64,000 bases of DNA from Corallococcus sp. NCRR. Lineage in GTDB: Bacteria > Myxococcota > Myxococcia > Myxococcales > Myxococcaceae. The stretch lies in assembly GCF_026965535.1 (NCBI RefSeq), contig NZ_CP114039.1, positions 1,364,001 to 1,428,000 on the forward strand. The letters are read 5' to 3'. This document shows positions 1-64,000 of this stretch, one piece after another; position 1 is the first letter of the stretch; each line of letters begins with the position of its first letter. A program made the position numbers and the translations under genes. The notes beneath the pieces are model-generated. The model did not search any database, was not told the origin of the DNA, and worked only from the letters and a program-made list of their open reading frames with translations.

Positions 1-2
1 AC

Positions 3-1136
3 GACCTGGAGCTGTCGGGCGAGTACCGGGGCGCGGCGCGGGTGCGCGCGCGCATCCAGCCGTTGCAGCGCGATTTGACGTTGCCGGTGGCGTTCCTGGG
101 CGGGTTCGCGGCGCTGGGGGCCATCTTCACGGCGGCGTGGGCGGCGCGCCGGCTGGCGCAGGGCGCGAGGGCGGTGGGGGCGTCACTGGACGCGCTGGTG
201 GAGGGCCGCGCGGCGCCGCCGCAGTGGGTGTCCACGGATGAGCTGGGGGATTTGTCCGCGCGCACGTGGCTGCTCTACGAACAATTGCAGGAGCTGCCCC
301 GGGCGCTGAGCTCGTCCGCGGGGCACCTGGCGAAGGCGGGCACGCGGCTGACGGAGGCGAGCGACCAGCAGAACCAGACGTTGTCTCGTCAGGCGTCCGC
401 CATCCATCAGGCGCGCACGACGGCGCAGGAGATCCAGCAGATGTCGAAGCTGGCGGCGAGCCGCGCGGGGAGCGTCCTGCAGGTGGCGGAGCGCGCCGCG
501 GCGATGGGCAAGCTGGGCGAGGAGTCACTGGCGGGCACGGAGCAGGGGCTCGACGACATCCGGGGCCTGACGCACGGCTTGAACCGGCAGGTGGTGGACC
601 TGGGCACGCGGGCCCGCGAGGTGGGCCGGGTGTCGGAGGTGGTGAAGTCGCTGGCGGACCAATCGCACATGCTGGCCATCAACGCGGCCATCGAGGCGAG
701 CCGCGCGGGCGAGCAGGGCCGGGGCTTCGCGGTGGTGGCGCGGCAGATGCGCGAGCTGGCGGACCAGTCCATCAAGGCGACGGGCCAGGTGCGCGGGCTG
801 CTGGAGGGCATGGAGACCGCCACGGGCGAAGCGGTGGTGACGGCGGACAAGAGCTCCGCGGGCGTGGAGGCGGCGCTGGTGCCGCTGCGCAAGAGCGGCG
901 AGCGGCTGCGGGAGCTGATCAAACTGACGCACGAGTCCGCGTCGGCGGTGCGGCAGATCGCCGAAGCGGTGGCGCAGCAGCACGCGGGCGTGGATCAGCT
1001 GTTCAGCGCGGTGAGTGAGATGGACGAGCTGATGGCCGCGACGCTGCGGCAGCTGGGCACGACGCAGGAAGCGGCGACGGCGGTGGCCCAGGCGACGGGG
1101 CAGGTGTCGGAGCTGGCGGAGCGGTACGTGTCGTAG
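3..1136 (+). CDS. Methyl-accepting chemotaxis protein (5' end outside window)
   Basis: The frame is open from base 3, and the only early start (GTG at 42) falls just before a membrane segment, so the N-terminal sensor half probably lies to the left of the window. The visible 377 residues show one hydrophobic segment (about visible residues 25-47), a HAMP-like stretch, and then a long coiled coil. The MCP hairpin tip [19 protein letters not shown] lies near visible residue 230, followed by ELADQSIKATGQVR. As an MCP it would send signals from the inner membrane to a CheA/CheW complex. There is no C-terminal pentapeptide for CheR docking. No che genes follow it directly, so its partner genes are either to the left or in the cluster starting at 5860. 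Confidence 0.9.
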   Translation, partial: DLELSGEYRGAARVRARIQPLQRDLTLPVAFLGGFAALGAIFTAAWAARRLAQGARAVGASLDALVEGRAAPPQWVSTDELGDLSARTWLLYEQLQELPRALSSSAGHLAKAGTRLTEASDQQNQTLSRQASAIHQARTTAQEIQQMSKLAASRAGSVLQVAERAAAMGKLGEESLAGTEQGLDDIRGLTHGLNRQVVDLGTRAREVGRVSEVVKSLADQSHMLAINAAIEASRAGEQGRGFAVVARQMRELADQSIKATGQVRGLLEGMETATGEAVVTADKSSAGVEAALVPLRKSGERLRELIKLTHESASAVRQIAEAVAQQHAGVDQLFSAVSEMDELMAATLRQLGTTQEAATAVAQATGQVSELAERYVS

Positions 1137-1302
1137 TCTGGCCTTCCGTCTGTCATTGCGTTAGCCTCCATCCCGGTCGAAAAACGGCGGACCGGTTCGG
1201 TGAGCCCCGGTCACTTCCATGGTGGAAGCACTTGTCCGTCTCCTTCGGGATTCAGGACCCACGGCCCTTCGAAGGCATTCGTGTGCCTTCGCGAGGTCCA
1301 CC

Positions 1303-1662
1303 ATGAAGCTGAACCACCTTGATCTGCAGGTCCCCGACGTCCAGGCCACCGCCCGCTTCTTCACGCGCTACTGCGGCTTCACGTCGCACGCGAAGAACCA
1401 TGACTCGCCCGCCATCGCCATGCTCGGCGGGACGGATGGCTTCGTGCTCATCCTCCAGCGCCGCAAGCGCGACTCCGACGTCTTCCCCGAGGACTTCCAC
1501 GTCGGCTTCCTCCAGGACTCCGAAGCCCCCGTGCTCGCCTTCCATGAGCGCGTGAAGGCGGACGGCCTGGAGGTGTCCGACGTCATCCGCAACAACCGGG
1601 GCACCCTCGTCTACTGCCGCGCCCCGGGCGGCATCCTCGTGGAGGTGAGCTGCCGCCCCTGA
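1303..1662 (+). CDS. VOC (glyoxalase/bleomycin resistance) family protein
   Basis: This 119-residue protein has the beta-alpha-beta-beta-beta layout of the vicinal oxygen chelate fold. It opens with KLNHLDLQVPDV, has a central FHVGF strand and ends with PGGILVEVSCRP, giving the usual His...His...Glu set of possible metal ligands. The ATG at 1303 is chosen over upstream in-frame starts because the fold begins exactly there. The substrate cannot be told. Two small inverted repeats lie upstream (arms 1173-1178/1190-1195 and 1214-1219/1223-1228) and could be control elements. The gene is convergent with the nucleotidyltransferase gene, with only 7 bases between the stops. Confidence 0.85.
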   Translation: MKLNHLDLQVPDVQATARFFTRYCGFTSHAKNHDSPAIAMLGGTDGFVLILQRRKRDSDVFPEDFHVGFLQDSEAPVLAFHERVKADGLEVSDVIRNNRGTLVYCRAPGGILVEVSCRP

Positions 1663-1669
1663 CAAAGGG

Positions 1670-2566
1670 TCAGCCGGTGCGCCGCGAAGGGGGCTCTTCC
1701 CGGGACGTGGACCTCCACTCCCGGGAGTGCCAGTCGAGTTGCTGGGGACGCGGCAGCTTCCATTCGAGCTGATGCACCCGGGGCAGCTCGACGGGCCTCG
1801 GCCGCGTGGCCGTCACCTTCCGGCTCACGATCCGGGTCAGGCGCATCAACTGGTCCCGGTCGAGCCGGACGCGGCCGTAGTGGGAGCGCTGGATGGCTTC
1901 CAGTTCGGCCGCGTCGATGCGGGAGCCATGATGGGCGATGTACTGCGCCAGCCGAGGCCCCAGCGCGTAGTGGAGCTTCCTCGCCGTGAGCAGGGACCGG
2001 ACCACACAGAGGCCCTCGTAGGGGTTCTCCTCCAGGTTGATTTCGAGCACCTGCTCGCGCACCGCACGGAAGAAAGCGTCTCCGTACACCTGGCGCGCAC
2101 GCCCTTTCCGGGTGTCCAGCTCCGCGGCGACGGCCTCCACGTTGAGGAAGGTCGTCCTCGGCAGGTGCGCGAAGTCCCCTCCGGGAACAAGCCTCTGCTG
2201 GAAGGCCCACGTGGACTCCAGGGTCCAGATGTCCACCGGGAGCTTCTGGACCTGGAGCCGCAACCCCCCGAACCGGTTGACCCGGACCAACTCCCGAGAG
2301 AACGCCTCCCGGAGCGCATCCCCCGTCGCCCCCGCCACCACCAGGTCGACGTCCCGGGGCGCCGCCGTCGCCGACACGGCCAGCAGGTCCCTCAACGTGC
2401 CGCCAAAGACGAAGACCTGCCAGTCATGCTCCCGGAAGACGTCCAGGAGCGTCCGCATCGCCCCATGCCAGGGATGCGGCACGCGGGTGACGAAGTCGCT
2501 CAGACGCCTGCGCAGGACCCCCACGGGATCGTGGATGACCGCGCTATCCGTGGGTGAGCCGCGCAT
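1670..2566 (-). CDS. Nucleotidyltransferase of the poly(A) polymerase/CCA-adding type, truncated form
   Basis: This 298-residue protein carries the pol-beta nucleotidyltransferase signature GGTLRDLL (residues 55-62) followed by RDVDLVV with Asp72 and Asp74 as likely metal ligands. This spacing is that of the head domain of CCA-adding enzymes and poly(A) polymerases. It is shorter than the usual 400-plus residues, and the long C-terminal RNA-binding part is missing, replaced by a basic tail rich in Arg and Pro, so a housekeeping CCA role is unlikely. Its start overlaps the stop of the dNTP triphosphohydrolase gene by 23 bases, so the two are translationally coupled. The pairing suggests a joint function in nucleotide metabolism or defence. 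That is inference; the target is unknown. Confidence 0.75.
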   Translation of the reverse strand: MRGSPTDSAVIHDPVGVLRRRLSDFVTRVPHPWHGAMRTLLDVFREHDWQVFVFGGTLRDLLAVSATAAPRDVDLVVAGATGDALREAFSRELVRVNRFGGLRLQVQKLPVDIWTLESTWAFQQRLVPGGDFAHLPRTTFLNVEAVAAELDTRKGRARQVYGDAFFRAVREQVLEINLEENPYEGLCVVRSLLTARKLHYALGPRLAQYIAHHGSRIDAAELEAIQRSHYGRVRLDRDQLMRLTRIVSRKVTATRPRPVELPRVHQLEWKLPRPQQLDWHSREWRSTSREEPPSRRTG

Positions 2567-3992
2567 GGAGGTCGCAAGCGAAGGTGTCTGTCATTCCACA
2601 GACGTAGTCAGTCACCAACTGATAGCGGTGGTACAGCGGAGGGAGGCTCGGGTTCTTGCAGGCGGATTCGAACGCGGTCCGGTAGTTCCTCGACAGCAGG
2701 TTGTAGACCTTGCCTTCAGGGCTCTTGTTGAACTTCTTCCAGGCTTTGCTTGTGGTGTCCACCGGGTCCGGACATCCCTGAGCCCCCTCCCAGAAGATGT
2801 CCATCAATCCGTGGATGACACGGCGGCCCAGGGTCTCCAGGCGGAGCGTCTCCGGGGCGTTGTAGACGTGTTCGCGCCCGAACTTCTTGCACACCTCGAT
2901 GAGGCGGGCCGCCCCACTGGCATTGATGAGGTCGCCCTGTGTCAGCGCCTCTCCCTGCATGAGCCGGGCGTAGTGCCGCCGGAAGGCCGCGAGGACCTCC
3001 TTCTTGGCCTCGCCGATGACCAGGGTCCGGAAGTGCTGCGCGAGGGCTTCGTCCTGAGCCCGCCCTGCCAGCGGCGTGTCCGCTTTCTCGATGTACTCAT
3101 GGACACTCTTGAGGATGCGCTGCGCCATGCCCGAATCGTCGTTCCCCTCCAGGAAGGCTTCGACCTCGTGCCAGCTCACGATGCCCTTCTTCACTCCATC
3201 CTCGAGGTCCACGGTCGCGTAGACCATGTCGTCACAGGCCTCGACGAGGTACGCGATGGGGTTGCGCGCAGCGCCCGTTCCGGTGAGCGACCGAACCCTG
3301 TCCACGAGGGGCTGCTCCGAGGCGAAATAACCGGGCTTCTTCCTGTCGGCGGGCCCCGTGTCGGACGTCTCATCCGAAGCGGCCGTGTATTTCATCGCGG
3401 CCGACAGCGTGCCCACCGTCAGGTTCAGCCCGTAGGAGTCCGCGAGCAGTTGAAGGCGCGACACGATGCGCAGCGTCTGGGCGTTTCCTTCGAACCGCAA
3501 GAAATCACTCCGGAGCTGGCCGTCACGTCCAGGAGCCGTCTTCGTCCCAGGGTAGAGCCCCTGGCCCGTCTCGCCGAAGCGCTTCTTGAACCAGCTGCTG
3601 ATGGCCTCCTCGCCCGCATGACCGAATGGAGGGTTTCCCAGGTCGTGAATGAGGCCGCACGTCGCCGCGATGGCTTCAATGTCGAGGACCCGTTGGCTGG
3701 AATCGATGTGGCCCTCGCGCCACATCCAACGGGCCGCGCCACGCGCGAGCCCCCGGGCCAATGTCGACACCTCCAGCGAATGCGTCAGGCGCGTCCGGAC
3801 CGCGTCGTTCGGATCCAGCGGAAACACCTGGGTCTTGTCCTTCAGGCGCCGGACCGGTGTGGAGAAGACCGTCCGGTCATAATCCCTATCGAACTCGGTC
3901 CGGCCATCGTCCTCCAGCGGCGCGGAGGCCCGTCCACCCATGGCCTCGCGGATCCGCGTGTCACACAGCAAGGTCTTCCAATCCAGCCCCAT
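2544..3992 (-). CDS. dNTP triphosphohydrolase (dGTPase-like, HD superfamily)
   Basis: The 482-residue protein has the dGTPase HD-domain layout: TRLTHSLEVS with His71, GLIHDLGNPPFGHAGEE with His116-Asp117, and a later CDDMVYATVDLEDG block supplying the last metal-binding Asp. This family splits dNTPs into deoxynucleoside and triphosphate. Some members (known in Escherichia and Shewanella) block phages by draining dGTP. The ATG at 3992 follows a purine-rich AGGGGGG ribosome site. It precedes and overlaps the nucleotidyltransferase gene, forming a two-gene operon 74 bases downstream of crtI on the same strand. Housekeeping or defence cannot be decided by sequence alone. Confidence 0.85.
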   Translation of the reverse strand: MGLDWKTLLCDTRIREAMGGRASAPLEDDGRTEFDRDYDRTVFSTPVRRLKDKTQVFPLDPNDAVRTRLTHSLEVSTLARGLARGAARWMWREGHIDSSQRVLDIEAIAATCGLIHDLGNPPFGHAGEEAISSWFKKRFGETGQGLYPGTKTAPGRDGQLRSDFLRFEGNAQTLRIVSRLQLLADSYGLNLTVGTLSAAMKYTAASDETSDTGPADRKKPGYFASEQPLVDRVRSLTGTGAARNPIAYLVEACDDMVYATVDLEDGVKKGIVSWHEVEAFLEGNDDSGMAQRILKSVHEYIEKADTPLAGRAQDEALAQHFRTLVIGEAKKEVLAAFRRHYARLMQGEALTQGDLINASGAARLIEVCKKFGREHVYNAPETLRLETLGRRVIHGLMDIFWEGAQGCPDPVDTTSKAWKKFNKSPEGKVYNLLSRNYRTAFESACKNPSLPPLYHRYQLVTDYVCGMTDTFACDLHARLTHG

Positions 3993-4066
3993 GATGTCCC
4001 CCCTGCTTCGACGATGTCGCCGAACCTAGCGGGGAGGTCTGACATGGGATGACCCGGCGCGCCCCT

Positions 4067-5647
4067 TCAGCCGCTCCGCGCCACGCGGAGCGGCTCGTCG
4101 CCGACATCTTCCATCGGCGGCACGTACGGCCAGCCCTTCAGCGGACCCTTGCCGGCTTCACGCGTGAGGTAGTCCGCCGCGATGTTCGCGCTCTCCATGA
4201 TGGTCAACAGCCCGCTTCCCGGGTGCGTCCCGCCGCCCACGAAGTACAGCCCCTCCACCTGCGCGTTCTTCACGCGGGGCCGCAGCGGGCCCAGTTGCAT
4301 CCAGGTGTGCGACAGGTTGAACACCGCGCCCCGGAACACATTGAAGTCGTCCCTCCACGTCTCCGCCGTGAAGTAGCGCTCCGCCTTCACGTGCTCGCGC
4401 AGGTTCTTGATGCCCACCTTCTCCAGCATCTTCGGGATGCGCTCGCGCAGCGCCGCCTCCGTCTTCGCCCAGTCCACCGGGCGCGCCGTGTTGGGCGTGG
4501 GCACCAGCACGTACAGCGTGGAGTGCCCCTTCGGTGCTCCCGTGCCGTCCGTCACCCCCGGGTTGCACACGTAGAAGGGCGGGTCGTCCACGTCCACCGT
4601 GCGGTCCTCCAGCGCGTCCTTGTCCGTGCGCCTCGCGCTCTCCGACAGGTAGATGAGGTGGTGCGGCAGGTCCGCGTACGTCGTGTCCACCCCGTAGTAC
4701 GCCATGAACGTGCTGCACGAATACTTCGCCCGCTCCAGCGCCCCGTCCGACAGCCGCGTGCCCTCGCGCAGCTCCGGCGCCAAGAGCTTCTGCGCCGCGT
4801 ACGCCAGGTCCGCGTTCACCACCACCGCGTCCGCGTCCAGTGCCTCGCCATTCGCGAGCTTCACGCCCACCGCGCGCCCGGCCTCCGTGCGCACCTGCTC
4901 CACCGCCGTGCCCATCCGGAACGTCACGCCCAGGTCCTGGGCGCACTTCATCATGCCTCGCGCCAGCTCCCGGAACCCGCCCTGCACGTGCCACACGCCG
5001 AAGCACAGCTCGATGAACGGAATCACGCTGAACACCGAGGAGCACGTCGTCGGGTGCAGCCCCAGGTACTTGGACGGATACGCCAGCGCGTACGTCATCC
5101 GGTCGTCGTGGAAGAACGAGTCCAGCTGCCGGTAGAGCGTCTGCCACGGCTTGAAGCGCAGCGTGGGCGCGAGCCGCCAGGGCGCGTAGTAGTCCAGGCT
5201 GCCCGCGTTCGTGCAGATGAACTTCTCGTACGCGAGCGCGTACTTGCGCCGCCCGTCCTCCATCCACTCCTGGAGCGCGCGCCCCTTCCCCGCGCCGAAC
5301 TTCTCCAGGTCCTGGCCCATCCGCTCCAGGTCCTTGCGCGTGTCCAGGTGCGTGCCGTCCCAGAAGTGCACGCGAGTGTTCGGGTCCACCGGCACCAGCG
5401 TGACGTAGTCCTCCAGCCGCTTCCCCGAGCGCCAGAAGATCTGCTTCAGGATGCCCGGCAGTTGGAGGATGGACGGGCCGGTGTCCACCGCGTACTCGCC
5501 GCCCTCCCCCAGCGTGAGCCCCTTCATCCGGCCGCCGGGCACCGGGTCCTTCTCCACCACGGTGACCCGGAAGCCCTGCCCCGCGAGGTTGATGGCGGCC
5601 GTCAGGCCCCCCGGGCCCGCGCCCACGACGATGACGTGCTGAACCAT
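4067..5647 (-). CDS. crtI: Phytoene desaturase family FAD enzyme (CrtI, CarC-like)
   Basis: The 526-residue protein begins with the FAD/NAD Rossmann motif VVGAGPGGLTAAINLAGQGF (residues 7-26), continues with EKDPVPGGRM, and ends with the carotenoid desaturase signature GLYFVGGGTHPGSGLLTIM. CrtI enzymes introduce double bonds into phytoene on the way to lycopene, at the membrane surface. The start at 5647 is chosen because the Rossmann strand begins four residues later; longer in-frame starts add only Arg/Gly/Pro-rich sequence. In Myxococcus xanthus one of two such desaturases (carC/CrtIb) lies apart from the main carotenoid cluster. This isolated gene with no other crt neighbours fits that pattern, but orthology is inference. 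Confidence 0.88.
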   Translation of the reverse strand: MVQHVIVVGAGPGGLTAAINLAGQGFRVTVVEKDPVPGGRMKGLTLGEGGEYAVDTGPSILQLPGILKQIFWRSGKRLEDYVTLVPVDPNTRVHFWDGTHLDTRKDLERMGQDLEKFGAGKGRALQEWMEDGRRKYALAYEKFICTNAGSLDYYAPWRLAPTLRFKPWQTLYRQLDSFFHDDRMTYALAYPSKYLGLHPTTCSSVFSVIPFIELCFGVWHVQGGFRELARGMMKCAQDLGVTFRMGTAVEQVRTEAGRAVGVKLANGEALDADAVVVNADLAYAAQKLLAPELREGTRLSDGALERAKYSCSTFMAYYGVDTTYADLPHHLIYLSESARRTDKDALEDRTVDVDDPPFYVCNPGVTDGTGAPKGHSTLYVLVPTPNTARPVDWAKTEAALRERIPKMLEKVGIKNLREHVKAERYFTAETWRDDFNVFRGAVFNLSHTWMQLGPLRPRVKNAQVEGLYFVGGGTHPGSGLLTIMESANIAADYLTREAGKGPLKGWPYVPPMEDVGDEPLRVARSG

Positions 5648-5859
5648 GTGCCTCACGATGCCCGGCCCCATGCCGCCTGGCGACTGTCCCTTGAGGACGG
5701 CCCGCACGAAAAAGCGTTTCCTTCCGGGACTCCGGGCGGCCCGCCGGGCGTTGGCTCCAGGCCGACCCGCTCCTTCTCCTTCGGAGCGTTCTCTGGAAGA
5801 CGGGCCAACATCCTGAATCCCCAGGGTGCCCGGCCTCCTGTAGCCTGCGACGCGCATCC

Positions 5860-6345
5860 ATGAATCCCCCCTCGGAGGCCCGCCCACAGGAAGTCCTGCT
5901 GTTCACCCTGGAGCGGCAGCGCTACGGCCTGCCCGTGGAGGACGTGCGCGAGCTGGTGCGCGCCGCGCGCCTCACGCCCCTGCCCCGGGCCCCAGACGTG
6001 GTGGAGGGCCTGCTCAACCTGCGCGGGGAGCTCTTGCCCGTGCTGGACCTGCGCCGCCGCTTCCGCCACCCCGCTCGCGCCCTGTCCCCCATGGACCACT
6101 TCATCGTCGCCTCCGCCGGTGGCCGGGTGGTGGCGATGCGCGTGGACCGGGCGGAAGGACTCCACGCCGTCACCCCCGGGGAGTGGGACCCGTCCCCCCG
6201 GGAGCTGCCGGGCGTGGGGTTCGTGGCCGGGGCCGCGAAGCTCACGGACGGACTGGTGCTCGTGCACGACCTGCGCTCCTTCCTCTCCGAGGCGGAGGCC
6301 CTGCAACTCGACAGCGCGCTCGGAGCCCGTCCGGAGCCTGCTTGA
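5860..6345 (+). CDS. cheW: CheW chemotaxis coupling protein
   Basis: This 161-residue CheW-fold protein has the usual blocks: LLFTLERQRYGLPVEDVREL at the N-terminus, the LNLRGELLPVLDLRRRF motif in the middle and LVLVHDLRSFL near the end. CheW couples MCPs to CheA. It is the first gene of a six-gene operon (cheW, cheR, cheW, mcp, cheA-cheY, cheB) that runs divergently from crtI across a 212-base gap. Its stop overlaps the TTG start of cheR. Confidence 0.93.
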   Translation: MNPPSEARPQEVLLFTLERQRYGLPVEDVRELVRAARLTPLPRAPDVVEGLLNLRGELLPVLDLRRRFRHPARALSPMDHFIVASAGGRVVAMRVDRAEGLHAVTPGEWDPSPRELPGVGFVAGAAKLTDGLVLVHDLRSFLSEAEALQLDSALGARPEPA

Positions 6346-8141
6346 TTGGCGGCGTCCTCCCCCCGGGCTTCAAGGAGGTGCTCGCCCTGGTGGAGGAGCG
6401 CGCGGGGCTCGCCGCGCCCAGCTGCCTGGCCGCCGCGCTGGAAGGGATCCAGCGCGCCATGGCCCGCGCCAACCAGGAGGACGTGGAGGCCTACCTGCGC
6501 GAGCTGTCGTTCAACAGCGCGCTCATGGACGACCTGCTCACCGAGCTCACCATCGGGGAGACGTACTTCTTCCGCACCCACGAGCACTTCGACCACCTGC
6601 GCCGCGAGGTGCTGCCGGAGCTGCGCGAGCGCCAGGGGCCGGACCACCTGCTGCGCGCGTGGAGCGCGGCGTGCTCCTCCGGGGAAGAGCCCTACTCCAT
6701 CGCCGCGCTGCTGATGACCGAGGGGTGGGAAGAGCGCATGACGGTGCGCGCGACGGACGTGTCGCGCACGGCGCTCCAGCGCGCCCAGCAGGCCCGCTAC
6801 ACGGACTGGTCCCTGCGCGGCCCCTCCGCGGACCGCATGCGCCCCCACCTCAAGCAGGAGGGCCGCTTCTACCTGCTGTCGCAGGAGGTGAAGCGCCACG
6901 TGCAGCTGGGCTACCTCAACCTGGCGCTGGAGACGTGGCCCTCCGCGGAGAGCGGCCTCTGGCAGATGGACGTCATCTTCTGCCGCAACGTCCTCATCTA
7001 CTTCAACCGCGCCACCATCGAGGGCGTGGCGCGCAGGCTCCATGCGTCGCTGAATGACGGCGGGTACCTGTTCACGGGGCCGTCGGATCCGCCGCTCGGG
7101 GACTACGCGCCGTTCGAGCCCGTCCTCACGGAGTGGGGCGTGCTGTACCGCAAGCCCCTGGCCGGCGCGAACGCCGGGCACTTCGTCCCGCTCCAGCCCC
7201 TGGCGCCGCTGCGCGCGGATGGCACGCCCTTCCCCGTGGCCACGCCGGGGGCGGCCTCCGGCGGACGTCCCGGCTCCGGTTCGTTCCCCGCGCCGCCAGG
7301 GGCCCGGCCGCCTCCGGCGGGAGGTGCCGGAGGCGCCGCGCCGGGGACGCTCGCCGCCGGGATGCCCGCGACGGCCGGAGCGGCTGGCGCGACCGGGGGT
7401 GTCTCCCCGCCGTGGACGTCCGGGCTCGCGGGAGCGGGGACCGGCGCGCCGGCTCCGGGGACCGGCCCCCACGGCGCTCCGGAGCTCGGACGTTTCGGCG
7501 GTGCGCCCGCTCCGGGCCTCGGGACTCCGGGCGGCGGTGCGCCCCTGCCGGGGGGAGCCCGCTCCGGCGCCGCTCCCGCTTCGGGGACACCGGCGGGCCG
7601 CACCGGGGATGCGTCCACTTCGGGCACGCGGACCCGCTTCACGCTCAGCGTGGAGGCCCTGGAGGCCGTGCGGGTGGCGCTGGCCCGGGGCGACTGGCGC
7701 GAGGCGGCCCGGCGGGCGGGGGCCCAATCCGCCGACCCGGAGGGCGCCCTGGCCGCGGTTCGTGCACTGGCCAACCTGGACCCGCGCGCGGCGCTGTTCG
7801 CCTGCGAGGAGGCTTCGGTTCGTCACCCACTGGTCGCCGGTCTGCGGTATCTGGAGGCCTTGCTGCTCCTGGGGCAGTCGCGGCTGGCCGACGCGGAGAA
7901 GTCCGCCCGGCAGGCGCTCTACCTGGAGCCGGGGCTCGCGGTGGGCCACCTGCTCCTGGGCCACGTGCTGCGCCGGCAGGACCAGTCCGCCGCCGCCGCC
8001 CGGGCCTACCGCGAGGCGGAAGGGCTGTGCCGGAAGCTGTCGCCAGAGGCGCTGGTGCCGCTGGCGGAAGGTGAGCGGGCCGGGGCGCTGGCGGACGTGG
8101 CCCGCGCGGAGTGGCGGCGCCTGGAGCAGACCGAAGTCTAA
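6342..8141 (+). CDS. cheR: CheR methyltransferase with C-terminal TPR domain (FrzF-like)
   Basis: This SAM-dependent MCP glutamate methyltransferase has 599 residues. The CheR core fills about residues 1-285, with ELTIGETYFFR, the SAM loop WSAACSSGEEPYSIAALL and FCRNVLIYF. A Gly/Pro/Ala-rich linker of about 140 residues follows (7200-7620), then TPR-like helices to the end. TPR-tailed CheR proteins such as FrzF use the repeats to select the methylation site. The TTG start at 6342 is chosen because it overlaps the cheW stop as TTGA and sits five bases after GGAG (6333-6336). The next option, GTG at 6378, would cut into the family's N-terminal helix. Confidence 0.88.
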   Translation: MIGGVLPPGFKEVLALVEERAGLAAPSCLAAALEGIQRAMARANQEDVEAYLRELSFNSALMDDLLTELTIGETYFFRTHEHFDHLRREVLPELRERQGPDHLLRAWSAACSSGEEPYSIAALLMTEGWEERMTVRATDVSRTALQRAQQARYTDWSLRGPSADRMRPHLKQEGRFYLLSQEVKRHVQLGYLNLALETWPSAESGLWQMDVIFCRNVLIYFNRATIEGVARRLHASLNDGGYLFTGPSDPPLGDYAPFEPVLTEWGVLYRKPLAGANAGHFVPLQPLAPLRADGTPFPVATPGAASGGRPGSGSFPAPPGARPPPAGGAGGAAPGTLAAGMPATAGAAGATGGVSPPWTSGLAGAGTGAPAPGTGPHGAPELGRFGGAPAPGLGTPGGGAPLPGGARSGAAPASGTPAGRTGDASTSGTRTRFTLSVEALEAVRVALARGDWREAARRAGAQSADPEGALAAVRALANLDPRAALFACEEASVRHPLVAGLRYLEALLLLGQSRLADAEKSARQALYLEPGLAVGHLLLGHVLRRQDQSAAAARAYREAEGLCRKLSPEALVPLAEGERAGALADVARAEWRRLEQTEV

Positions 8142-8153
8142 AGAGGCGAGCGG

Positions 8154-8768
8154 ATGGCGAAGCGCGAGGGAAACATCGACTGGGACAAGGCCCGGGCCCG
8201 GCTGGAAGCGCTGGAGCGCGCCACCGAGGCACGCGACACCTTCACCGACGACGCGGCCCGCGAAGCGCTCGACGCGCGCGCCCTCTTGCTGGCCCGCCCG
8301 CCGGAAGTCCCCGTGCTGCCCGGCAGCCAGCGGGAGATGGTCCGCTTCAAGGCCGCGGGCCAGACGTATGCCCTGGAGTCGCGCTTCATCCTGGAGGTTA
8401 TGCGCGCGCCGGAGCTCACCCTGCTGCCGGGCGCGCCGCCGCTCTTGCGCGGCCTGACGCTGCTGCGCGGCGAGGTGCTGCCGGTGGTGGAGCTGGCGCC
8501 GCTGTTCGGCCGGCCCGCGGCGCAGGGCACCGGCCCCGTGCTGGTGGTGGGAGTGGCCCGCGCGGAGCTGGGCCTGCGCACGGATGAGGTGATGGAGGTG
8601 ATGGTGCTGACGGGCACGGACCTGTTGCCCGCGCCCCCCTCCCTGGAAGAGGAAGCGGGCGCGCTGGTGTCCGGCGTCAGCCCCGACGGCACGCTCGTCC
8701 TGGAGGGAGAGGCCCTCCTCGCCGACGAGCGTCTCGTGTTCGAGCTTTCCGAAGAAGGAGTCGCATGA
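8154..8768 (+). CDS. cheW: CheW-like protein with N-terminal extension
   Basis: This is a second CheW-fold protein of 204 residues. The fold starts near residue 60 with [19 protein letters not shown] and continues with [18 protein letters not shown]. The first 55 residues are charged and helical ([19 protein letters not shown]), unlike a standard CheW. It may bridge or compete with the first CheW, as the FrzA/FrzB pair does in the Frz system; that comparison is inference. It lies 12 bases after cheR and overlaps the mcp start by four bases (ATGA). Confidence 0.88.
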
Positions 8769-10408
8769 GCATCGGGAATCGCATCGCGCTGGGCTTCGGG
8801 CTGTCCCTGCTGGTGCTGCTGATCATCGCAGGCGTGGCCTTCCAGGGCGCCCAGCAGCTCACCACCACCACCGAGGGCCTGCTGGAGGCCCACAACAACT
8901 ACAAGCTCCTGCGCGAGGTGCGCGCGCTCGTCGTGGACGCGGAGACCGGCCAGCGCGGCTTCATCCTCACCGGTGAAGAGAGCTACCTGCGCCCGTACCA
9001 GAACGCCATGGCCGAGCTGCGAACGGACCTGGACGCCCTGCGCCCGGCGATGGCCCGCTACCCGGATCAGCGCACCCGCTTCGCGAAGCTGGAGCCCCTG
9101 GTCCTGAACAAGCTGGACGAGCTGGCGGACACCATCCGCGTCCGCCGTGAGCAGGGCTTCGAGGCGGCCCAGGCCATCGTGAAGACCAACCGCGGCCAGA
9201 AGGAGATGGAGAGCATCCGGGAGGTCATCTTCGAGATGCGCGACACGGAGGAGGAGCGCTGGAAGCAGTACTCCGACGCCGCCTCCCAGGCCGCGCAGCG
9301 CAGCGTCTGGGTGCTGGCGCTGGGCACCCTGCTGGGCCTGGCCATCGTGGGCGTGGGCAGCTTCGTCATCACCCGCGGCATCACCGACCCCCTGCGCAAG
9401 CTCACCTTCGGCGCGGAGCAGTTGGGCAAGGGCGACCTCACCCACCGCATCGACGTGCGCGGCAAGGACGAGATGGCCGACCTGGCCGGCGCCTTCAATG
9501 GCATGGCGGAGCGCCGCCAGCAGGCGGAGATCCAGCTGGCCAAGCAGGCCGAGCAGCGCGAGCACACGCTCAAGACCGTGGCGGAGTTCGTCAACCAGTT
9601 GGCCGGCGCGTCCTCCGAAATCCTCGCCAGCACCACCGAGCAGGTGGCCGGCGCCCAGGAGCAGGGCACCGCCGTCACGGAGACGGTGAGCACCATCGAG
9701 GAGATCACCAAGACGTCGGAGGAGGCCGCCGGCCGCGCCCGCGCGGTGAGCGAGTCCGCCCGTCACTCGGAGGAGGTGGGCCGCTCCGGCCGCCGCGCCG
9801 TGGAGGAGGCCGTGTCCTCCATGGGCGCCGTGCGCGACCAGGTGGAGTCCATCGCGTCGCGCATCCTCGCCCTGGCCGAGCAGGCCCAGGCCATTGGCGA
9901 CATCATCACCACCGTCAACGACATCTCCGAGCAGACGCACATGCTCGCGCTCAACGCGTCCATTGAAGCCAGCCGCGCGGGCGAGCACGGCCGCGGCTTC
10001 GCCGTCGTGGCCTCCGAGGTGAAGGCCCTGGCGGACCAGTCCAAGAAGGCCACCGCGCAGGTGCGCCAGATCCTGGGTCAAATCCAGAAGGCCACCCACG
10101 GCGCGGTGATGACCACGGAGGAGGGCACCAAGAGCGTGTCCGCCGCCACGCGCGTCGTCACCGAAGCGGGCACCACCATCCAGCAGTTGGCGGACCTGCT
10201 CACGCAGGCGTCGCTCACGGCCGCTCAAATCGCCGCGTCCGCCAACCAGCAGGCCACCGGCATCGGGCAGATCCGCCAGGCGATGCACGACGTGAACCAG
10301 GCCACGCAGCAGGGGCTCATCTCGTCGCGGCAGACGGAGCGCGCGATGCAGGACATCAACGCCATGGGCCAGAAGCTCAAGGGGCTGCTCGGGGAGTTCG
10401 GGCGCTAA
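8765..10408 (+). CDS. Membrane MCP with CHASE3-like sensor, HAMP and signalling domains
   Basis: The 547-residue receptor has an N-terminal membrane segment ([18 protein letters not shown]) and a helical periplasmic domain holding [19 protein letters not shown], the typical CHASE3 motif. A second membrane segment ([20 protein letters not shown]), a HAMP domain ([20 protein letters not shown]) and a long MCP coiled coil follow. The tip reads [25 protein letters not shown]3 is an extracytoplasmic helical sensor of unknown ligand. The gene overlaps the second cheW by four bases and ends 3 bases before cheA, so it is the dedicated receptor of this cluster. Confidence 0.92.
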
Positions 10409-10411
10409 CCC

Positions 10412-12562
10412 ATGGATCGCGACAGGCTGGCGCAGGCACTGCTGGACTCGTTCCTGGAGGAGCTGGAGGGGCACGTGGTGTCCCTCAACCGGGACCTGCT
10501 CGCGCTGGAGCAGGCCCCGGCGCGCGCGAAGGAGCTCATCCCGGGCATCCTGCGCACGCTGCACAGCGTGAAGGGCGCGTCGCGCGCGGCCAGCGCCAGC
10601 ATGGTGGAGAACGCCTGCCACCGCATGGAGGAGGTGCTGGAGCCGCTCATCCACGGGCGCGCCCCCTCGCCGGACCTCTTCGAGCTGTGCTTCGCCACGG
10701 TGGACGCGCTGGACGACGCGGGCCGCCGCCTGGCCTCGCGCCAGGAGCTGGCCGGCTCGCCGCTGGAGACGCTGCTGCCCCAGTTGGAGCAGGCCGCGCA
10801 CGGCACGCCTGGCCAGACTCCGCCGAAGCCGGCGCCCGCCGCCCCCGCCGCCGACGCGAAGCCCCCGGCCCCCGCGGAGGCCGAGCCGGAGCCCGCCCTC
10901 CCCGCGCAGGCCAGCGGGGAGACGCTGCCGGTGCGCGTGTCCGGGCAGAAGCTGGACGCGCTGCTGGGCCGCAGCGGTGAGTTGCGCGTGGCGATGCTGC
11001 GCCTGGAGGGCCACGCCGAGTCGCTGGAGGCGCTGCGCGACGACGTGACGGGGCTGCGCGAGCGGGTGCGCGGCACGCAGTCCGAGACGACGCTGCGCCG
11101 CGTGGAGCTGGAGCTGGGGCGGGTGGCGCGCGTGCTGGCGCAGGACCGCCGCGCGCTGTTCCAGTCCTCCACCGGCCTGGATGATGAGGTGCGCCGCGCG
11201 CGCATGCTCCCCTTCGAGGAGGGCTGCACCGGCCTGGAGCGCGCCGCGCGCGACGTGGCGCACGGCCTGGGCCGGCGCGTGCGCATGGAGGTGCACGGCG
11301 GCGGGCTGGACCTGGACCGCTCGCTCTTGCAGTCCCTGCGTGAACCGCTGCTGCACCTGGTGCGCAACGCGGTGGCGCACGGCCTGGAGGCGCCGGAGGA
11401 GCGCGTGCGCCACGGCAAGCCGGAGGAGGGCCGCGTGGTGCTGTCCGCGCGGCTGCGCGGCAGCCGGGTGGAGGTGGCGGTGGAGGACGACGGGCGCGGC
11501 CTGGACCTGGAGGCCCTGCGCGAGCGCGCGCGGACCCGGGGCATGGAGGCGCCCGAGGACGACGAGGACGCGGCGCGGCTGGTGTTCCTGCCGGGCCTGT
11601 CCACCGCGGCGAAGGTGACGGCGGTGTCCGGCCGGGGCGTGGGCCTGGACGTGGTGCGCGCCCAGGTGGAGGCCCTGCGCGGCAGCGTGGAGGTGGCCTT
11701 CAAGGCGGGCCAGGGCACCCGCTTCACGCTGGACGTGCCCCTCACCCTGAGCACCCTGCGCGTGCTGCTGGTGTCCGTGGGCGGGCAGGTGCTGGCGCTC
11801 GCCAGCGAGGGCGTGGACCGGCTCTTGCGCCTGGCCCCCTCCGACGTGCGCGAGGTGGAGGGCCGCATGTCCTGGGTGACGCCGGAGGCGCTGGTGCCGC
11901 TGGCGTCGCTCGCGGGCGTGCTGGACCTGCCCCCGGGGCCGCCGAAGACGCGGCCCCCCGCGGTGGTGCTGTCCGCGGGCACCGCGCAGGCGGCGCTGGT
12001 GGTGGACGAGGTCATCGCGGAGCAGGAGGTGCTGGTGCGCTCGCTGGGCAGCCGCGTGAAGCGCGCCCGGCACGTGGCCGCCGCGGCGGTGCTGCCGGAT
12101 GGGCGCATGGCGCTCTTGCTCAACCCCGCGTCGCTGGTGCGGGCCGCGGGGGGACGCCCCTCCGCGCAGTTCTTCCCCACGCCCAAGGAGCAGGTGGCGC
12201 GGCGGCGCGTGGTGCTGGCGGACGACTCGCCCACGACGCGCATGCTGGAGCAGAGCATCCTGGAGGGCGCCGGCTACGACGTCACCGCGTGCGCGGACGG
12301 CGCGGAGGCGTGGGAGCGGCTCCAGGCGGGCGGCGCGGACGCGCTGGTGATGGACGTGGAGATGCCGCGCATGGACGGCTTCCAGGTGACGGAGGCCGTG
12401 CGCACCTCTCCACGCTTTGGACGGCTGCCGGTGGTGCTCGTCACGTCGCGTGAGAAGCCCGAGGACAAGGCGCGCGGCCTGCAAGCCGGCGCGAGCGCGT
12501 ACATCGTGAAGAGCGCGTTTGACCCCACGAGTCTGCTGGAGACCCTGAGGCGACTGCTATGA
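10412..12562 (+). CDS. cheA: CheA histidine kinase fused to a CheY-like receiver (FrzE-like)
   Basis: The order of domains in this 716-residue hybrid is: Hpt with His51 in LRTLHSVKGASRA; a Pro/Ala-rich linker (about 130-170) in place of the CheY-binding P2 domain; a P3 dimerisation helix pair; an HATPase with LVRNAVAHGLE and DDGRGLDLEAL; a CheW-like regulatory domain; and a receiver (VVLADDSPTTRM, phospho-acceptor Asp648 in VMDVEMPRMDG). CheA-CheY fusions without P2 are characteristic of FrzE. The start is 3 bases after the mcp stop, and the stop overlaps cheB by four bases. The kinase output probably passes first to the fused receiver and then to separate receivers; none is encoded in this operon. 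Confidence 0.92.
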   Translation: MDRDRLAQALLDSFLEELEGHVVSLNRDLLALEQAPARAKELIPGILRTLHSVKGASRAASASMVENACHRMEEVLEPLIHGRAPSPDLFELCFATVDALDDAGRRLASRQELAGSPLETLLPQLEQAAHGTPGQTPPKPAPAAPAADAKPPAPAEAEPEPALPAQASGETLPVRVSGQKLDALLGRSGELRVAMLRLEGHAESLEALRDDVTGLRERVRGTQSETTLRRVELELGRVARVLAQDRRALFQSSTGLDDEVRRARMLPFEEGCTGLERAARDVAHGLGRRVRMEVHGGGLDLDRSLLQSLREPLLHLVRNAVAHGLEAPEERVRHGKPEEGRVVLSARLRGSRVEVAVEDDGRGLDLEALRERARTRGMEAPEDDEDAARLVFLPGLSTAAKVTAVSGRGVGLDVVRAQVEALRGSVEVAFKAGQGTRFTLDVPLTLSTLRVLLVSVGGQVLALASEGVDRLLRLAPSDVREVEGRMSWVTPEALVPLASLAGVLDLPPGPPKTRPPAVVLSAGTAQAALVVDEVIAEQEVLVRSLGSRVKRARHVAAAAVLPDGRMALLLNPASLVRAAGGRPSAQFFPTPKEQVARRRVVLADDSPTTRMLEQSILEGAGYDVTACADGAEAWERLQAGGADALVMDVEMPRMDGFQVTEAVRTSPRFGRLPVVLVTSREKPEDKARGLQAGASAYIVKSAFDPTSLLETLRRLL

Positions 12563-13626
12563 AGACCGAACCGTTGCGCATCCTGGTGGCCGAGGACTCG
12601 CCCACCGCCCGGCGGCTGCTGGTGGAAATCCTGCGCACCGACCCGGCGCTCACCGTGGTGGGCGAGGCCCGGGACGGCCTGGAGGCGGTGGAGCTGTGCC
12701 AGCGGCTGCAGCCCGCGCTGGTGACCATGGACATCCAGATGCCGCGCATGGACGGCCTGGACGCCACCCGCCGCATCATGACGGAGGTCCCCACGCCGGT
12801 GGTGGTGGTGTCCACGCTGGTGGAGCGCGACATCCAGACGTCCATGGCCGCGCTGAGGGCCGGGGCGCTGGCGGTGCTCCAGAAGCCGGTGGGCCCGGAG
12901 TCGCCGGACTTCGAGGCGGACAGCCGCCGCCTGCGCGACACGCTCAAGGCCATGGCCCAGGTGAAGGTGGTCCGCCGCTGGCCGGACCGCGCCCTCACGC
13001 CTTCGTCTCCACCGGAGTCCACGCCCACGCCCGGCGCCCGCCCGCCCGCCGTGCTGGCGATGGCCGCGTCCACCGGGGGCCCCGCCGCGCTCTACCGCAT
13101 CCTGTCCGACCTGGGCGGCAGGGATGCCCCCCCGCCCCCCATCCTGCTGGTGCAGCACATCGCGCTGGGCTTCGGCTCCGGCCTGGCCACCTGGCTGGGC
13201 ACGGCCACGAAGCTGTGCGTGAAGGTGGCCGAGGACGGCGAGCCCCTCGTGCCCGGCACCGTGTACCTGGCCCCGGACGACAAGCACCTGGGTGTCACCA
13301 CGGATCACCGCGCGCAGGTGTCCGGCGCCGCCCCCATCCAGGGCTTCCGGCCGTCCGCCAACTGGCTCTTCCGCAGCGTGGCCCGTGCGTATGGGCAGAC
13401 GTCACTGGCGGTCGTGCTCACGGGGATGGGGCAGGACGGCCTGGACGGCATCCGGGACCTGCACCAGGCAGGCGGGCGGGTCATCGCCCAGGACGAGGCG
13501 ACGTCCGTCGTCTACGGCATGCCCGCCGTGGTGGTGGGCGCCAACCTGGCGCACGAGGTCCTGCCGCTCGGGCAGATCGCGCGGCGGCTGCTGGCCCTGC
13601 TCCAGCCCACGGGCCGGCTTGGCTGA
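12559..13626 (+). CDS. cheB: CheB protein-glutamate methylesterase
   Basis: The 355-residue protein has an N-terminal receiver (ILVAEDSPTARRL, acceptor Asp58 in TMDIQMPRMDG) and a C-terminal methylesterase with Ser171 in AASTGGPAALY, His in LVQHIALGFG and Asp in LTGMGQDGLDGI. It removes methyl groups from the MCP and is presumably activated by phosphotransfer from the CheA above, with which it overlaps by four bases. It is the last gene of the operon; the histidine kinase gene that follows begins after a 115-base gap. Confidence 0.94.
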   Translation: MKTEPLRILVAEDSPTARRLLVEILRTDPALTVVGEARDGLEAVELCQRLQPALVTMDIQMPRMDGLDATRRIMTEVPTPVVVVSTLVERDIQTSMAALRAGALAVLQKPVGPESPDFEADSRRLRDTLKAMAQVKVVRRWPDRALTPSSPPESTPTPGARPPAVLAMAASTGGPAALYRILSDLGGRDAPPPPILLVQHIALGFGSGLATWLGTATKLCVKVAEDGEPLVPGTVYLAPDDKHLGVTTDHRAQVSGAAPIQGFRPSANWLFRSVARAYGQTSLAVVLTGMGQDGLDGIRDLHQAGGRVIAQDEATSVVYGMPAVVVGANLAHEVLPLGQIARRLLALLQPTGRLG

Positions 13627-13741
13627 AGTGTTGGTTGAGTGAAATTGATTCATCGGATTGCGTGGCCGGAATGGCGGCCCTGGCACGGAGTGTCAATATC
13701 GGGTCCAATTGGGGCATCCCACCCCCGCCCCCCTCTTCCCG

Positions 13742-15475
13742 ATGAGCGCTCCCACGACCGGTCTGGCCTACGAAGCGGTGTTCGCCGCCATCCCCGACCC
13801 CGCCTACCTGCTGGATGGCACGGGGCGGTTGGTGTCGTGTAGCGCGGCGGGGGCCCGGGCGCTCGGCCGTGAGGCGGGCGCGCTGTCGGGCCGGCACTGG
13901 AGCGAGCTGGGGCTGCCGCAAGAATCCCTGGCCGCGCTGGAGTCCGCGCGCGTCCGCGTGGTGACGCTGCGGGAGTCCACCACCGTGGAGGCGCCGTGGC
14001 CGGGCGCGCAGGGCATCCGCCGGCACGCGCTGGTGCTCACGCCGCTGGGTTCGGACGCGGAGGCGTCTCCGGCGGTGCTGGTGACGGCGCGGGCGCTCAC
14101 GGAAGCCGAAGCCGTCTATTCACGCGCCCTGGAGCTGGAGCAGGCCGCGCGCGCGGAGGTGGAGACCGCCGAGCGCCGCCGCTCCTTCCTCTACCAGGCG
14201 ATGACGACGCTGTTCACGCACCCGCCGGATCCGCAGGGCATGTACACGCTGCTCGCGCACCTGGCGGTGCCGGACCTGGCGGACTGGTGCCTGGTGGACG
14301 CGCTGGAGCAGGGCCCGTGGGTGGGCCGCGCGGCGGTGGCGTGCCTGGATCCGACGCAGCAGGAGCGCGCCCGGGGCCTGCCCATGCGTACGGAGGTCCG
14401 CGAGGACGCGCCCGTGGGCCTCTTGCGCGTGCTGCGCACGGGCGAGCCGGAGCTGGTGCCCGCGGTGACGGAGTCGCTCCTGCGCGCGGCGGCGGCGGAG
14501 CCCGCGCACCCGGCGATGCTGGAGGCGTTGCAGGCGCGCTCGTACATGATCATCCCGCTGCGCGCGCGCGGCCACACGCTGGGCGCGGTGACGTTCGTGA
14601 GCTCCGGCTCCGGGCGCCGCTACGGCCCGGACGACCTGGCGCTGGCGGAGGACCTGTGCCTGCGCGCGAGCCTGGCCATCGACAACGCGCGGCTGGTGGG
14701 TGAGTCCCGCCGGGCGGCGCGCGCGCGCGAGGACCTGCTCGCGGTGGTGTCGCACGACCTGAAGAACCCGCTGGGCGTGGTGCAGTTGGGCGCGGCGCTG
14801 CTGCTGCGCGGCACGGCGGGCAAGCCGGGCGGCGAGGCGGTGGCGAAGCAGGCCACGCGCATCAACGACGCGGCGGAGCGCATGTCGCGGCTCATCTCCG
14901 ACCTGCTGGACTGGGGCCGCCTGGAGGCGGGGCACCTGCCGCTGGAGTTGGGCGAGCACACCGCCGTGGCGCTGGCCACGGAGGCGCTGGAGGCCATCCG
15001 TCCGCTGGCGGAGGCCAAGGGGCTGCACCTGGAGGCGGACCTGCCCACGGAGGGCCTGCGCGTGAAGTGCGACCGCAGCCGCGTGCTCCAGGTGATGGGC
15101 AACCTCTTGGGCAACGCCGTGAAGTTCACCCCGCCGGGCGGCACGCTGGCGGTGAAGGCGGTGATGCGCGGCGGCGAGGTGTCCTTCGACGTGCGCGACA
15201 CGGGCAACGGCATCGCGCCGGACGCGCTGCCGCACATCTTCGACCGCTACTGGCAGGCGCGCGACGCGGCGGCCCGCGGCACCGGATTGGGGCTGGCCAT
15301 CGCCAAGGGTCTGGTGGAGGCGCACGGCGGCTCCATCCGCGCGGAGAGCATCCTGGGCACCGGCAGCGTCTTCACCTTCACGCTGCCCGTGGCGCACATC
15401 GGCATGCCCGTCGCCGCTCCGCAGGCAGCCGCCGCCGGTGGCATGTCGCGTCCGCGCGACACCTACGAGCACTGA
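13742..15475 (+). CDS. PAS-GAF sensor histidine kinase
   Basis: This 577-residue cytoplasmic kinase has a PAS domain (about residues 5-110, FAAIPDPAYLLDGTGRLV), a GAF domain (about 150-320, ending DLCLRASLAIDNARL), an H-box AVVSHDLKNPLGVVQL with His338, and an HATPase with GNLLGNAVKFTPPGG and GTGLGLAIAKGLVEAHGG. There is no transmembrane segment, so a soluble signal is likely. The ATG at 13742 lies just before the PAS domain but lacks a clear ribosome site; an in-frame ATG at 13658 would add 28 residues. No receiver gene is adjacent, making it an orphan kinase. It may sit on the cheB transcript, but the 115-base gap leaves room for its own promoter. Confidence 0.88.
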   Translation: MSAPTTGLAYEAVFAAIPDPAYLLDGTGRLVSCSAAGARALGREAGALSGRHWSELGLPQESLAALESARVRVVTLRESTTVEAPWPGAQGIRRHALVLTPLGSDAEASPAVLVTARALTEAEAVYSRALELEQAARAEVETAERRRSFLYQAMTTLFTHPPDPQGMYTLLAHLAVPDLADWCLVDALEQGPWVGRAAVACLDPTQQERARGLPMRTEVREDAPVGLLRVLRTGEPELVPAVTESLLRAAAAEPAHPAMLEALQARSYMIIPLRARGHTLGAVTFVSSGSGRRYGPDDLALAEDLCLRASLAIDNARLVGESRRAARAREDLLAVVSHDLKNPLGVVQLGAALLLRGTAGKPGGEAVAKQATRINDAAERMSRLISDLLDWGRLEAGHLPLELGEHTAVALATEALEAIRPLAEAKGLHLEADLPTEGLRVKCDRSRVLQVMGNLLGNAVKFTPPGGTLAVKAVMRGGEVSFDVRDTGNGIAPDALPHIFDRYWQARDAAARGTGLGLAIAKGLVEAHGGSIRAESILGTGSVFTFTLPVAHIGMPVAAPQAAAAGGMSRPRDTYEH

Positions 15476-15477
15476 CT

Positions 15478-16386
15478 TCAGCGCCCCTTCCTCCTCGCGG
15501 GAGGGCGCGCGTGCTCCAGGAAGGCGCGCAGCGCGGGGGACACCCGCGCGCGGCTGGGGAAGTAGAGGAAGAGGCCCGGCACGGACGCGGCGTAGTCCTC
15601 CAGCACGCGGCGCAGCGTGCCCGCCTCCAGCTGCGCTTCCACCTGTGACTCCAGCACGTACGCCAGCCCCAGGCCGGCCTCCGCCAGTCCCAGCCAGACG
15701 CGCTCGTCATTGGTGGTGACGGTGCCGCGCACCGGCAGCCGCCACGTGCGCGGGCCCTTCTCCAAATCCCACGGCAAGAGCGCGCCGGTGTTGGACGAGC
15801 GGTAGGTGAAGCAGTCGTGCTGGAGCAGGTCCCGGGGCTTCACCGGCGTGCCGTGGCGCTCCAGGTACTCCGGCGCGCCCACCACGATGAAGCGGAACGG
15901 GGGCGCGATGCGCACCGCCACCATGTCCCGCTCCAGGTACTCCTCCAGCCGGATGCCCGCGTCGAAGCCCTCCGCGACGATGTCCGCCTTGCGGCTCTCC
16001 ACCACCAGGTCCATCTCCACCTGGGGATGGCGCTCGCGGAACGAGGCCACGAGCGGCGTGAGCACGAAGGGCAGCGCGGTGGCCGGTAGCGTCAGCCGCA
16101 ACGCACCCGTCACCTCGCCGGGCCGCGAGGACGCGTCCTTGAGCGCCCCCAGCGCCTGCGCCACGCCCGGCCCGGCCTGCTCCACCAGCCGCCGGCCCGC
16201 CGCCGTCACCGCCACGCTGCGCGTCGTGCGCGACAGCAGCGGCACGCCCAGCCGTTCCTCCAGTTGGCGCACCGTGTGGCTCAGCGCGGAGGCGGACACG
16301 CCCAGCTCCGCCGCCGCGGCCGTGAAGCTGCGGTGCCGCGCGACGGTAATGAACTGGTGCAAGGCATTGAGCGGGGTCAGGGCCAT
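15478..16386 (-). CDS. LysR-family transcriptional regulator
   Basis: The 302-residue protein has the LysR N-terminal winged helix (LHQFITVARHRSFTAAAAEL...SALSHTVRQLEERLGVPL) and a C-terminal effector-binding domain. The start at 16386 puts the helix-turn-helix at its usual distance from the N-terminus; longer in-frame starts add an unconserved Arg-rich stretch. It is transcribed away from an SDR gene across 122 bases, the classic layout for a LysR protein controlling its divergent neighbour. The effector is unknown. It is convergent with the kinase gene, with two bases between the stops. Confidence 0.92.
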   Translation of the reverse strand: MALTPLNALHQFITVARHRSFTAAAAELGVSASALSHTVRQLEERLGVPLLSRTTRSVAVTAAGRRLVEQAGPGVAQALGALKDASSRPGEVTGALRLTLPATALPFVLTPLVASFRERHPQVEMDLVVESRKADIVAEGFDAGIRLEEYLERDMVAVRIAPPFRFIVVGAPEYLERHGTPVKPRDLLQHDCFTYRSSNTGALLPWDLEKGPRTWRLPVRGTVTTNDERVWLGLAEAGLGLAYVLESQVEAQLEAGTLRRVLEDYAASVPGLFLYFPSRARVSPALRAFLEHARPPARRKGR

Positions 16387-16508
16387 TCCTGAGTTTTCTT
16401 CAGGAGTCCATCCGGATTCCAGACCTACCCCCACAAGCGCCCGTTCCCTATCCCTTGTCCTGTCTCGCGAAAGCAGTCCCCTTCCCAAGCGCGAGCAGGA
16501 GTCCTGCC

Positions 16509-17276
16509 ATGGCATCCCCCACCCTGCCCCTGTCTGGCCGCGTCGCCGTCATCACCGGCGCCTCCAGCGGCATCGGCGCCGCCACCGCCCTGCGCCTCGC
16601 GCGGGACGGCGCGAGCGTCGCCCTGCTCGCACGCAGCAAGGCGCGGCTGGACGCGCTCGCCTCCACCATTACGCAAGGGGGTGGCCGGGCGCTCGCCCTG
16701 GGCACCGACGTGGTGGATGCGAAGTCCGTGAAGGAGGCGGCGAAGGTCATCGCGGGCGAGCTGGGCGTCGTGGACCTGGTCCTCAACAACGCCGGCCTCA
16801 TGCGGCCCACGCCCATGGAGGCACACCCCACGGAGGACTGGGAGCGGATGATTGATTTGAACCTGAAGGCCACCGTGCGCGTCGTGGAGACCTTCGTGGA
16901 GCCGCTGCTGGCGGCGGCGAAGGCGGGCGGGCGCTCGGACCTCGTCAACGTGTCGTCCGTGGCCGCGCAGGCGGTGTACGCGAACTTCAACGTCTACGGC
17001 GCCACCAAGGCCGCCGTCACCCACCTGTCCCGCCACCTGCGCGCGGAGCTGGGCCCCCGCTTCGTCCGCGTGATGGCCCTGGAGCCGGGGCTGGTGGATA
17101 CGGCCCTGCACGACGGCAACACCGACCCGGGCGCGCGGGCCTGGCTAGACAGCGCCCGGAAGTCGCTCACCTGGATGTCCCCGGAGGAGGTCGCGGACAT
17201 CATCGCCTTCGCCACCGCCCTGCCCCGGCACATCAACTTCCAGCAGCTCACCCTCATGCCCACCCAGCAGGCCTGA
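16509..17276 (+). CDS. Short-chain dehydrogenase/reductase (SDR)
   Basis: The 255-residue classical SDR has the NAD(P)-binding TGASSGIG (residues 16-23), NNAG, VNVSSVAAQ with the catalytic Ser, and the Tyr163/Lys167 pair in YGATK. It probably oxidises or reduces a small alcohol or carbonyl substrate in the cytoplasm. ATG 16509 follows an AGGAG ribosome site at the right distance. It is divergent from the LysR gene, which likely regulates it. The substrate cannot be read from the sequence. Confidence 0.92.
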   Translation: MASPTLPLSGRVAVITGASSGIGAATALRLARDGASVALLARSKARLDALASTITQGGGRALALGTDVVDAKSVKEAAKVIAGELGVVDLVLNNAGLMRPTPMEAHPTEDWERMIDLNLKATVRVVETFVEPLLAAAKAGGRSDLVNVSSVAAQAVYANFNVYGATKAAVTHLSRHLRAELGPRFVRVMALEPGLVDTALHDGNTDPGARAWLDSARKSLTWMSPEEVADIIAFATALPRHINFQQLTLMPTQQA

Positions 17277-17331
17277 GCCGCGCCCCACGCCTGTTGCCGA
17301 GGTGGCCTTCAGCGTGCCATGCAGGCGCCTT

Positions 17332-19113
17332 ATGTCCTTCCTGCATCAGGCGCTGGTGTTCCTGGCCGCCGCCGTCGTCGCCGTGCCCCTCTTCAAGAAG
17401 CTGGGGTTGGGCTCCGTGCTGGGCTACCTGGCGGCGGGCGCGGCCATCGGGCCGTATGGCGCGGGCCTCATCTCCAACGTGGAGAGCGTCCTCCACACCG
17501 CGGAGCTGGGCGTGGTGCTGCTGCTGTTCGTGATTGGCCTGGAGCTGCAGCCGTCGCGCTTGTGGAACCTGCGCCGCTCCGTGTTCGGCATGGGCGGCGC
17601 GCAGGTGGTGCTGACGGGGCTCCTGCTCGCGGGCGTGTCGAAGGCGCTGGGCCTGTCCTGGAACGCGGCCATCATCGCGGGCTTCGGCCTGTCGCTGTCC
17701 TCCACCGCGTTCGCGCTCCAGCTGCTTGGGGAGAAGAACCAGCTCACCACCGAGCACGGGCAACTGGCCTTCGGCATCCTCCTGTTCCAGGACCTGGCCG
17801 TGATTCCCCTGCTGGCCGCGCTGCCGCTGCTGGGCACGTCCGACACGCCATCCACGGAGCCCGGGTGGCTGATGGCCGTGAAGGCCGTGGGCGCGGTGCT
17901 GGTGGTGGTGGTGGCGGGCCGCTACCTCCTGCGCCCGGTGTTCCGCGCGGTGGCGTCCGTGCACAGCCAGGAGCTGTTCACCGCGACGGCGCTGCTCGTG
18001 GTCGTGGGCACCGCGTCGCTGGTCAGCGCGGTGGGCCTGTCCATGGCGTTGGGCGCGTTCCTCGCGGGCGTGCTGCTGTCGGAGTCCGAGTACCGCCACG
18101 AGCTGGAGGCGGACATCGAGCCCTTCAAGGGCCTGCTGCTGGGCCTGTTCTTCATCGCCGTGGGCATGTCCGTGAACCTGGCGCTGCTCGCGCGCGAGCC
18201 CCTGCGCGTGCTGGCGCTGGTGCTGGGCCTCACGCTCCTCAAGGCGCTGGTGCTGTACGGGCTGGGCCGCGTGGGGCTGAAGAAGCCGGGCTCCGCGGAG
18301 AGCCTGGCGGTGGTGATTTCCCAGGGCGGTGAGTTCGCCTTCGTCCTCTTCTCCCTGGCGGTGTCCTTCCACGTGATGGACCGCGAGCAGGCGGACCTGC
18401 TGGTGCTGGTGGTGGGCCTGTCCATGGTGGTGACGCCGTTCCTGTCCGCCATCCACGAGCGCTGGGTGGCGCCGCGCTTCAAGCACAAGGGTCCGCAGCG
18501 CGAGTACAACGTGGCCCCGGAAGAGGACCACCCGGTCATCATCGCGGGCATGGGGCGCGTGGGGCAGGTGGTGGCCCGCCTGCTGCGCGCCCGCCGCATC
18601 GGGTTCACCGCCATCGACGCGAGCGCGGAGCACATCGACTTCATCCAGCGCTTCGGCAACCAGGTGTTCTACGGCGACGCGTCCCGGCTGGACCTGCTGC
18701 GCGCCGCCCGCGCGGAGAAGGCGAAGGTGTTCGTGCTGGCCATCGACGACATGGCCGCGTCCCTGCGCACCGCGCAGATGGTGAAGGAGCACTTCCCGCA
18801 CCTGACCATCTACGCGCGGGCGCGCAACCGCGAGCACGCGTACCGGCTCTTGGACCTGGGCGTCACCCACCTCATCCGCGAGACGTTCGACGCGAGCCTC
18901 ACCATGGCCGGCGACGTGCTCCAGGAGCTGGGCCTCACCTTCGCGGAGGCCCGCCGCTCCGTGGAGCGCTTCCGCGAGCACGACGAGGCCCTGATGCTGG
19001 AGAGCGCCAAGGTCTTCAAGGACGAGAAGAAGATGATGGAGGTCATCGTCCGCGCGCGCCGTGAGCTGGAGCAACTGTTCGAGAAGGACGAAGCCGAGCA
19101 GAAGTCGGCCTGA
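17332..19113 (+). CDS. CPA2 monovalent cation:proton antiporter with RCK/TrkA-N domain (KefB/KefC type)
   Basis: This inner-membrane protein of about 593 residues has around twelve hydrophobic helices in its first 380 residues, including [13 protein letters not shown] and [14 protein letters not shown] typical of the Na+/H+ exchanger fold. A cytoplasmic Rossmann RCK domain follows ([32 protein letters not shown]). The family exports K+ or Na+ in exchange for protons, gated by nucleotides or thiols. ATG 17332 is preferred over GTG 17302, as the longer form adds ten residues without ribosome-site support. dctA starts 11 bases after its stop, so the two are probably co-transcribed. Confidence 0.9.
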
Positions 19114-19124
19114 GGGACACAGCC

Positions 19125-20429
19125 ATGAGCGCCGACACGAAGCCCTCCTCCCGCCTCTACCTGTGGGTGCTGGCCGCCATCTTCGCGGGGGGCCTGCTGG
19201 GCCACTTCGCGCCGTCCACCGCGGTGAAGCTCAAGCCGCTGGGCGACGGGTTCATCGCGCTGGTGAAGATGCTCATCTCCCCGGTCATCTTCCTGACCGT
19301 GGTGCTGGGCGTGGCCAACGTGGCGGACATGAAGAAGGTGGGCCGGGTGGGCGGCAAGGCGCTGCTCTACTTCGAGGTCATCTCCACGTTCGCGCTCCTC
19401 ATCGGCGTGCTGGTGGTGACGGTGCTCAAGCCCGGCTCCGGCTTCAACGTGGACCCGCGCACGCTGGACGCGAGCGCCGTGGCCCGCTTCGCCCAGCAGG
19501 CGCATGACCAGTCCACCCTGGGCTTCCTGCTGCACATCATCCCGCGCACCTTCGTGGACGCCTTCACCGGCGAGGGCGACCTGCTCCAGGTGCTGCTCCT
19601 GGCGCTGCTGTTCGGCTTCTCTCTGACGGCCATTGGCGCGCAGGCGAAGCCCGTGGTCGTCCTCTTCGAGGCGCTCTCCAAGGCCTTCTTCCACATGATT
19701 GGCGCGGTGATGAAGCTGGCGCCCATTGGCGCGGGCGCGTCCATGGCCTTCACCCTGGGCGCCTACGGCGTCACCAGCCTGGGGCCGCTCCTGCGCCTCA
19801 TGGGCTGCTTCTACCTGGCGTGCGTGCTCTTCGTCGTCGTCGTGCTGGGGCTCGTCGCGCGGGCGACGGGCTTCTCCATCCTGAAGTTCCTGCGCTACAT
19901 CCGCGCGGAGCTGTTCCTGGTGCTGGGCACGTCGTCGTCCGAGTCCGCGCTGGTGCCGCTGATGCAGAAGCTGGAGCGGCTGGGCTGCTCCAAGTCCGTG
20001 GTGGGCCTGGTGGTGCCCAGCGGCTACTCCTTCAACCTGGACGGCACCAACATCTACCTCACCATGGCGGCGCTGTTCGTGGCGCAGGCGCTCAACGTGG
20101 ACCTGACGTTCACGCAGACGGCCACGCTGCTGGGCGTGGCCATGCTCACGTCCAAGGGCGCCTCCGGCGTGACGGGCGCGGGCTTCATCACCCTGGCCGC
20201 CACGCTGGCGGTGGTGCCGTCCGTGCCGGTGGCGGGGCTGGCGCTCATCCTGGGCATCGACCGGTTCATGAGCGAGGCGCGCGCGCTCACCAACTTCATT
20301 GGCAACGGCGTGGCCAGCATCGTCGTGTCCCGCTGGGAGAACGAGCTGGACCGCGAACGGCTGCGCGCGGAGCTCAACGGGCAGCCCGTCCCCGAGGTCC
20401 CGCCCGCCGACGCGGGGACGCCGGCCTGA
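19125..20429 (+). CDS. dctA: C4-dicarboxylate/proton or sodium symporter DctA
   Basis: The 434-residue transporter matches the DctA family along its length: LLGHF near the N-terminus, [61 protein letters not shown] and [19 protein letters not shown] in the substrate-binding re-entrant loops. It imports succinate, fumarate and malate through the inner membrane. The short Pro-rich C-terminus is ordinary. It lies directly behind the antiporter gene and is convergent with a receiver gene, 6 bases apart. Confidence 0.92.
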
Positions 20430-20435
20430 GCCGGA

Positions 20436-20858
20436 TCAGGGGCGCGCCACCGCGTCGCGCACCGCCTCCTTCAGCACGTCCAGGTCCACCGGCTTGTCGA
20501 GCAACCGGCGGGCGCCCAGCCGCAGGGCCTCCGCGTGCGTCTCCTCGTCCGCGAAGGCGCTGAGCAGCAGCACCGGGCACGCGATGCCCTGCGCGCGCAG
20601 CCTCCCGAGCGCCTCCAGCCCGGTGCGCCCCGGCATGCGCACGTCGCTGACGATGAGGTCCGGCGGGGCGAGCGAGCCTCCGTGGCCCTGCATCATCGTC
20701 ACGTAGTCCCCCAGCTCGAAGCCGTCCTCCACCTCCACCACCGTGTAGCCCGCGCGCTTGAGCGTCCGCACGAGCATGGCGCGCATCGCGTCGTCGTCCT
20801 CGGCCACCAGGATGCGCGGGGCGTGCGTGGCTTCTTCTCGCGGAGGTGCGTTCGTCAT
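20436..20858 (-). CDS. Single-domain response regulator
   Basis: The 140-residue receiver has ILVAEDDDAMR, acceptor Asp72 in IVSDVRMPGRTG and the conserved Lys in LLDKPVDLDVL. No output domain is present, so it acts as a CheY/Spo0F-like phosphate shuttle. The start is uncertain: GTG 20888 and ATG 20876 are also in frame. It is transcribed away from the small secreted protein gene at 21098. No kinase is directly adjacent on its strand; the nearest kinase, at 21393, has its own regulator. Confidence 0.88.
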   Translation of the reverse strand: MTNAPPREEATHAPRILVAEDDDAMRAMLVRTLKRAGYTVVEVEDGFELGDYVTMMQGHGGSLAPPDLIVSDVRMPGRTGLEALGRLRAQGIACPVLLLSAFADEETHAEALRLGARRLLDKPVDLDVLKEAVRDAVARP

Positions 20859-21021
20859 TTGATTGCGGAGGAGCATGGCGCATGCCACGTGCCCTCAAGA
20901 GACGTGGATCCGTCATGTCGCGTGGGGCTCCGGGGCATCCTGCCCCCGCCGGGGCAATGTGCCCCAGGCATGCATGGACATCGTGCCCCGCGTTGGCAGC
21001 CCCCCGCTCTGGGGCGCGTGT

Positions 21022-21037
21022 TGGCATGGCCAATGCT
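21022..21037 (+). promoter_or_regulatory. Candidate sigma-54 promoter
   Basis: TTGGCATGGCCAATGC has GG at 21023-21024 and GC at 21035-21036, with exactly ten bases between them, and matches the -24/-12 consensus (TGGCAC-N5-TTGC) at all but two informative positions. Transcription would begin about 50 bases before the small secreted protein gene at 21098. An NtrC-type sigma-54 activator is encoded nearby at 22853. Read by eye only. Confidence 0.5.
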
Positions 21038-21097
21038 CTAGCCCCGGTCAGCCCGCACGCCACTCCACACCTCGCGGGTCTGATTCGGAGTCTCTCC

Positions 21098-21292
21098 ATG
21101 AAGCGCACTTCCGCCCTGGTCCTCGGCCTGTCCCTGTCCCTCGCCTCCATGGGCGCGTTCGCCGCGGCCCCCAAGCCCGCCAAGAGCGCGCCCACCGCCC
21201 AGGCGAAGGCCGGCACCAAGGCGAAGAAGGCGAAGACGGGCACCTCCCAGAAGGCCCCCGCCGCTCCGGCCGAAGGCTCGAGCAGCAACTAG
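21098..21292 (+). CDS. Small secreted Lys/Ala-rich protein
   Basis: This 64-residue protein begins with a clean signal peptide (MKRTSALVLGLSLSLASMGAFAAA, cleavage likely after AFA) and leaves a mature peptide of about 40 residues made almost only of Ala, Lys, Pro, Ser, Thr and Gly. GGAG lies 7 bases before the ATG. No domain is recognisable. Such short, basic, low-complexity peptides could bind surface polymers or nucleic acid, but nothing in the sequence proves a role. A sigma-54-like promoter lies upstream, and a kinase/NtrC pair follows after 100 bases. Confidence 0.7.
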   Translation: MKRTSALVLGLSLSLASMGAFAAAPKPAKSAPTAQAKAGTKAKKAKTGTSQKAPAAPAEGSSSN

Positions 21293-21392
21293 CCACACAC
21301 TGTCGTGACGCAGCACCCGCGGTACCCGTAGCGTACCTCCCCGGTCCGTGTGTTCCTTCCCCCTCACGCACGAACCGGGGGTTGCCTCTTCC

Positions 21393-22852
21393 GTGAAGCT
21401 CGCTCGCAAATTCACCCTGGCCCTCGTGCTGCTCGCCGTCGCGGTGATGGCCGGGCTCCAGGCGTTCCAGGTCAACCGGGAGCTCGCCCGGTCGGAAATC
21501 GACACGCAGCACGACCACCGCCTGCTCGGGCACACGCTGGCCGGCTCCATTGGCAAGGCGTGGCAGCTGGCGGGCGAGGCCGAGGCGCTCACGCTCCTCA
21601 ACCAGGCCAACCGCTTCCAGGAGCAGGTGCGGCTGCGGTGGGTGTGGCTGGATGGCGGCCCGGGCTCCGGCTTCGCGCCGGCGCTGCCCCCGACCCTGCT
21701 GCTCAGCCTGCGCGCGGGCAACGACGGCTGGCTGATGGACACCACCACCAGCCCGGGCGTGCTGCGCTCATACACGCCGGTGTTCCTGGGCCGGCGCATG
21801 GGCGCCATTGAAATCACCGAGTCCATGTCCGAACAGGAGATGCACGTGCGCACCACCGTGGTGGGCACCTTCATCGCCACGGCGGCGCTCTCCCTGTTCT
21901 TCCTGTTGGCCGCCATGGCCATGGGCCGCAGGCTGGTGGGCCGGCCCGTGGAGCAGCTGGTGCATCTGGCCGGACGGATTGGCGAGGGCGACCTCACCGC
22001 GCGCGTGCCCCTGCGGCGCGAGCAGGGCGATGAGCTGACGACACTGGCGGTGGCCATGAACCGGATGGGTGAGCAGTTGGAGGAGACGCGCGCGCGGCTG
22101 GCGTCGGAGACGGCGGCGCGCCTGCGCACGGTGGAGCACCTGCGGCACGCGGACCGGCTCACCACGGTGGGCAAGCTCGCGTCCGGCGTGGCGCACGAAC
22201 TGGGCACGCCGCTCAACGTCGTGATGGGCCGCGCGAAGATGGTCTCCTCCGGCGAGGCGGAGGGCGACGAGGTGAACGAGTGCGCCCGCATCATCTTCCA
22301 ACAGGCCCAGCACATGACCGGCATCATCCGGCAGCTGCTGGACTTCGCCCGGCGCCGCACGCCGTCCCGCGCGCCAGAGGACCTGTCCCTGCTGGCGGAG
22401 CGCACGCTGTCCCTGCTCAAGCCCATGGCCACCAAGCGGGGCGTGACGCTGTCCCAGGAGGTGCCCGCGGGCTTCACCGTGGAGGTGGACGCGGGGCAGT
22501 TCCAGCAGGTGCTCACCAACCTGGTGATGAACGGCCTCCACGCGATGAACCGGCCCGGCACCCTGCGGGTGCGCTCGCAGGTGCTGCGCGCCACGCCGCC
22601 CGCGGACGTGGGCGGCCCGGAGCAGGACTGGGTGCGGCTGGACGTGGAGGACGAGGGGACGGGCATCCCCGCGGACGTGCTGCCCCACGTCTTCGAGCCC
22701 TTCTTCACCACCAAGGACGTGGGCGAGGGAACGGGGCTCGGGTTGTCCGTCTCCTATGGGATGGTGCGGGACCACGGCGGCTGGATTGACGTGAAAAGCG
22801 AGCCGGGCCGTGGGAGTTGTTTCTCCATCTACCTGCCGCCGGGGACACACGC

Positions 22853-22871
<19 letters not shown>
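21393..22871 (+). CDS. Membrane sensor histidine kinase, NtrB-like partner of the next gene
   Basis: This 492-residue kinase has a first membrane segment at residues 6-25, a periplasmic sensor of about 130 residues, a second membrane segment (VVGTFIATAALSLFFLLAAMAM), a HAMP domain (RIGEGDLTARVPL), an H-box with His268 in ASGVAHELGTPLNVV and an HATPase with FFTTKDVGEGTGLGLSVSYG. GTG 21393 is chosen since it lies right before the first membrane helix. Its stop overlaps the NtrC-type regulator by 19 bases, so the two form a cognate pair. The periplasmic domain is not a type I can name. Confidence 0.9.
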
Positions 22872-24241
<1,370 letters not shown>

Positions 24242-24688
24242 GCCGGGGGGAACGGGACCCACCGCCCCCGGGTGGCGTCCACCCCGTTTTCCCATCCCCT
24301 GGGAAGCCCTGGAGCATCCGCTCCGGCCACAACCCTCCGCCCGGGGCACAAGTCGCGGGTCACCCCTCGGGGCGGGCCCCCGCTTTGCTTTTCGCGGGGT
24401 ATGGTTCCGGGAGGATGCGCCCCGGCCCCGTCCCAACCCGAGTCTTCTGTCTCATGGCGGACCTCGCGCGCGGCGGGGGCGACAAGAACAACACTGACCC
24501 GTTTCCTCCTGGAGGTTCCTCCCTACCCTCGGAAATCCACGAGTCCTTGTTTCGCGTAGACAGGCGGTCAGGACGCCTTTCGCCGTCCTGGTTCCGTGTT
24601 CCGGCGTTGAAGCCGGGCACGCTCCGCGGCACCGCTGTGTTTCCCACCTGAAGGAACCCGCTCCCCGTCGCACCCCGACGACCCACCG
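24242..24688 (+). other. 447-base intergenic region
   Basis: The region holds no convincing gene. A GC-rich stem (24243-24249 with 24265-24271) just after the NtrC stop could end transcription but has no good T-run. An open frame at 24385-24651 (88 codons) shows neither a signal peptide nor a recognisable domain and lacks a ribosome site. The middle (about 24480-24600) is lower in GC than the surroundings, so the promoter of the kinase gene at 24689 probably lies here. Confidence 0.4.
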
Positions 24689-26206
24689 ATGGCCCAAGCT
24701 CCCGCCCGCCCGCGTTCCCGTCCTTCCGCCCCGTCCCCGACGGAGGCCTCTGGCCCGGGTCTGCAAGCGCTGCTGGAGGCGCTGCCAGAGGCCTTCCTCG
24801 GCGTGGACGCGGGCTGGCGCATCACCTGGCTGAGCCGGCGCATGCGCGAGCTCCTGGGGGCCCGCGTCCAGCCGGGCGATGACCTGCGCAAGAAGGTGGC
24901 GGACGTGCTGGGCCTGGGCCCGCACCTGCGCCTGGACGTGCCCGCGACCGAGCAGCCCTCCGCCGAGTCCTACGAGCACCGCTGGCACGAGGGGGGCCTC
25001 TGCTTCGAGGTGAGCACCCGCCCCGTGGACGGCGGCCTGCTGGTGCACTGCCGCGACATCTCCCGCGAGTTCCAGGCCCGCCACGAGCTGCAGCGCGTGG
25101 GGCAGCTCTTCCAGGCGGTGATGGAGGGCACCACCGACGCCATCTACATCAAGGACATGGAGGGCAGGTACCAGGTCATCAACTCCGCGGGCGCGCGCGC
25201 CGTGGGCCGCACCGTGTCCGAGGTGCGCGGGCGCACCGACGCGGAGCTGTTCCCGCCCGACGAGGCCCGCGTCAACACGAAGCACGACCGGGACGTGCTC
25301 AAGGCGGGCCACCCCCTCACCTACGAGGACACGCAGCGCGACCCCGGCGGGGACCCGCGCGTGTGGATGTCCACCAAGGGCCCGCTGCGCGACCCGGAGG
25401 GCCACGTGTTCGGCCTGTTCGGCATCAGCCGCGACATCACCCAGCGCAAGTGGGCCGAGGACGAGGTGCGCCGGCACGCCGAGTTCCAGGAACACCTGAT
25501 GGGCATCATCAGCCACGACATCCGCAGCCCGCTCGGCGCCATCATGAACTGGTCGCGCGTGCTCGCGGCCGGCGGACCCGCCGAGGAGACGGCGCGCACC
25601 AGCCAGCGCATCGCCACCGCGGCGGTGCGCATCGAACGGCTGACGCGCCTGCTGCTGGACTTCACCCGCGCGCGGCTGGTGGGCGGCGTGGTGATTGAAC
25701 CGCGCGGCACGGACACGCAGGAGCTCCTGGCCAAGGTGGCGCACGAGTTCCGCGTGGCCTTCCCCAAGCGCGACATCGTCGTGGAGCACAAGGGCAACAC
25801 GCAGGGGCACTGGGACCCGGACCGCCTGGCGCAGGTGGTGTCCAACCTGGTGGAGAACGCCCTCAAGTACGGCCCGGCGGACGCGCCCGTGCTGCTGTCC
25901 ACGCGCGGGCTGCGCAACAAGGTGGTGGTGACGGTCCACAACCAGGGCCGCCCCATCCCGGAAGCCACCCTGCCCCACCTCTTCGAGCCCTTCCGCCAGG
26001 GACCGCAGCAGACGCGCACGCTGAAGATGAGCTACGGCCTGGGGCTCTACATCGTGCGCGAAATCGTGCACGCCCACGGCGGCACCATCGACGTGACGTC
26101 CACCGAGGACGACGGCACCACCTTCACCGTCACGCTGCCGCGCCGCGCGCCGCCCCGCAAAGGGCCGCCGCCGGAGCCGCCTTCGCCCCCCTCGCACCGC
26201 GCCTGA
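24689..26206 (+). CDS. Dual-PAS sensor histidine kinase
   Basis: This 505-residue soluble kinase has two PAS domains (about 25-125 and 135-255; the second contains GTTDAIYIKDMEGRYQVIN), an H-box LMGIISHDIRSPLGAIMNW with His276, and an HATPase with LVENALKYGPADAP and GLGLYIVREIVHAHGGTIDV. It belongs to the same paralogue group as the kinases at 36083, 38681 and 58619, sharing the LMGI-HD-R-PL box and the IVHAHGGTIDVTST block. No receiver is adjacent. It is convergent with the second cheB, six bases apart. Confidence 0.9.
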   Translation: MAQAPARPRSRPSAPSPTEASGPGLQALLEALPEAFLGVDAGWRITWLSRRMRELLGARVQPGDDLRKKVADVLGLGPHLRLDVPATEQPSAESYEHRWHEGGLCFEVSTRPVDGGLLVHCRDISREFQARHELQRVGQLFQAVMEGTTDAIYIKDMEGRYQVINSAGARAVGRTVSEVRGRTDAELFPPDEARVNTKHDRDVLKAGHPLTYEDTQRDPGGDPRVWMSTKGPLRDPEGHVFGLFGISRDITQRKWAEDEVRRHAEFQEHLMGIISHDIRSPLGAIMNWSRVLAAGGPAEETARTSQRIATAAVRIERLTRLLLDFTRARLVGGVVIEPRGTDTQELLAKVAHEFRVAFPKRDIVVEHKGNTQGHWDPDRLAQVVSNLVENALKYGPADAPVLLSTRGLRNKVVVTVHNQGRPIPEATLPHLFEPFRQGPQQTRTLKMSYGLGLYIVREIVHAHGGTIDVTSTEDDGTTFTVTLPRRAPPRKGPPPEPPSPPSHRA

Positions 26207-26212
26207 GGCCCG

Positions 26213-27247
26213 TCAGACGAAGCGCGAGAGGAGCGGCACCAGCGCGTCCAGCGGCGCGCTGCCGTTGGACAGGCCGGCCTCCGCCACCGCGCGCGGCATG
26301 CCGTACACCACGCAGGAGGACTCCGCCTCCGTGAGCACCACGCCGCCCGAGGCGCGCAGGGCCCGCGCGCCCTGGAGCCCGTCCTCGCCCATGCCGGTGA
26401 GGACCAGCCCCAGCGCGTCCTTGCCCCAGACCTCCGCCACGCTCTGGAAGAGCACGTCCACGGAGGGGTGGTGCGGGGTGCCCAGCGGATGGCGGTCCAG
26501 CCGCACCAGGTTGAGCGCCCCGTGCCGCGCCACCTTCAGGTGGTGGCCCGCGCGCGCCAGCACCGCGCGGCCCGGCACCAGCTCCATGCCGTCCGCCGCC
26601 TCCACCACCTCCAGCGCGCTCTGCGAGTCCAGCCGCTTCGCCACGGCCTCCGTGTAGCCGGCGGGGATGTGCAGCGCGAGCACCACCGGCGCCGGGAAGT
26701 CCCGGGGCAGCGCGGACAGCAGCCGCGTCAGCGCCTGCGGCCCGCCCGTGGACGTGCCCACCGCCAGGAGCTTCGTCGACGTCGCGGGCAGGGGCGACTT
26801 GGGGGACAGGGCGTTCGCGGCCTCCGCCAGCTCCTGCTGGTAGCGCGGCACCGCGCGCCCCGCGACGCGCACCTTCTCCACCAGCTCCGCGCCCAGCTCA
26901 TAGAGCCGGTCCGTGGCGAGCGCCGTGGGCTTGTGCACCATGTCCACCGCGCCCGCCTGGAGCGCGGCCACCGCCAATTCACTGTCCGTGCCCGCGCTGC
27001 TCACCACCACCACGCGCGGCGCGTCCGGCATGCCGGACAGCGCGCGCAGGAAGCCCGTCCCGTCCAGCGACGGCATCACCAGGTCCAGGGTGATGACGTC
27101 CGGCTTGAGCTCCGCCACCCGCTCCAGCGCGTCCAGGCCGTCGCGCGCGGTGCCCACCACCTCCAGCCCCTCCGCCTCCGACAGCACCTTGCGCAGCACC
27201 TTGCGCGCGAACGCCGAGTCGTCCACCACCAGCACGCGCAACGTCAT
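26213..27247 (-). CDS. cheB: CheB methylesterase of the second chemosensory operon
   Basis: The 344-residue protein has a receiver (VLVVDDSAFARKVL, acceptor Asp in ITLDLVMPSLDG) and a methylesterase with GTSTGGPQALTRLL (catalytic Ser), LALHIPAGYTEAVA (His) and LTGMGEDGLQGA (Asp). The ATG at 27247 overlaps the cheR stop as ATGA. It is the last gene of a seven-gene minus-strand operon and would demethylate the long soluble MCP encoded at 30450-32993. Confidence 0.94.
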   Translation of the reverse strand: MTLRVLVVDDSAFARKVLRKVLSEAEGLEVVGTARDGLDALERVAELKPDVITLDLVMPSLDGTGFLRALSGMPDAPRVVVVSSAGTDSELAVAALQAGAVDMVHKPTALATDRLYELGAELVEKVRVAGRAVPRYQQELAEAANALSPKSPLPATSTKLLAVGTSTGGPQALTRLLSALPRDFPAPVVLALHIPAGYTEAVAKRLDSQSALEVVEAADGMELVPGRAVLARAGHHLKVARHGALNLVRLDRHPLGTPHHPSVDVLFQSVAEVWGKDALGLVLTGMGEDGLQGARALRASGGVVLTEAESSCVVYGMPRAVAEAGLSNGSAPLDALVPLLSRFV

Positions 27248-28065
27248 GAGTCCGCCTTGCTGTAGAAGAACGCGCCGCGGCGCTCCTCGCAGCGCAGCGC
27301 CGTGCCGAAGCGCATCAGGGATTCGGAGGTGCCCACCACCAGGTGCCCGCCCGGCCGCAGCGCCCGGGTGAGGCCATCCACCACGCGGCGCGCGGTGTCG
27401 TCCTGGAAGTAGATGAGCACGTTGCGGCAGAGGACGGCGTCGCAGCCGCCACGCTCCGGGTAGCCCTCCGTGTCCACCAGGTTGAGCTGGCGCCACTCCA
27501 CCCGGGCCATCAGGTCCGGCCGCACGCGGGGACGTCCGTCCACCATGTCCAGCCAGCGCCCCATCACGCCCGGGGGCAGCGCGCGCAGGCAGCGCAGGTT
27601 GTGCTCCCCCGCCTTCGCGCGCTCCAGCGCCCTGGAGCTCAGGTCCGTGGCCAGGATGGACACGTCATTCAGCACGCCGCGCGAGTCCAGCAGCATGGCC
27701 AGCGTGAGGGGCTCTTCACCGGTGGAGCACGCCGCGCACCACACGCGGGGCTTCCTGCCCGCGCGCACCTCCGGCACCAGCAGCTCGTCCACCAGCACCT
27801 CCAGCGCCTGGGGCTCGCGGAAGAAGTACGTCTCGTGGACGAGCAGCGCCTCCACCAGCGAGTCCAGCGTCTCCGGCCCCTTCGGGTCGTAGCGAAGGTA
27901 GTAGTAGTAATCGAGCAGCGAGTCGAACCCGGCATCCAGCGCCCGGGTGGACAGCTTCTCCGCCAGCAGGTCCCGGTCCTCGGGCCCGTAGTGCAGGCCC
28001 GAGCGCTGCTCGATGAGCATGGAGAGGATGGCCAGGACCTGCGGTGACAGCGGCAGCGTGCTCAT
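27244..28065 (-). CDS. cheR: CheR methyltransferase of the second chemosensory operon
   Basis: The 273-residue protein is a plain CheR without TPRs: an N-terminal helical domain, ETYFFREPQAL, the SAM loop WCAACSTGEEPLTLAMLL, and LCRNVLIYFQ. It methylates Glu residues of MCPs using S-adenosylmethionine. It overlaps cheB by four bases and lies 18 bases after the HEAT-repeat gene. Confidence 0.94.
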   Translation of the reverse strand: MSTLPLSPQVLAILSMLIEQRSGLHYGPEDRDLLAEKLSTRALDAGFDSLLDYYYYLRYDPKGPETLDSLVEALLVHETYFFREPQALEVLVDELLVPEVRAGRKPRVWCAACSTGEEPLTLAMLLDSRGVLNDVSILATDLSSRALERAKAGEHNLRCLRALPPGVMGRWLDMVDGRPRVRPDLMARVEWRQLNLVDTEGYPERGGCDAVLCRNVLIYFQDDTARRVVDGLTRALRPGGHLVVGTSESLMRFGTALRCEERRGAFFYSKADS

Positions 28066-28083
28066 GGGCCGTGGGTGTCCTAG

Positions 28084-30453
28084 CTAACGGCCAAGAGCCA
28101 GCAGACAGGCGCGGCGCACTTCGGGGTCTTCGTCGCGGTGGGCCGCCTTGTCCAGCGCCTCGCGCGCCTCCACCGTGCCCAGCGCCGCCACGGCGGGCGC
28201 GGTGGCCCGGCGGCCCGAGGGGCTCGCGCTGACGAGCGACTGCATCAGCGCCGCCTTCGCGTCCGCCCGGCGCATGCGCGCCAGCGCCGCCACCAGCAGG
28301 GGCGCCGTCGCGTCGTCCGCCACCTCCAGCGCCGCCATCAGCCCGGGCAGGCGCCCCTCCACGGGCAGCGCCAGCGCGGACACCACCTGCTCGCGCAGCA
28401 TCATGTCGCCCAGCAGCGACACCAGCTGCTGCGTCGCGTGGGAGCCCGTGCGCGTGGCGAGGAAGCCCACCGCCGCGCTGCGCACGCTGTCATCCCGGTC
28501 CCCGGCGGCGCGCAGGAGCGCGGGCAGCGTCTCCGGCGCGTCGTACTCCGCCACGGCGGACAGGGCCACGAGCCGCGTGGCGGGGTCCTCTGAATGCACC
28601 GCCTCCAGCAGCACCGGCAGCGCGTCCGGCCGCCGGGCCACGCCCAGCCCCAGCAGGGCCGCGCGGCGCACATCCGCGTCCGCGGACGAGGCCGCCCGGC
28701 GCAGCGCCGCCATGGCGCTCTCCGTGTGCATGTGCGCCAGCGCGTCCACCACCGCCACGCGCACCTGGCCCGCGTCGTCGTTGGCCAGCGCGACGATGGC
28801 GTCCGCGGCGGCCTCCTCGTTGAGCTTCCCCAGCGCCTGGCACGCGTAGTAGCGCACCCACGGGTCGCGGTCGTTCAGGCCGCCCAGGAGCGTGGAGGTG
28901 ATGCGCGCCTGCTTGTCCGTCTGGCCCAGCGCGCGCATGGCGGTGGCGCGCGTGCGCTCCGACTCGTGGCTCGCCGCGGCCAGGAGCGCGTCCACCGCGC
29001 GCGGGTCGTCGATGAAGGGCAGGCCGTAGATGGCCGCGTCGCGCAGCCGCTCGTCCGGGTCCCGCATGGCCAGAAGCAGCGCGTCCAGGCCGCGCGGGTA
29101 GCCGAAGTACGCCACGATGCGCAGCGCCGCCCGCCGCTGGCGCGCGTCCGTGGAGCGCGCCGCCTCCAGCGCCAGCTTCTCCGTCGTCTCGCTGCCCAGC
29201 GACTGGATGGCGCCCACCACCGCCTGCGACACGCGGGGGTCCTCGTCCGCCAGCCGCGCGAACAGGGCCGGCACCGCGGACGTGTCGCCAATGCGCGACA
29301 GCGTCTCCGCCGACAGCGCGCGCACCGTCGCGTCCCGGTCCTCCAGGCACAGCAGCACGTCCGGCACCGCCGCGGAGCGCTTGCCGACCAGGGGCAGGAG
29401 CGCCCGCCGCCGCGAGCTGTCACCCTCGCGCAGCGCCTGGAGGATCTGCGCGTCCGCCTCCGCGCCCAGCTCGCCCAGGGCCGCCGCCGCCGCGCGCGAC
29501 ACCCCCAGGTCCTGAGAGTCCAGGAGCTTCAGGAGCCCCGTGGCCGCGTCCGCGCCGCCCACCCAGCCCAGCAGGCGCGCCAGCGAGGTCTTCTCCCCCG
29601 CGTCCGCGCCCGCGATGACCTGGGCCAGCCTTCGTCCGGTGGGGTGCGGCTCCGACGAGCTGGAGCGCAGCACCGACGGCACCGTGCGCGCGCCGCCGAA
29701 GCGCTGCACCTGCGCGTCGTGGATTTCGACGAGCGCCACCGCCGCCACGCGCACCACCGCGTCGTTGCCGCGCTGGAGCAGGCCCACCAGCGCGGGCACC
29801 GCGGCCTCCTGGCCGGTGCGGCCCAACGCGCGCGCCGCCTCCAGGACGTAGAAGGGGTCGGACAACAGCGCCATCAGCGCCGGCACGACGGTGGGGTCGC
29901 CCGAGCGGCCCAGCACGTCGATGGCGGGGAAGATGCGGAAGAAGTTGCCGCTCCCCAGCGAGGACAGGAGCGCGTCCACCGCCGCGCCGCCGCCCACGCG
30001 GCCCAGCGCCTCGATGGCGGCCACCGCCACGTTGTCGTCCGGGTGGACGATGAGCCGCGACAAGAGCGGCACGGACCGCCGGCTGCGGCGGCGTCCCAGC
30101 ACCTGGGCGGCGTCACAGACGATGGCCGGGTTGGGGTCGTCCCCCAACAGCTCCACCGGGCCCTCCACCTCGCCCGTGGCGGCCACCAGCGCGTCCACCG
30201 CCGCGGCGATGCGCGCCTCGTTGTCCCGGCGGTGGCGAAGCACTTCACACAAGGGCTCCACCGCGGCGGTGCCCAGGCGCGCCAGCGCGGACACCACGGC
30301 GCGGCGCACCGCCCACGACGGCGCGTCCAGCCCGCTCACCAGCACCGGCAGGCTCGCCGGCCCCCGGCGCGATAACTGGTCCACCTCTTCCACCCGGGCG
30401 CGGTCCTCCGCGGACAGCGACAACGGGTGTTGTTTCGCGGTCGTGCTGCTCAC
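28084..30453 (-). CDS. HEAT-repeat protein embedded in a chemosensory operon
   Basis: The 789-residue protein is built almost wholly from HEAT/PBS-lyase-like helical repeats of about 30 residues, with recurring patterns such as A-LG-LG-A-V-L-L and VR-AAV-ALG (for example [20 protein letters not shown]). It has no signal peptide or membrane segment. HEAT solenoids are protein-binding scaffolds. Its GTG start overlaps the MCP stop as GTGA, so it is made together with the receptor and probably binds it or a sibling protein. A HEAT-repeat protein, Cpc7, is known from the Che7 system of Myxococcus xanthus, giving a precedent. Whether this is its counterpart is not known; the fatty-acid desaturase of that system is absent here. 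Confidence 0.88.
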
Positions 30454-32993
30454 GTGGCCTGCTCCCGCGTGTTCCGGGGCGTTCCCGGCTCCGTGGCGCC
30501 CAACAGGCCGCTCAGGTGGCTCAAGCCCTCCACCTGCTCTCCGTGCAGCCGCGACAGCTGTCCCATCCGGCCCGCCACCTCCTTCACCTCCTGGGCGGTG
30601 ACGGCCATGGCGCGCGCCTGCTCCGCCGTGGTGCCGGCGATCTCCCTGGCGCGCATGCGCATGTCCTCCACCGACCGGCCCAACTGCTCGCTCACCGAGG
30701 CCTGCTCCTGGGCGGACCTCGCCACCGCCGCCACGCCCGTGGCCTGCTTCACGGCGGACGCGGTGAGCAGGGACAGGGCGTCTGACTGCTCATCCAGGGC
30801 GCGCGCGGTGGTCTTCGCCACCCGGCGCACCTCCTCCGCGCCGCGCACCAGCGACGTGAGCGCCTGGGCCTGCTCGTCCGTGGCGCGCGTCACCTCCTTG
30901 GCCAGGGTGGCCACCTGACGGCTGGCGAGCTCGCCCTGCTTGAGCGCGCGCGCCTGCTCCGACATGGCGCGCGTGGACTGGGCCACCTCCTTGCGCGTGG
31001 CCTCCATCGCCTTCGTCACCTCCTGCGCGGCCTTGGCCTGCTCCGCGATGCCGGTGAGCGTGCGCTGCGTGGAGGACGCCACCTCCTGCGCCGTGGCCCC
31101 CAGCGCCCCCACCTGCTGGCCCTGGGCCATCACCGCGCTGCTCACGCCCTGCACCAGCTGGCGCATCTGCGCGGTGCTCCGGGCCAGGTCCGTGGCGGCC
31201 TGGGCCTGCTCCTGCATCGCGCGCGACACCTTCTCCGCCACCTCCGTCAGCTGGTTGTTGGAGCGCACCGCGTCGCGCAGCGCCTTGGCCTGCTCCTGGG
31301 TGGCCTGGGTGGTCTGCCGCGCCATGCGCCGCATCTCCGAGCCGCCCTGGGTCAGCGCCTGCGCGGCCTGCGCCTGCTCCACCGCGGACGCGGCGATGAG
31401 CCGCCCCTGCTCGCTCACCTTCGCCGTGGCCTGCACCAGCGCCTGCACCGCCTGCACCTGCTCCGTCGACGCGCGCGACGCCTCGCGCACGTTCGAGCCC
31501 AGGTCCTCCACGCCCTTGAGGATGGTGCCCAGCGCGCGCTCCGCGTCCCCCGCCAGCGCCGCGCCCTCGTCCGCCGCGCGCACGCCCTCGCCGTTGGCCA
31601 CCGCCGCCTCGCGCGCCGTCGTCTGGAGCCCCCGGACGATCTTGGCCACGTCGCTGCTGGCCGCCGCCGCGCGGTCCGCCAGGGCGCGGATCTCCTCCGC
31701 CACCACCGCGAAGCCGCGGCCGTGCTCGCCCGCGCGCGCCGCCTCGATGCTGGCGTTGAGCGACAGGAGGTTGGTGCGGTCCGCGATGAGGTTGATGGTC
31801 TGCACGATGTCGCCAATCTCCTCGGCGCGCCGGCCCATCTCCTTCATCACCCCGGACGATTCCACGATGGACTGGCGGATGCGGCCGAAGCCCGCGATGG
31901 AGCGCGCCACGGTGGCGCCGCCCTCGCGCGCGCTCGTGCCCACGCGCTCCGCGGCCTGCCGCGCCTCGTCCGTCAGCTGCGCCGCGCGGCGCGTGGAGGA
32001 CTCCAGCTGCGAGGACGCGGTGGCGCTGGTGGACGCCAGGCCGTTGATGCTCTCCGCCGCGCGGGCCACCGCCTGGGCGGAGCGCGACAGCTGCTCGATG
32101 GTGGCCGCGTTGGCGTCCACCACGGCGGCGTTCTTCTCCGCGGTGGCGGCCACCTCCTCCACGCTGGCGGCCACCTCCTGCACGGTGGACGCGGTGGTGA
32201 CGGCGCTCGCCTCCAGGGTGCGCGTGTGCTCGGCGACGCCGCGCACGCTGCGGGCCACCTGCTCCGTGGCGGAGGCCGTCTCCTCCACGCTGCTGGCCAT
32301 GGTGGCCGCGTCGCGCACCACGTCCTGGAGCGTCTTGCCCAGGAACACCACGGCGCCGGACACCTGGCCCATGCGCTCGCCCACGCCCTGCGCGTCCGAG
32401 GCCAGCCGGTTGATGCCCTTGGACATCTCTTCAATGGTGGCGGCGACCTCTTCCGTGGTGGCGGCGCTGGTCTGGTTGCGCGACACCAGGTCCTCCACCG
32501 TGGCGGTCATCTCCTGCATGCTCGCCAGCAGCTCCTCGCTGGAGGCGGCCAGGTCCTCCGCGTTGGCGCTCACGCCCTTCACCGAGCGCGCCACCTCCTC
32601 CAGCGTGGAGGCCGTCACGTCCGCGGTGGAGGCGAGCATGCCCGCGTCCTTGCGCACGCTGGACACCGACGCCGTCACCTCCTGCATCGTGGCCGCGGTG
32701 GTCTCCGCTTCCACCTGCACGCCCTTCGCCGCGTCGCCCACGGACGCCTGGCCGCGCACCAGCGACTGCACCGCGATGCTCGTCTGCTCCACCTGCGAGG
32801 CCACGGACTCGATGGCGGTGCGCACCTGCTCGCTCGCCGCCGCCTGCTCGTTGCCCGCGGCCGCGAGCCGCGCCGCCAGCTGTTCGGTGGACTTCACCAG
32901 CCCCACGCCTTCCGCCACCTGGAGCGCGGCGCGCTCCGCCAGCGCGCGAGCATCCTCCAGCTTCCGCACGCTGTTACCGTTGTCCGTCGACAT
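30450..32993 (-). CDS. Very long soluble methyl-accepting chemotaxis protein
   Basis: The 847-residue receptor has no membrane segment and no sensor domain that I can see. It is all heptad-patterned coiled coil. The signalling tip ([18 protein letters not shown], then [16 protein letters not shown]) sits near residue 417, almost exactly mid-protein, leaving two arms of about 400 residues. The N-terminal arm repeats TAST-EEVA-SV-type units. The C-terminal arm repeats EQA-A units ([27 protein letters not shown]). A normal MCP signalling domain has arms of roughly 130-220 residues. Cytoplasmic receptors such as FrzCD are known in myxobacteria, but they are much shorter. The gene overlaps cheW by 20 bases and the HEAT gene by four. 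Confidence 0.9.
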
Positions 32994-33420
32994 CCGCCGC
33001 CTCCTCCCCCACCACCCGGGGGAAATCGATGAGCATCACCAGCCGCGGGCCCACTTGCGCCACGGCCTTCACGAACCCCTTCGCGCCCTCCACCACCATG
33101 GGTGGGGGCGGCTGGATGGTGCGGGGGTCCAGCTTCAACACCTCGCGGGCGCTGTCCACGAGCAGCCCCACGGTGCGCTCGCCCAACTGCCCCACCACCA
33201 CCCGCGAATCCAGGGACTGCGTCCCCGCCGGCAGCCCGAAGCGGACGCGCGCGTCCACCACCGGGATGACCCGGCCACGCACCTGCACCAGGCCGGCCAC
33301 GTGCGGAGGCGCCCCGGGCACCGGCGTCGCGCCGGTGAAGGACTCCATCTGCACCACGTCCGCCGCGGGCATCGCGTATTCGGTCCCGTCCACCTTGAAC
33401 AGCACGTGCAGCACGTTCAT
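32974..33420 (-). CDS. cheW: CheW coupling protein of the second chemosensory operon
   Basis: The 148-residue CheW has [38 protein letters not shown] and a final [10 protein letters not shown] strand. The start at 33420 overlaps the cheA stop (ATGA), and the stop overlaps the long MCP by 20 bases. It links that soluble receptor to CheA in the cytoplasm. A poly-Pro insert (IQPPPPM) lies in the loop before the last helix. Confidence 0.93.
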
Positions 33421-35492
33421 GACACCCACTCCCCTGCTGCCCGTGACGCCCGCTTGCGGCGGCCCACGCGGGCCGCGCCCAGCGTGCCCAGGTCCAGCAC
33501 CAGCGTGGGCTGCCCGTCGCCCAGGTCCGTGGCGCCCGCCACGCCCGGCACGCGCACGAGCGGGTCCTCCAGCGGCCGCAGGACGATCTCCTGCTGTCCC
33601 ACCAGCCGGTCCACCGCGAAGGCCACCGGCTCTCCGCGCTGGCGCACGATGAGCGCCTTGGCGCCCTGGCCCGCCGCGCTGGCGTTCACGGGCGCATCCA
33701 GCAGCCGCGCCAGCGACACCAGCGGCACCGCCGCGCCCCGGCGCTCCACCAGCCCCACGCCGTCCGCGCCCGCGGGGCGCACCACGCCGGTGACGTCGAT
33801 GAGCTCCTCCACGGTGCCCACCGCGACGGCATAACGCCGGCCCGCGCATTCAAAGACGATGGCGTCCATCAGCGTCACCGTCAGGGGGACGCACACGGTG
33901 AAGGTGGTGCCCACGCCCTTGCGCGTGTCCATGCTCAACTCGCCGCCCAGCTGCTCCACGACGATGCGGCGCACGATGTCCATGCCCATGCCCCGGCCGC
34001 TGGTGCGCGTGGCCTCCTGGCGCGTGGACAGGCCGGGCCGGCACAGCAGGTCCAACAGCGCGTCCACGGAGTCCGGCACGGGCGCGTTCGCCGCCTTCGC
34101 CACCGCCTTCGCGTCCACGCCGCGCCCGTCGTCGCGCAGGGTGATTTCCAGCTGGCCGCTGGCGCGCGCGTGGCAGGTGAGGCGCACCAGCCCCTCGGCG
34201 GGCTTGTTCGCGGCCTGGCGCTCCTCGGGGGACTCCAGCGCGTGGTCCACGGCGTTGCGCACCAGGTGCACCAGCGCGGGCAGCAGCCGGTCCGCCACCG
34301 CCTTGTCCAGCTCCGCGTCGCCCACGTCCAATTCCAGCCGCACCGCCTTGCCCGTGGCCCGGCGCAGACCGCGCACCAGAAGGGGCAGCCGCTCCAGCAC
34401 GTCCCCCACGCGCACCATGCGCAGCCGCAGGATGGCCGAGCGCAGGTCGCGCAGCTGCCGGCCGTTCTCCTGGAGGATGGCGGTGATTTCCCGCGTGGGC
34501 GCCCCCGCCTGGGTGAGCGCCGCCACCGCGCGCGTCAGCCGCGAGCGGTTGACCACGAGCGCCGCCAGCCACTCCATGGCCTCGTCCAGCCGGGACACCT
34601 CCACGCGCAGCAGGCCTCCGCCCCGGCGCACCTCCGGCTCGTCCAGCTCCTCTTCAAGGACGGCGGCGCCGGGCAGGTCCGCCACGTCCCCGGGAGCCCC
34701 TTGCGCGGGCGGGGCCTCCGCGGGCGCGGGCGCCTCCAGCGAGCGCACCGTGGCGGGAGCGCCGCCCACGGCGTCCAGCAGCACGGCGTCCTCCGCGCGG
34801 GTGATGAGCAGCAGCGCGAACGCGAGCGACGCGCCCCCCGCGGCGGCGCCGGACAGGGGCAGCACCTTCACGATGTCCGCGAGCTTCGCCACGCGCTCGC
34901 GCACGGTGTTGATGGTGAGGCCCTTCGCCGCGCGCTCCGACGACGGCACGAAGTCCAGCCGCAGCGCGCGCTGGCCCTCGGCGAGCCCGCCCTCCAGCTG
35001 CTCGCGCTCGGACGGGGCCAGGCGGGAGGCGAACGACGCCTCCGCGTCCAGCTTCACGGACCGGGCCCGCTTGGGCACCGCGTCCCGCACCTGCGGCCCC
35101 AGCGCCTCCAGCCGCTCCAGCAGGTTCGCGGGCGCGGGCGACGCCGGCTTCCCGGCGCCCAGCTGCCGCACGCGCAGCTCGATGGCGCGCAGACCCTCCA
35201 CCAGCGGCTCCACGCTGGACTCGGGCAGCCGGCCGCCGGCCTGGTCCGCCAGCCGCAGCGACGCCTCCATCCAGTGCGCCAGGGAGACGACGGCCTCCAC
35301 GTCCACCATGGCGGACAGGCCCTTGAGCGTGTGCAGCGCGCGGAACAACTCGCGCACCGCGCGGGGCTGGGCCTGCCCCTTGCGCACGGCCTCCTCCACC
35401 GCGAGCAGGTCCTTCTGCGCGGAGGCGAGCAACTCGTCCGCCTCCGCCAGGTAGGCAGGGAGGAACTCCGCGAACTCCCCTGTTCCGGTCAC
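33417..35492 (-). CDS. cheA: CheA histidine kinase of the second chemosensory operon
   Basis: The 691-residue kinase has an Hpt domain (His54 in FRALHTLKGLSAM), a long linker region (about 130-270, variable, Ala/Pro-rich in part), a P3 helix pair around 330-380, an HATPase (LVRNAVDHALE, LRDDGRGVDAKAV, TSGRGMGMDIVRRIV) and a CheW-like P5 domain. Unlike the CheA at 10412 it carries no fused receiver; instead a separate receiver gene overlaps its GTG start (GTGA) and is its likely partner. Confidence 0.93.
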   Translation of the reverse strand: MTGTGEFAEFLPAYLAEADELLASAQKDLLAVEEAVRKGQAQPRAVRELFRALHTLKGLSAMVDVEAVVSLAHWMEASLRLADQAGGRLPESSVEPLVEGLRAIELRVRQLGAGKPASPAPANLLERLEALGPQVRDAVPKRARSVKLDAEASFASRLAPSEREQLEGGLAEGQRALRLDFVPSSERAAKGLTINTVRERVAKLADIVKVLPLSGAAAGGASLAFALLLITRAEDAVLLDAVGGAPATVRSLEAPAPAEAPPAQGAPGDVADLPGAAVLEEELDEPEVRRGGGLLRVEVSRLDEAMEWLAALVVNRSRLTRAVAALTQAGAPTREITAILQENGRQLRDLRSAILRLRMVRVGDVLERLPLLVRGLRRATGKAVRLELDVGDAELDKAVADRLLPALVHLVRNAVDHALESPEERQAANKPAEGLVRLTCHARASGQLEITLRDDGRGVDAKAVAKAANAPVPDSVDALLDLLCRPGLSTRQEATRTSGRGMGMDIVRRIVVEQLGGELSMDTRKGVGTTFTVCVPLTVTLMDAIVFECAGRRYAVAVGTVEELIDVTGVVRPAGADGVGLVERRGAAVPLVSLARLLDAPVNASAAGQGAKALIVRQRGEPVAFAVDRLVGQQEIVLRPLEDPLVRVPGVAGATDLGDGQPTLVLDLGTLGAARVGRRKRASRAAGEWVS

Positions 35493-35881
35493 CCGCGCGG
35501 CGCCTCGGCCGGAGCTTTCTCCAGGAGGGCGCGGGCGGCGCCCTGGATGGAGTCCGGCGTGAAGGGCTTGGTCATGAAGCGGTCCGCGCCGGCCTGCAGC
35601 GCGCGCTCGCGGGACGCCTCGTCGCCGCGCGTGGTGACGATGATGATGGGCAGGTTGCGCAGGTGGTCCTGGCCGCGCACGAACTCCACCACCTCGATGC
35701 CGCCGATGTCCGGCATGTTGAGGTCCAGGACGAGCAGGTCGTACGGCTTGAGCGACAGCTGCTCGATGGCCTCCAACCCGCTGGACGCCTGGGTGAAGCG
35801 GCTGTCCGGATAGGGCCGCAGGCAGGCGACCACCATGTCGCGCATCACCTTGCTGTCATCAACGACGAGTACCTCGGGCAT
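35489..35881 (-). CDS. CheY-like receiver, first gene of the second chemosensory operon
   Basis: The 130-residue receiver has VLVVDDSKVMRDM, acceptor Asp53 in LVLDLNMPDIGG, the conserved Thr in IIIVTTRGDEAS and Lys in MTKPFTPD. The ATG at 35881 follows AGAGGA at a proper distance and is preferred over an in-frame start 15 bases earlier. It overlaps cheA by four bases, so CheA-to-receiver phosphotransfer is the natural reading. A 201-base divergent region separates it from the kinase gene at 36083 and must hold the promoter of the whole operon. Confidence 0.92.
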   Translation of the reverse strand: MPEVLVVDDSKVMRDMVVACLRPYPDSRFTQASSGLEAIEQLSLKPYDLLVLDLNMPDIGGIEVVEFVRGQDHLRNLPIIIVTTRGDEASRERALQAGADRFMTKPFTPDSIQGAARALLEKAPAEAPRG

Positions 35882-36065
35882 GGCGTCCTCTGGCAACGGC
35901 CGGCCAAGCTAGATCGATTCCGACCCGCTGAAAGAAATGAGTCATCCGGCGCGCGTTGAACGTTGGCTGGTCCACGCCCGCTCCAGACGGTGTGCCACGA
36001 CAGGCGACGAAGCGCCACGACCGCCCGCACATCCGGCACCCTGCGCCCTCCCGTTTTCCGCTCCA

Positions 36066-36078
36066 GGAATTGAATTCC
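36066..36078 (+). promoter_or_regulatory. 13-base perfect dyad over the ribosome site of the next gene
   Basis: GGAATTGAATTCC is a perfect 6-1-6 dyad that ends four bases before the ATG at 36083 and includes its AGGAA ribosome site. It is AT-rich within GC-rich surroundings. A protein bound here would block translation start or transcription; the function is inferred. Confidence 0.4.
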
Positions 36079-36082
36079 AACC

Positions 36083-37627
36083 ATGCGCCCGCCTCCTCCA
36101 CCCGACGCCTTCTTCCCCCGCCCGCTGGGACCGCCTCCACTTCCCTTGGAGCACGCACCTTGCGTCTGGGTGGTGGATGACAGCGCCAGCGAGGCGCGCC
36201 TCATCAAGGCCGCGCTGGGAACGGGATTCCGGGTGGAGACGTTCCCGGACGGCGCCGCGATGCTCGAAAGGCTGCACGCCGGGCGGGCACCGGACGTGGT
36301 GGTCTTGGATTGGGAAATGCCGGGAATGTCCGGCCCGGAAGTCTGTCAATTCCTGCGCGGCCAGCAGGAGACCCAGGCCCTGCCGGTGCTGCTGCTCACC
36401 TCGCACGGCCGGCCGGAGGACCTGGTGCAGGGCCTGCGCGCGGGCGCCAACGACTACGTGGCCAAGCCCTTCCGCACGGAGGAGGTGCGCGCGCGGGTGG
36501 ACGCGCTCGCGCGCACCAAGCGGCTGGTGGACGACGTGCGGCGCGCCAGCGAGGAGAAGGCGGAGGTGTTCGCGCAACTGGACGCGCTGCTCACGTCCTC
36601 GCCCGTGGGCATGTCGCTGCTGGACCGGGACCTGCGCTTCGTGCGCGTCAACGCACGCATGGCGAAGCTGGACGGGTTGCCCCTGGACGCCTATTCGGGC
36701 CGGACGCTGGCGGAGGTCCTGCCCCGCCTGGCCGACCGGCTGGAGCCGCTGCTCCGCCGCGTCATCGAGACGGGTGAGCCCGTGGAGGAGCTGGGCTTCA
36801 CGCTGGCACACCCGGACGCGCCTCACGGCGAGTTGTACGTGATGGCCAGCTACCACCCGGTGCGCACCTCCCGGGGCGAGGTGGTGGGCGTGGGCACCGC
36901 GCTGGTGGACGTCACCCGGCACAAGCAGGCGGAAGCGGAGCTGCGCGCGACCGCGGAGTTCCGCGAGCGCCTCCTGGGCATCGTGGGCCACGACCTGCGC
37001 AACCCCCTCCACTCCATCCGCATGGGCGCCAGCTTCCTCGTCGCCAGCGAGCAACTGCCCCCGCCGCTGGTGCGCACCGCCAGCCGCATCATCCACAGCA
37101 CGGACCGGATGACGCGGATGATCACCGAGTTGCTCGACTTCACCCGCAGCCGGCTGGGCGGCGGCATCCCGCTGACCCCGGGCGCCACGGACCTGGGCCA
37201 GGTGGCGCGACAGGTGGTGGAGGAGCTGGAGCTGGCACACCCGAACCGCACCGTGAAGCTGACGGCCACGGGCCCCCTCACGGGGAGCTGGGACGCGGAC
37301 CGGCTGGCGCAGGTGCTGAGCAACCTGGTGGGCAACGCGCTCCAGTACAGCCCCCCGGAGGCCAGCGTGGAGCTGGCGCTCGTGGGCGAGCCGGAGCACG
37401 CCATCGCGCGGGTGAGCAACCCGGGAGAGGCCATCGCGCCGGAGGACCTGGAGACCCTGTTCCACCCCTTCCAGCGCGCGCGCACCGGCGCCCACGTCCC
37501 GTCCGGCCTGGGCCTGGGCCTCTTCATCTCCGACCAGATTGCCCGGGGCCACCGGGGCACGCTCACCGTGACCTCGGACTCACAGCAGACGGTCTTCACC
37601 CTCACGCTGCCGCGCGGAGGGGCATGA
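36083..37627 (+). CDS. Hybrid histidine kinase: receiver-PAS-kinase
   Basis: This 514-residue soluble protein starts with a Pro-rich leader (about 25 residues). A receiver follows (VWVVDDSASEARL, acceptor Asp76 in VVLDWEMPGMSG, Lys in VAKPFR), then a PAS domain (about 165-285, TSSPVGMSLLDRDLRFVRVN), an H-box LLGIVGHDLRNPLHSIRM with His303 and an HATPase (LVGNALQYSPPEAS, GLGLGLFISDQIARGH). An N-terminal receiver ahead of the kinase suggests it takes input from another kinase. It is divergent from the second che operon, and its stop overlaps the next receiver gene by four bases (ATGA), so these two are co-expressed. Confidence 0.92.
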   Translation: MRPPPPPDAFFPRPLGPPPLPLEHAPCVWVVDDSASEARLIKAALGTGFRVETFPDGAAMLERLHAGRAPDVVVLDWEMPGMSGPEVCQFLRGQQETQALPVLLLTSHGRPEDLVQGLRAGANDYVAKPFRTEEVRARVDALARTKRLVDDVRRASEEKAEVFAQLDALLTSSPVGMSLLDRDLRFVRVNARMAKLDGLPLDAYSGRTLAEVLPRLADRLEPLLRRVIETGEPVEELGFTLAHPDAPHGELYVMASYHPVRTSRGEVVGVGTALVDVTRHKQAEAELRATAEFRERLLGIVGHDLRNPLHSIRMGASFLVASEQLPPPLVRTASRIIHSTDRMTRMITELLDFTRSRLGGGIPLTPGATDLGQVARQVVEELELAHPNRTVKLTATGPLTGSWDADRLAQVLSNLVGNALQYSPPEASVELALVGEPEHAIARVSNPGEAIAPEDLETLFHPFQRARTGAHVPSGLGLGLFISDQIARGHRGTLTVTSDSQQTVFTLTLPRGGA

Positions 37628-38103
37628 GTCACGACGGACGCGCGACGCCCCGCTCCCGCGCCGCCCGGCCATCCAGACCCACGAGCCCCCTGGAAACGCC
37701 GGGGCCCGTGCCCTACGGTGGAAGCGTGTCCATCTCGCAACACCGCACCACCCTGCTCCTCGTGGAGAACAACGAGGACGTCCGCGAGGCGCTGCGCGAA
37801 ATCCTGGAGTCCGAGGGCTACCGCGTCCTCACGGCGGCGAACGGCCAGGACGCGCTGAACCTGCTGGCGGAGCAGGAGCGGATGCCCGCCCTCGTCCTGT
37901 TGGACCTGGTGATGCCGGTGATGGACGGCCACGCCTTCATCGAACACCTGCGAGGCACGGGCGCGCTCGCGCTCACGCAGGTGCTGGTGCTGACGGCGCA
38001 CCCCACCCTGCCCCTGCCGCAGGGCGTGGCGGGACGTCTGGGCAAGCCGGTGAAGCTGGAGGAGCTGCTGGACGCCATCGCGGTGCATACCGCGTCCGCG
38101 TGA
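37624..38103 (+). CDS. Single-domain receiver coupled to the hybrid kinase
   Basis: The 159-residue receiver has acceptor Asp94 in LVLLDLVMPVMDG and Lys in LGKPVKL. The usual acidic pair at the first strand is changed: it reads LLLVENNEDVREAL, with Glu-Asn in place of Asp-Asp, which may weaken Mg2+ binding. The start at 37624 is favoured by ATGA overlap and by GGAGG just upstream, though it gives a 40-residue Pro/Arg-rich leader; GTG 37726 would give a standard-length receiver. Probable partner of the kinase it overlaps. Confidence 0.85.
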   Translation: MSHDGRATPRSRAARPSRPTSPLETPGPVPYGGSVSISQHRTTLLLVENNEDVREALREILESEGYRVLTAANGQDALNLLAEQERMPALVLLDLVMPVMDGHAFIEHLRGTGALALTQVLVLTAHPTLPLPQGVAGRLGKPVKLEELLDAIAVHTASA

Positions 38104-38113
38104 CGCAGGGAAC

Positions 38114-38494
38114 TCAGGCGGCGGCGGGACAGTGCCGCGCCACCATGGCCAGGAGCTCCGCGATGTCCACGGGCTTGCGCAAGAGGCCCACCGTGCCCGG
38201 CGGAGCCTTGGCGGAGAAGTGCGCGGTGAGCATCAGCACGGGCAGCTCGCGGTAGCGCTCGTCCTCCCGCAGCCGGTGGAGGAACTCGTGTCCGTCCATC
38301 ACCGGCATCATCAGGTCCAACAGCACCAGGCAGGGCTGCTCGTCGTTGGCGGCGAGGACGTCCAGCGCGGCCTGGCCGTTGGCGGCCTGGAGCACCGTGT
38401 AGTCCTCCATCTCCAGCAGCTCCGCCACGACCTCGCGCAGGTCCGGTTCGTCGTCGACGATGAGGATGATGGAACGCGAGGGGGTGCTGCTCAC
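38114..38494 (-). CDS. Single-domain response regulator
   Basis: The 126-residue receiver has ILIVDDEPDLREVV, acceptor Asp60 in LVLLDLMMPVMDG and Lys in LLRKPVDIAEL. It closely resembles the receiver at 37624 in the LLDL-MPVMDGH-F block and is convergent with it, ten bases apart, suggesting an inverted duplication. It is divergent from the large PAS kinase at 38681 across 186 bases, a likely functional partner. Confidence 0.9.
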   Translation of the reverse strand: MSSTPSRSIILIVDDEPDLREVVAELLEMEDYTVLQAANGQAALDVLAANDEQPCLVLLDLMMPVMDGHEFLHRLREDERYRELPVLMLTAHFSAKAPPGTVGLLRKPVDIAELLAMVARHCPAAA

Positions 38495-38680
38495 GGGCGG
38501 CAGCCTACGCAGGTATTGCTACGAGCGCCAAGGAAGTCGTGCCTCCGGCCCTCACGGCGCGCGGTGATTCTCACGCGGAGCAGGCCCCCACCCGTCCGGC
38601 TGTCGGGAATCGAGAGCGAAACCAGGCGGGCCGGTTGCACCGGGAGGCCCGAGCCCCTAACCCCCTCCTCTACGGACCCA

Positions 38681-41560
38681 ATGAACATCGTCGCGAACTT
38701 CATCGAAGCGAACCTGGACGTCCTGGTGCGGCGCTTCTCCGAAGCGGCGCGAGGACTGGAGAGCACGCAGGGGCTGAAGCCGTCGGAGGTCATCTCCACG
38801 CTCCCGGAATACCTGCACGCGGTGGCGGCCATCTGCCGGAACGGCGCCACGCCGGAGCGGTTGGAGACGCGCGTGCGCCTGGAGGAGACCCACATCAACC
38901 TGCGGCTGCGCGTGGGCGCCACGCAGGAGGACGCGACGGACGAATACACGCTCCTGGGGCGGCTCATCCCCCAGCTCTGGGAGGACGCCCGGCCGGAGTG
39001 CAAGCCCGACGCCGCGGATCTCCAGTGCCTGTTCCATCAGATAGAGGAGAGCATGGACCACGTGGTGGTCCTCTTCTCCGGCTACTCGCTGGAGGACCGT
39101 CAGCGGGAGAAGCGCTTCCTGCGCCAGATGGACGCGCTGGCGCCCCGGTGGCTGGAGCCCGGCGCGGACATGCAGGGCCCGGTGAAGCCGCTGGTGGAGC
39201 TCATCGTCCGTGCGATGGAGGCCAACGGCGCGGAGCTGTTCCTCGTGGACGCGGGAGGCCGGAGGATGGTCCCCGTCGCGCACACCGGGCACCCGGTGCC
39301 GCCTCCGGGCCGGTCGGTGGATTCGCGGGGCCCGTCCTTCCTGGGCCAGGTGGCGCGCTCGGAGGAGCCGCGGGTGCTCGCGCAGGCGCGGGGCCTGGAG
39401 GACGCCACGCTCGACGGCCTGCACGTCACCGGGTGGAGCACGCTCCTGGGCCTGCGGCTGTGGCCCCATGGCGACCTCATGGGCGTGCTCTGCGTGGGCT
39501 TCACGGAGGCGCGGCCGGTGCCTCCGCAGACCAAGCGCTTCCTGGAGACGCTGGTGGAGTACCTCTCCGGCATCCTCGACCGCGCGCTCTTGATGGGCCA
39601 GCTGCGGGAGACCACCACCCGGCTGGAGGCGTCGGAGTCGCGCTACCGCCTGGCCAGCCAGGCCGCCGCGGACACTGTCTGGGATTGGAACCTCCTCACC
39701 CAGGAGGTCGCCTGGAGCGGGGAGACACGCAGCCTGCTCGGCTTCGCGCCCGAGGAGACAGGCCCGCTGGCGAGCTGGTGGGTCGAGCGCATCCACCCGG
39801 AGGACCGGGAGCGGGTGGAGCACGGCATCCAGGCGGCCATCCGGGGCACGCAGGCGCGCTGGCAGGACGAGTACCGGTTCCTCAACCGTCAGGGTGGCGT
39901 CGTGCGCGTGCTGGACACGGGGGTCATCCTGCGCGACGCCGCGGGCCGGGGCGTACGCATGGTGGGCGCCATGCAGGACGTGACCTCGCAGCGGGAGGAG
40001 GAGAGCGGGCGCGCGCGGCAGCTCCTGGAGGCCCGCAGCGCGCGCGTCCAGGCGGACACGGCGCTCGGCCACCTGCACGTGCTGTTGAAGCAGGCCCCCG
40101 TCGCGCTCGCCATCCTCCGCGGCCCGGAGCACGTCGTGGAGCTGGCCAACGACCGCGTCTGCCAATTGTGGGGCCGCCCCTGCGAACAGGTCCTGGAGCG
40201 GCCCGTGCTGGAGGCGCTGCCGGAGGTGGAGGGCCAGGGCATCCGGGAGCTGCTGGACGGCGTGCTCGCCACGGGCGTCCCCTACGTGGGCCATGAGGTG
40301 CGGGTGCGGCTGGCCCGGGCCGCGGGCGGCGCCCTGGAGGACGCGCACTTCAATCTCATCTACCAACCGCTGCGCGCGGCCGAGGTCGGCATCGAGGGCA
40401 TCCTCGTCGTCGCCAGCGAGGTCACCGAGGCCGTGCGCGCCCGTCACCGGGCGGAGGGCCTGGCGGCGACGCTCCAGGCCAGCGAGGAGCGGCTGCGGCT
40501 GGCGCTGGACGCGGCGGACATGGGCAGTTGGGACATCGACCTCACCACGGGCCGGGGCACCTGGGACGCACGCTTCCGCGCCATGCTGGGCCTGCCCGCG
40601 CAGGGGGAGGTGACGCTCGACGAGGCCATGCGGTTCGTCCTGGAAGAGGACCGGCCCCAGGTGGAGCAGGCGATGGCGGAGGCCGCCCGGCCCGGCGGCT
40701 CCGGCGAGTACGCGTGCGAGTTCCGCGCGCGGGCTCCCCAGGGAGACCCGCCCGTGCGCTGGATCTCCGGGCGGGGCCACGTGCACTTCGCGCCGGACGG
40801 CCGGCCCGTGCGCTTCGTGGGCACGGGGCTGGACGCGACGGAGCGCAAGCTGGCGGAGGAGGCGGCGCGCCAGCGCGCGGAGTTCGAGCAGTACCTGATG
40901 GGCATCGTGTCGCACGACCTGCGCAACCCGCTGAACTCCATCATGCTGGGCACGACGTCGCTGCTCCGGCGCGAGGAGTTGAACGAGCGCGCGACGAAGG
41001 CCGTCCTGCGCATCCAGGCCTCCGCGGAGCGCGCGGTGCGGATGATCCGCGACCTGCTGGACTTCACCCAGGCGCGCCTGGGCGGCGGGCTCCCGGTCCA
41101 GCGTCAGGACCTGGAGCTGGGGGCGCTGGTGCGGCAGGTGGTGGAGGAGATGCGGATGACCGCCCCGGAGCGCGACCTCCAGCTGTCACTGCCGCAGGCG
41201 GGCCTTCGCGGCTGCTGGGACCCGGACCGCGTCACGCAGCTGCTCATCAACCTGATGGGCAACGCGCTGAAGTACTCGCCGGAGGACACGCCGGTGGCGG
41301 TGCGCCTGCGGGAGGTGCCCGGGAGCGTCCTGCTGGAGGTGCACAACGGCGGAGCCCCCATCGCCTCCGACGTGCTGACCCGCATCTTCCAGCCCATGCA
41401 GCGCGGGGCGCCGGGCATGGACGCGGCGACGCGCAGCGTGGGCCTGGGGCTCTACATCGTGCGGACCATCGTGCATGCGCACGGAGGCACCATCGACGTG
41501 ACCTCCACGCGGGAGGCGGGCACGACGTTCACGGTGAGGCTGCCGCACGGCTGCGCGTAG
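38681..41560 (+). CDS. Large multi-sensor histidine kinase (RsbRD_N-like, GAF, three PAS)
   Basis: This 959-residue soluble kinase begins with a helical domain (MNIVANFIEANLDVLVRRF, residues 1-140) resembling the RsbR N-terminal/co-antagonist type. A GAF domain (about 165-310), a PAS_3-type domain (about 325-440), a second PAS (about 460-590) and a third (about 605-725) follow. The H-box is LMGIVSHDLRNPLNSIML with His745, and the HATPase contains LMGNALKYSPEDTP and GLGLYIVRTIVHAHGG. ATG 38681 is chosen since the conserved N-terminal domain starts there; the frame stays open far upstream but the extra part is the shadow of the gene on the other strand. It is convergent with the degenerate receiver at 41581. 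Confidence 0.9.
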   Translation: MNIVANFIEANLDVLVRRFSEAARGLESTQGLKPSEVISTLPEYLHAVAAICRNGATPERLETRVRLEETHINLRLRVGATQEDATDEYTLLGRLIPQLWEDARPECKPDAADLQCLFHQIEESMDHVVVLFSGYSLEDRQREKRFLRQMDALAPRWLEPGADMQGPVKPLVELIVRAMEANGAELFLVDAGGRRMVPVAHTGHPVPPPGRSVDSRGPSFLGQVARSEEPRVLAQARGLEDATLDGLHVTGWSTLLGLRLWPHGDLMGVLCVGFTEARPVPPQTKRFLETLVEYLSGILDRALLMGQLRETTTRLEASESRYRLASQAAADTVWDWNLLTQEVAWSGETRSLLGFAPEETGPLASWWVERIHPEDRERVEHGIQAAIRGTQARWQDEYRFLNRQGGVVRVLDTGVILRDAAGRGVRMVGAMQDVTSQREEESGRARQLLEARSARVQADTALGHLHVLLKQAPVALAILRGPEHVVELANDRVCQLWGRPCEQVLERPVLEALPEVEGQGIRELLDGVLATGVPYVGHEVRVRLARAAGGALEDAHFNLIYQPLRAAEVGIEGILVVASEVTEAVRARHRAEGLAATLQASEERLRLALDAADMGSWDIDLTTGRGTWDARFRAMLGLPAQGEVTLDEAMRFVLEEDRPQVEQAMAEAARPGGSGEYACEFRARAPQGDPPVRWISGRGHVHFAPDGRPVRFVGTGLDATERKLAEEAARQRAEFEQYLMGIVSHDLRNPLNSIMLGTTSLLRREELNERATKAVLRIQASAERAVRMIRDLLDFTQARLGGGLPVQRQDLELGALVRQVVEEMRMTAPERDLQLSLPQAGLRGCWDPDRVTQLLINLMGNALKYSPEDTPVAVRLREVPGSVLLEVHNGGAPIASDVLTRIFQPMQRGAPGMDAATRSVGLGLYIVRTIVHAHGGTIDVTSTREAGTTFTVRLPHGCA

Positions 41561-41580
41561 GGACGCGGGGCCGGCGGCCT

Positions 41581-41985
41581 TCAGCGCGCCATGACGACGC
41601 CGCGCTTCGCGGCGTGGTCCACCGCGTTCGTGAACTGCTCGATGTCATAGGGTTTCAACAGCAACTCGATGACATCCGGACCGGTGTACTCCCGCGCGCC
41701 CTCGCGGTTGGTGGTGGTGAGCACGAAGGGGATGCCCGCGGCGGCCGGGTTCGCGGCCAGCTTCTGGAACGCGTGCCAGCTCAAATCGAACGGCACGCTG
41801 ATGTCGTAGACGATGACCGTGGGCGCGGTCTCCCGCACCAGCGTGGCGAAGTCCAGGGGCCCGCGGACGACGTCCTGCACGCGCACGCCCTTCGTCTGGA
41901 AGCCCGCCTCGTCGAGCACCTCCTCCAGCGCCTCGATGAGATCCTCACTCCCGTTGAGCACCAGCACGGTGGGTCGCTTTTCCAT
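41581..41985 (-). CDS. Degenerate single-domain receiver
   Basis: The 134-residue protein keeps the receiver fold. It has a candidate acceptor Asp61 in VIVYDISVPFD and a conserved-type Lys in LLLKPYDIEQF. The acidic Mg2+-binding pair is replaced by Asn-Gly-Ser (VLVLNGSEDLIEAL), and the usual MP-DG turn after the acceptor reads VPFDLSW. It may be phosphorylated poorly or not at all and act by binding. ATG 41985 is taken as start (ATG 42048 is also possible). It lies 94 bases after the hybrid kinase gene on the same strand. Confidence 0.82.
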   Translation of the reverse strand: MEKRPTVLVLNGSEDLIEALEEVLDEAGFQTKGVRVQDVVRGPLDFATLVRETAPTVIVYDISVPFDLSWHAFQKLAANPAAAGIPFVLTTTNREGAREYTGPDVIELLLKPYDIEQFTNAVDHAAKRGVVMAR

Positions 41986-42079
41986 GCGGGAAGGTTGCGT
42001 CCTCTCGCTCGGGAGAAAAGCGCCCCGGGAACCCCGGGTGTAGCGCATCCGACAGAGGCGCCGGTCGCCCGGACGGCCG

Positions 42080-44047
42080 TCAGGCGGGGCCCACCGGAGG
42101 AGGCCCCGAGCGGGGCAGCCGCACCCGGAACGTCGCCCCCTGCCCCGGCGTGCTCGTCACCGCCACGTCCCCACCGTGCGCCTCCACGATGCGATACAGG
42201 CGGTACAGCCCCAGCCCCAACCCACCGTAGTTGCGCGTGGGCACCGCGCGCTCGAAGCGGCGGAAGAGGCCGTCCACCCGGTCCGGCGCGATGCCGATGC
42301 CGTGGTCGCGCACCACCAGCCAGGCCGTCTGCTCGTCCGCCTGGACCTCCAGCTCCACGGGCTTGCCCGGACCGAACTTCACCGCGTTCACCAGCAGGTG
42401 CGTCACCACCTGCCCCAGCCTGAGCGCGTCCCAGTGCCCCACCGCGGACGTCACGTCGCGCACCACCAGCAGGCACCCCGCGCGCGCCGCCATCTCCTCC
42501 CAGCGCAGCACCACGTCCCGCACCACCTGCCCCAGGTCCACGTCCTCCAGGTTCAGCCGGGGCGAATGGCTCTGCATCTGCGACACGTCCAGCAGCCCCT
42601 CCACCAGGTCCACCAGCCGCTGCACCTGCCGGTCCGCCGCCACCAGCGCGCGCTCCAGCCGCTCCGGCGACACCTGGCGCTCGTGCTTCAGCGCCGCCGC
42701 CGTGCCCTGCACGCGCAGCCGCAGCGCGGCCAGGGGCGTGCGCAGCTCGTGCGCGGCCACCGCCAGGAACTCGTCCCGCACGCGCACCGCCTCGCGCGCC
42801 TCGCGGTACAGCCGCAGCTGCTCCGTCACGTCGCCAATGATGCCCGCCATGCGCACCGGCCTCCCCTGCGCGTCGCGGATGGCCCGGCCCCGGCTCACGC
42901 ACGAGCGGTAACCCCCGGCCTCGTGCCTCAGCCGGAAGGACACGTCATACGGCGCGCCCTGCTCCAGGTGCAGCGCCAGCGCGGACGCCACCGCGTCCCG
43001 GTCCTCCGGGTGCACCCGCGCGAGGAAGGACTCGGAGGTCCCCGGGAAGTCCTCCGGCTTGAGCCCCAGCATCTCCAGCAGGCGCGGGCTCCAGTACATG
43101 CGCTGGTCGCGCACGTCCCAATCCCACACACCGTCATAGGAGCCGGCCACCACCAGCCGGTAGCGCTCCTCGCTCTCGCGCGCGGTGCGCTCGGCCTGCT
43201 CCAGCAGCCCCACCCGCCGCTCCAGCTGGCGCACCATCGCGTAGAGGTGCGTCTCCGTGGACAGCTCGCCGTGCACGGGCGCGGGCGCGGGCCCCTCCGC
43301 GCGCGACGCGCGCAGGAGCGTGGCCACCAGCTCGTCATCCCCCTGCGTGCGCCGTACGAAGCCGTTGGCCCCCACGTTGGCCGCCATGCGCAGGTCCAGC
43401 TCGTCCGGCGACGTGGCGTGCGTGAGGATGACGGGCACGCGCGCGAGCTTCGGGTCCTGGCGCAGGGCCAGGCACAGCCGGAAGCCGTCCAGCCGGGGCA
43501 TCAGCACGTCCGCCAGCACGATGTCCGGCGGATGCCGCCGCGCCAGCTCCAGCGCGAACAGGCCGTCCTCCGCCTCCATCACGTCGAAGCGGAAGGGCGC
43601 CAGCGCCAGTTGCAGGAGCTTGCGGTAGACGGGGTCGTCCTCCGCCACCAGCACCCGCAGCGCGGTCCGGCGCTCCCGCGCCTCGCCCGGCAAGGCCTGG
43701 CGCACCGCCTCCACCCGGGCGCCCAGCGACATCCCCGGCGTGAGGAACCCCGCCACCGGCAGGCCCGAACGCCGCAGGGAATCCTGGTCGGCCGCCGGCG
43801 CCTCCGCCCAGAGGGACGCCCCGGACGCCGCCAGCGCCTCACGCAGCGCGTCCAACCGCCCCGCCGCCGTGGCCAGGAGCGCCCCCGCAGCCAGCACCAG
43901 GTGCACCGGCGGGGACTCACGCAGCGCCTGCACCCCCGGCTCCACCCCCGCCGCCAGCAGCACCCGCCAACCCTGCCCCTCGAACGCCAGGGACAGGAGC
44001 TCCCGGCGCGGACCCGGGGCTTCGACGAGCAGCAGGGTGGGCTTCAT
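42080..44047 (-). CDS. Hybrid histidine kinase: pseudo-receiver, receiver, PAS, kinase
   Basis: This 655-residue soluble protein has a first receiver-like domain (residues 3-120) without an acceptor Asp (VHLVLAAGALL). A real receiver follows (VLVAEDDPVYRKLL, Asp180 in IVLADVLMPRLDG), in which the usual Lys is replaced by Arg (GANGFVRRT). A PAS_3 domain (about 275-395), an H-box AVAAHELRTPLAALRL and an HATPase with LLVNAVKFGPG and GGLGLGLYRLYRIVEAHGG complete it. The HELRTPL box sets it apart from the HDLRNPL kinases in this window. It is divergent from the Fur-family gene across 251 bases and followed by the degenerate receiver gene. Confidence 0.9.
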   Translation of the reverse strand: MKPTLLLVEAPGPRRELLSLAFEGQGWRVLLAAGVEPGVQALRESPPVHLVLAAGALLATAAGRLDALREALAASGASLWAEAPAADQDSLRRSGLPVAGFLTPGMSLGARVEAVRQALPGEARERRTALRVLVAEDDPVYRKLLQLALAPFRFDVMEAEDGLFALELARRHPPDIVLADVLMPRLDGFRLCLALRQDPKLARVPVILTHATSPDELDLRMAANVGANGFVRRTQGDDELVATLLRASRAEGPAPAPVHGELSTETHLYAMVRQLERRVGLLEQAERTARESEERYRLVVAGSYDGVWDWDVRDQRMYWSPRLLEMLGLKPEDFPGTSESFLARVHPEDRDAVASALALHLEQGAPYDVSFRLRHEAGGYRSCVSRGRAIRDAQGRPVRMAGIIGDVTEQLRLYREAREAVRVRDEFLAVAAHELRTPLAALRLRVQGTAAALKHERQVSPERLERALVAADRQVQRLVDLVEGLLDVSQMQSHSPRLNLEDVDLGQVVRDVVLRWEEMAARAGCLLVVRDVTSAVGHWDALRLGQVVTHLLVNAVKFGPGKPVELEVQADEQTAWLVVRDHGIGIAPDRVDGLFRRFERAVPTRNYGGLGLGLYRLYRIVEAHGGDVAVTSTPGQGATFRVRLPRSGPPPVGPA

Positions 44048-44239
44048 CGGGGGGACGGGAGCAGGAAGGCGGGCGCGGGCGACAGGTCGTTCTGGACGGC
44101 GGGACCCCAACGGCCCGACACCAGGGTGTGGAAAGGGCGCAGTCTGGTGACGGGGGCCTCCGAGTCAAGGCAACCCTTTGGAAGTGTTGGAAGTTGGAAG
44201 GCCACGGACCGGGGGAACCGGCCGCTGGCCTGCCGCGTC

Positions 44240-44265
44240 ACAGGTACAACCGGGCTACAGGTACA
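44240..44265 (+). promoter_or_regulatory. Direct repeats upstream of the Fur-family gene
   Basis: ACAGGTACA occurs twice (44240-44248 and 44257-44265), 17 bases apart, 34 bases before the Fur-family start. Further upstream TTGGAAG occurs three times (44178-44184, 44187-44193, 44194-44200). Fur-type regulators often control themselves, so these may be operators, although known Fur boxes are palindromic. Confidence 0.35.
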
Positions 44266-44298
44266 CTTCGTTTGCACGGGTGTGTTATTCGACCGCCC

Positions 44299-44751
44299 AT
44301 GGGTGCCAAGAAAGTCACGGCGCAGGAGAAGCTGACCGGGTTCCAGGACCGGATTCGCGCCGCGGGGCTGCGCAGCACCGCCCCCCGCGTGGCCGTGCTG
44401 CGCAAGCTGGAGACCGCCACCGCCCCCATGAGCCACGCGGACCTGGTGGAGGAGCTGGGCGGCGAGGGCTACGACCGCGTCACCATCTACCGCAACCTCA
44501 CCGACCTCACCGAGGCCGGCCTCGTCGTGCGCGCCGACCTGGGCGACCACGTCTGGCGCTTCGAGCTCAAGCGCGCCGGCGCCAGCGAGCACGCCAACAA
44601 CCACCCCCACTTCACCTGCACCGACTGCGGCACCGTCGCCTGCCTGCCTGAAGAATCCGTGCGCCTCACCACCGCCCGGGGCGTCCCCCGCGCCGTATCC
44701 CAGCGCGCCGTGGAAGTGCAGCTGCGCGGCCTCTGCGACCGCTGCGAGTAG
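44299..44751 (+). CDS. Fur-family metalloregulator (Fur/Zur/PerR type)
   Basis: The 150-residue protein has the Fur winged helix (RSTAPRVAVLRKLETA; YDRVTIYRNLTDLTEAGLV) and two structural zinc CxxC motifs, CTDC at 107-110 and CDRC at 146-149. The dimer-domain sequence EHANNHPHFTC supplies His ligands. It represses genes in response to a metal or peroxide; which one cannot be read safely from the residues. ATG 44299 is preferred because the longer frame upstream is unconserved leader. The gene stands alone between the hybrid kinase and a receiver. Confidence 0.92.
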   Translation: MGAKKVTAQEKLTGFQDRIRAAGLRSTAPRVAVLRKLETATAPMSHADLVEELGGEGYDRVTIYRNLTDLTEAGLVVRADLGDHVWRFELKRAGASEHANNHPHFTCTDCGTVACLPEESVRLTTARGVPRAVSQRAVEVQLRGLCDRCE

Positions 44752-44933
44752 CCCCCTCCCCTCCAGCCAGCCAGTCGAGCCCCCGTGGGGATGTGCTCAC
44801 TGGTAGGCACACGCCTACATCTGAGCTTCCGCTCTCCTGGCCCCAGGTACAGATTGGTCCTGGCGAAGGCGGGGACCCGCCGTTCCGGCTCGGGGAACGG
44901 CGCGGGTGCTCCAGGGTTCGCAGGGGGATTGGG

Positions 44934-45311
44934 ATGGAAGCCCATCACACGTTGCTGGTCGTCGATGACGACATGGACATCCGGGATGCGCTCCAGGACG
45001 CGTTGGAGCTGGAGGGCTACGCCGTGCAGCTGGCGGCGGATGGGCTGGAGGCGCTGGAGCGGCTGCGCTCGTCGGAGCCCCGGCCCCAGCTCATCCTCCT
45101 GGACCTGATGATGCCTCGCATGGACGGCATCGCGTTCCGCGAGGCGCTGCGCCACGAGCGCGCGTGCTCGGACATCCCGGTGGTGGTGGCCAGCGCGGAC
45201 CTGGACGTGCGCGGCACGGTGGATGGCATGGGCGTGGCGGGCTACCTGCGCAAGCCCCTGGACCTGTCCGCGCTGCTCACCACCGTGAAGCAGCTGTGCC
45301 TGCCCGTCTGA
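44934..45311 (+). CDS. Single-domain response regulator
   Basis: The 125-residue receiver has LLVVDDDMDIRDAL, acceptor Asp57 in LILLDLMMPRMDG and Lys in YLRKPLDLSALL. GGGGGA lies ahead of the ATG. In the 182-base region upstream a perfect 6-4-6 inverted repeat (44803-44808/44813-44818, GTAGGC...GCCTAC) may be an operator. No kinase adjoins it on this strand; the nearest kinases are at 38681 and 42080. The secreted protein gene at 45358 follows after 46 bases. Confidence 0.92.
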   Translation: MEAHHTLLVVDDDMDIRDALQDALELEGYAVQLAADGLEALERLRSSEPRPQLILLDLMMPRMDGIAFREALRHERACSDIPVVVASADLDVRGTVDGMGVAGYLRKPLDLSALLTTVKQLCLPV

Positions 45312-45357
45312 ACCTCAAGCACGAACACGAAACCCATACACGAAAGGGAGCGAAACC

Positions 45358-45843
45358 ATGAAGAAGCTCATCGTCGCGGCAGTGATGTGTCTGGGAACAG
45401 CTGCCTTCGCGCAGGAGACCACCGGCACGCCGGAGAACCCGGCGCCCAGCGCGCCCAGCTCACGGCAGATGAACGGCCCCTCCACGGGCATCGAGGCCCA
45501 GGAGGTGGGCCCCGCCATCGGTGACACCGCGAAGCGGGTCGTGGGCAAGAACACCTCCAAGGAGGAGGCGGCGCAGACGGGCGTGTGGAAGGAGAAGCAC
45601 GCCTTCAACCTGGAAGGCACCGTGAAGGCCAAGGACGACGACGACGTCACCCTGGCGCGCAAGGACACGCTGCCGGAGGTGAAGCTGGACGTGCGTGACA
45701 AGACGAAGGTGACCCTGGACGGCCAGCCCGCGAAGGTGAGCGACCTGCCGGAGGGCGCCACCGTGCGCGCGAAGTTCCAGCTGGAGGGGGATGACTCCGT
45801 CGCGCTGGAGCTGAAGGCCACCTCGCCCAAGCCCAAGAAGTAG
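45358..45843 (+). CDS. Secreted protein of unknown function
   Basis: The 161-residue protein has a signal peptide (MKKLIVAAVMCLGTAAFAQE, cleavage likely after AFA), a Pro/Ser-rich stretch, and a C-terminal domain of about 75 residues with alternating strands (FNLEGTVKAKDDDDVTLARK, VKLDVRDKTKVTLDG, ATVRAKFQLEGDDSVALEL), which looks like a small beta barrel of OB or YceI-like size. The ATG follows AAAGGGAG. A strong terminator follows its stop. It is probably exported to the periplasm; the role is unknown. Confidence 0.82.
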   Translation: MKKLIVAAVMCLGTAAFAQETTGTPENPAPSAPSSRQMNGPSTGIEAQEVGPAIGDTAKRVVGKNTSKEEAAQTGVWKEKHAFNLEGTVKAKDDDDVTLARKDTLPEVKLDVRDKTKVTLDGQPAKVSDLPEGATVRAKFQLEGDDSVALELKATSPKPKK

Positions 45844-45868
45844 CCGGACCGACACTTCAATGCCTCTC

Positions 45869-45910
45869 ACCGGGCCCGCCTCCCACCAGGGAAGCGGGCC
45901 CGGTTTTTTT
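45869..45910 (+). terminator. Rho-independent terminator
   Basis: A perfect 11-base stem (45869-45879 with 45894-45904) with a 14-base loop is followed directly by a run of seven T (45904-45910). It lies 25 bases after the stop of the secreted protein gene and is the clearest intrinsic terminator in the window. Confidence 0.9.
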
Positions 45911-46045
45911 ACTGCCCTTTCAGGGCCGGCCGGCTGCCCTGGCTGGGAAGGAAATTGCCCTCTCCCCAGGGAATGCCGCACGGACAGCCTGCTCTCCAGG
46001 GCGGGTACGCCGCTTGCTTAGGCAGCGCGTACGCGTAGGGAGACC

Positions 46046-47608
46046 ATGGTGAATCGACGACTGCTGGGGCTGGGCGTGTGTGCGGGTGCGGTGATGCTGT
46101 CGGCGTGGGGTTGCGGCGGGACGGATTCGCCCACGACCCCCATTGATGACACGGACACCATCAATCCGCGTCCGGAGGTGGACGCGGGGACGGGCGGCGA
46201 CACCGACGCGGGGACGGAGGTGGATGCGGGCACGGACGCCGGCACGGACGCGGGCATGGATGCGGGCACGGGCGGCGAAACGGATGCCGGCACCGACGCG
46301 GGCACGGACGCCGGGACGGACGGCGGCACGGACGCGGGCACGACGGTGGACCCGTGGCCGGCGGATCCGGTGACGAACTACTCGGACCGCTACGGCATTG
46401 GAAAGGTGAAGTCGGTCGGCATCGACCTGGGCAAGAACGTCTGGGTGCTGGACGGCGACCGCATTGGCGTGGTGCGCGCGGACACGCAGAAGCTGGTCTG
46501 GGTGCCGGGCCCTGTCGGCCAGGCGGCGGACGGGCAGCCCTCCAGCGTCATCTGCGGCGGCGAGGCGGGCCGCGCCTACGTGGGCTACTACGCGCAGGAC
46601 CTGGGCGTGGATCCGGAGTGGCCGGACATCCACACCAACTTCATCGTCACCGCGAAGCCGTGCGAGGTCCCGGTGAACGAGACCACCTGCTTCCCGTTCA
46701 GCACGCGCCGGCTCCAGTTCTACAAGCAGGGTGACGTGGACGCGGTGAAGCTGGACGCCAGCGGCCAGGTCGTCCTCGAAAGCCACATCAACCAGTCCCG
46801 CCGCGCCAACAAGGACGCGAACGGCAACCCCTTCATCCAGACCGGCCCCACCGTGGTGGACGGCGTCAGCCTGGGCATCCGCAACAGCAACGACCACCAC
46901 TTCGACGAAGACCGCGCCATGTACAGCTGCACGTCCGTGCTGCGCGGCCCGAACAAGGGCGACGTCTTCTTCGGCTCCAACCACGGCGTCACGCGCATCC
47001 GGGGCCTGACCTACAACGCCCACCGGCACCCGGTGTGGTTCGACGCGAAGGGCTCGCAGTACGCCGGCTACACCTACGGCCTGGGCATCGCGCCGGACGG
47101 GGACGTGCTCATCGCGAACGAGTGGAACTTCGGCATCGTCACGCCCGACACGAAGATGGAGAACTGGGACGACACCACCACGCCGGGCATCAACCAGCAG
47201 AAGGTGAAGTCCTCCTACCTCCAGGAGGTCAACTCGCAGATGGACTTCGATTCGTGGCGCGGCTTCCAGCAGACCACGGACAAGAAGTACTACCTGGGCA
47301 GCAAGGACCTGGGCCTGTGGGAGATGACCATCCTCTCCGCCAACAACCCCTTCCAGAAGGGAACGCGCATCGGCGCGGACGTGCCCGCGCTCACCAACAT
47401 CAACGCGCTCGCGTCCACGAATGACGGCTCGCTCTTCATCGGCACCAACGCGGGCGGCCTCTACCGGCTGACCCCGGGCAAGACGCTGGAGAAGGTGGCG
47501 GACGTGCGCGGCAACAAGGTCCTCCAGCTGGTGTACGACGGCTCCGGCACCTCCGGCATGCTGCTGGTGCTGACGTCGGAAGGCCTGACCGTCCTGCGCG
47601 GCCACTGA
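46046..47608 (+). CDS. Lipoprotein with Asp/Ala/Gly/Thr repeat linker and propeller-like domain
   Basis: The 520-residue protein starts with a lipoprotein signal (VMLSAWGC, lipidation at the Cys near residue 23). A low-complexity linker of DAGT/GGTD units (46188-46345) follows, then a globular domain from about residue 110 with recurring strand-turn patterns such as NVWVLDGDRIGVVRADT and GSLFIGTNAGGLYRLTPGKT, suggesting a beta propeller. AGGGAGA precedes the ATG. Such linker-plus-propeller lipoproteins are common on myxobacterial cell surfaces. The ligand or enzymatic role is unknown; neighbours give no clue. Confidence 0.85.
   Translation: MVNRRLLGLGVCAGAVMLSAWGCGGTDSPTTPIDDTDTINPRPEVDAGTGGDTDAGTEVDAGTDAGTDAGMDAGTGGETDAGTDAGTDAGTDGGTDAGTTVDPWPADPVTNYSDRYGIGKVKSVGIDLGKNVWVLDGDRIGVVRADTQKLVWVPGPVGQAADGQPSSVICGGEAGRAYVGYYAQDLGVDPEWPDIHTNFIVTAKPCEVPVNETTCFPFSTRRLQFYKQGDVDAVKLDASGQVVLESHINQSRRANKDANGNPFIQTGPTVVDGVSLGIRNSNDHHFDEDRAMYSCTSVLRGPNKGDVFFGSNHGVTRIRGLTYNAHRHPVWFDAKGSQYAGYTYGLGIAPDGDVLIANEWNFGIVTPDTKMENWDDTTTPGINQQKVKSSYLQEVNSQMDFDSWRGFQQTTDKKYYLGSKDLGLWEMTILSANNPFQKGTRIGADVPALTNINALASTNDGSLFIGTNAGGLYRLTPGKTLEKVADVRGNKVLQLVYDGSGTSGMLLVLTSEGLTVLRGH
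46188..46345 (+). repeat. In-gene DAGT/GGTD codon repeats
   Basis: Short units coding for Asp-Ala-Gly-Thr and Gly-Gly-Thr/Glu-Asp recur about 15 times within the lipoprotein gene and form its surface linker. The codons vary (gacgcg, gatgcg, gacgcc), so the repeat is kept at the protein rather than the DNA level. Confidence 0.8.
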
Positions 47609-47620
47609 GCAGGACTCCCA

Positions 47621-47663
47621 CCCTGACGCCGGGGCGGTGTGCATGTCGCACCCGGTGTCAGGG
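47621..47663 (+). terminator. Stem-loop after the propeller lipoprotein gene
   Basis: A 13-base stem with one mismatch (47621-47633 with 47651-47663, CCCTGACGCCGGG against CCCGGTGTCAGGG) and a 17-base loop begins 12 bases after the stop. There is no T-run, so it may be a terminator of a weaker kind or an RNA-stabilising hairpin. The remaining bases to 47841 hold nothing else that I recognise. Confidence 0.4.
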
Positions 47664-47841
47664 GGAGTGATGGGGGGGAAGGCCGCTTGGAAGGCCCGGG
47701 AAATGTTCTGGAAGGAGGCCCGGTTCTGCTTCCGCCCCCGTGCCATCGCGCAAGGGGGCAGGCGGGCCGGGCCCCCGGGCTTCACGGCCCTCCGGACCGT
47801 TCTCTACAATCGCCCTCGCCCCGCCGGAGGAATCCGAACGC

Positions 47842-48750
47842 ATGCGCCTGAGACTCGCCCGCCGCCGTCACGCCGCTGGTGCCGCCGCCTCCCTCGCTGT
47901 CTCCGAGGCAGTGGAGCCCCACGGCCGCAACGAGCTCCAGGCGCGTGGCCCCGACCCCTTCCGGCCGGACCGGCGCCTGCGCTGGCGGGACCACTTCGTC
48001 CTCACCGAGCACCTGCTCCAGCTGGACGGCATCCACCCGGAGCATGACGGCCTGAGGATCGCGCAGCTGTCGGACGTGCACGTGGGCCAGGCGACCAGCG
48101 ACGTGCGCATCCGCCGCGCGGTGGCCGCGGTGAACGAGGCCGCGCCGGACCTGGTGTTCCTCACGGGCGACTACGTCACGCACAGCCCCAAGCCGCTGCC
48201 GCGCGTGCGCCAGCTGCTCCAGGGGCTCAACGGCCCCGTCTTCGTGGTGATGGGCAACCATGACCACTGGGTGGACGCGCCCTACCTGCGCATGTCCTTC
48301 GAGGCGCTGGGCTATACGGTGCTCCAGAACGAGCACCGCGTGGTGCACGTGAAGGGCGCGCCGGTGACGGTGCTGGGCATCGACGACGGGCTCACCGGCA
48401 AGGAGGACGTGGAGGCCACCTTCCGGGGCGCGCCCTCGTCCGGCACGCGGCTGGTGCTGGCCCACACGCCGCCCACCGCGGAGAAGCTGCCCGCGCACGC
48501 GGGGCTGGTGCAGTTCTCCGGACACACCCACGGCGGGCAGTTCATCGTCCGGGGCCTCACGGAGGCCATCTTCCGCCGCGCGGGCCAGCCGTACATCCGC
48601 GGCCACTACCGGGTGAACGGCAACCACCTGTACGTGAACCAGGGGCTGGGCTTCGGCTTCGGCGGGCCGTACCTGCGCCGGGGCAGCACGCCGGAGGTCG
48701 CCTTCTTCACCCTGCGCACGCAGCAGGCCGCCCACGTCGGGACGACCTGA
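47842..48750 (+). CDS. Metallophosphoesterase (calcineurin-like, YkuE type)
   Basis: The 302-residue protein shows the full set of two-metal motifs: Asp78/His80 in QLSDVHVGQ, FLTGDYV, MGNHDHW, LVLAHTP and SGHTHGGQF. The family cleaves phosphomono- or diesters; membrane-linked members act on lipid or UDP-sugar substrates. The N-terminus is Arg-rich without a clear membrane segment. GGAGGA lies upstream of ATG 47842; a longer frame adds a Pro-rich leader and is rejected. The substrate is unknown. Convergent with the DoxX gene. Confidence 0.9.
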   Translation: MRLRLARRRHAAGAAASLAVSEAVEPHGRNELQARGPDPFRPDRRLRWRDHFVLTEHLLQLDGIHPEHDGLRIAQLSDVHVGQATSDVRIRRAVAAVNEAAPDLVFLTGDYVTHSPKPLPRVRQLLQGLNGPVFVVMGNHDHWVDAPYLRMSFEALGYTVLQNEHRVVHVKGAPVTVLGIDDGLTGKEDVEATFRGAPSSGTRLVLAHTPPTAEKLPAHAGLVQFSGHTHGGQFIVRGLTEAIFRRAGQPYIRGHYRVNGNHLYVNQGLGFGFGGPYLRRGSTPEVAFFTLRTQQAAHVGTT

Positions 48751-48777
48751 TCCGCTTCGCGAGGGGCGCGCCCGCCT

Positions 48778-49215
48778 TCAGCGCAGGGGCGCGCCCAGCT
48801 TCATCCCGCCCAGACCGGCCTCGCGCTTCTTGCGCGACAGGCTGAAGGGGCCGGGCCCGAAGTAGACGATGAGCAGGGCGCCCCCCGCCATGGAGAGGTT
48901 CTTCATGAAGTGGATGAGGTTGTTCTGCGCCTGCACCGGGTCATCCATCTTCCAGAAGTGATGGACCATGAAGGCGGACGCCACCAGGAACACCGCGAGC
49001 ATGGCCGCGCCCAGGCGGGCGAAGGCGCCCAGCAGGACGCACAGGCCTCCCACCACCAGCACCCCACCGGACACCAGCACCGCCGTCCTCGGGTCCGGCA
49101 CACCGGACGCCTGGGCGTAGGCCGTGAGGGCCTGGAGCTGGATGAAGTGATTGAGCCCGCTGGTGATGAAGATGACCGAGAACAGCAGTCGTCCCAGCGG
49201 TGCGAGCAGCCCCAT
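48778..49215 (-). CDS. DoxX family membrane protein
   Basis: The 145-residue protein has four hydrophobic helices and the DoxX pattern GRLLFSVIFITSGLNHF near the N-terminus, then ASGVPDPRTAVLVSGGVLVVGG. The start at 49215 follows GGAGG at six bases and gives standard family length; longer starts add an Arg-rich extension. DoxX proteins sit in the inner membrane and are linked to redox or thiol stress in some bacteria. The gene is divergent from the barrel-RegBA operon across 218 bases. Confidence 0.88.
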   Translation of the reverse strand: MGLLAPLGRLLFSVIFITSGLNHFIQLQALTAYAQASGVPDPRTAVLVSGGVLVVGGLCVLLGAFARLGAAMLAVFLVASAFMVHHFWKMDDPVQAQNNLIHFMKNLSMAGGALLIVYFGPGPFSLSRKKREAGLGGMKLGAPLR

Positions 49216-49433
49216 GAATGACCTCCATGCCTCCGGCGTGTCCTCCCTCAACGCGGACGGGTCGGTGTCATTCTCCAGATAGGCACGGATGAGCGGGCGG
49301 ACAGCCATCCCCCGCTCTCCTGCCCGCTTTCCTGACGGGCGGACAGCCGGTCCGTTTCCGGGGTGACGCACCGGCGGGCTGCGACAACACGCCACAGCGT
49401 GCCGGGACAGGGGGGCGCTAGGGTGCCCACGCC

Positions 49434-50324
49434 TTGAGAACCCCCACCCTGGCCCTCCTGAGCGCCGCGCTCCTCCTCATGCCCACGGCCCCGGCGTGGG
49501 CCTGCGCGAGCTGTGCGTGCGGCGACCCCACGCTCACCTCCATGGGAGGCGAGCAGCCCTTCGAAGGGCGCCTGCGGCTGTCCACGATGCTGCGCGCGTG
49601 GGGGCACACCGAAGGGGTGACGGGCGTGGACGCGCAGCGGCTGCGCGAGCTGCGCATGGACGTGGCGGTGGCGTACGCGCCCAGGCCCTGGCTGGTACTC
49701 GCGGTGAACCTGCCGCTCCAGGCCCGCGAGGTCCAGGACGTGAGCCTGGGGCTGGAGCGCGGCTGGGGGCTGGGCGACATCGACGTGACGGCGAAGGCGT
49801 TCGTGTGGAAGGACAAGGAGTTCTCGCCGGACCAGCTCATCAGCGTGGTGGGCGGGGTGAAGCTGCCCACGGGCCCGCGGCTGCACGCGAGGGACGGCAC
49901 GAGCCTGGGCATCGACGCGCAGCCGGGCAGCGGCTCCGTGGATCCGATGGCGGGGCTGGCGTGGCAGGGCTTCCGGGGCAACTGGTCGTTCCTCGCGAGC
50001 GCCCTGGGCTTCCTGCCCTCGCGAGGGCGCGACGACTTCCGGCTGGGCGCGTCGGTGCGCACGCAGGTGGCGGCGCAGTACCAGCCGTCTCCCAGGTGGG
50101 CGGTGCGGCTGGGCGTGGACACCCGGGCGGAGAAGGCGCCGGACACGAACGGCACGCCGGAAGAGGCCGGCGGAGGCTTCATCGCGTACGCGTCACCGGA
50201 CCTCCTCTTCAGCCCGGGCATGGACGTGGTGGTGCAGGCCGGGGTGCGCATTCCTGTCGTCAACCAACTGCGCCGGGTGTCCTCCACGCCCATCGCGGTG
50301 CTCTCGCTCGCGTACGACCTGTGA
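49434..50324 (+). CDS. Exported outer-membrane beta-barrel-like protein with Cys-rich N-terminus
   Basis: The 296-residue protein has a signal peptide (LALLSAALLLMPTAPAWA), then CASCACGDPTLTSMGGEQPF with three closely spaced Cys, and many amphipathic beta strands to the end (LRELRMDVAVAYAPRPWLVL...IAVLSLAYDL), as in small outer-membrane channels. The start is a TTG at 49434; no ATG or GTG keeps the signal peptide. The Cys cluster may bind metal or be redox-active. It is the first gene of an operon with a lipoprotein and the RegB/RegA pair, and its stop overlaps the next start by one base. Confidence 0.8.
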   Translation: MRTPTLALLSAALLLMPTAPAWACASCACGDPTLTSMGGEQPFEGRLRLSTMLRAWGHTEGVTGVDAQRLRELRMDVAVAYAPRPWLVLAVNLPLQAREVQDVSLGLERGWGLGDIDVTAKAFVWKDKEFSPDQLISVVGGVKLPTGPRLHARDGTSLGIDAQPGSGSVDPMAGLAWQGFRGNWSFLASALGFLPSRGRDDFRLGASVRTQVAAQYQPSPRWAVRLGVDTRAEKAPDTNGTPEEAGGGFIAYASPDLLFSPGMDVVVQAGVRIPVVNQLRRVSSTPIAVLSLAYDL

Positions 50325-51049
50325 TGATCCGCTCCGCGTGTCTGGGATTGGCGCTGCTGGCCCTGAGCGCATGTGGCGAGCGCGTGGACGGGATGACCGT
50401 CACGCTGGGCCTGGAGCACCGGGCCACCGCGCAGGGCGTGCAGGCGGCGGGGGGCGAACGCTCCTTGACGCGAGCGGATGGCCAGGTGCTCACGCTGACG
50501 CGAGGCTACGTGGCGCTGGGCAGCGTGGAGTTGAAGCCGTGCGAGGAGGCGCTGGGGTGGCGGCTGTTGAAGGCGCTGTCGCCCATTGGCACCGCGCACG
50601 CGCACTCGGAGGGCTCGCCGTTGAGGCTGGGCACGCCGCACGTCAGCGGCCTGGAGCGGCCGGACGGGAACGTGCTGACGCTGGGCACGGTGAGACCGCC
50701 GCCGGGGCGCTACTGCCGGGCGAGGCTCACCTTCGAGCCCGCGGACGCGGACGCGGAAGGTCTGCCGGGCGTGGACATGGTGGGGCACACGCTGTGGTTG
50801 GAGGGGACGCGGGTGACCACGGGAGGCGGTGAGCCCCAGCCCTTCCGGCTGGTGACGTCCAACATCGCCACGGTGGACGTGGTGCTGGACGGGCTGACGC
50901 TGTCCGAGGACGAGCCGTCGGCCGAGCGCACCTTCGCGCTCGCCTGGGACACGTGGCTGGCCACGGTGGACCTGGAGTCCCCCGGGGCGGCGGCCACGGC
51001 GCTGGACACGGTGGCCCGCTCCGTGGCGATGTCCTCCGTCGCGCCATGA
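50324..51049 (+). CDS. Lipoprotein co-encoded with RegB/RegA
   Basis: The 241-residue protein has a short lipoprotein signal (CLGLALLALSACGE, lipidation at Cys about 17) and no domain I can name. The body is predicted as mainly beta strands. A His-containing patch (GTAHAHSEG) and Cys in KPCEEAL and GRYCRAR could bind metal. It overlaps the barrel gene by one base and the kinase gene by four (ATGA), so all four genes are translated together. It may be the periplasmic input component for the barrel or the kinase; this is inference. Confidence 0.78.
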   Translation: MIRSACLGLALLALSACGERVDGMTVTLGLEHRATAQGVQAAGGERSLTRADGQVLTLTRGYVALGSVELKPCEEALGWRLLKALSPIGTAHAHSEGSPLRLGTPHVSGLERPDGNVLTLGTVRPPPGRYCRARLTFEPADADAEGLPGVDMVGHTLWLEGTRVTTGGGEPQPFRLVTSNIATVDVVLDGLTLSEDEPSAERTFALAWDTWLATVDLESPGAAATALDTVARSVAMSSVAP

Positions 51050-52356
51050 CGTCTTCTCCGCTGCCCTCCGCCTCCGAACCCTCGCCCCGGGCCCGCATCA
51101 ACCTGGTGTGGCTCCTGAGGCTGCGCTGGGGCGTGCTGGTGGGGCAGGCGGTGCTCGTCGCGGTGGCCGCGTGGGGCTTGAAGCTGGTGCTGCCGGTGCC
51201 CGCGCTGGTGGCGCTCTTGGGCATCGAGGCGGTGACGAACGCGGCGGTGCGCGCGGGGCTCGCGAGGGCGAGGCCGGTGGCGGAAGCGGCCATCTTCGGG
51301 CTGATGCTCTGGGACACGCTGGTGCTGACGGGGCTGCTGGCGTTGAGCGGAGGGACGCACAATCCCTTCACGACGCTGTACCTGGTGAACGTGGCGCTGG
51401 GCACGGTGCTGCTGCCGCCGCGCCGCACGTGGGCGATGCTGGGCTTCACGCTGTTGGCGTTCGGGTCGCTGTTCGTGTTGCAGGACGTGACGCTGCCGGG
51501 CCTGGAGAGGCCGGACCACGCGGAGTTGATGCGGCTGCACCTGAGCGGCATGTGGGTGGCGTTCGCGGTGGCGGCGGGCTTCATCGTGTACTTCATCCAA
51601 CGCGTGACACGAGCGCTGGCCCGGCGTGAGCAGGAATTGGAGCAGACGCGGGCAAGGCACGCGAGGCAGGAGAAGGTGGCCTCGCTGGCGACGCTGGCGG
51701 CCGGAGCAGCGCATGAGTTGTCCACGCCGCTGTCCACCATCGCGGTGGTGGCGAAGGAGTTGGAGCGGGCGCTCGCGGCCTCACAGACCTCCGAGTCCGT
51801 AAGAGAGGATTTGAGGCTGATCCGCCAGCAGGTGGACCGCTGCCGGGACGTGCTGGTGCAGATGTCCGCGGACGCGGGCCAGACGACGGGAGAGCCCTTC
51901 CAGGCCATTCCGCTGGAGCGGCTGGTGGAGGAGACGCTGTCGGAGCTGTCCGGCCGTGAGCGAGTGAAGGTGGACGTGCCGGAGGCGCTGAAGCAGCACC
52001 CGGTCCACGGGCCGCCGAGGGCGTTGGCGAGAGTGCTGAGGGGCCTGGTGAAGAACGCGCTCCAGGCGACGCCCAGGGATCGGGGCGTGGAGCTGCGAGT
52101 GCTGCCGGAGGGCACGGGGGCGCGGCTGGAGGTGCGCGACGAAGGCCAGGGCATGCCGGAGGCGGTGCTGACACGCGCGGGTGAGCCGTTCTTCACCACG
52201 AAGGCGCCAGGAGAAGGCATGGGCCTGGGGCTGTTCCTGGCGCGCTCCCTGGCGGAGCAACTGGGCGGGTCGCTGGAGCTGCGCTCGAAGGCAGGAGAAG
52301 GCACGACGGCGAGCCTGAGCCTGCCGGGAGCGGACGCGAAGGAGGCAGCGGCATGA
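51046..52356 (+). CDS. regB: RegB/PrrB-type redox sensor histidine kinase
   Basis: The 436-residue kinase has about six membrane helices (residues 18-190) and the RegB quinone-binding heptad GGTHNPF near residue 102. The H-box is ATLAAGAAHELSTPLSTIAV with His223. The redox-box Cys266 is in RQQVDRCRDVLVQMS, corresponding to Cys265 known in Rhodobacter RegB. The HATPase contains EGMGLGLFLARSLAEQLGG. RegB senses quinone and thiol redox state and phosphorylates RegA. The start at 51046 overlaps the lipoprotein stop (ATGA), and the stop overlaps regA by four bases. Confidence 0.9.
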   Translation: MTSSPLPSASEPSPRARINLVWLLRLRWGVLVGQAVLVAVAAWGLKLVLPVPALVALLGIEAVTNAAVRAGLARARPVAEAAIFGLMLWDTLVLTGLLALSGGTHNPFTTLYLVNVALGTVLLPPRRTWAMLGFTLLAFGSLFVLQDVTLPGLERPDHAELMRLHLSGMWVAFAVAAGFIVYFIQRVTRALARREQELEQTRARHARQEKVASLATLAAGAAHELSTPLSTIAVVAKELERALAASQTSESVREDLRLIRQQVDRCRDVLVQMSADAGQTTGEPFQAIPLERLVEETLSELSGRERVKVDVPEALKQHPVHGPPRALARVLRGLVKNALQATPRDRGVELRVLPEGTGARLEVRDEGQGMPEAVLTRAGEPFFTTKAPGEGMGLGLFLARSLAEQLGGSLELRSKAGEGTTASLSLPGADAKEAAA

Positions 52357-52910
52357 GCACGGCGCCAGTGGATCAACGCCCCAGCCTGCTGCTGGTGGAC
52401 GACGACAGCACCCTGCGCGAGCGATTGGCGCGAGCCTTCCGCGAGCGCGGCTGGGACGTGACGACAGCCGGCAACCACGATGAAGCGATGGCAGCGGCCA
52501 GGCGCGAATCACCGGAGTACGCGGTGGTGGATCTGCGCATGCCGGGCCACAGCGGCCTGGAGTTGGTGCGGGACCTGCTGACGGTGGACGCGTCCACGCG
52601 AGTCATCGTGCTGACGGGCTACGGCAGCATCTCCACGACGGTGGATGCCATCCGGCTGGGAGCCGTGAACTACCTGCCCAAGCCCGCGGACGCGGACGAC
52701 ATCCTGGCGGCGTTCGCGCGAGCCGAAGAGGCCCCCAACGTCGCCGCTCCGGAGACACTCCAGGCACCATCACTGGCACGAGCGGAGTGGGAGCACATCC
52801 ACCGGGTGCTCGCGGACAGCGCCGGAAACATCTCCGAAGCCGCGCGCAAGCTGGGCATCCACCGAAGGTCGCTCCAGCGGAAGCTCCAGAAGTACCCGCC
52901 GTCGCGCTAG
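52353..52910 (+). CDS. regA: RegA/PrrA/ActR-type response regulator
   Basis: The 185-residue protein has a receiver (LLLVDDDSTLRERL, acceptor Asp60 in AVVDLRMPGHSG, Lys in LPKPADADD), a Pro/Ala linker and a Fis-type helix-turn-helix ending LGIHRRSLQRKLQKYPP, the hallmark of RegA. RegA controls respiration, carbon fixation or nitrogen metabolism genes in other bacteria; the local targets are unknown. Its neighbours suggest it may control the barrel and lipoprotein genes at 49434-51049. Confidence 0.92.
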   Translation: MSTAPVDQRPSLLLVDDDSTLRERLARAFRERGWDVTTAGNHDEAMAAARRESPEYAVVDLRMPGHSGLELVRDLLTVDASTRVIVLTGYGSISTTVDAIRLGAVNYLPKPADADDILAAFARAEEAPNVAAPETLQAPSLARAEWEHIHRVLADSAGNISEAARKLGIHRRSLQRKLQKYPPSR

Positions 52911-52968
52911 CGCGTTCCCGCCGTTGCGCCAGCAACTGCACGAAACTAAAATGCAGCTTGATCTTCGC

Positions 52969-53024
52969 GCAACAGGAGAGCCCTTCTGTTGCACAAAAAT
53001 AAAGCGGATCTATACTTTTGTGCA
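52969..53024 (+). promoter_or_regulatory. abiE promoter with two inverted repeats; likely leaderless start
   Basis: Two inverted repeats lie ahead of abiEi: 52969-52978/52983-52992 (ten bases, one mismatch) and 52990-52998/53016-53024 (TGCACAAAA/TTTTGTGCA, perfect, 17-base spacer). A -10-like TATACT (53011-53016) and a weak -35-like TTGCAC (52989-52994) fall inside the second. The -10 ends only seven bases before the ATG, so the mRNA probably has no leader. A related half-site TGCACGAAA lies at 52937-52945. In studied AbiE systems the antitoxin AbiEi represses its own promoter through inverted repeats. Confidence 0.65.
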
Positions 53025-53605
53025 TGAGCATCGAGCCCCCAATCAAGCCGGACTGGGACCAGCTCTATCGAGTGGCGGAGACTCAGGAAGGCCTTTTCAC
53101 GACGCAGCAAGCGGCCCAGGCGGGCTACTCGCCCCAACTGCTCGCTCACTACGTGCGCATCGGCCGGGCCTCACGAGTCCAGCGAGGAATCTACCGGCTG
53201 GTGCACTTCCCAGCAGGCGAGCACGAGGACCTCGTCGCCGTCTGGCTCTGGTCCGAACAGGTGGGAACCTTCTCCCATCAGACCGCGCTTGCGCTCTACG
53301 ACCTCTCCGACGTGCTGCCCGCACGGATCCACCTGACGCTTCCCGAGTCCTGGCGTAAACGCCGCCTGCGCGTACCGAGGCTCGTAGTGCTCCACTATGC
53401 CGACCTGCTCGATTCCGAGCGCCACTGGGTTGGAGCCGTGCGGGCCACGACTCCCTCCAGGACATTGGATGACTGTGCGCGGGGCGCGCTCACTCCGGAC
53501 CTCATGCGGCAGGCCGCGCTGCAAGCCCTGCATCGCGGCATGGTCAGGGGCGCCCTCCCGGCCGTGGAGGAGGCACTGAAGCCCTTTGGAGGCCTCAACG
53601 CGTGA
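53024..53605 (+). CDS. abiEi: AbiEi antitoxin/autorepressor of a type IV toxin-antitoxin system
   Basis: The 193-residue protein has the AbiEi N-terminal winged helix (GLFTTQQAAQAGYSPQLLAH, VQRGIYRLVHFP) and a C-terminal domain (HQTALALYDLSD, then TLDDCARG) as in the family. AbiEi counters AbiEii without binding it directly and represses the operon. ATG 53024 forms the end of the palindrome and is chosen over the TTG two codons earlier. It overlaps abiEii by four bases (GTGA). Codon use looks less GC-biased than in the che genes, consistent with acquisition by transfer. Confidence 0.85.
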   Translation: MSIEPPIKPDWDQLYRVAETQEGLFTTQQAAQAGYSPQLLAHYVRIGRASRVQRGIYRLVHFPAGEHEDLVAVWLWSEQVGTFSHQTALALYDLSDVLPARIHLTLPESWRKRRLRVPRLVVLHYADLLDSERHWVGAVRATTPSRTLDDCARGALTPDLMRQAALQALHRGMVRGALPAVEEALKPFGGLNA

Positions 53606-54507
53606 CGAGCCGCACCTATGCATCGCCCGCGGCCTTCAAACAGGCGCTGGAGCAGCGCCTTCGCCTGGAGGCGAATAAGCGCAACCTGCCACTCGAACGT
53701 CAGCGCGAGCTGCTGGTCTTCAGCCGCTTCCTCGCCCGCGTCCACGCGAAGCTGGGCTCCAACGTCACCCTCAAGGGAGGACTGGTGCTGGAGCTCCGTA
53801 TCGAAGGAGCGCGAGCAACGAAAGACATCGACCTTCGCATCCAAGGCGACCCCAGCGGATTGCTGCTCCAGTTGCAGGACGCCGCAAGGCACGAGCTTGG
53901 CGACTTCTTTTCATTCGAGGTCCGTTCGGATCACGAGCATCCGAAGATCCAGAACGAGGGCATGCGCTACGAAGGACTGCGCTTTCGCGCGGAGTGCCGG
54001 CTCGCACAGAAGATCTACAGCCGCCCTTTCGACGTGGACGTCGCCTTCGGGGAGCCCATGTTGGGAACACCGGATGAGGTCACGGCCCCCGACGTGCTTG
54101 GATTCGCGAACATCGCGCCGCCCCGCCTGCGCCTCTACCCCGTCGAAACCCATCTCGCGGAGAAGCTGCACGCGTACACGATGCCCCGGCTGCGGCCGAA
54201 CTCCCGCGTGAAGGACCTGCCCGACCTCGCACTGCTGGCGCAGGCACGGAAGCCGCTGGAGGCAGAGCGGCTGCGACAAGCGCTCAAGCTGACCTTCGAC
54301 TTCCGCGATACCCATCCACTGCCGGGCACCCTGCCCCCGCCTTCCAGGGATTGGGAGAGGCCCTACGCGGAGATGGCCCAGGACAACCAACTGCCCTGGC
54401 CCACGCTCGAGAAAGTGACCGAGGCCGCGAAGCGCTTTCTCGATCCCGTCCTGGAAGGGGCATCCATCACCACCTGGGACCCGGAAACCGGGTGCTGGCA
54501 CTGCTAA
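53602..54507 (+). CDS. abiEii: AbiEii nucleotidyltransferase toxin
   Basis: The 301-residue toxin has the DUF1814-type nucleotidyltransferase motifs: TLKGGLVLELR (Gly59-Gly60), ATKDIDLRI with Asp75 and Asp77, and THLAEKLHAYT...RVKDLPDLALL toward the middle. AbiEii-type enzymes stop growth of phage-infected cells, and related MenT enzymes add nucleotides to tRNA. GTG 53602 overlaps the antitoxin stop. All key residues that I can identify are present, so the system looks intact. Confidence 0.88.
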   Translation: MTSRTYASPAAFKQALEQRLRLEANKRNLPLERQRELLVFSRFLARVHAKLGSNVTLKGGLVLELRIEGARATKDIDLRIQGDPSGLLLQLQDAARHELGDFFSFEVRSDHEHPKIQNEGMRYEGLRFRAECRLAQKIYSRPFDVDVAFGEPMLGTPDEVTAPDVLGFANIAPPRLRLYPVETHLAEKLHAYTMPRLRPNSRVKDLPDLALLAQARKPLEAERLRQALKLTFDFRDTHPLPGTLPPPSRDWERPYAEMAQDNQLPWPTLEKVTEAAKRFLDPVLEGASITTWDPETGCWHC

Positions 54508-54586
54508 ACATGGGCCGAGGCCTTGAACCCGGCCCTGGATGGGCTTTCATGAAAGCCGCTTCGCATTTCTCTCGTGGGGGATCGAA

Positions 54587-56083
54587 ATGCATTGTCGTTG
54601 GCTCGTCGTCGCACTGCTCCTGCTGTCCGTCGGCTGCGCCCACTCGAAGCGCACGCCCGAAGCAGCACTGCCCAAGTACGAGCATGTCTTCCAGAAGCCG
54701 CTAACGGAGGCGCTCGCGGCCACGCGCCAGCTGCTGGAAGAGCGGGGCTACACGTTCGAGGACACGGAAGACCCCAACCAGCTCGTCACCACCTGGTCCG
54801 AGCCTGAGCGGGTCGACTCGCTCAACACCACCTATACGCGCTACCTGGTGACGGGCATCCAGGTGGCCCCGCGCCAGTCCGTCGTGCGCATCTTCCGCAT
54901 GACCCAGCAGACCCCCGGCAATGACGTCGAGTGGCGCGCGCAGTGGTGGAAGGTCGGCGTGCAGCGATGGGAGCAGACCTCGAATCCCTTCGTGAAGGAG
55001 GCGGACTTCAGCCAGGACGATGCGATGACCAAGCGGCTGTCCATGCTGCGCGCCGCCCAACAGGGCACCCGCGACCTGGACCTGGAGCAGGCCCTCACCC
55101 TGCGGCTGGAGTCCGCGCCCTCCGTCGAAGTCCTCGCGGGCAACGTGGCGGAGGAGAAGCGCCCCGACCCCGTCCGCGCGCCCGAGTTCTACCTGGAGCG
55201 CTGGAAGGAAGAAGCCGTCGCCGCGGGCCCGTGCACCACGCCCGTGCGCGGACTGGCGGAGCTGCTGCACCCGGGCCTCACGCTGCTCATCGGCGAGCAG
55301 CTGGGCACCAACGAAGTGCCGGACGTCGTGGGCCACTTGGTGTGCCAGGCCGCGCGGACAGGGCTCGCCGTGGTGCTGGGCCTGTCGCTCCCCGAAACGG
55401 AGCAGGCGCGCGTGGACAGGTACCTCTCCAGCCCCGGCGCCCCGGCGGACCAGGACGCGCTGCTGGAGGGTCGCTTCTGGACCCGCACCTACCAGGACGG
55501 CCGCAGCAGCCGCGCCATCATGGACCTCATCGACCGCGTGCGGGCCCTGCGCGCGGCGGGCCTGCGCGTGACGGTGGTGGCCTACGACACGGACGTGCTC
55601 AACGGCAGCGAACGCGACGCCGCCCAGGCCCAGGTCTGGACGAAGCGCCGTGCCGCGAAGCCGCACGAGGTCCAGGTGGTGCTCGCGGGCAACACGCATA
55701 CCCAGATGAGGAAGGGCACGCAGTGGGACCCGTCCTTCACGCCCATGGCCCACTTGATGAAAGAGAACCGCTCGCTCGTCGTGCTGGAGATGAGCTACGC
55801 GCAGGGCCTGCGCTGGGGCTGTGACCTGGACCGCGACAGCAAGCTGGTCTGCGGCATCGTGGGCGCCACGCCCGCCCCGGAGGTGGCCGCCCGCCCCGGC
55901 CTGAGCCCGTATATCCAGCTGCGCGAGACCGCTCCCAATGAGCCCTTCCAGGGCCTGCTGTACGTGGGCAGGCTCACCGCCTCCCTGCCAGCCATCCTCG
56001 GGCGCCACGTGGAACCGCCGAAAGACCCCCGCCAGGCCCCCCGGACCCCGGGCCGCGACAGGCCCCTCCCGGGCGTCTTCTAG
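54587..56083 (+). CDS. Lipoprotein with ChaN/EreA-like (Tiki-type) C-terminal domain
   Basis: The 498-residue protein has a lipoprotein signal (VVALLLLSVGC, Cys about 17), an N-terminal domain of about 190 residues (YEHVFQKPLTEALAATRQLL; possibly a copy of the NlpC/DUF4136-like strand-helix fold), and a C-terminal domain with LLIGEQLGTNEVPDVVGHLV and VQVVLAGNTHTQMRKG. That E-x-L-GT plus NTH arrangement is seen in the haem-uptake ChaN, erythromycin esterase and Tiki protease families. The role is unknown. ATG 54587 starts the signal peptide. It stands alone 79 bases after abiEii. Confidence 0.72.
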   Translation: MHCRWLVVALLLLSVGCAHSKRTPEAALPKYEHVFQKPLTEALAATRQLLEERGYTFEDTEDPNQLVTTWSEPERVDSLNTTYTRYLVTGIQVAPRQSVVRIFRMTQQTPGNDVEWRAQWWKVGVQRWEQTSNPFVKEADFSQDDAMTKRLSMLRAAQQGTRDLDLEQALTLRLESAPSVEVLAGNVAEEKRPDPVRAPEFYLERWKEEAVAAGPCTTPVRGLAELLHPGLTLLIGEQLGTNEVPDVVGHLVCQAARTGLAVVLGLSLPETEQARVDRYLSSPGAPADQDALLEGRFWTRTYQDGRSSRAIMDLIDRVRALRAAGLRVTVVAYDTDVLNGSERDAAQAQVWTKRRAAKPHEVQVVLAGNTHTQMRKGTQWDPSFTPMAHLMKENRSLVVLEMSYAQGLRWGCDLDRDSKLVCGIVGATPAPEVAARPGLSPYIQLRETAPNEPFQGLLYVGRLTASLPAILGRHVEPPKDPRQAPRTPGRDRPLPGVF

Positions 56084-56109
56084 CGACGGACCGGAAGGAT
56101 TGACGACCA

Positions 56110-56144
56110 TTAACGTCAGGGTTAATCATTCACCCTGACGTTAA
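56110..56144 (+). promoter_or_regulatory. 13-base perfect inverted repeat, probable ArsR-family operator
   Basis: TTAACGTCAGGGT (56110-56122) is exactly mirrored by ACCCTGACGTTAA (56132-56144), with a nine-base spacer. It lies 28 bases before a VOC gene that is followed by an ArsR-family repressor gene, so it is most likely that repressor's binding site. It lacks a T-run and is AT-rich, so it is not a typical terminator. Confidence 0.7.
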
Positions 56145-56172
56145 CGAAATTCGTCCGCCCGGAGTCACCGCC

Positions 56173-56604
56173 ATGAAGCCCATCCCCGAGGACTGGCCGC
56201 GCATCTCCTCCAGCCTCTTCTACGTGGACGCCCCCGCCGCCATCGACTGGCTGGAGCGCGCGTTCGGCTTCCAGACGCGCCTCAAGGTGGAGGGCGCGGA
56301 CAACACCATCGTGCACGCGGAGCTGGCCTACGGCGACGGCGTCATCATGGTGAACTCCTCCGGGCGCCACGGCCTCCACCAGAGCCCCCGGCTGCACGGG
56401 GGCGTCAACACGCAGACCCTCACGGTCTACGTGGACGACGTGGACGCCCACTGCGCCCAGGCGCGTGCGGCCGGCGCCGTCGTCATCCAGGAGCCGGAGA
56501 CCAAGAACTACGGCGACGACTGGGGCACCAACCGCACCTACGGCGCCGAGGACCTCGAAGGCCACCGCTGGTGGTTCACCCAGCGCGTCTTCGGGCCGAA
56601 GTAG
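56173..56604 (+). CDS. VOC (glyoxalase-like) protein of an ArsR/SRPBCC operon
   Basis: The 143-residue protein has the VOC fold: SSSLFYVDAPAAIDWLERAFGFQTR, DGVIMVNSS, TLTVYVDDVDAHCAQARAAG and a closing EDLEGHRWWFTQRVFG typical of the PhnB-like branch. Substrate unknown. Its ATG lies just after the palindrome. The ArsR gene starts 11 bases after its stop. VOC, ArsR and SRPBCC genes commonly cluster in bacteria. Confidence 0.88.
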   Translation: MKPIPEDWPRISSSLFYVDAPAAIDWLERAFGFQTRLKVEGADNTIVHAELAYGDGVIMVNSSGRHGLHQSPRLHGGVNTQTLTVYVDDVDAHCAQARAAGAVVIQEPETKNYGDDWGTNRTYGAEDLEGHRWWFTQRVFGPK

Positions 56605-56615
56605 GTTCTCGCGTC

Positions 56616-56978
56616 ATGGCCACCCCTTCCGCGCTCGACCGCACCCTGGCCGCCCTCGCCGACCCCACGCGCCGGGGCGTCGTGGACCGGCTGCGCCACC
56701 GGCCCCACCCCGCCGGAGAGCTGGCAGCCGCGTTCGACATGAGCCCCCCGGCCATGTCCCGCCACCTGCGTGTGCTGCGGCAGACGGGGCTCGTGGAGGA
56801 GCGCATCGACGCGGACGATGCGCGCGTGCGCGTCTACTCGCTGCGCCCGGAGCCCTTCGCCGCCCTGCGCGGCTGGCTCGACGAGGTGGAGTCCTTCTGG
56901 GGGGACCAGCTGGGCGCCTTCAAGGCCCACGCCGAACGCACCCGGGGCACGAAGCCCTCCGGAGGCCGCAAGTCATGA
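56616..56978 (+). CDS. ArsR-family transcriptional repressor
   Basis: The 120-residue winged-helix protein (LAALADPTRRGVVDRLRHRP, then ELAAAFDMSPPAMSRHLRVL and GLVEERIDADDARVRVYSL) is an ArsR/SdpR-type regulator. The metal-binding Cys pair of classical ArsR (ELCVC) is absent, so its signal is probably not arsenite. It likely represses its own operon through the 13-base inverted repeat at 56110-56144. The stop overlaps the SRPBCC gene by four bases. Confidence 0.92.
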   Translation: MATPSALDRTLAALADPTRRGVVDRLRHRPHPAGELAAAFDMSPPAMSRHLRVLRQTGLVEERIDADDARVRVYSLRPEPFAALRGWLDEVESFWGDQLGAFKAHAERTRGTKPSGGRKS

Positions 56979-57460
56979 CCGCGGACCGCGCCCGCGTCAC
57001 CACCTTCGTCGCCGTGTCCCCGCTGGACGCCTTCGAGGTCTTCACCGAGGAGACCGACCTCTGGTGGAACAAGGGCCCGCGCTACCGGGGCCTGAAGAAC
57101 CCTCGCGGCGTGCTGCGCTTCGAACCGCCCGGCCCCGGCGGCCGGTTGCTGGAGTCCTTCGAGGACGACGTGTACGAAATCGGCCGCGTGCTCGTCTGGG
57201 AGCCCGGCGCGCGGCTCGTCTTCCAATGGTGCGCGAGCAACTTCGCCCCCGGGGAGACCACCGAGGTCGACGTCCGCTTCGAGCCCACCTTCGGCGGCAC
57301 CCGCGTGGTGCTGGAGCACCGGGGCTGGGACGCCATCCGCATGGACCACCCCGTGCGCCACGGCCAGGATGGCGCGGCCACCGTCGCGATGATGGGCCGC
57401 TTCTGGGGGGACCTCGTCACGCGCTACCGGCTCCACGCCGCGCGGCCCCGCCCCACGTAA
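56975..57460 (+). CDS. SRPBCC (AHSA1-like) domain protein
   Basis: The 161-residue protein has the START/Bet v 1-like helix-grip pattern: VAVSPLDAFEVFTEETDLWW, LRFEPPGPGGRLLE, VWEPGARLVFQW, TEVDVRFEPTFGGTRVVLEH, and a long C-terminal helix. SRPBCC proteins bind hydrophobic ligands. Coupling to ArsR-type regulators is common and suggests the ligand bound here could be the signal. Overlap of four bases with the ArsR gene (ATGA). Convergent with the STNGL lipoprotein, 18 bases apart. Confidence 0.9.
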   Translation: MTADRARVTTFVAVSPLDAFEVFTEETDLWWNKGPRYRGLKNPRGVLRFEPPGPGGRLLESFEDDVYEIGRVLVWEPGARLVFQWCASNFAPGETTEVDVRFEPTFGGTRVVLEHRGWDAIRMDHPVRHGQDGAATVAMMGRFWGDLVTRYRLHAARPRPT

Positions 57461-57478
57461 GCCCGACCCCTCCCGCGC

Positions 57479-58423
57479 CTACTTGCAGGGGCCGCAGTCC
57501 GCCGCGCAGCTGTCCGCCGTGTTGCTGGCGCCGCACTTCTCCGTCAACTGGCACACGCCGTCACCGCAGCGGTAGATGTCCTGGGGGAGCATGCGCGTGG
57601 TGATGGGCCGGTAGCTCACGCCGTTGTACGTGCAGCGCGTGTAGTACGTCCGCGTGGCGTCCAGCGTGCAGTAGTACCGGCACGCCCCCACGTGCTTCAT
57701 CGGCGTGCACGCCGTCGTGTCGCTCCAGGACGACAGGCCGCAGGTGCGCACCGTGCTCTCGTCGTAGTCCAGGTACGCGCCGTCGTTCGCCGCGAACGTG
57801 CCCTCCCCCGTGAAGAGGTTGCCGAAGAAGCACGCTTCCTTCTCATTGTATGTATTCAGCTCGTCCGTGGAGTACGGCATCGCCCCGCCCACCGCGTCGC
57901 GCCCCAGCACGGAGATGTTCACGTGCACGCCGTACTTGTTCGCGTGCGCCGCCAGACACGCGCTCACCACCTGCTGCTCCGCCACCGTCGCCGGCTGCCC
58001 GCCCGCCCACCCCGGCGCCAATCCCAGACTCCCGCTCCACGTGTAGCTCTTCCCCGTGGAAGGCGACTGGTACGTCAGCGTCATCCCCGCCGCCATCGAG
58101 CACTGCACCACGTAGCGCATCACCATGTCCGCCGACGCGGGGTCCTGGCTGAACCAGGTCTGGAACCCGTTCGTGGACAGGCCATTCGTCGACAGGCCAT
58201 TGGTGGACAGGCCATTCGTCGACAAGCCATTGGTGGACAGGCCGTTCGTCGACAGGCCATTCGTCGACAAGCCATTGGTGGAGACCAGTTCGGCGGAGGA
58301 CCGGCCCGTCAGCTCGGCGCCTTCGTCGAGCGGAGCGCCGCAGCCCACCAGCGCCGCGGCCAGACAGAGCGCCGTCCAGGGGGAGGAACGGAATGAAACG
58401 TCGAGAGGGGGATTGAGGTGCAT
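57479..58423 (-). CDS. Lipoprotein with eight STNGL repeats and Cys-rich C-terminus
   Basis: The 314-residue protein has a lipoprotein signal (LCLAAALVGC), then seven STNGL units and one STNGF, and a globular domain with about 15 Cys, ending CGDGVCQLTEKCGAS...CAADCGPCK, a disulfide-rich knot-like tail similar to the Cys-rich motifs often found in Myxococcota surface proteins. GGAGG precedes the ATG by about eight bases. The STNGL region probably forms a beta-stacked spacer; the rest is unknown. It is the only gene of its kind here, 195 bases from the kinase gene behind it. Confidence 0.85.
   Translation of the reverse strand: MHLNPPLDVSFRSSPWTALCLAAALVGCGAPLDEGAELTGRSSAELVSTNGLSTNGLSTNGLSTNGLSTNGLSTNGLSTNGLSTNGFQTWFSQDPASADMVMRYVVQCSMAAGMTLTYQSPSTGKSYTWSGSLGLAPGWAGGQPATVAEQQVVSACLAAHANKYGVHVNISVLGRDAVGGAMPYSTDELNTYNEKEACFFGNLFTGEGTFAANDGAYLDYDESTVRTCGLSSWSDTTACTPMKHVGACRYYCTLDATRTYYTRCTYNGVSYRPITTRMLPQDIYRCGDGVCQLTEKCGASNTADSCAADCGPCK
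58163..58282 (-). repeat. Eight tandem 15-base units coding STNGL/STNGF
   Basis: Eight perfect-length 15-base units run in frame through the lipoprotein gene. Units alternate between a GTCGAC and a GTGGAC version of the Ser-Thr codons (on the plus strand), giving a 30-base higher-order period, except at 58233-58262 where two GTCGAC-type units adjoin. This points to recent unequal duplication. Confidence 0.9.
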
Positions 58424-58618
58424 GGGGACTGCCTCCGCGTGAGGGGCCTCACGAGCCGTGCGGCCTGATCAACCGGTAAACGCACCCAGACGAAGCGAGC
58501 AGCGCCCCTGCCCTCCCGACCCATCCCCTTCGGTCCTTCGCACAACACGCGCGGCGTGCGGCGGCGGACGCTCCTGGATTCACCGCATGGCGGCGAACGC
58601 TCACCCCTTCCAAAAGAA

Positions 58619-60213
58619 TCAGGCCGTCCGCGTGCGGCCCTTGCCTGCCTTCGCCTTCGCCTTCGGGCGCGGCGGTCGGGGCAGCCGCACCGTGAACGTC
58701 GTGCCCTCCTTCTGCGTCGACGTCACCTCCACCGTCCCCCCATGCGCCTGGACGATCTCCTTCACGATGAACAACCCCAGCCCCAGCCCGCTGTTGCGGC
58801 GGCCGCCCTGCTCGCGCTCGCCCTCGCCCTGGCGGAACGGATCAAACAGCCGCTCACGCAGGTCGTCCGGGATGGGATTGCCCGGGTTCTGCACCTCCAG
58901 CACCTGGTGCTCGCCCTTCGCCCAGCAGCGCAGGAACACCGGCGCGTCCGGGCTGCCGTGCTCCAGCGCGTTGCCCACCAGGTTGGAGAGCACCTGCGCC
59001 AGCCGCTCCGCGTCCCACTCCCCTTCCGCCTTGCCGTCCACATCCACCGCCACCGCGCGATCCGGGTGCGCCGCGGCCAATTCGTCCACCACCTGCTGAC
59101 ACACCGCCCCCAGGTCCGTGGGGGCCTTGCGCAGCGGGATGCCGCCGGCCAGCCGGGCGCGCGTCAAATCCAGCAGGTCCGCGATCATGTTCCCCATGCG
59201 CGTCGCGGACGCCTCAATCCGCTGCGCATGCTGCCGGTGCTGCTCCGGCGTGCACTCCAGCGGGCCCCGGCGCTTCTGCGCCCGCGCGGACAGCACGATG
59301 GCGTTGAGCGGATTGCGCAGGTCATGCCCCAGGATGCCGATGAAGCGCTCGCGGAATCTCGCCTCCTCCACCATCGTCTCCATCTGGCGGGTGCGCTCGG
59401 TGACGTCCATCATGGAGCCAATCATCCGCACCGGGCGCCCCTCGTCGTCGCGCGCCAGCACGCCCCGGTCCAGCACGTGCGCCCAGCTGCCGTCCGCGCG
59501 CTGGAAGCGGTACTCCTCGCTCCAGACGTCGCCCGTGGACGCGACGAACTCCACCAGCCGGTCCACCACCCGGTCCCGGTCGTCGTCGTGCACGCGCTCG
59601 CCCCACCAGCCCAGCTTGTGCTCAGCACGGACGTGGCGTGGCCGAACGCGTTCCCCGTGCCCGGGTCCCAGCGCACGTGGTCGGTGGCGAAGTGCCAGTC
59701 CCACAGCACGTCGTGCGTGGCGCGCGTGGCCAGCCGGTAGCGCTCCTCCGCCTCCCGCAGCGCGCTCACCGTCTGCTCCGCCCGGGCCAGCGCCGCCTCC
59801 ACCTCCTGCCGCGCCGCCCGCTCCCGCTCCGCCTGGTGCGCGTCCGCCGCCTGCCCCTCGTCGCGGGGCAACAGCCACAGCGCCAGGCCCTCCGCGTGCC
59901 GCACCACCACGTACCGCCGCCCCGCCGCGTCCCCCGGCACGAGGCCCACGTGCGGCACGCCGCGCATCAGCACGCGCACGAGCGCCGCCACGTCGAACAG
60001 CGCGGCGCCCTCCCGCGTCCACAGGGACACGTGACGGCCCAGTTCCAGGGAGCGCACCCAGCCCTCCGCCGGGACGTTCATGGACGTCCAACGGAAGTCG
60101 AGCGCTTCGCCTGTCTCCCCGTGCAGCGGCTCGAGGAGGATGCAGGGCGTCTCGCTGTCAGCGGGCAGTTCCCATGCCGGAGCCATTCCCGGCCCCCAGG
60201 ACAAACCCATCAT
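58619..60213 (-). pseudogene. PAS histidine kinase split by a frameshift
   Basis: Two reading frames join to make one kinase. The first (60213 down to about 59621) gives an N-terminal domain and the start of a PAS_3 domain (RLATRATHDVLWDWHFATDH, NAFGHATSVL). The second continues in another frame from about EHKLGWWGERVHDDDRDRV through an H-box FIGILGHDLRNPLNAIVL and an intact HATPase (LVGNALEHGSPDAP, GLGLGLFIVKEIVQAHGG). Restoring one G near 59621-59624 would give VLEHKLGWW, the expected PAS sequence. Either a real one-base deletion or a sequencing error. The start at 60213 (ATGATG) follows GGGGGAG. The gene belongs to the HDLRNPL kinase group. Confidence 0.85.
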
Positions 60214-60328
60214 CGTGCTCCCCCCGACGCTACAGGTCTGCTTCCCCCACCCTTCACGTCGGTGCCGGGCAGGCTGGAAAAACCCGCGTCTCACGGAATA
60301 CTGACACATCTGGCCATGAGTGGAGCAG

Positions 60329-60394
60329 CCCTGAAGGGCAGGAGGCGCGAAAATCGGTTCACCCCCGAGCAGTGGCCCTGCCCTGGAGGGCAGG
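60329..60394 (-). repeat. Twin short hairpins after the TonB-receptor gene
   Basis: CCCTGAAGGGCAGG (60329-60342) and CCCTGGAGGGCAGG (60381-60394) are near-identical and each folds on itself. The second forms a 7-base perfect stem (60378-60384/60387-60393) two bases after the receptor stop. Possibly a tandem terminator or RNA-processing site; no T-run is present. Confidence 0.4.
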
Positions 60395-63300
60395 TCAGTA
60401 CCGGCCCTTGACGCCGATGATGGGCAGGGCGATGGGCAGTCCCACCGCATTCTTGGTCAGGGGTTGCCGGCTGTAGCCGCCGCCCAGATAGTCGAAGCCC
60501 AGCGTCTCCGTGTTGAGGGTGACGTTGAGCATGTCCAGGTAGGCCTCCAGGCTGAACGTCTCGTAGGCCCAGGCCTTGGAGACGCGCAGGTCGAAGCGGA
60601 AGAAGGCCGGCAGCCGGTCCACCCGGTCCCTGTCCACCTGCACCCACGTGGGGCGGCCGTCGGAGTCCACGCCCTCGCGGTGCGTCTGGCTTCCCAGGGT
60701 GCCGTACTCCGGGCGTCCGCTGTTGAAGTGGAGCACGCCGCCCAGGGTGATGTTGTTGGAGAACTTGTGGCTGACCACCAGGTTCAGGATGTGTGTCTGA
60801 TCGAACGCAAAGGGCAGGTCCGCGGTGTCCTCGGAGACGACCCGACCTGATGAGTCGTATCGATAGAAGGTGGTCCGCCGCGTGCTGCGCTGGAGGCTGT
60901 ACGAAAGCCAGCCGAACCAGTTGTTCCCCAGCGGGTAGCGGATCAGCAACTCCAGACCATACGCCAGACCGTGGCTGGTGAAGTCCGGGAAGTCCCAGTC
61001 GTCCCGGCTGACCGGCGGTCCATCCACGTCAATCTGCCGCGCGCGCACCCGCCGGAAGCCGTCCTGGCGGACGCCCCCTCCAGGCGGAGGGTCCGTGACG
61101 TCTGGCTCTCCCCCGATGTCATCCAGGTCGTCCGTCAGGCCCTCGTCGGAGAAGGGCGTGAGCTCGATGGTGCGCAGCATGGGGTTCACATAGACGTCCA
61201 GCCCCACCTCCCACTTGTCGAAGGCCTTCCACTCCACGCCGGTGGAGAGCTGCACGCCCTCCTGGAGGCCCAACAACAGACTGCCCACGTCCACCACCGG
61301 CAGGCTGATGAGGGTGGTGGGCGGCTGGTGGAAGATGCCCGCGCCGCCCTTGAGCGTCACGGTGTCGGTGAGCTTGTGGCGCACGGTGAGGCGCGGCTCG
61401 ATGACCTTGTGGTCGAAGCCGCCGGACAGGTGGTAGCTGTCCAGGCGCAGGCCGGGCACCACCGTCCATCTGTCATTGGGCGTCCACACGCCTTCCGCGT
61501 ACGCGCCGGTGAAGGTGGCCAGCGCCACCGGCACGCGCACCGTGTCCTCCTCCACCGGCTGGCCGTCCTCCACCGTGAGCACGTCCACGATGGCGCGCTT
61601 GTGCTCCAGGTCCGCGCCCGCGCGCAGCAGGAGCCGCTCATCCAATGGCACGCTGTAGCCCAGGCGCCCGGAGAAGTTGCCCTGGTCGATGTAGATTTCG
61701 TTCCCGTCGTCCGGCCCGCGCGACACGACGGCGAAGCGGTCCAGGCCCCACGTGCCGCCAATCTCCAGCTCGCCCTTGCCCAGCGGGTGGCGGCCGCGCA
61801 GGTCCACGCGGTGGAAGGCGACGGACTGGAGCGCGGTGTCGCCCTGGTCGTCCTGCGCCTCCGAACCAAACGTGTCCGACGAGCCAAAGGCAAACAGCCG
61901 CAGCTTGCCCCGCCCCACGTCCTGCTCCACGCGGGCCTGGTAGTCCCAGAAGTCCAGCACCACCTTCGGGTTGGTGCGCCCCGGCGGCGGCGGGTCCTGC
62001 AACTGATTGGCCGCGAGCGCGATGATCCACGGCGTATAGGAATAGCGGCCCGCGAGGCTGACGTTGGTGCCGGTGGACTTGAAGGGCGTCTCGATGAAGA
62101 AGCCCGCGTTGATGAAGTCCGCGTAGGCGCTGCCGTGCACGCGGTCGTCGCGGGGACGGGTGAGGCGCCCGTCGATGGCGCCGCCCATCAGCCGGCCGTA
62201 CTGCGGCGGCGGCGAGCCCGGATAGAAGTCGATGGCGTCCAGGAAGTCCGGGTGGATGACCGCGGGCCCCAGGAACAGGTGGAAGAGGATGGGGATGCGG
62301 ATGCCGTCCAGGAAGTAGCCCGTGGACGCGGGCTGGCTGCCGCGCACCACCGGGTACGCCACGCCGGACAGCATGCTGCCCACGCCCGGCAGCAGCATCA
62401 CCACGCGGAAGGGGTCGCCCATGGTGCCGGGAACCTCGCGCAGCTCCGCGTCGTGCAGCGTGATGCGGCTGACCTCCGTGCGCTCGCGGTCGCCTCGCAC
62501 CACCGTCTCGTAGGGGTTCACCACGAGCGGCTCCAGGCCGTAGACGACCTCCAGCGACTCGGTGGACTTCAGCGCCTCGCGGAACAGGCCGGGCTTGTGG
62601 CCGGGGGCGAACACGCGCACCGCCTGGCCGCCCGTGGGGAAGCGCGCCTCGAAGCGGCCGTTCTCGTCCGTCTGCACCGGCGCGTCCGGCGCCGCGTCCG
62701 ACACCAGCGTCGCCCCAATCAACGGCCGGCGGTTGCCCTTCTGCCGCACCAGGCCCTTGAGCGTGATGGGGCCCTGAGGTGCCAACGTGCCGCCGTCCGC
62801 CCCGGTGGCCACGGGGACGGGCGCCTCGAAGCGGTACTCGAAGGACAGGCGCACCGCGACGGGCTGGCCCTCCATCATCGCGGGAGAGAAGCGCAGGGAC
62901 GGCGCCGCGTGCAGCGCGGCCTCGTTGAGCAGCGGGTGCACGCCCTCCACCAGCGTGGCGCTGTCCACCTCGCCCGCCTCGTCCACCAGCAGCTCCAGCT
63001 TCACCGTGCCCGCCACGCCCTCGCCCACCAGCCGGGGCGGGTACGGCGCGGGCGAGTCCCCCACCAGCGCGGGCGGCACGAAGGCGGCCAGCGCGGGGCC
63101 CCCGTCCGCGCCATCACCGGGAGCCGCGCCGGGCTCCACCGCCCAGCCACCGTCCGGGGTGCGCTGGAGGTCCGCCTCCTTCGCGACCGTGCCCGTGCCG
63201 CCGTCCCGCGGGCCGTCCCCTTCCGTCCACGGCGCGTCCATGCTCCGAGCCGCGGCGCCGGTGGTGAGGTTCTCCTCCGTGACAGGCAGGCCCGCGTCCA

Positions 63301-63427
63301 GGGTATCGCCCAGCCGGGCACTGCCAGGGTCCGCTTCAGGGGCTTGGGCCCAGGCCGGCCACGTCAGGCACAGGGAAAGCGCCAGCGCGGCGGCGTGCCA
63401 GGGCGTGCTCCTCTTCGCGAAGGTCAT
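60395..63427 (-). CDS. TonB-dependent receptor with an N-terminal TonB C-terminal-like domain
   Basis: The 1010-residue protein has a signal peptide (AAALALSLCLTWPAWA). A TonB C-terminal-type domain at about 126-200 follows (YPPRLVGEGVAGTVKLELLV, then HPLLNEAALHAAPSLRF), then a carboxypeptidase-regulatory-like beta domain at about 220-290, a plug (about 305-430, VVRGSQPASTGYFLDGIRIP) and a 22-strand type barrel ending YLDMLNVTLNTETLGFDYLG. It should import a large substrate through the outer membrane, but which one is unknown. The TonB-like domain is normally found on the inner-membrane energiser, not on the receptor. Start chosen at 63427, where the signal peptide begins. Confidence 0.88.
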   Translation of the reverse strand: MTFAKRSTPWHAAALALSLCLTWPAWAQAPEADPGSARLGDTLDAGLPVTEENLTTGAAARSMDAPWTEGDGPRDGGTGTVAKEADLQRTPDGGWAVEPGAAPGDGADGGPALAAFVPPALVGDSPAPYPPRLVGEGVAGTVKLELLVDEAGEVDSATLVEGVHPLLNEAALHAAPSLRFSPAMMEGQPVAVRLSFEYRFEAPVPVATGADGGTLAPQGPITLKGLVRQKGNRRPLIGATLVSDAAPDAPVQTDENGRFEARFPTGGQAVRVFAPGHKPGLFREALKSTESLEVVYGLEPLVVNPYETVVRGDRERTEVSRITLHDAELREVPGTMGDPFRVVMLLPGVGSMLSGVAYPVVRGSQPASTGYFLDGIRIPILFHLFLGPAVIHPDFLDAIDFYPGSPPPQYGRLMGGAIDGRLTRPRDDRVHGSAYADFINAGFFIETPFKSTGTNVSLAGRYSYTPWIIALAANQLQDPPPPGRTNPKVVLDFWDYQARVEQDVGRGKLRLFAFGSSDTFGSEAQDDQGDTALQSVAFHRVDLRGRHPLGKGELEIGGTWGLDRFAVVSRGPDDGNEIYIDQGNFSGRLGYSVPLDERLLLRAGADLEHKRAIVDVLTVEDGQPVEEDTVRVPVALATFTGAYAEGVWTPNDRWTVVPGLRLDSYHLSGGFDHKVIEPRLTVRHKLTDTVTLKGGAGIFHQPPTTLISLPVVDVGSLLLGLQEGVQLSTGVEWKAFDKWEVGLDVYVNPMLRTIELTPFSDEGLTDDLDDIGGEPDVTDPPPGGGVRQDGFRRVRARQIDVDGPPVSRDDWDFPDFTSHGLAYGLELLIRYPLGNNWFGWLSYSLQRSTRRTTFYRYDSSGRVVSEDTADLPFAFDQTHILNLVVSHKFSNNITLGGVLHFNSGRPEYGTLGSQTHREGVDSDGRPTWVQVDRDRVDRLPAFFRFDLRVSKAWAYETFSLEAYLDMLNVTLNTETLGFDYLGGGYSRQPLTKNAVGLPIALPIIGVKGRY

Positions 63428-63789
63428 GGGCGATGGCGTTCGTGCAAGGCAGGTCCGGGCGAGCATCCATGAGGCCAGGGGATGTCCGCCCTGACAAGCG
63501 CTGCTCCGTGACGCGTGCCATCACCGCCCGCCCGGGGCCGCGCGGGCGGCGCCCCCTTTCCGCTGGAGGACATTTGCCCTCCGCGTCACGTCTCGCCGTG
63601 GATGACGAGGTGGGTCCCCGGGACGGGGCGCCCCATTTCGGATCCATCCCCACCTTCCAGGAAGTCGCCCTTTCCCACTTCCCCGGACGCCATGCCCATG
63701 GTGGAACGCCCCAACCCTTCCAGAGCACTCTCCAACGACATGCACCAAGGCAGGGTTCGCGCGGCGCCCGGCGTCACGCGAGCCTGCTT
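63428..63789 (+). other. 362-base divergent intergenic region
   Basis: It separates the receptor (minus) from the secreted protein gene (plus) and must hold both promoters. Short frames on both strands are Arg/Pro-rich and lack ribosome sites. I see no clear -10/-35 pair, strong palindrome or RNA gene. Confidence 0.4.
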
Positions 63790-64000
63790 ATGATTCCCCC
63801 GCCGTCCCTGCGCTACCTTCCCCACGGACTGCTCGCGTCACTGCTGTTGTGCCTGATGTTGCTGCCGCTGCTCTTCCCGCCGTCGCTGGCGCGCGCGGGC
63901 AATGAGGGGCCGGACACGTTCATCGACGAAGGGCCCCCGGGCGCCACGCCCTCCAGGGAGGCCACCTTCGTCTTCACCGCCACCACGCTGAAGCCCGTGT
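63790..64000 (+). CDS. Secreted Ig-like or adhesin-type protein (3' end outside window)
   Basis: An open frame from ATG 63790 runs off the right edge. The first 70 residues contain a long signal peptide (SLLLCLMLLPLLFPPSLARA) and then GPDTFIDEGPPGATPSREAT followed by FVFTATT. The TFID-GP-G-T-S-ATF-F pattern is common at the start of beta-sandwich repeats in bacterial surface proteins with Ig-like or Ca-binding domains. It is divergent from the TonB-dependent receptor. Length and function cannot be judged. Confidence 0.75.
   Translation, partial: MIPPPSLRYLPHGLLASLLLCLMLLPLLFPPSLARAGNEGPDTFIDEGPPGATPSREATFVFTATTLKPV

Follow-up and report, generated by a model that had tools for sequence, protein, structure and literature searches.

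A Corallococcus AbiE operon with a conserved promoter-operator abutting the start codon of a predicted leaderless antitoxin gene

The 64-kb stretch of DNA analysed here (the window) carries on its plus strand, at 53024-54507, two genes, abiEi (53024-53605) and abiEii (53602-54507), which, judged by their families and layout, form an operon that is an AbiE, a type IV toxin-antitoxin system. We consider it probable (about 0.86) that the antitoxin gene of this operon is expressed as a leaderless mRNA from a promoter that is repressed by its own product, AbiEi. The best reading of the data is that AbiEi represses this promoter and that AbiEii would be translated through coupling and a Shine-Dalgarno of its own. 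Such a reading is built on the identity of the genes, the dyad, the promoter hexamers, the lack of a Shine-Dalgarno before abiEi, a geometry conserved among relatives and a genome-wide specificity of the site, all of them read from DNA; the transcription start, AbiEi binding, repression, coupling, toxicity and phage defence are predicted from there, the last being assumed from family membership. The features of the locus are the following.

52937-52971, plus strand: O1, upstream dyad, left arm TGCACGAAACTAAA and degenerate right arm TTGATCTTCGCGCA (10/14), 53 bp upstream of O2
52989-52994, plus strand: -35 hexamer TTGCAC, whose last five bases open the left arm of O2
52990-53024, plus strand: O2, promoter-operator dyad, 14-nt arms around 7 nt, 12/14 complementary, a geometry common to relatives
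53011-53016, plus strand: -10 hexamer TATACT (alternative register TACTTT, 53013-53018)
53024-53026, plus strand: start codon ATG, the predicted transcription start of a leaderless mRNA, as suggested by the operator gap and the TANNNT of relatives
53024-53605, plus strand: abiEi, PF13338 (4.9e-12, above cut-off), PADLOC AbiEi (7.7e-71), best match of the model 6y8q
53129-53158, plus strand: codons of residues 36-45, predicted recognition helix (37-45 in the model)
53588-53592, plus strand: GGAGG, Shine-Dalgarno of abiEii within the 3' end of abiEi (pairing -9.3 kcal/mol, versus -3.3 before abiEi)
53602-53605, plus strand: GTGA stop-start overlap of abiEi and abiEii; an NTGA overlap occurs in 89 of 95 full-length loci
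53602-54507, plus strand: abiEii, nucleotidyltransferase-type toxin (by family) of 301 aa, PF08843 (6.3e-33), PADLOC AbiEii (1.2e-92)

The operon and its promoter-operator

The preliminary description had named this locus as AbiE, an identity borne out by Pfam, PADLOC and the relatives. Indeed, an AbiEi-family and an AbiEii-family protein, the antitoxin-toxin order with overlapping genes and the inverted repeats in the promoter were all found here; NCBIfam gave no match for either protein. The AlphaFold model of AbiEi, computed from 45 input sequences, has a mean pLDDT of 90.5, and the four PDB chains that match it at E <=0.001 are all S. agalactiae AbiEi or M. tuberculosis Rv2827c, with 6y8q (S. 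agalactiae AbiEi) and 1zel (Rv2827c) as top matches. The PDB relatives of AbiEii are Rv1045 and AbiGII. When compared by eye with the motifs quoted in the available part of PMC3985639, AbiEii exhibits motifs I and II as GG and DID, 14 residues apart, with an R four residues before the first D, motif IV as KDLPD, and motif III as KLHAYTMPR, where the R stands one place later than in KLxAaxxR.

The abiEi frame in the list of open reading frames opens at an in-frame TTG (53018), and the promoter leads to an ATG: TTGCAC is followed by a 16-bp spacer, TATACT, 7 bases and the ATG at 53024. The 35-bp O2 is superimposed on this promoter, as its left arm TGCACAAAAATAAA (52990-53003) takes in five of the six bases of the -35 and its right arm TATACTTTTGTGCA (53011-53024) contains the -10 and has the A of the ATG as its last base. 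A -35/-10 promoter lying under a palindrome, with the -10 ending seven bases before the ATG, had been proposed previously, and both the sequence and the relatives agree with it. The left arm of the second repeat was also rightly placed on the -35, but its right arm does not simply lie between the -10 and the ATG: the shorter arm TTTTGTGCA (53016-53024) overlaps the -10 by its final T and reaches the A of the ATG, and the full 14-nt arm contains the -10. The idea that bound protein might hinder ribosome access is without support, because ribosomes on an RNA starting at AUG are out of reach of a repressor bound to DNA. The first inverted repeat of the preliminary description came without coordinates and is perhaps CAACAG/CTGTTG (52970-52991); among four abiE relatives of the same genus inspected by eye, a similar pair (GCAACA/TGTTGC) is found in L003 only, and L002, L004 and L005 are devoid of it.

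Two positions of the 64-kb window score at least 12/14 with the O2 geometry, the other one being 56110 (score 13), and a score of 12 with any middle of 3-15 nt was reached by 1 of 500 dinucleotide shuffles of the intergenic region. A promoter scan of 52000-55500 gave no match; TTGCAC and TATACT, which agree with the E. coli consensus at 3/6 and 5/6 positions, respectively, fall below its cut-off, which is too strict for such a promoter. No Shine-Dalgarno is present upstream of abiEi in the window.

The dyad at 56110-56144, TTAACGTCAGGGTTAATCATTCACCCTGACGTTAA, is near-perfect (13/14 arm pairs) and precedes a VOC-like gene at 56173, itself followed at 56571 by an ArsR-like regulator frame (both named by eye), of which this dyad may be the operator. 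Further downstream, at 57479-58423 on the minus strand, a frame with tandem LSTNG repeats after an apparent lipoprotein signal was noticed by eye.

Conservation of the layout among relatives

An AbiEi match at 1e-5 was obtained in 55 of 145 genomes of the order, from which 44 loci were taken, the window's own included and most weak matches left out, and a scan of one genome per species contributed the best 80 of 204 relatives. These 124 loci amount to 111 distinct upstream regions. Named isolates with the layout described below include Corallococcus terminator, Sorangium cellulosum So ce26, Pyxidicoccus caerfyrddinensis, Myxococcus xanthus AM003 (L129) and Lujinxingia vulgaris; many other relatives are metagenome-assembled genomes (MAGs), whose taxonomy may be wrong. 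Of 102 loci, 10 gave no adjacent AbiEii (partial matches in two of these) and a further 2 were too short for a verdict; the AbiEi of L038 is truncated at 134 aa, and the usual overlap is missing at the end of L012, L014 and L027.

At least 18 of the 28 letters of the consensus TTGCACGAAACTAAA-N7-TTTAGTTTCGTGC are present in 106 of the 111 upstream regions, and in 87 of these 106 the operator directly adjoins the first in-frame start codon. The gap is 1 nt in 8 loci, 2 in 1, 3 in 4, 5 in 2, 12 in 1, 28 in 1 and undefined in 2, which makes 102/106 loci with a gap of at most 5 nt and 19/106 with a gap other than 0. The gap of 28 nt belongs to L080, where the best-scoring site lies upstream and another dyad adjoins the ATG. 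The five low scorers are L036, L040 and L132, which have gap 0 and diverged letters, as well as L041 and L043; the place of the start codon holds CTG in L139 and AGG in L124. From the upstream stop to the conserved core, 48 of the 106 loci offer a single possible in-frame ATG, GTG or TTG, and the gap is 0 in 39 of these 48. Moreover, the operator follows the start codon when the length of the N-terminus varies, since the starts of the 87 gap-0 loci are found at -42, -36, -33, -30, -27, -24, -21 and -18 from the core, with -33 accounting for 71. Of 17 arm pairs, two change together to a degree exceeding all of 2000 shuffles and four others exceed all but 6-27, relatedness being not removed from these counts; the remaining pairs present no covariation that stands out.

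The promoter letters are conserved along with the dyad. TTG is found at the place of the -35 in 78 of the 87 gap-0 loci, and 85 of them have a TANNNT ending 5-7 nt ahead of the start codon, exactly 6 nt in 71; at controls the same three registers are occupied at 2.7% of upstream positions and 0.27% within genes. In its common form the promoter has 17 bp between the hexamers and 6 nt after the -10; in the window these are 16 bp and 7 nt. The available text of PMC3160421 gives as criterion for leaderless genes a TANNNT about 12 bp before the start codon and no Shine-Dalgarno; here, TATACT begins 13 bp before the ATG. With a cut-off of -6 kcal/mol or better for pairing to the 16S tail, a Shine-Dalgarno precedes 1 of 102 abiEi, versus 66 of 89 NTGA-overlapping abiEii and 6 of the shuffled abiEi stretches. 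As a rough control within the window, 44 genes were picked by codon bias: TANNNT lies before a candidate start in two, namely abiEi and a start 34 codons inside another frame, and Shine-Dalgarno pairing before some candidate start in 40. Twenty loci of distant AbiEi paralogues from the window's order served as a second control, a rough one as their start codons are uncertain: TANNNT at 5-7 nt occurs in 1/20, at a doubtful TTG, and Shine-Dalgarno pairing of -6 kcal/mol or better before some candidate start in 13/20. The operator gap of the relatives, the TANNNT and the lack of Shine-Dalgarno thus support the previously proposed leaderless arrangement with no ribosome site, in which the transcription start is predicted. 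This arrangement was also called unusual, which is true by comparison with the Streptococcus system but not within this AbiEi lineage, where it is the rule among the loci compared.

The half-site TGCACGAAA is indeed present at 52937-52945, as the preliminary description had it; it is not a lone third half-site, however, but the left arm of the degenerate dyad O1. Taken alone, O1 is unremarkable, as 119 positions of the window score at least 10/14, and it is the relatives that support a role as operator. An O1-type site, defined by at least 19/28 operator letters, was found in 31 of the 87 loci and in none of 87 shuffled copies, and it lies 51-53 bp from O2 in 18 of the 31. TTG and TANNNT occur together in 0/31 O1 sites versus 28/31 O2 sites of the same loci (TANNNT alone in 11/31 O1, TTG alone in 2/31), and RTG directly follows O1 in 2/31. 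O1 as a promoter in its own right was ruled out, as none of the 31 combines the two elements. We read the letters common to O1 and O2 as those presumably recognised by the repressor, and the letters confined to O2 as those of the RNA polymerase. The weakest arm pair of O2, 12:24, is complementary in 25% of O2 versus 45% of O1 sites, which we would explain by the A of the common -10 at this place; it still weakens the palindrome.

Site recognition, proposed mechanism and rival readings

In the 9,787,125-base single-contig genome, the half-site with at most one mismatch occurs twice, both times at abiE, and the control gave 0. Similarly, a strict palindrome has 23 matches in 14 of the 145 genomes of the order (reversed control, 0), of which 21 adjoin abiEi; the other two lie in G100 and G102, neither of which gave an abiEi match. 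Inspection by eye revealed no AbiEi frame behind these two sites, though one of them is followed by letters resembling the beginning of abiEi. Two genomes of group g19 (loci L049 and L050) retain, by eye, two abiE operators each and have no abiEi match; these sites could be remnants of a lost operon or stand-alone operators.

Associations between AbiEi residues and operator letters were ranked by normalised mutual information over 102 loci, with 190 residue columns and 5 operator positions (950 comparisons). The top two link residue 38 to position 12 and residue 37 to position 11, both residues being the first of the modelled helix (37-45); residue 185, ranked third, is outside the helix, and for positions 6, 9 and 10 most of the residues indicated lie in other parts of the protein. 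When an operator has ACGG or AGGG at positions 9-12, its AbiEi has STH (16/16); with xxTA it has SPQ (42/53), and with xxTT a P at residue 38 (10/14). On a tree made without these columns, each of four tests gave, over supported branches, a mean of 0.3-1.5 concordant independent pairs and 0 opposed, the other pairs showing no difference, and the association is not significant because there are too few independent changes. This covariation, strong as a raw signal, was for the same reason dropped as a proof of binding and kept as support: the bases of the operator tend to change along with the predicted recognition helix.

In the proposed mechanism, two AbiEi subunits would sit on O2, whose half-sites are 21 bp apart (about two helical turns), covering the -35, the -10 and +1 and excluding RNA polymerase, and O1, 53 bp upstream (about five turns), would provide extra AbiEi binding that could be cooperative or titrating. 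When AbiEi is scarce, transcription would start at the ATG or within a base or two, and the abiEi mRNA would be translated from its 5' AUG without a Shine-Dalgarno, AbiEii being made from its own GGAGG and by coupling through the GTGA overlap.

It is improbable that the main transcript comes from further upstream, by read-through or from an unseen promoter, with a leader devoid of Shine-Dalgarno and the dyad acting as a roadblock operator. A response-regulator gene (52353-52910) does lie on the same strand with a gap of 113 bp, and a terminator scan of 52000-55500 found none, so that read-through is possible. However, the -35 and -10 letters of O2 are spaced as in a promoter that initiates transcription, which is not so in its sister O1, TANNNT keeps its 5-7 nt distance in 85/87 loci, and the operator shifts together with the start codon as the N-terminus gains or loses length. 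We give very little credit to a regulator other than AbiEi reading the dyads. The covariation is not significant on the tree and AbiEi binding is itself predicted, which leaves room for such a regulator, but the half-site is confined to the abiE locus in its own genome, the strict sites of the order lie at abiE loci or in two genomes now without abiEi, and the strongest covariation falls on the predicted recognition helix; moreover, known AbiEi and Rv2827c bind inverted repeats at their own promoters, according to the available text of PMC3985639 and PMC7319586. Hardly conceivable, finally, is a true abiEi start downstream, at the in-frame GTG at 53072, which would make the dyad an ordinary operator with a leader behind it: P9 and W11, encoded upstream of this GTG, are invariant in 45 sequences, and the 48 loci with a sole in-frame start have it adjoining the operator in 39 cases.

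Autorepression of a leaderless antitoxin gene might have a further meaning, which we regard as rather unlikely. The split of initiation could be a switch, the leaderless antitoxin and the Shine-Dalgarno-led, coupled toxin making the antitoxin:toxin ratio report the state of the ribosomes. What would be sensed is free 30S versus 70S, or damage to 16S rRNA at its anti-Shine-Dalgarno end, possibly inflicted by phage infection or by other toxins, and the fusion of operator, promoter and start codon would be kept across phyla as any leader would break the sensing.

Genomic setting, distribution and comparison with known systems

The abiE operon is flanked by the response-regulator gene and by a gene that begins near 54539. 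Both flanks are near full-length in 15 of 16 genomes of the genus, G066 being without the downstream flank. The space between them is nearly empty (about 77-123 bp) in 7 of the 15; the site (52911-54538) holds abiE in the window's genome and in G070, and in the remaining 6 its content measures 0.6 to 20 kb. The 20-kb insert of G059 includes abiE, which is elsewhere in G068 and G071, and 5 of the 16 genomes have an abiE of this type. Such a variable insertion site is in keeping with a mobile module. Other Corallococcus inserts at this place (loci L218-L226) carry RHS repeats, Imm5, IS66, an M13 peptidase, MacB/FtsX and Ig/cadherin-like domains, as surveyed on 9 proteins scanned with Pfam (2 without match) and 10 with PADLOC. 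A general defence island was ruled out on these contents, the sole PADLOC match being weak (5.7e-4) and ignored.

A profile search of the phylum matched 51 of 195 genomes. Judged from the loci compared, the fused layout also occurs outside the myxobacteria. Matches were obtained in 25 of 392 genomes from the phylum of a MAG titled Planctomycetota, some of which were already among the best 80 relatives. Among 30 loci compared there, the 13 closest have a leader of at most 3 nt by operator or TANNNT: 12 with an operator of at least 19/28 (9 with gap 0, 3 with gap 3) and L269 by TANNNT alone; less similar loci (about 39-46% identity) show mixed layouts. In the phylum sample of a MAG titled Gammaproteobacteria, 1 of 398 genomes matched, and this copy may be misbinned since the match was the starting genome only. 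Phages gave one weak match, and viral contigs one partial match among 36 candidate stretches.

Twelve plasmid AbiEi loci were picked for varied organisms among the 40 listed of 338 records (309 of them Enterococcus). TANNNT stands exactly 6 nt before the annotated start in 9 of the 12, from Simkania, Thermus parvatiensis, Deinococcus, Mycobacterium branderi, Dietzia, three Rhodococcus and Curtobacterium; two of these nine, L249 and L256, also have Shine-Dalgarno-like pairing (-5.8 and -8.3). On plasmid pSn of Simkania negevensis (L247), a perfect 14-bp dyad made of other letters ends at the ATG, and the promoter TTGACA-18-TAGGTT-6-ATG has the same geometry with a different operator code. The loci of Neochlamydia and of one T. 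thermophilus plasmid are without TANNNT, and their annotated starts look truncated. The Enterococcus lactis locus has no TANNNT, a strong Shine-Dalgarno (-12.3) and a dyad further up. Bacillota may be a leadered exception, on two cases, E. lactis here and S. agalactiae in print.

The regulation of AbiE so far rests on S. agalactiae, which is leadered, and on M. tuberculosis Rv2827c, in the available text of PMC3985639 and PMC7319586. The S. agalactiae abiE resembles the operon described here in being a bicistron with a 4-nt overlap, inverted repeats of which one holds the -35, and an antitoxin of the same fold, and the negative autoregulation by AbiEi that we propose is known there (Dy et al., 2014, PMC3985639, available text). 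In that system, however, transcription starts 26 bp before the ATG, with a ribosome binding site marked and two 23-bp repeats 3 bp apart, whereas here 14-nt arms around 7 nt end at the start codon, with no leader predicted and no Shine-Dalgarno. The M. tuberculosis rv2827c-rv2826c operon (Beck et al., 2020, PMC7319586) is similar in its two tandem pairs of inverted repeats, the proximal one lying over the promoter, in a region that extends to -1 relative to the start codon; it differs by 23-bp repeats with 13-bp gaps, pairs 4 bp apart and a larger antitoxin. The part of PMC7319586 on which this comparison draws gives four sites for Rv2827c and does not describe the mRNA as leaderless.

Leaderless toxin-antitoxin mRNAs as such are already known, since 32 of 37 M. 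tuberculosis pairs with a primary start are leaderless (Cortes et al., 2013, PMC3898074, available text). The starts are measured there and inferred here; Rv2827c has 0 occurrences in the main text of that paper, and the part consulted describes no AbiE operator geometry. The acuR-acuI-dddL operon of Rhodobacter sphaeroides, as given in the accessible portion of PMC3017554, also begins with an autoregulated repressor gene in a leaderless operon with a dyad over the promoter, and later genes are translated better than the first, which we count as a likeness. It differs by a TetR-family regulator, a catabolic operon, an acrylate inducer, the lack of a toxin-antitoxin and the operator TAATAGAC-n6-GTCTATTA.

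A search limited to the open-access literature found no report of a leaderless AbiE. What is new by comparison with these systems is the conserved fusion of operator, promoter and start codon over about a hundred loci, with a toxin gene that usually has a Shine-Dalgarno, which raises the question of why the antitoxin rather than the toxin is without one. The layout helps to fix abiEi start codons in annotation, and the comparison yields an operator consensus, a separation of operator from promoter letters (O1 versus O2) and a candidate recognition code for AbiEi.
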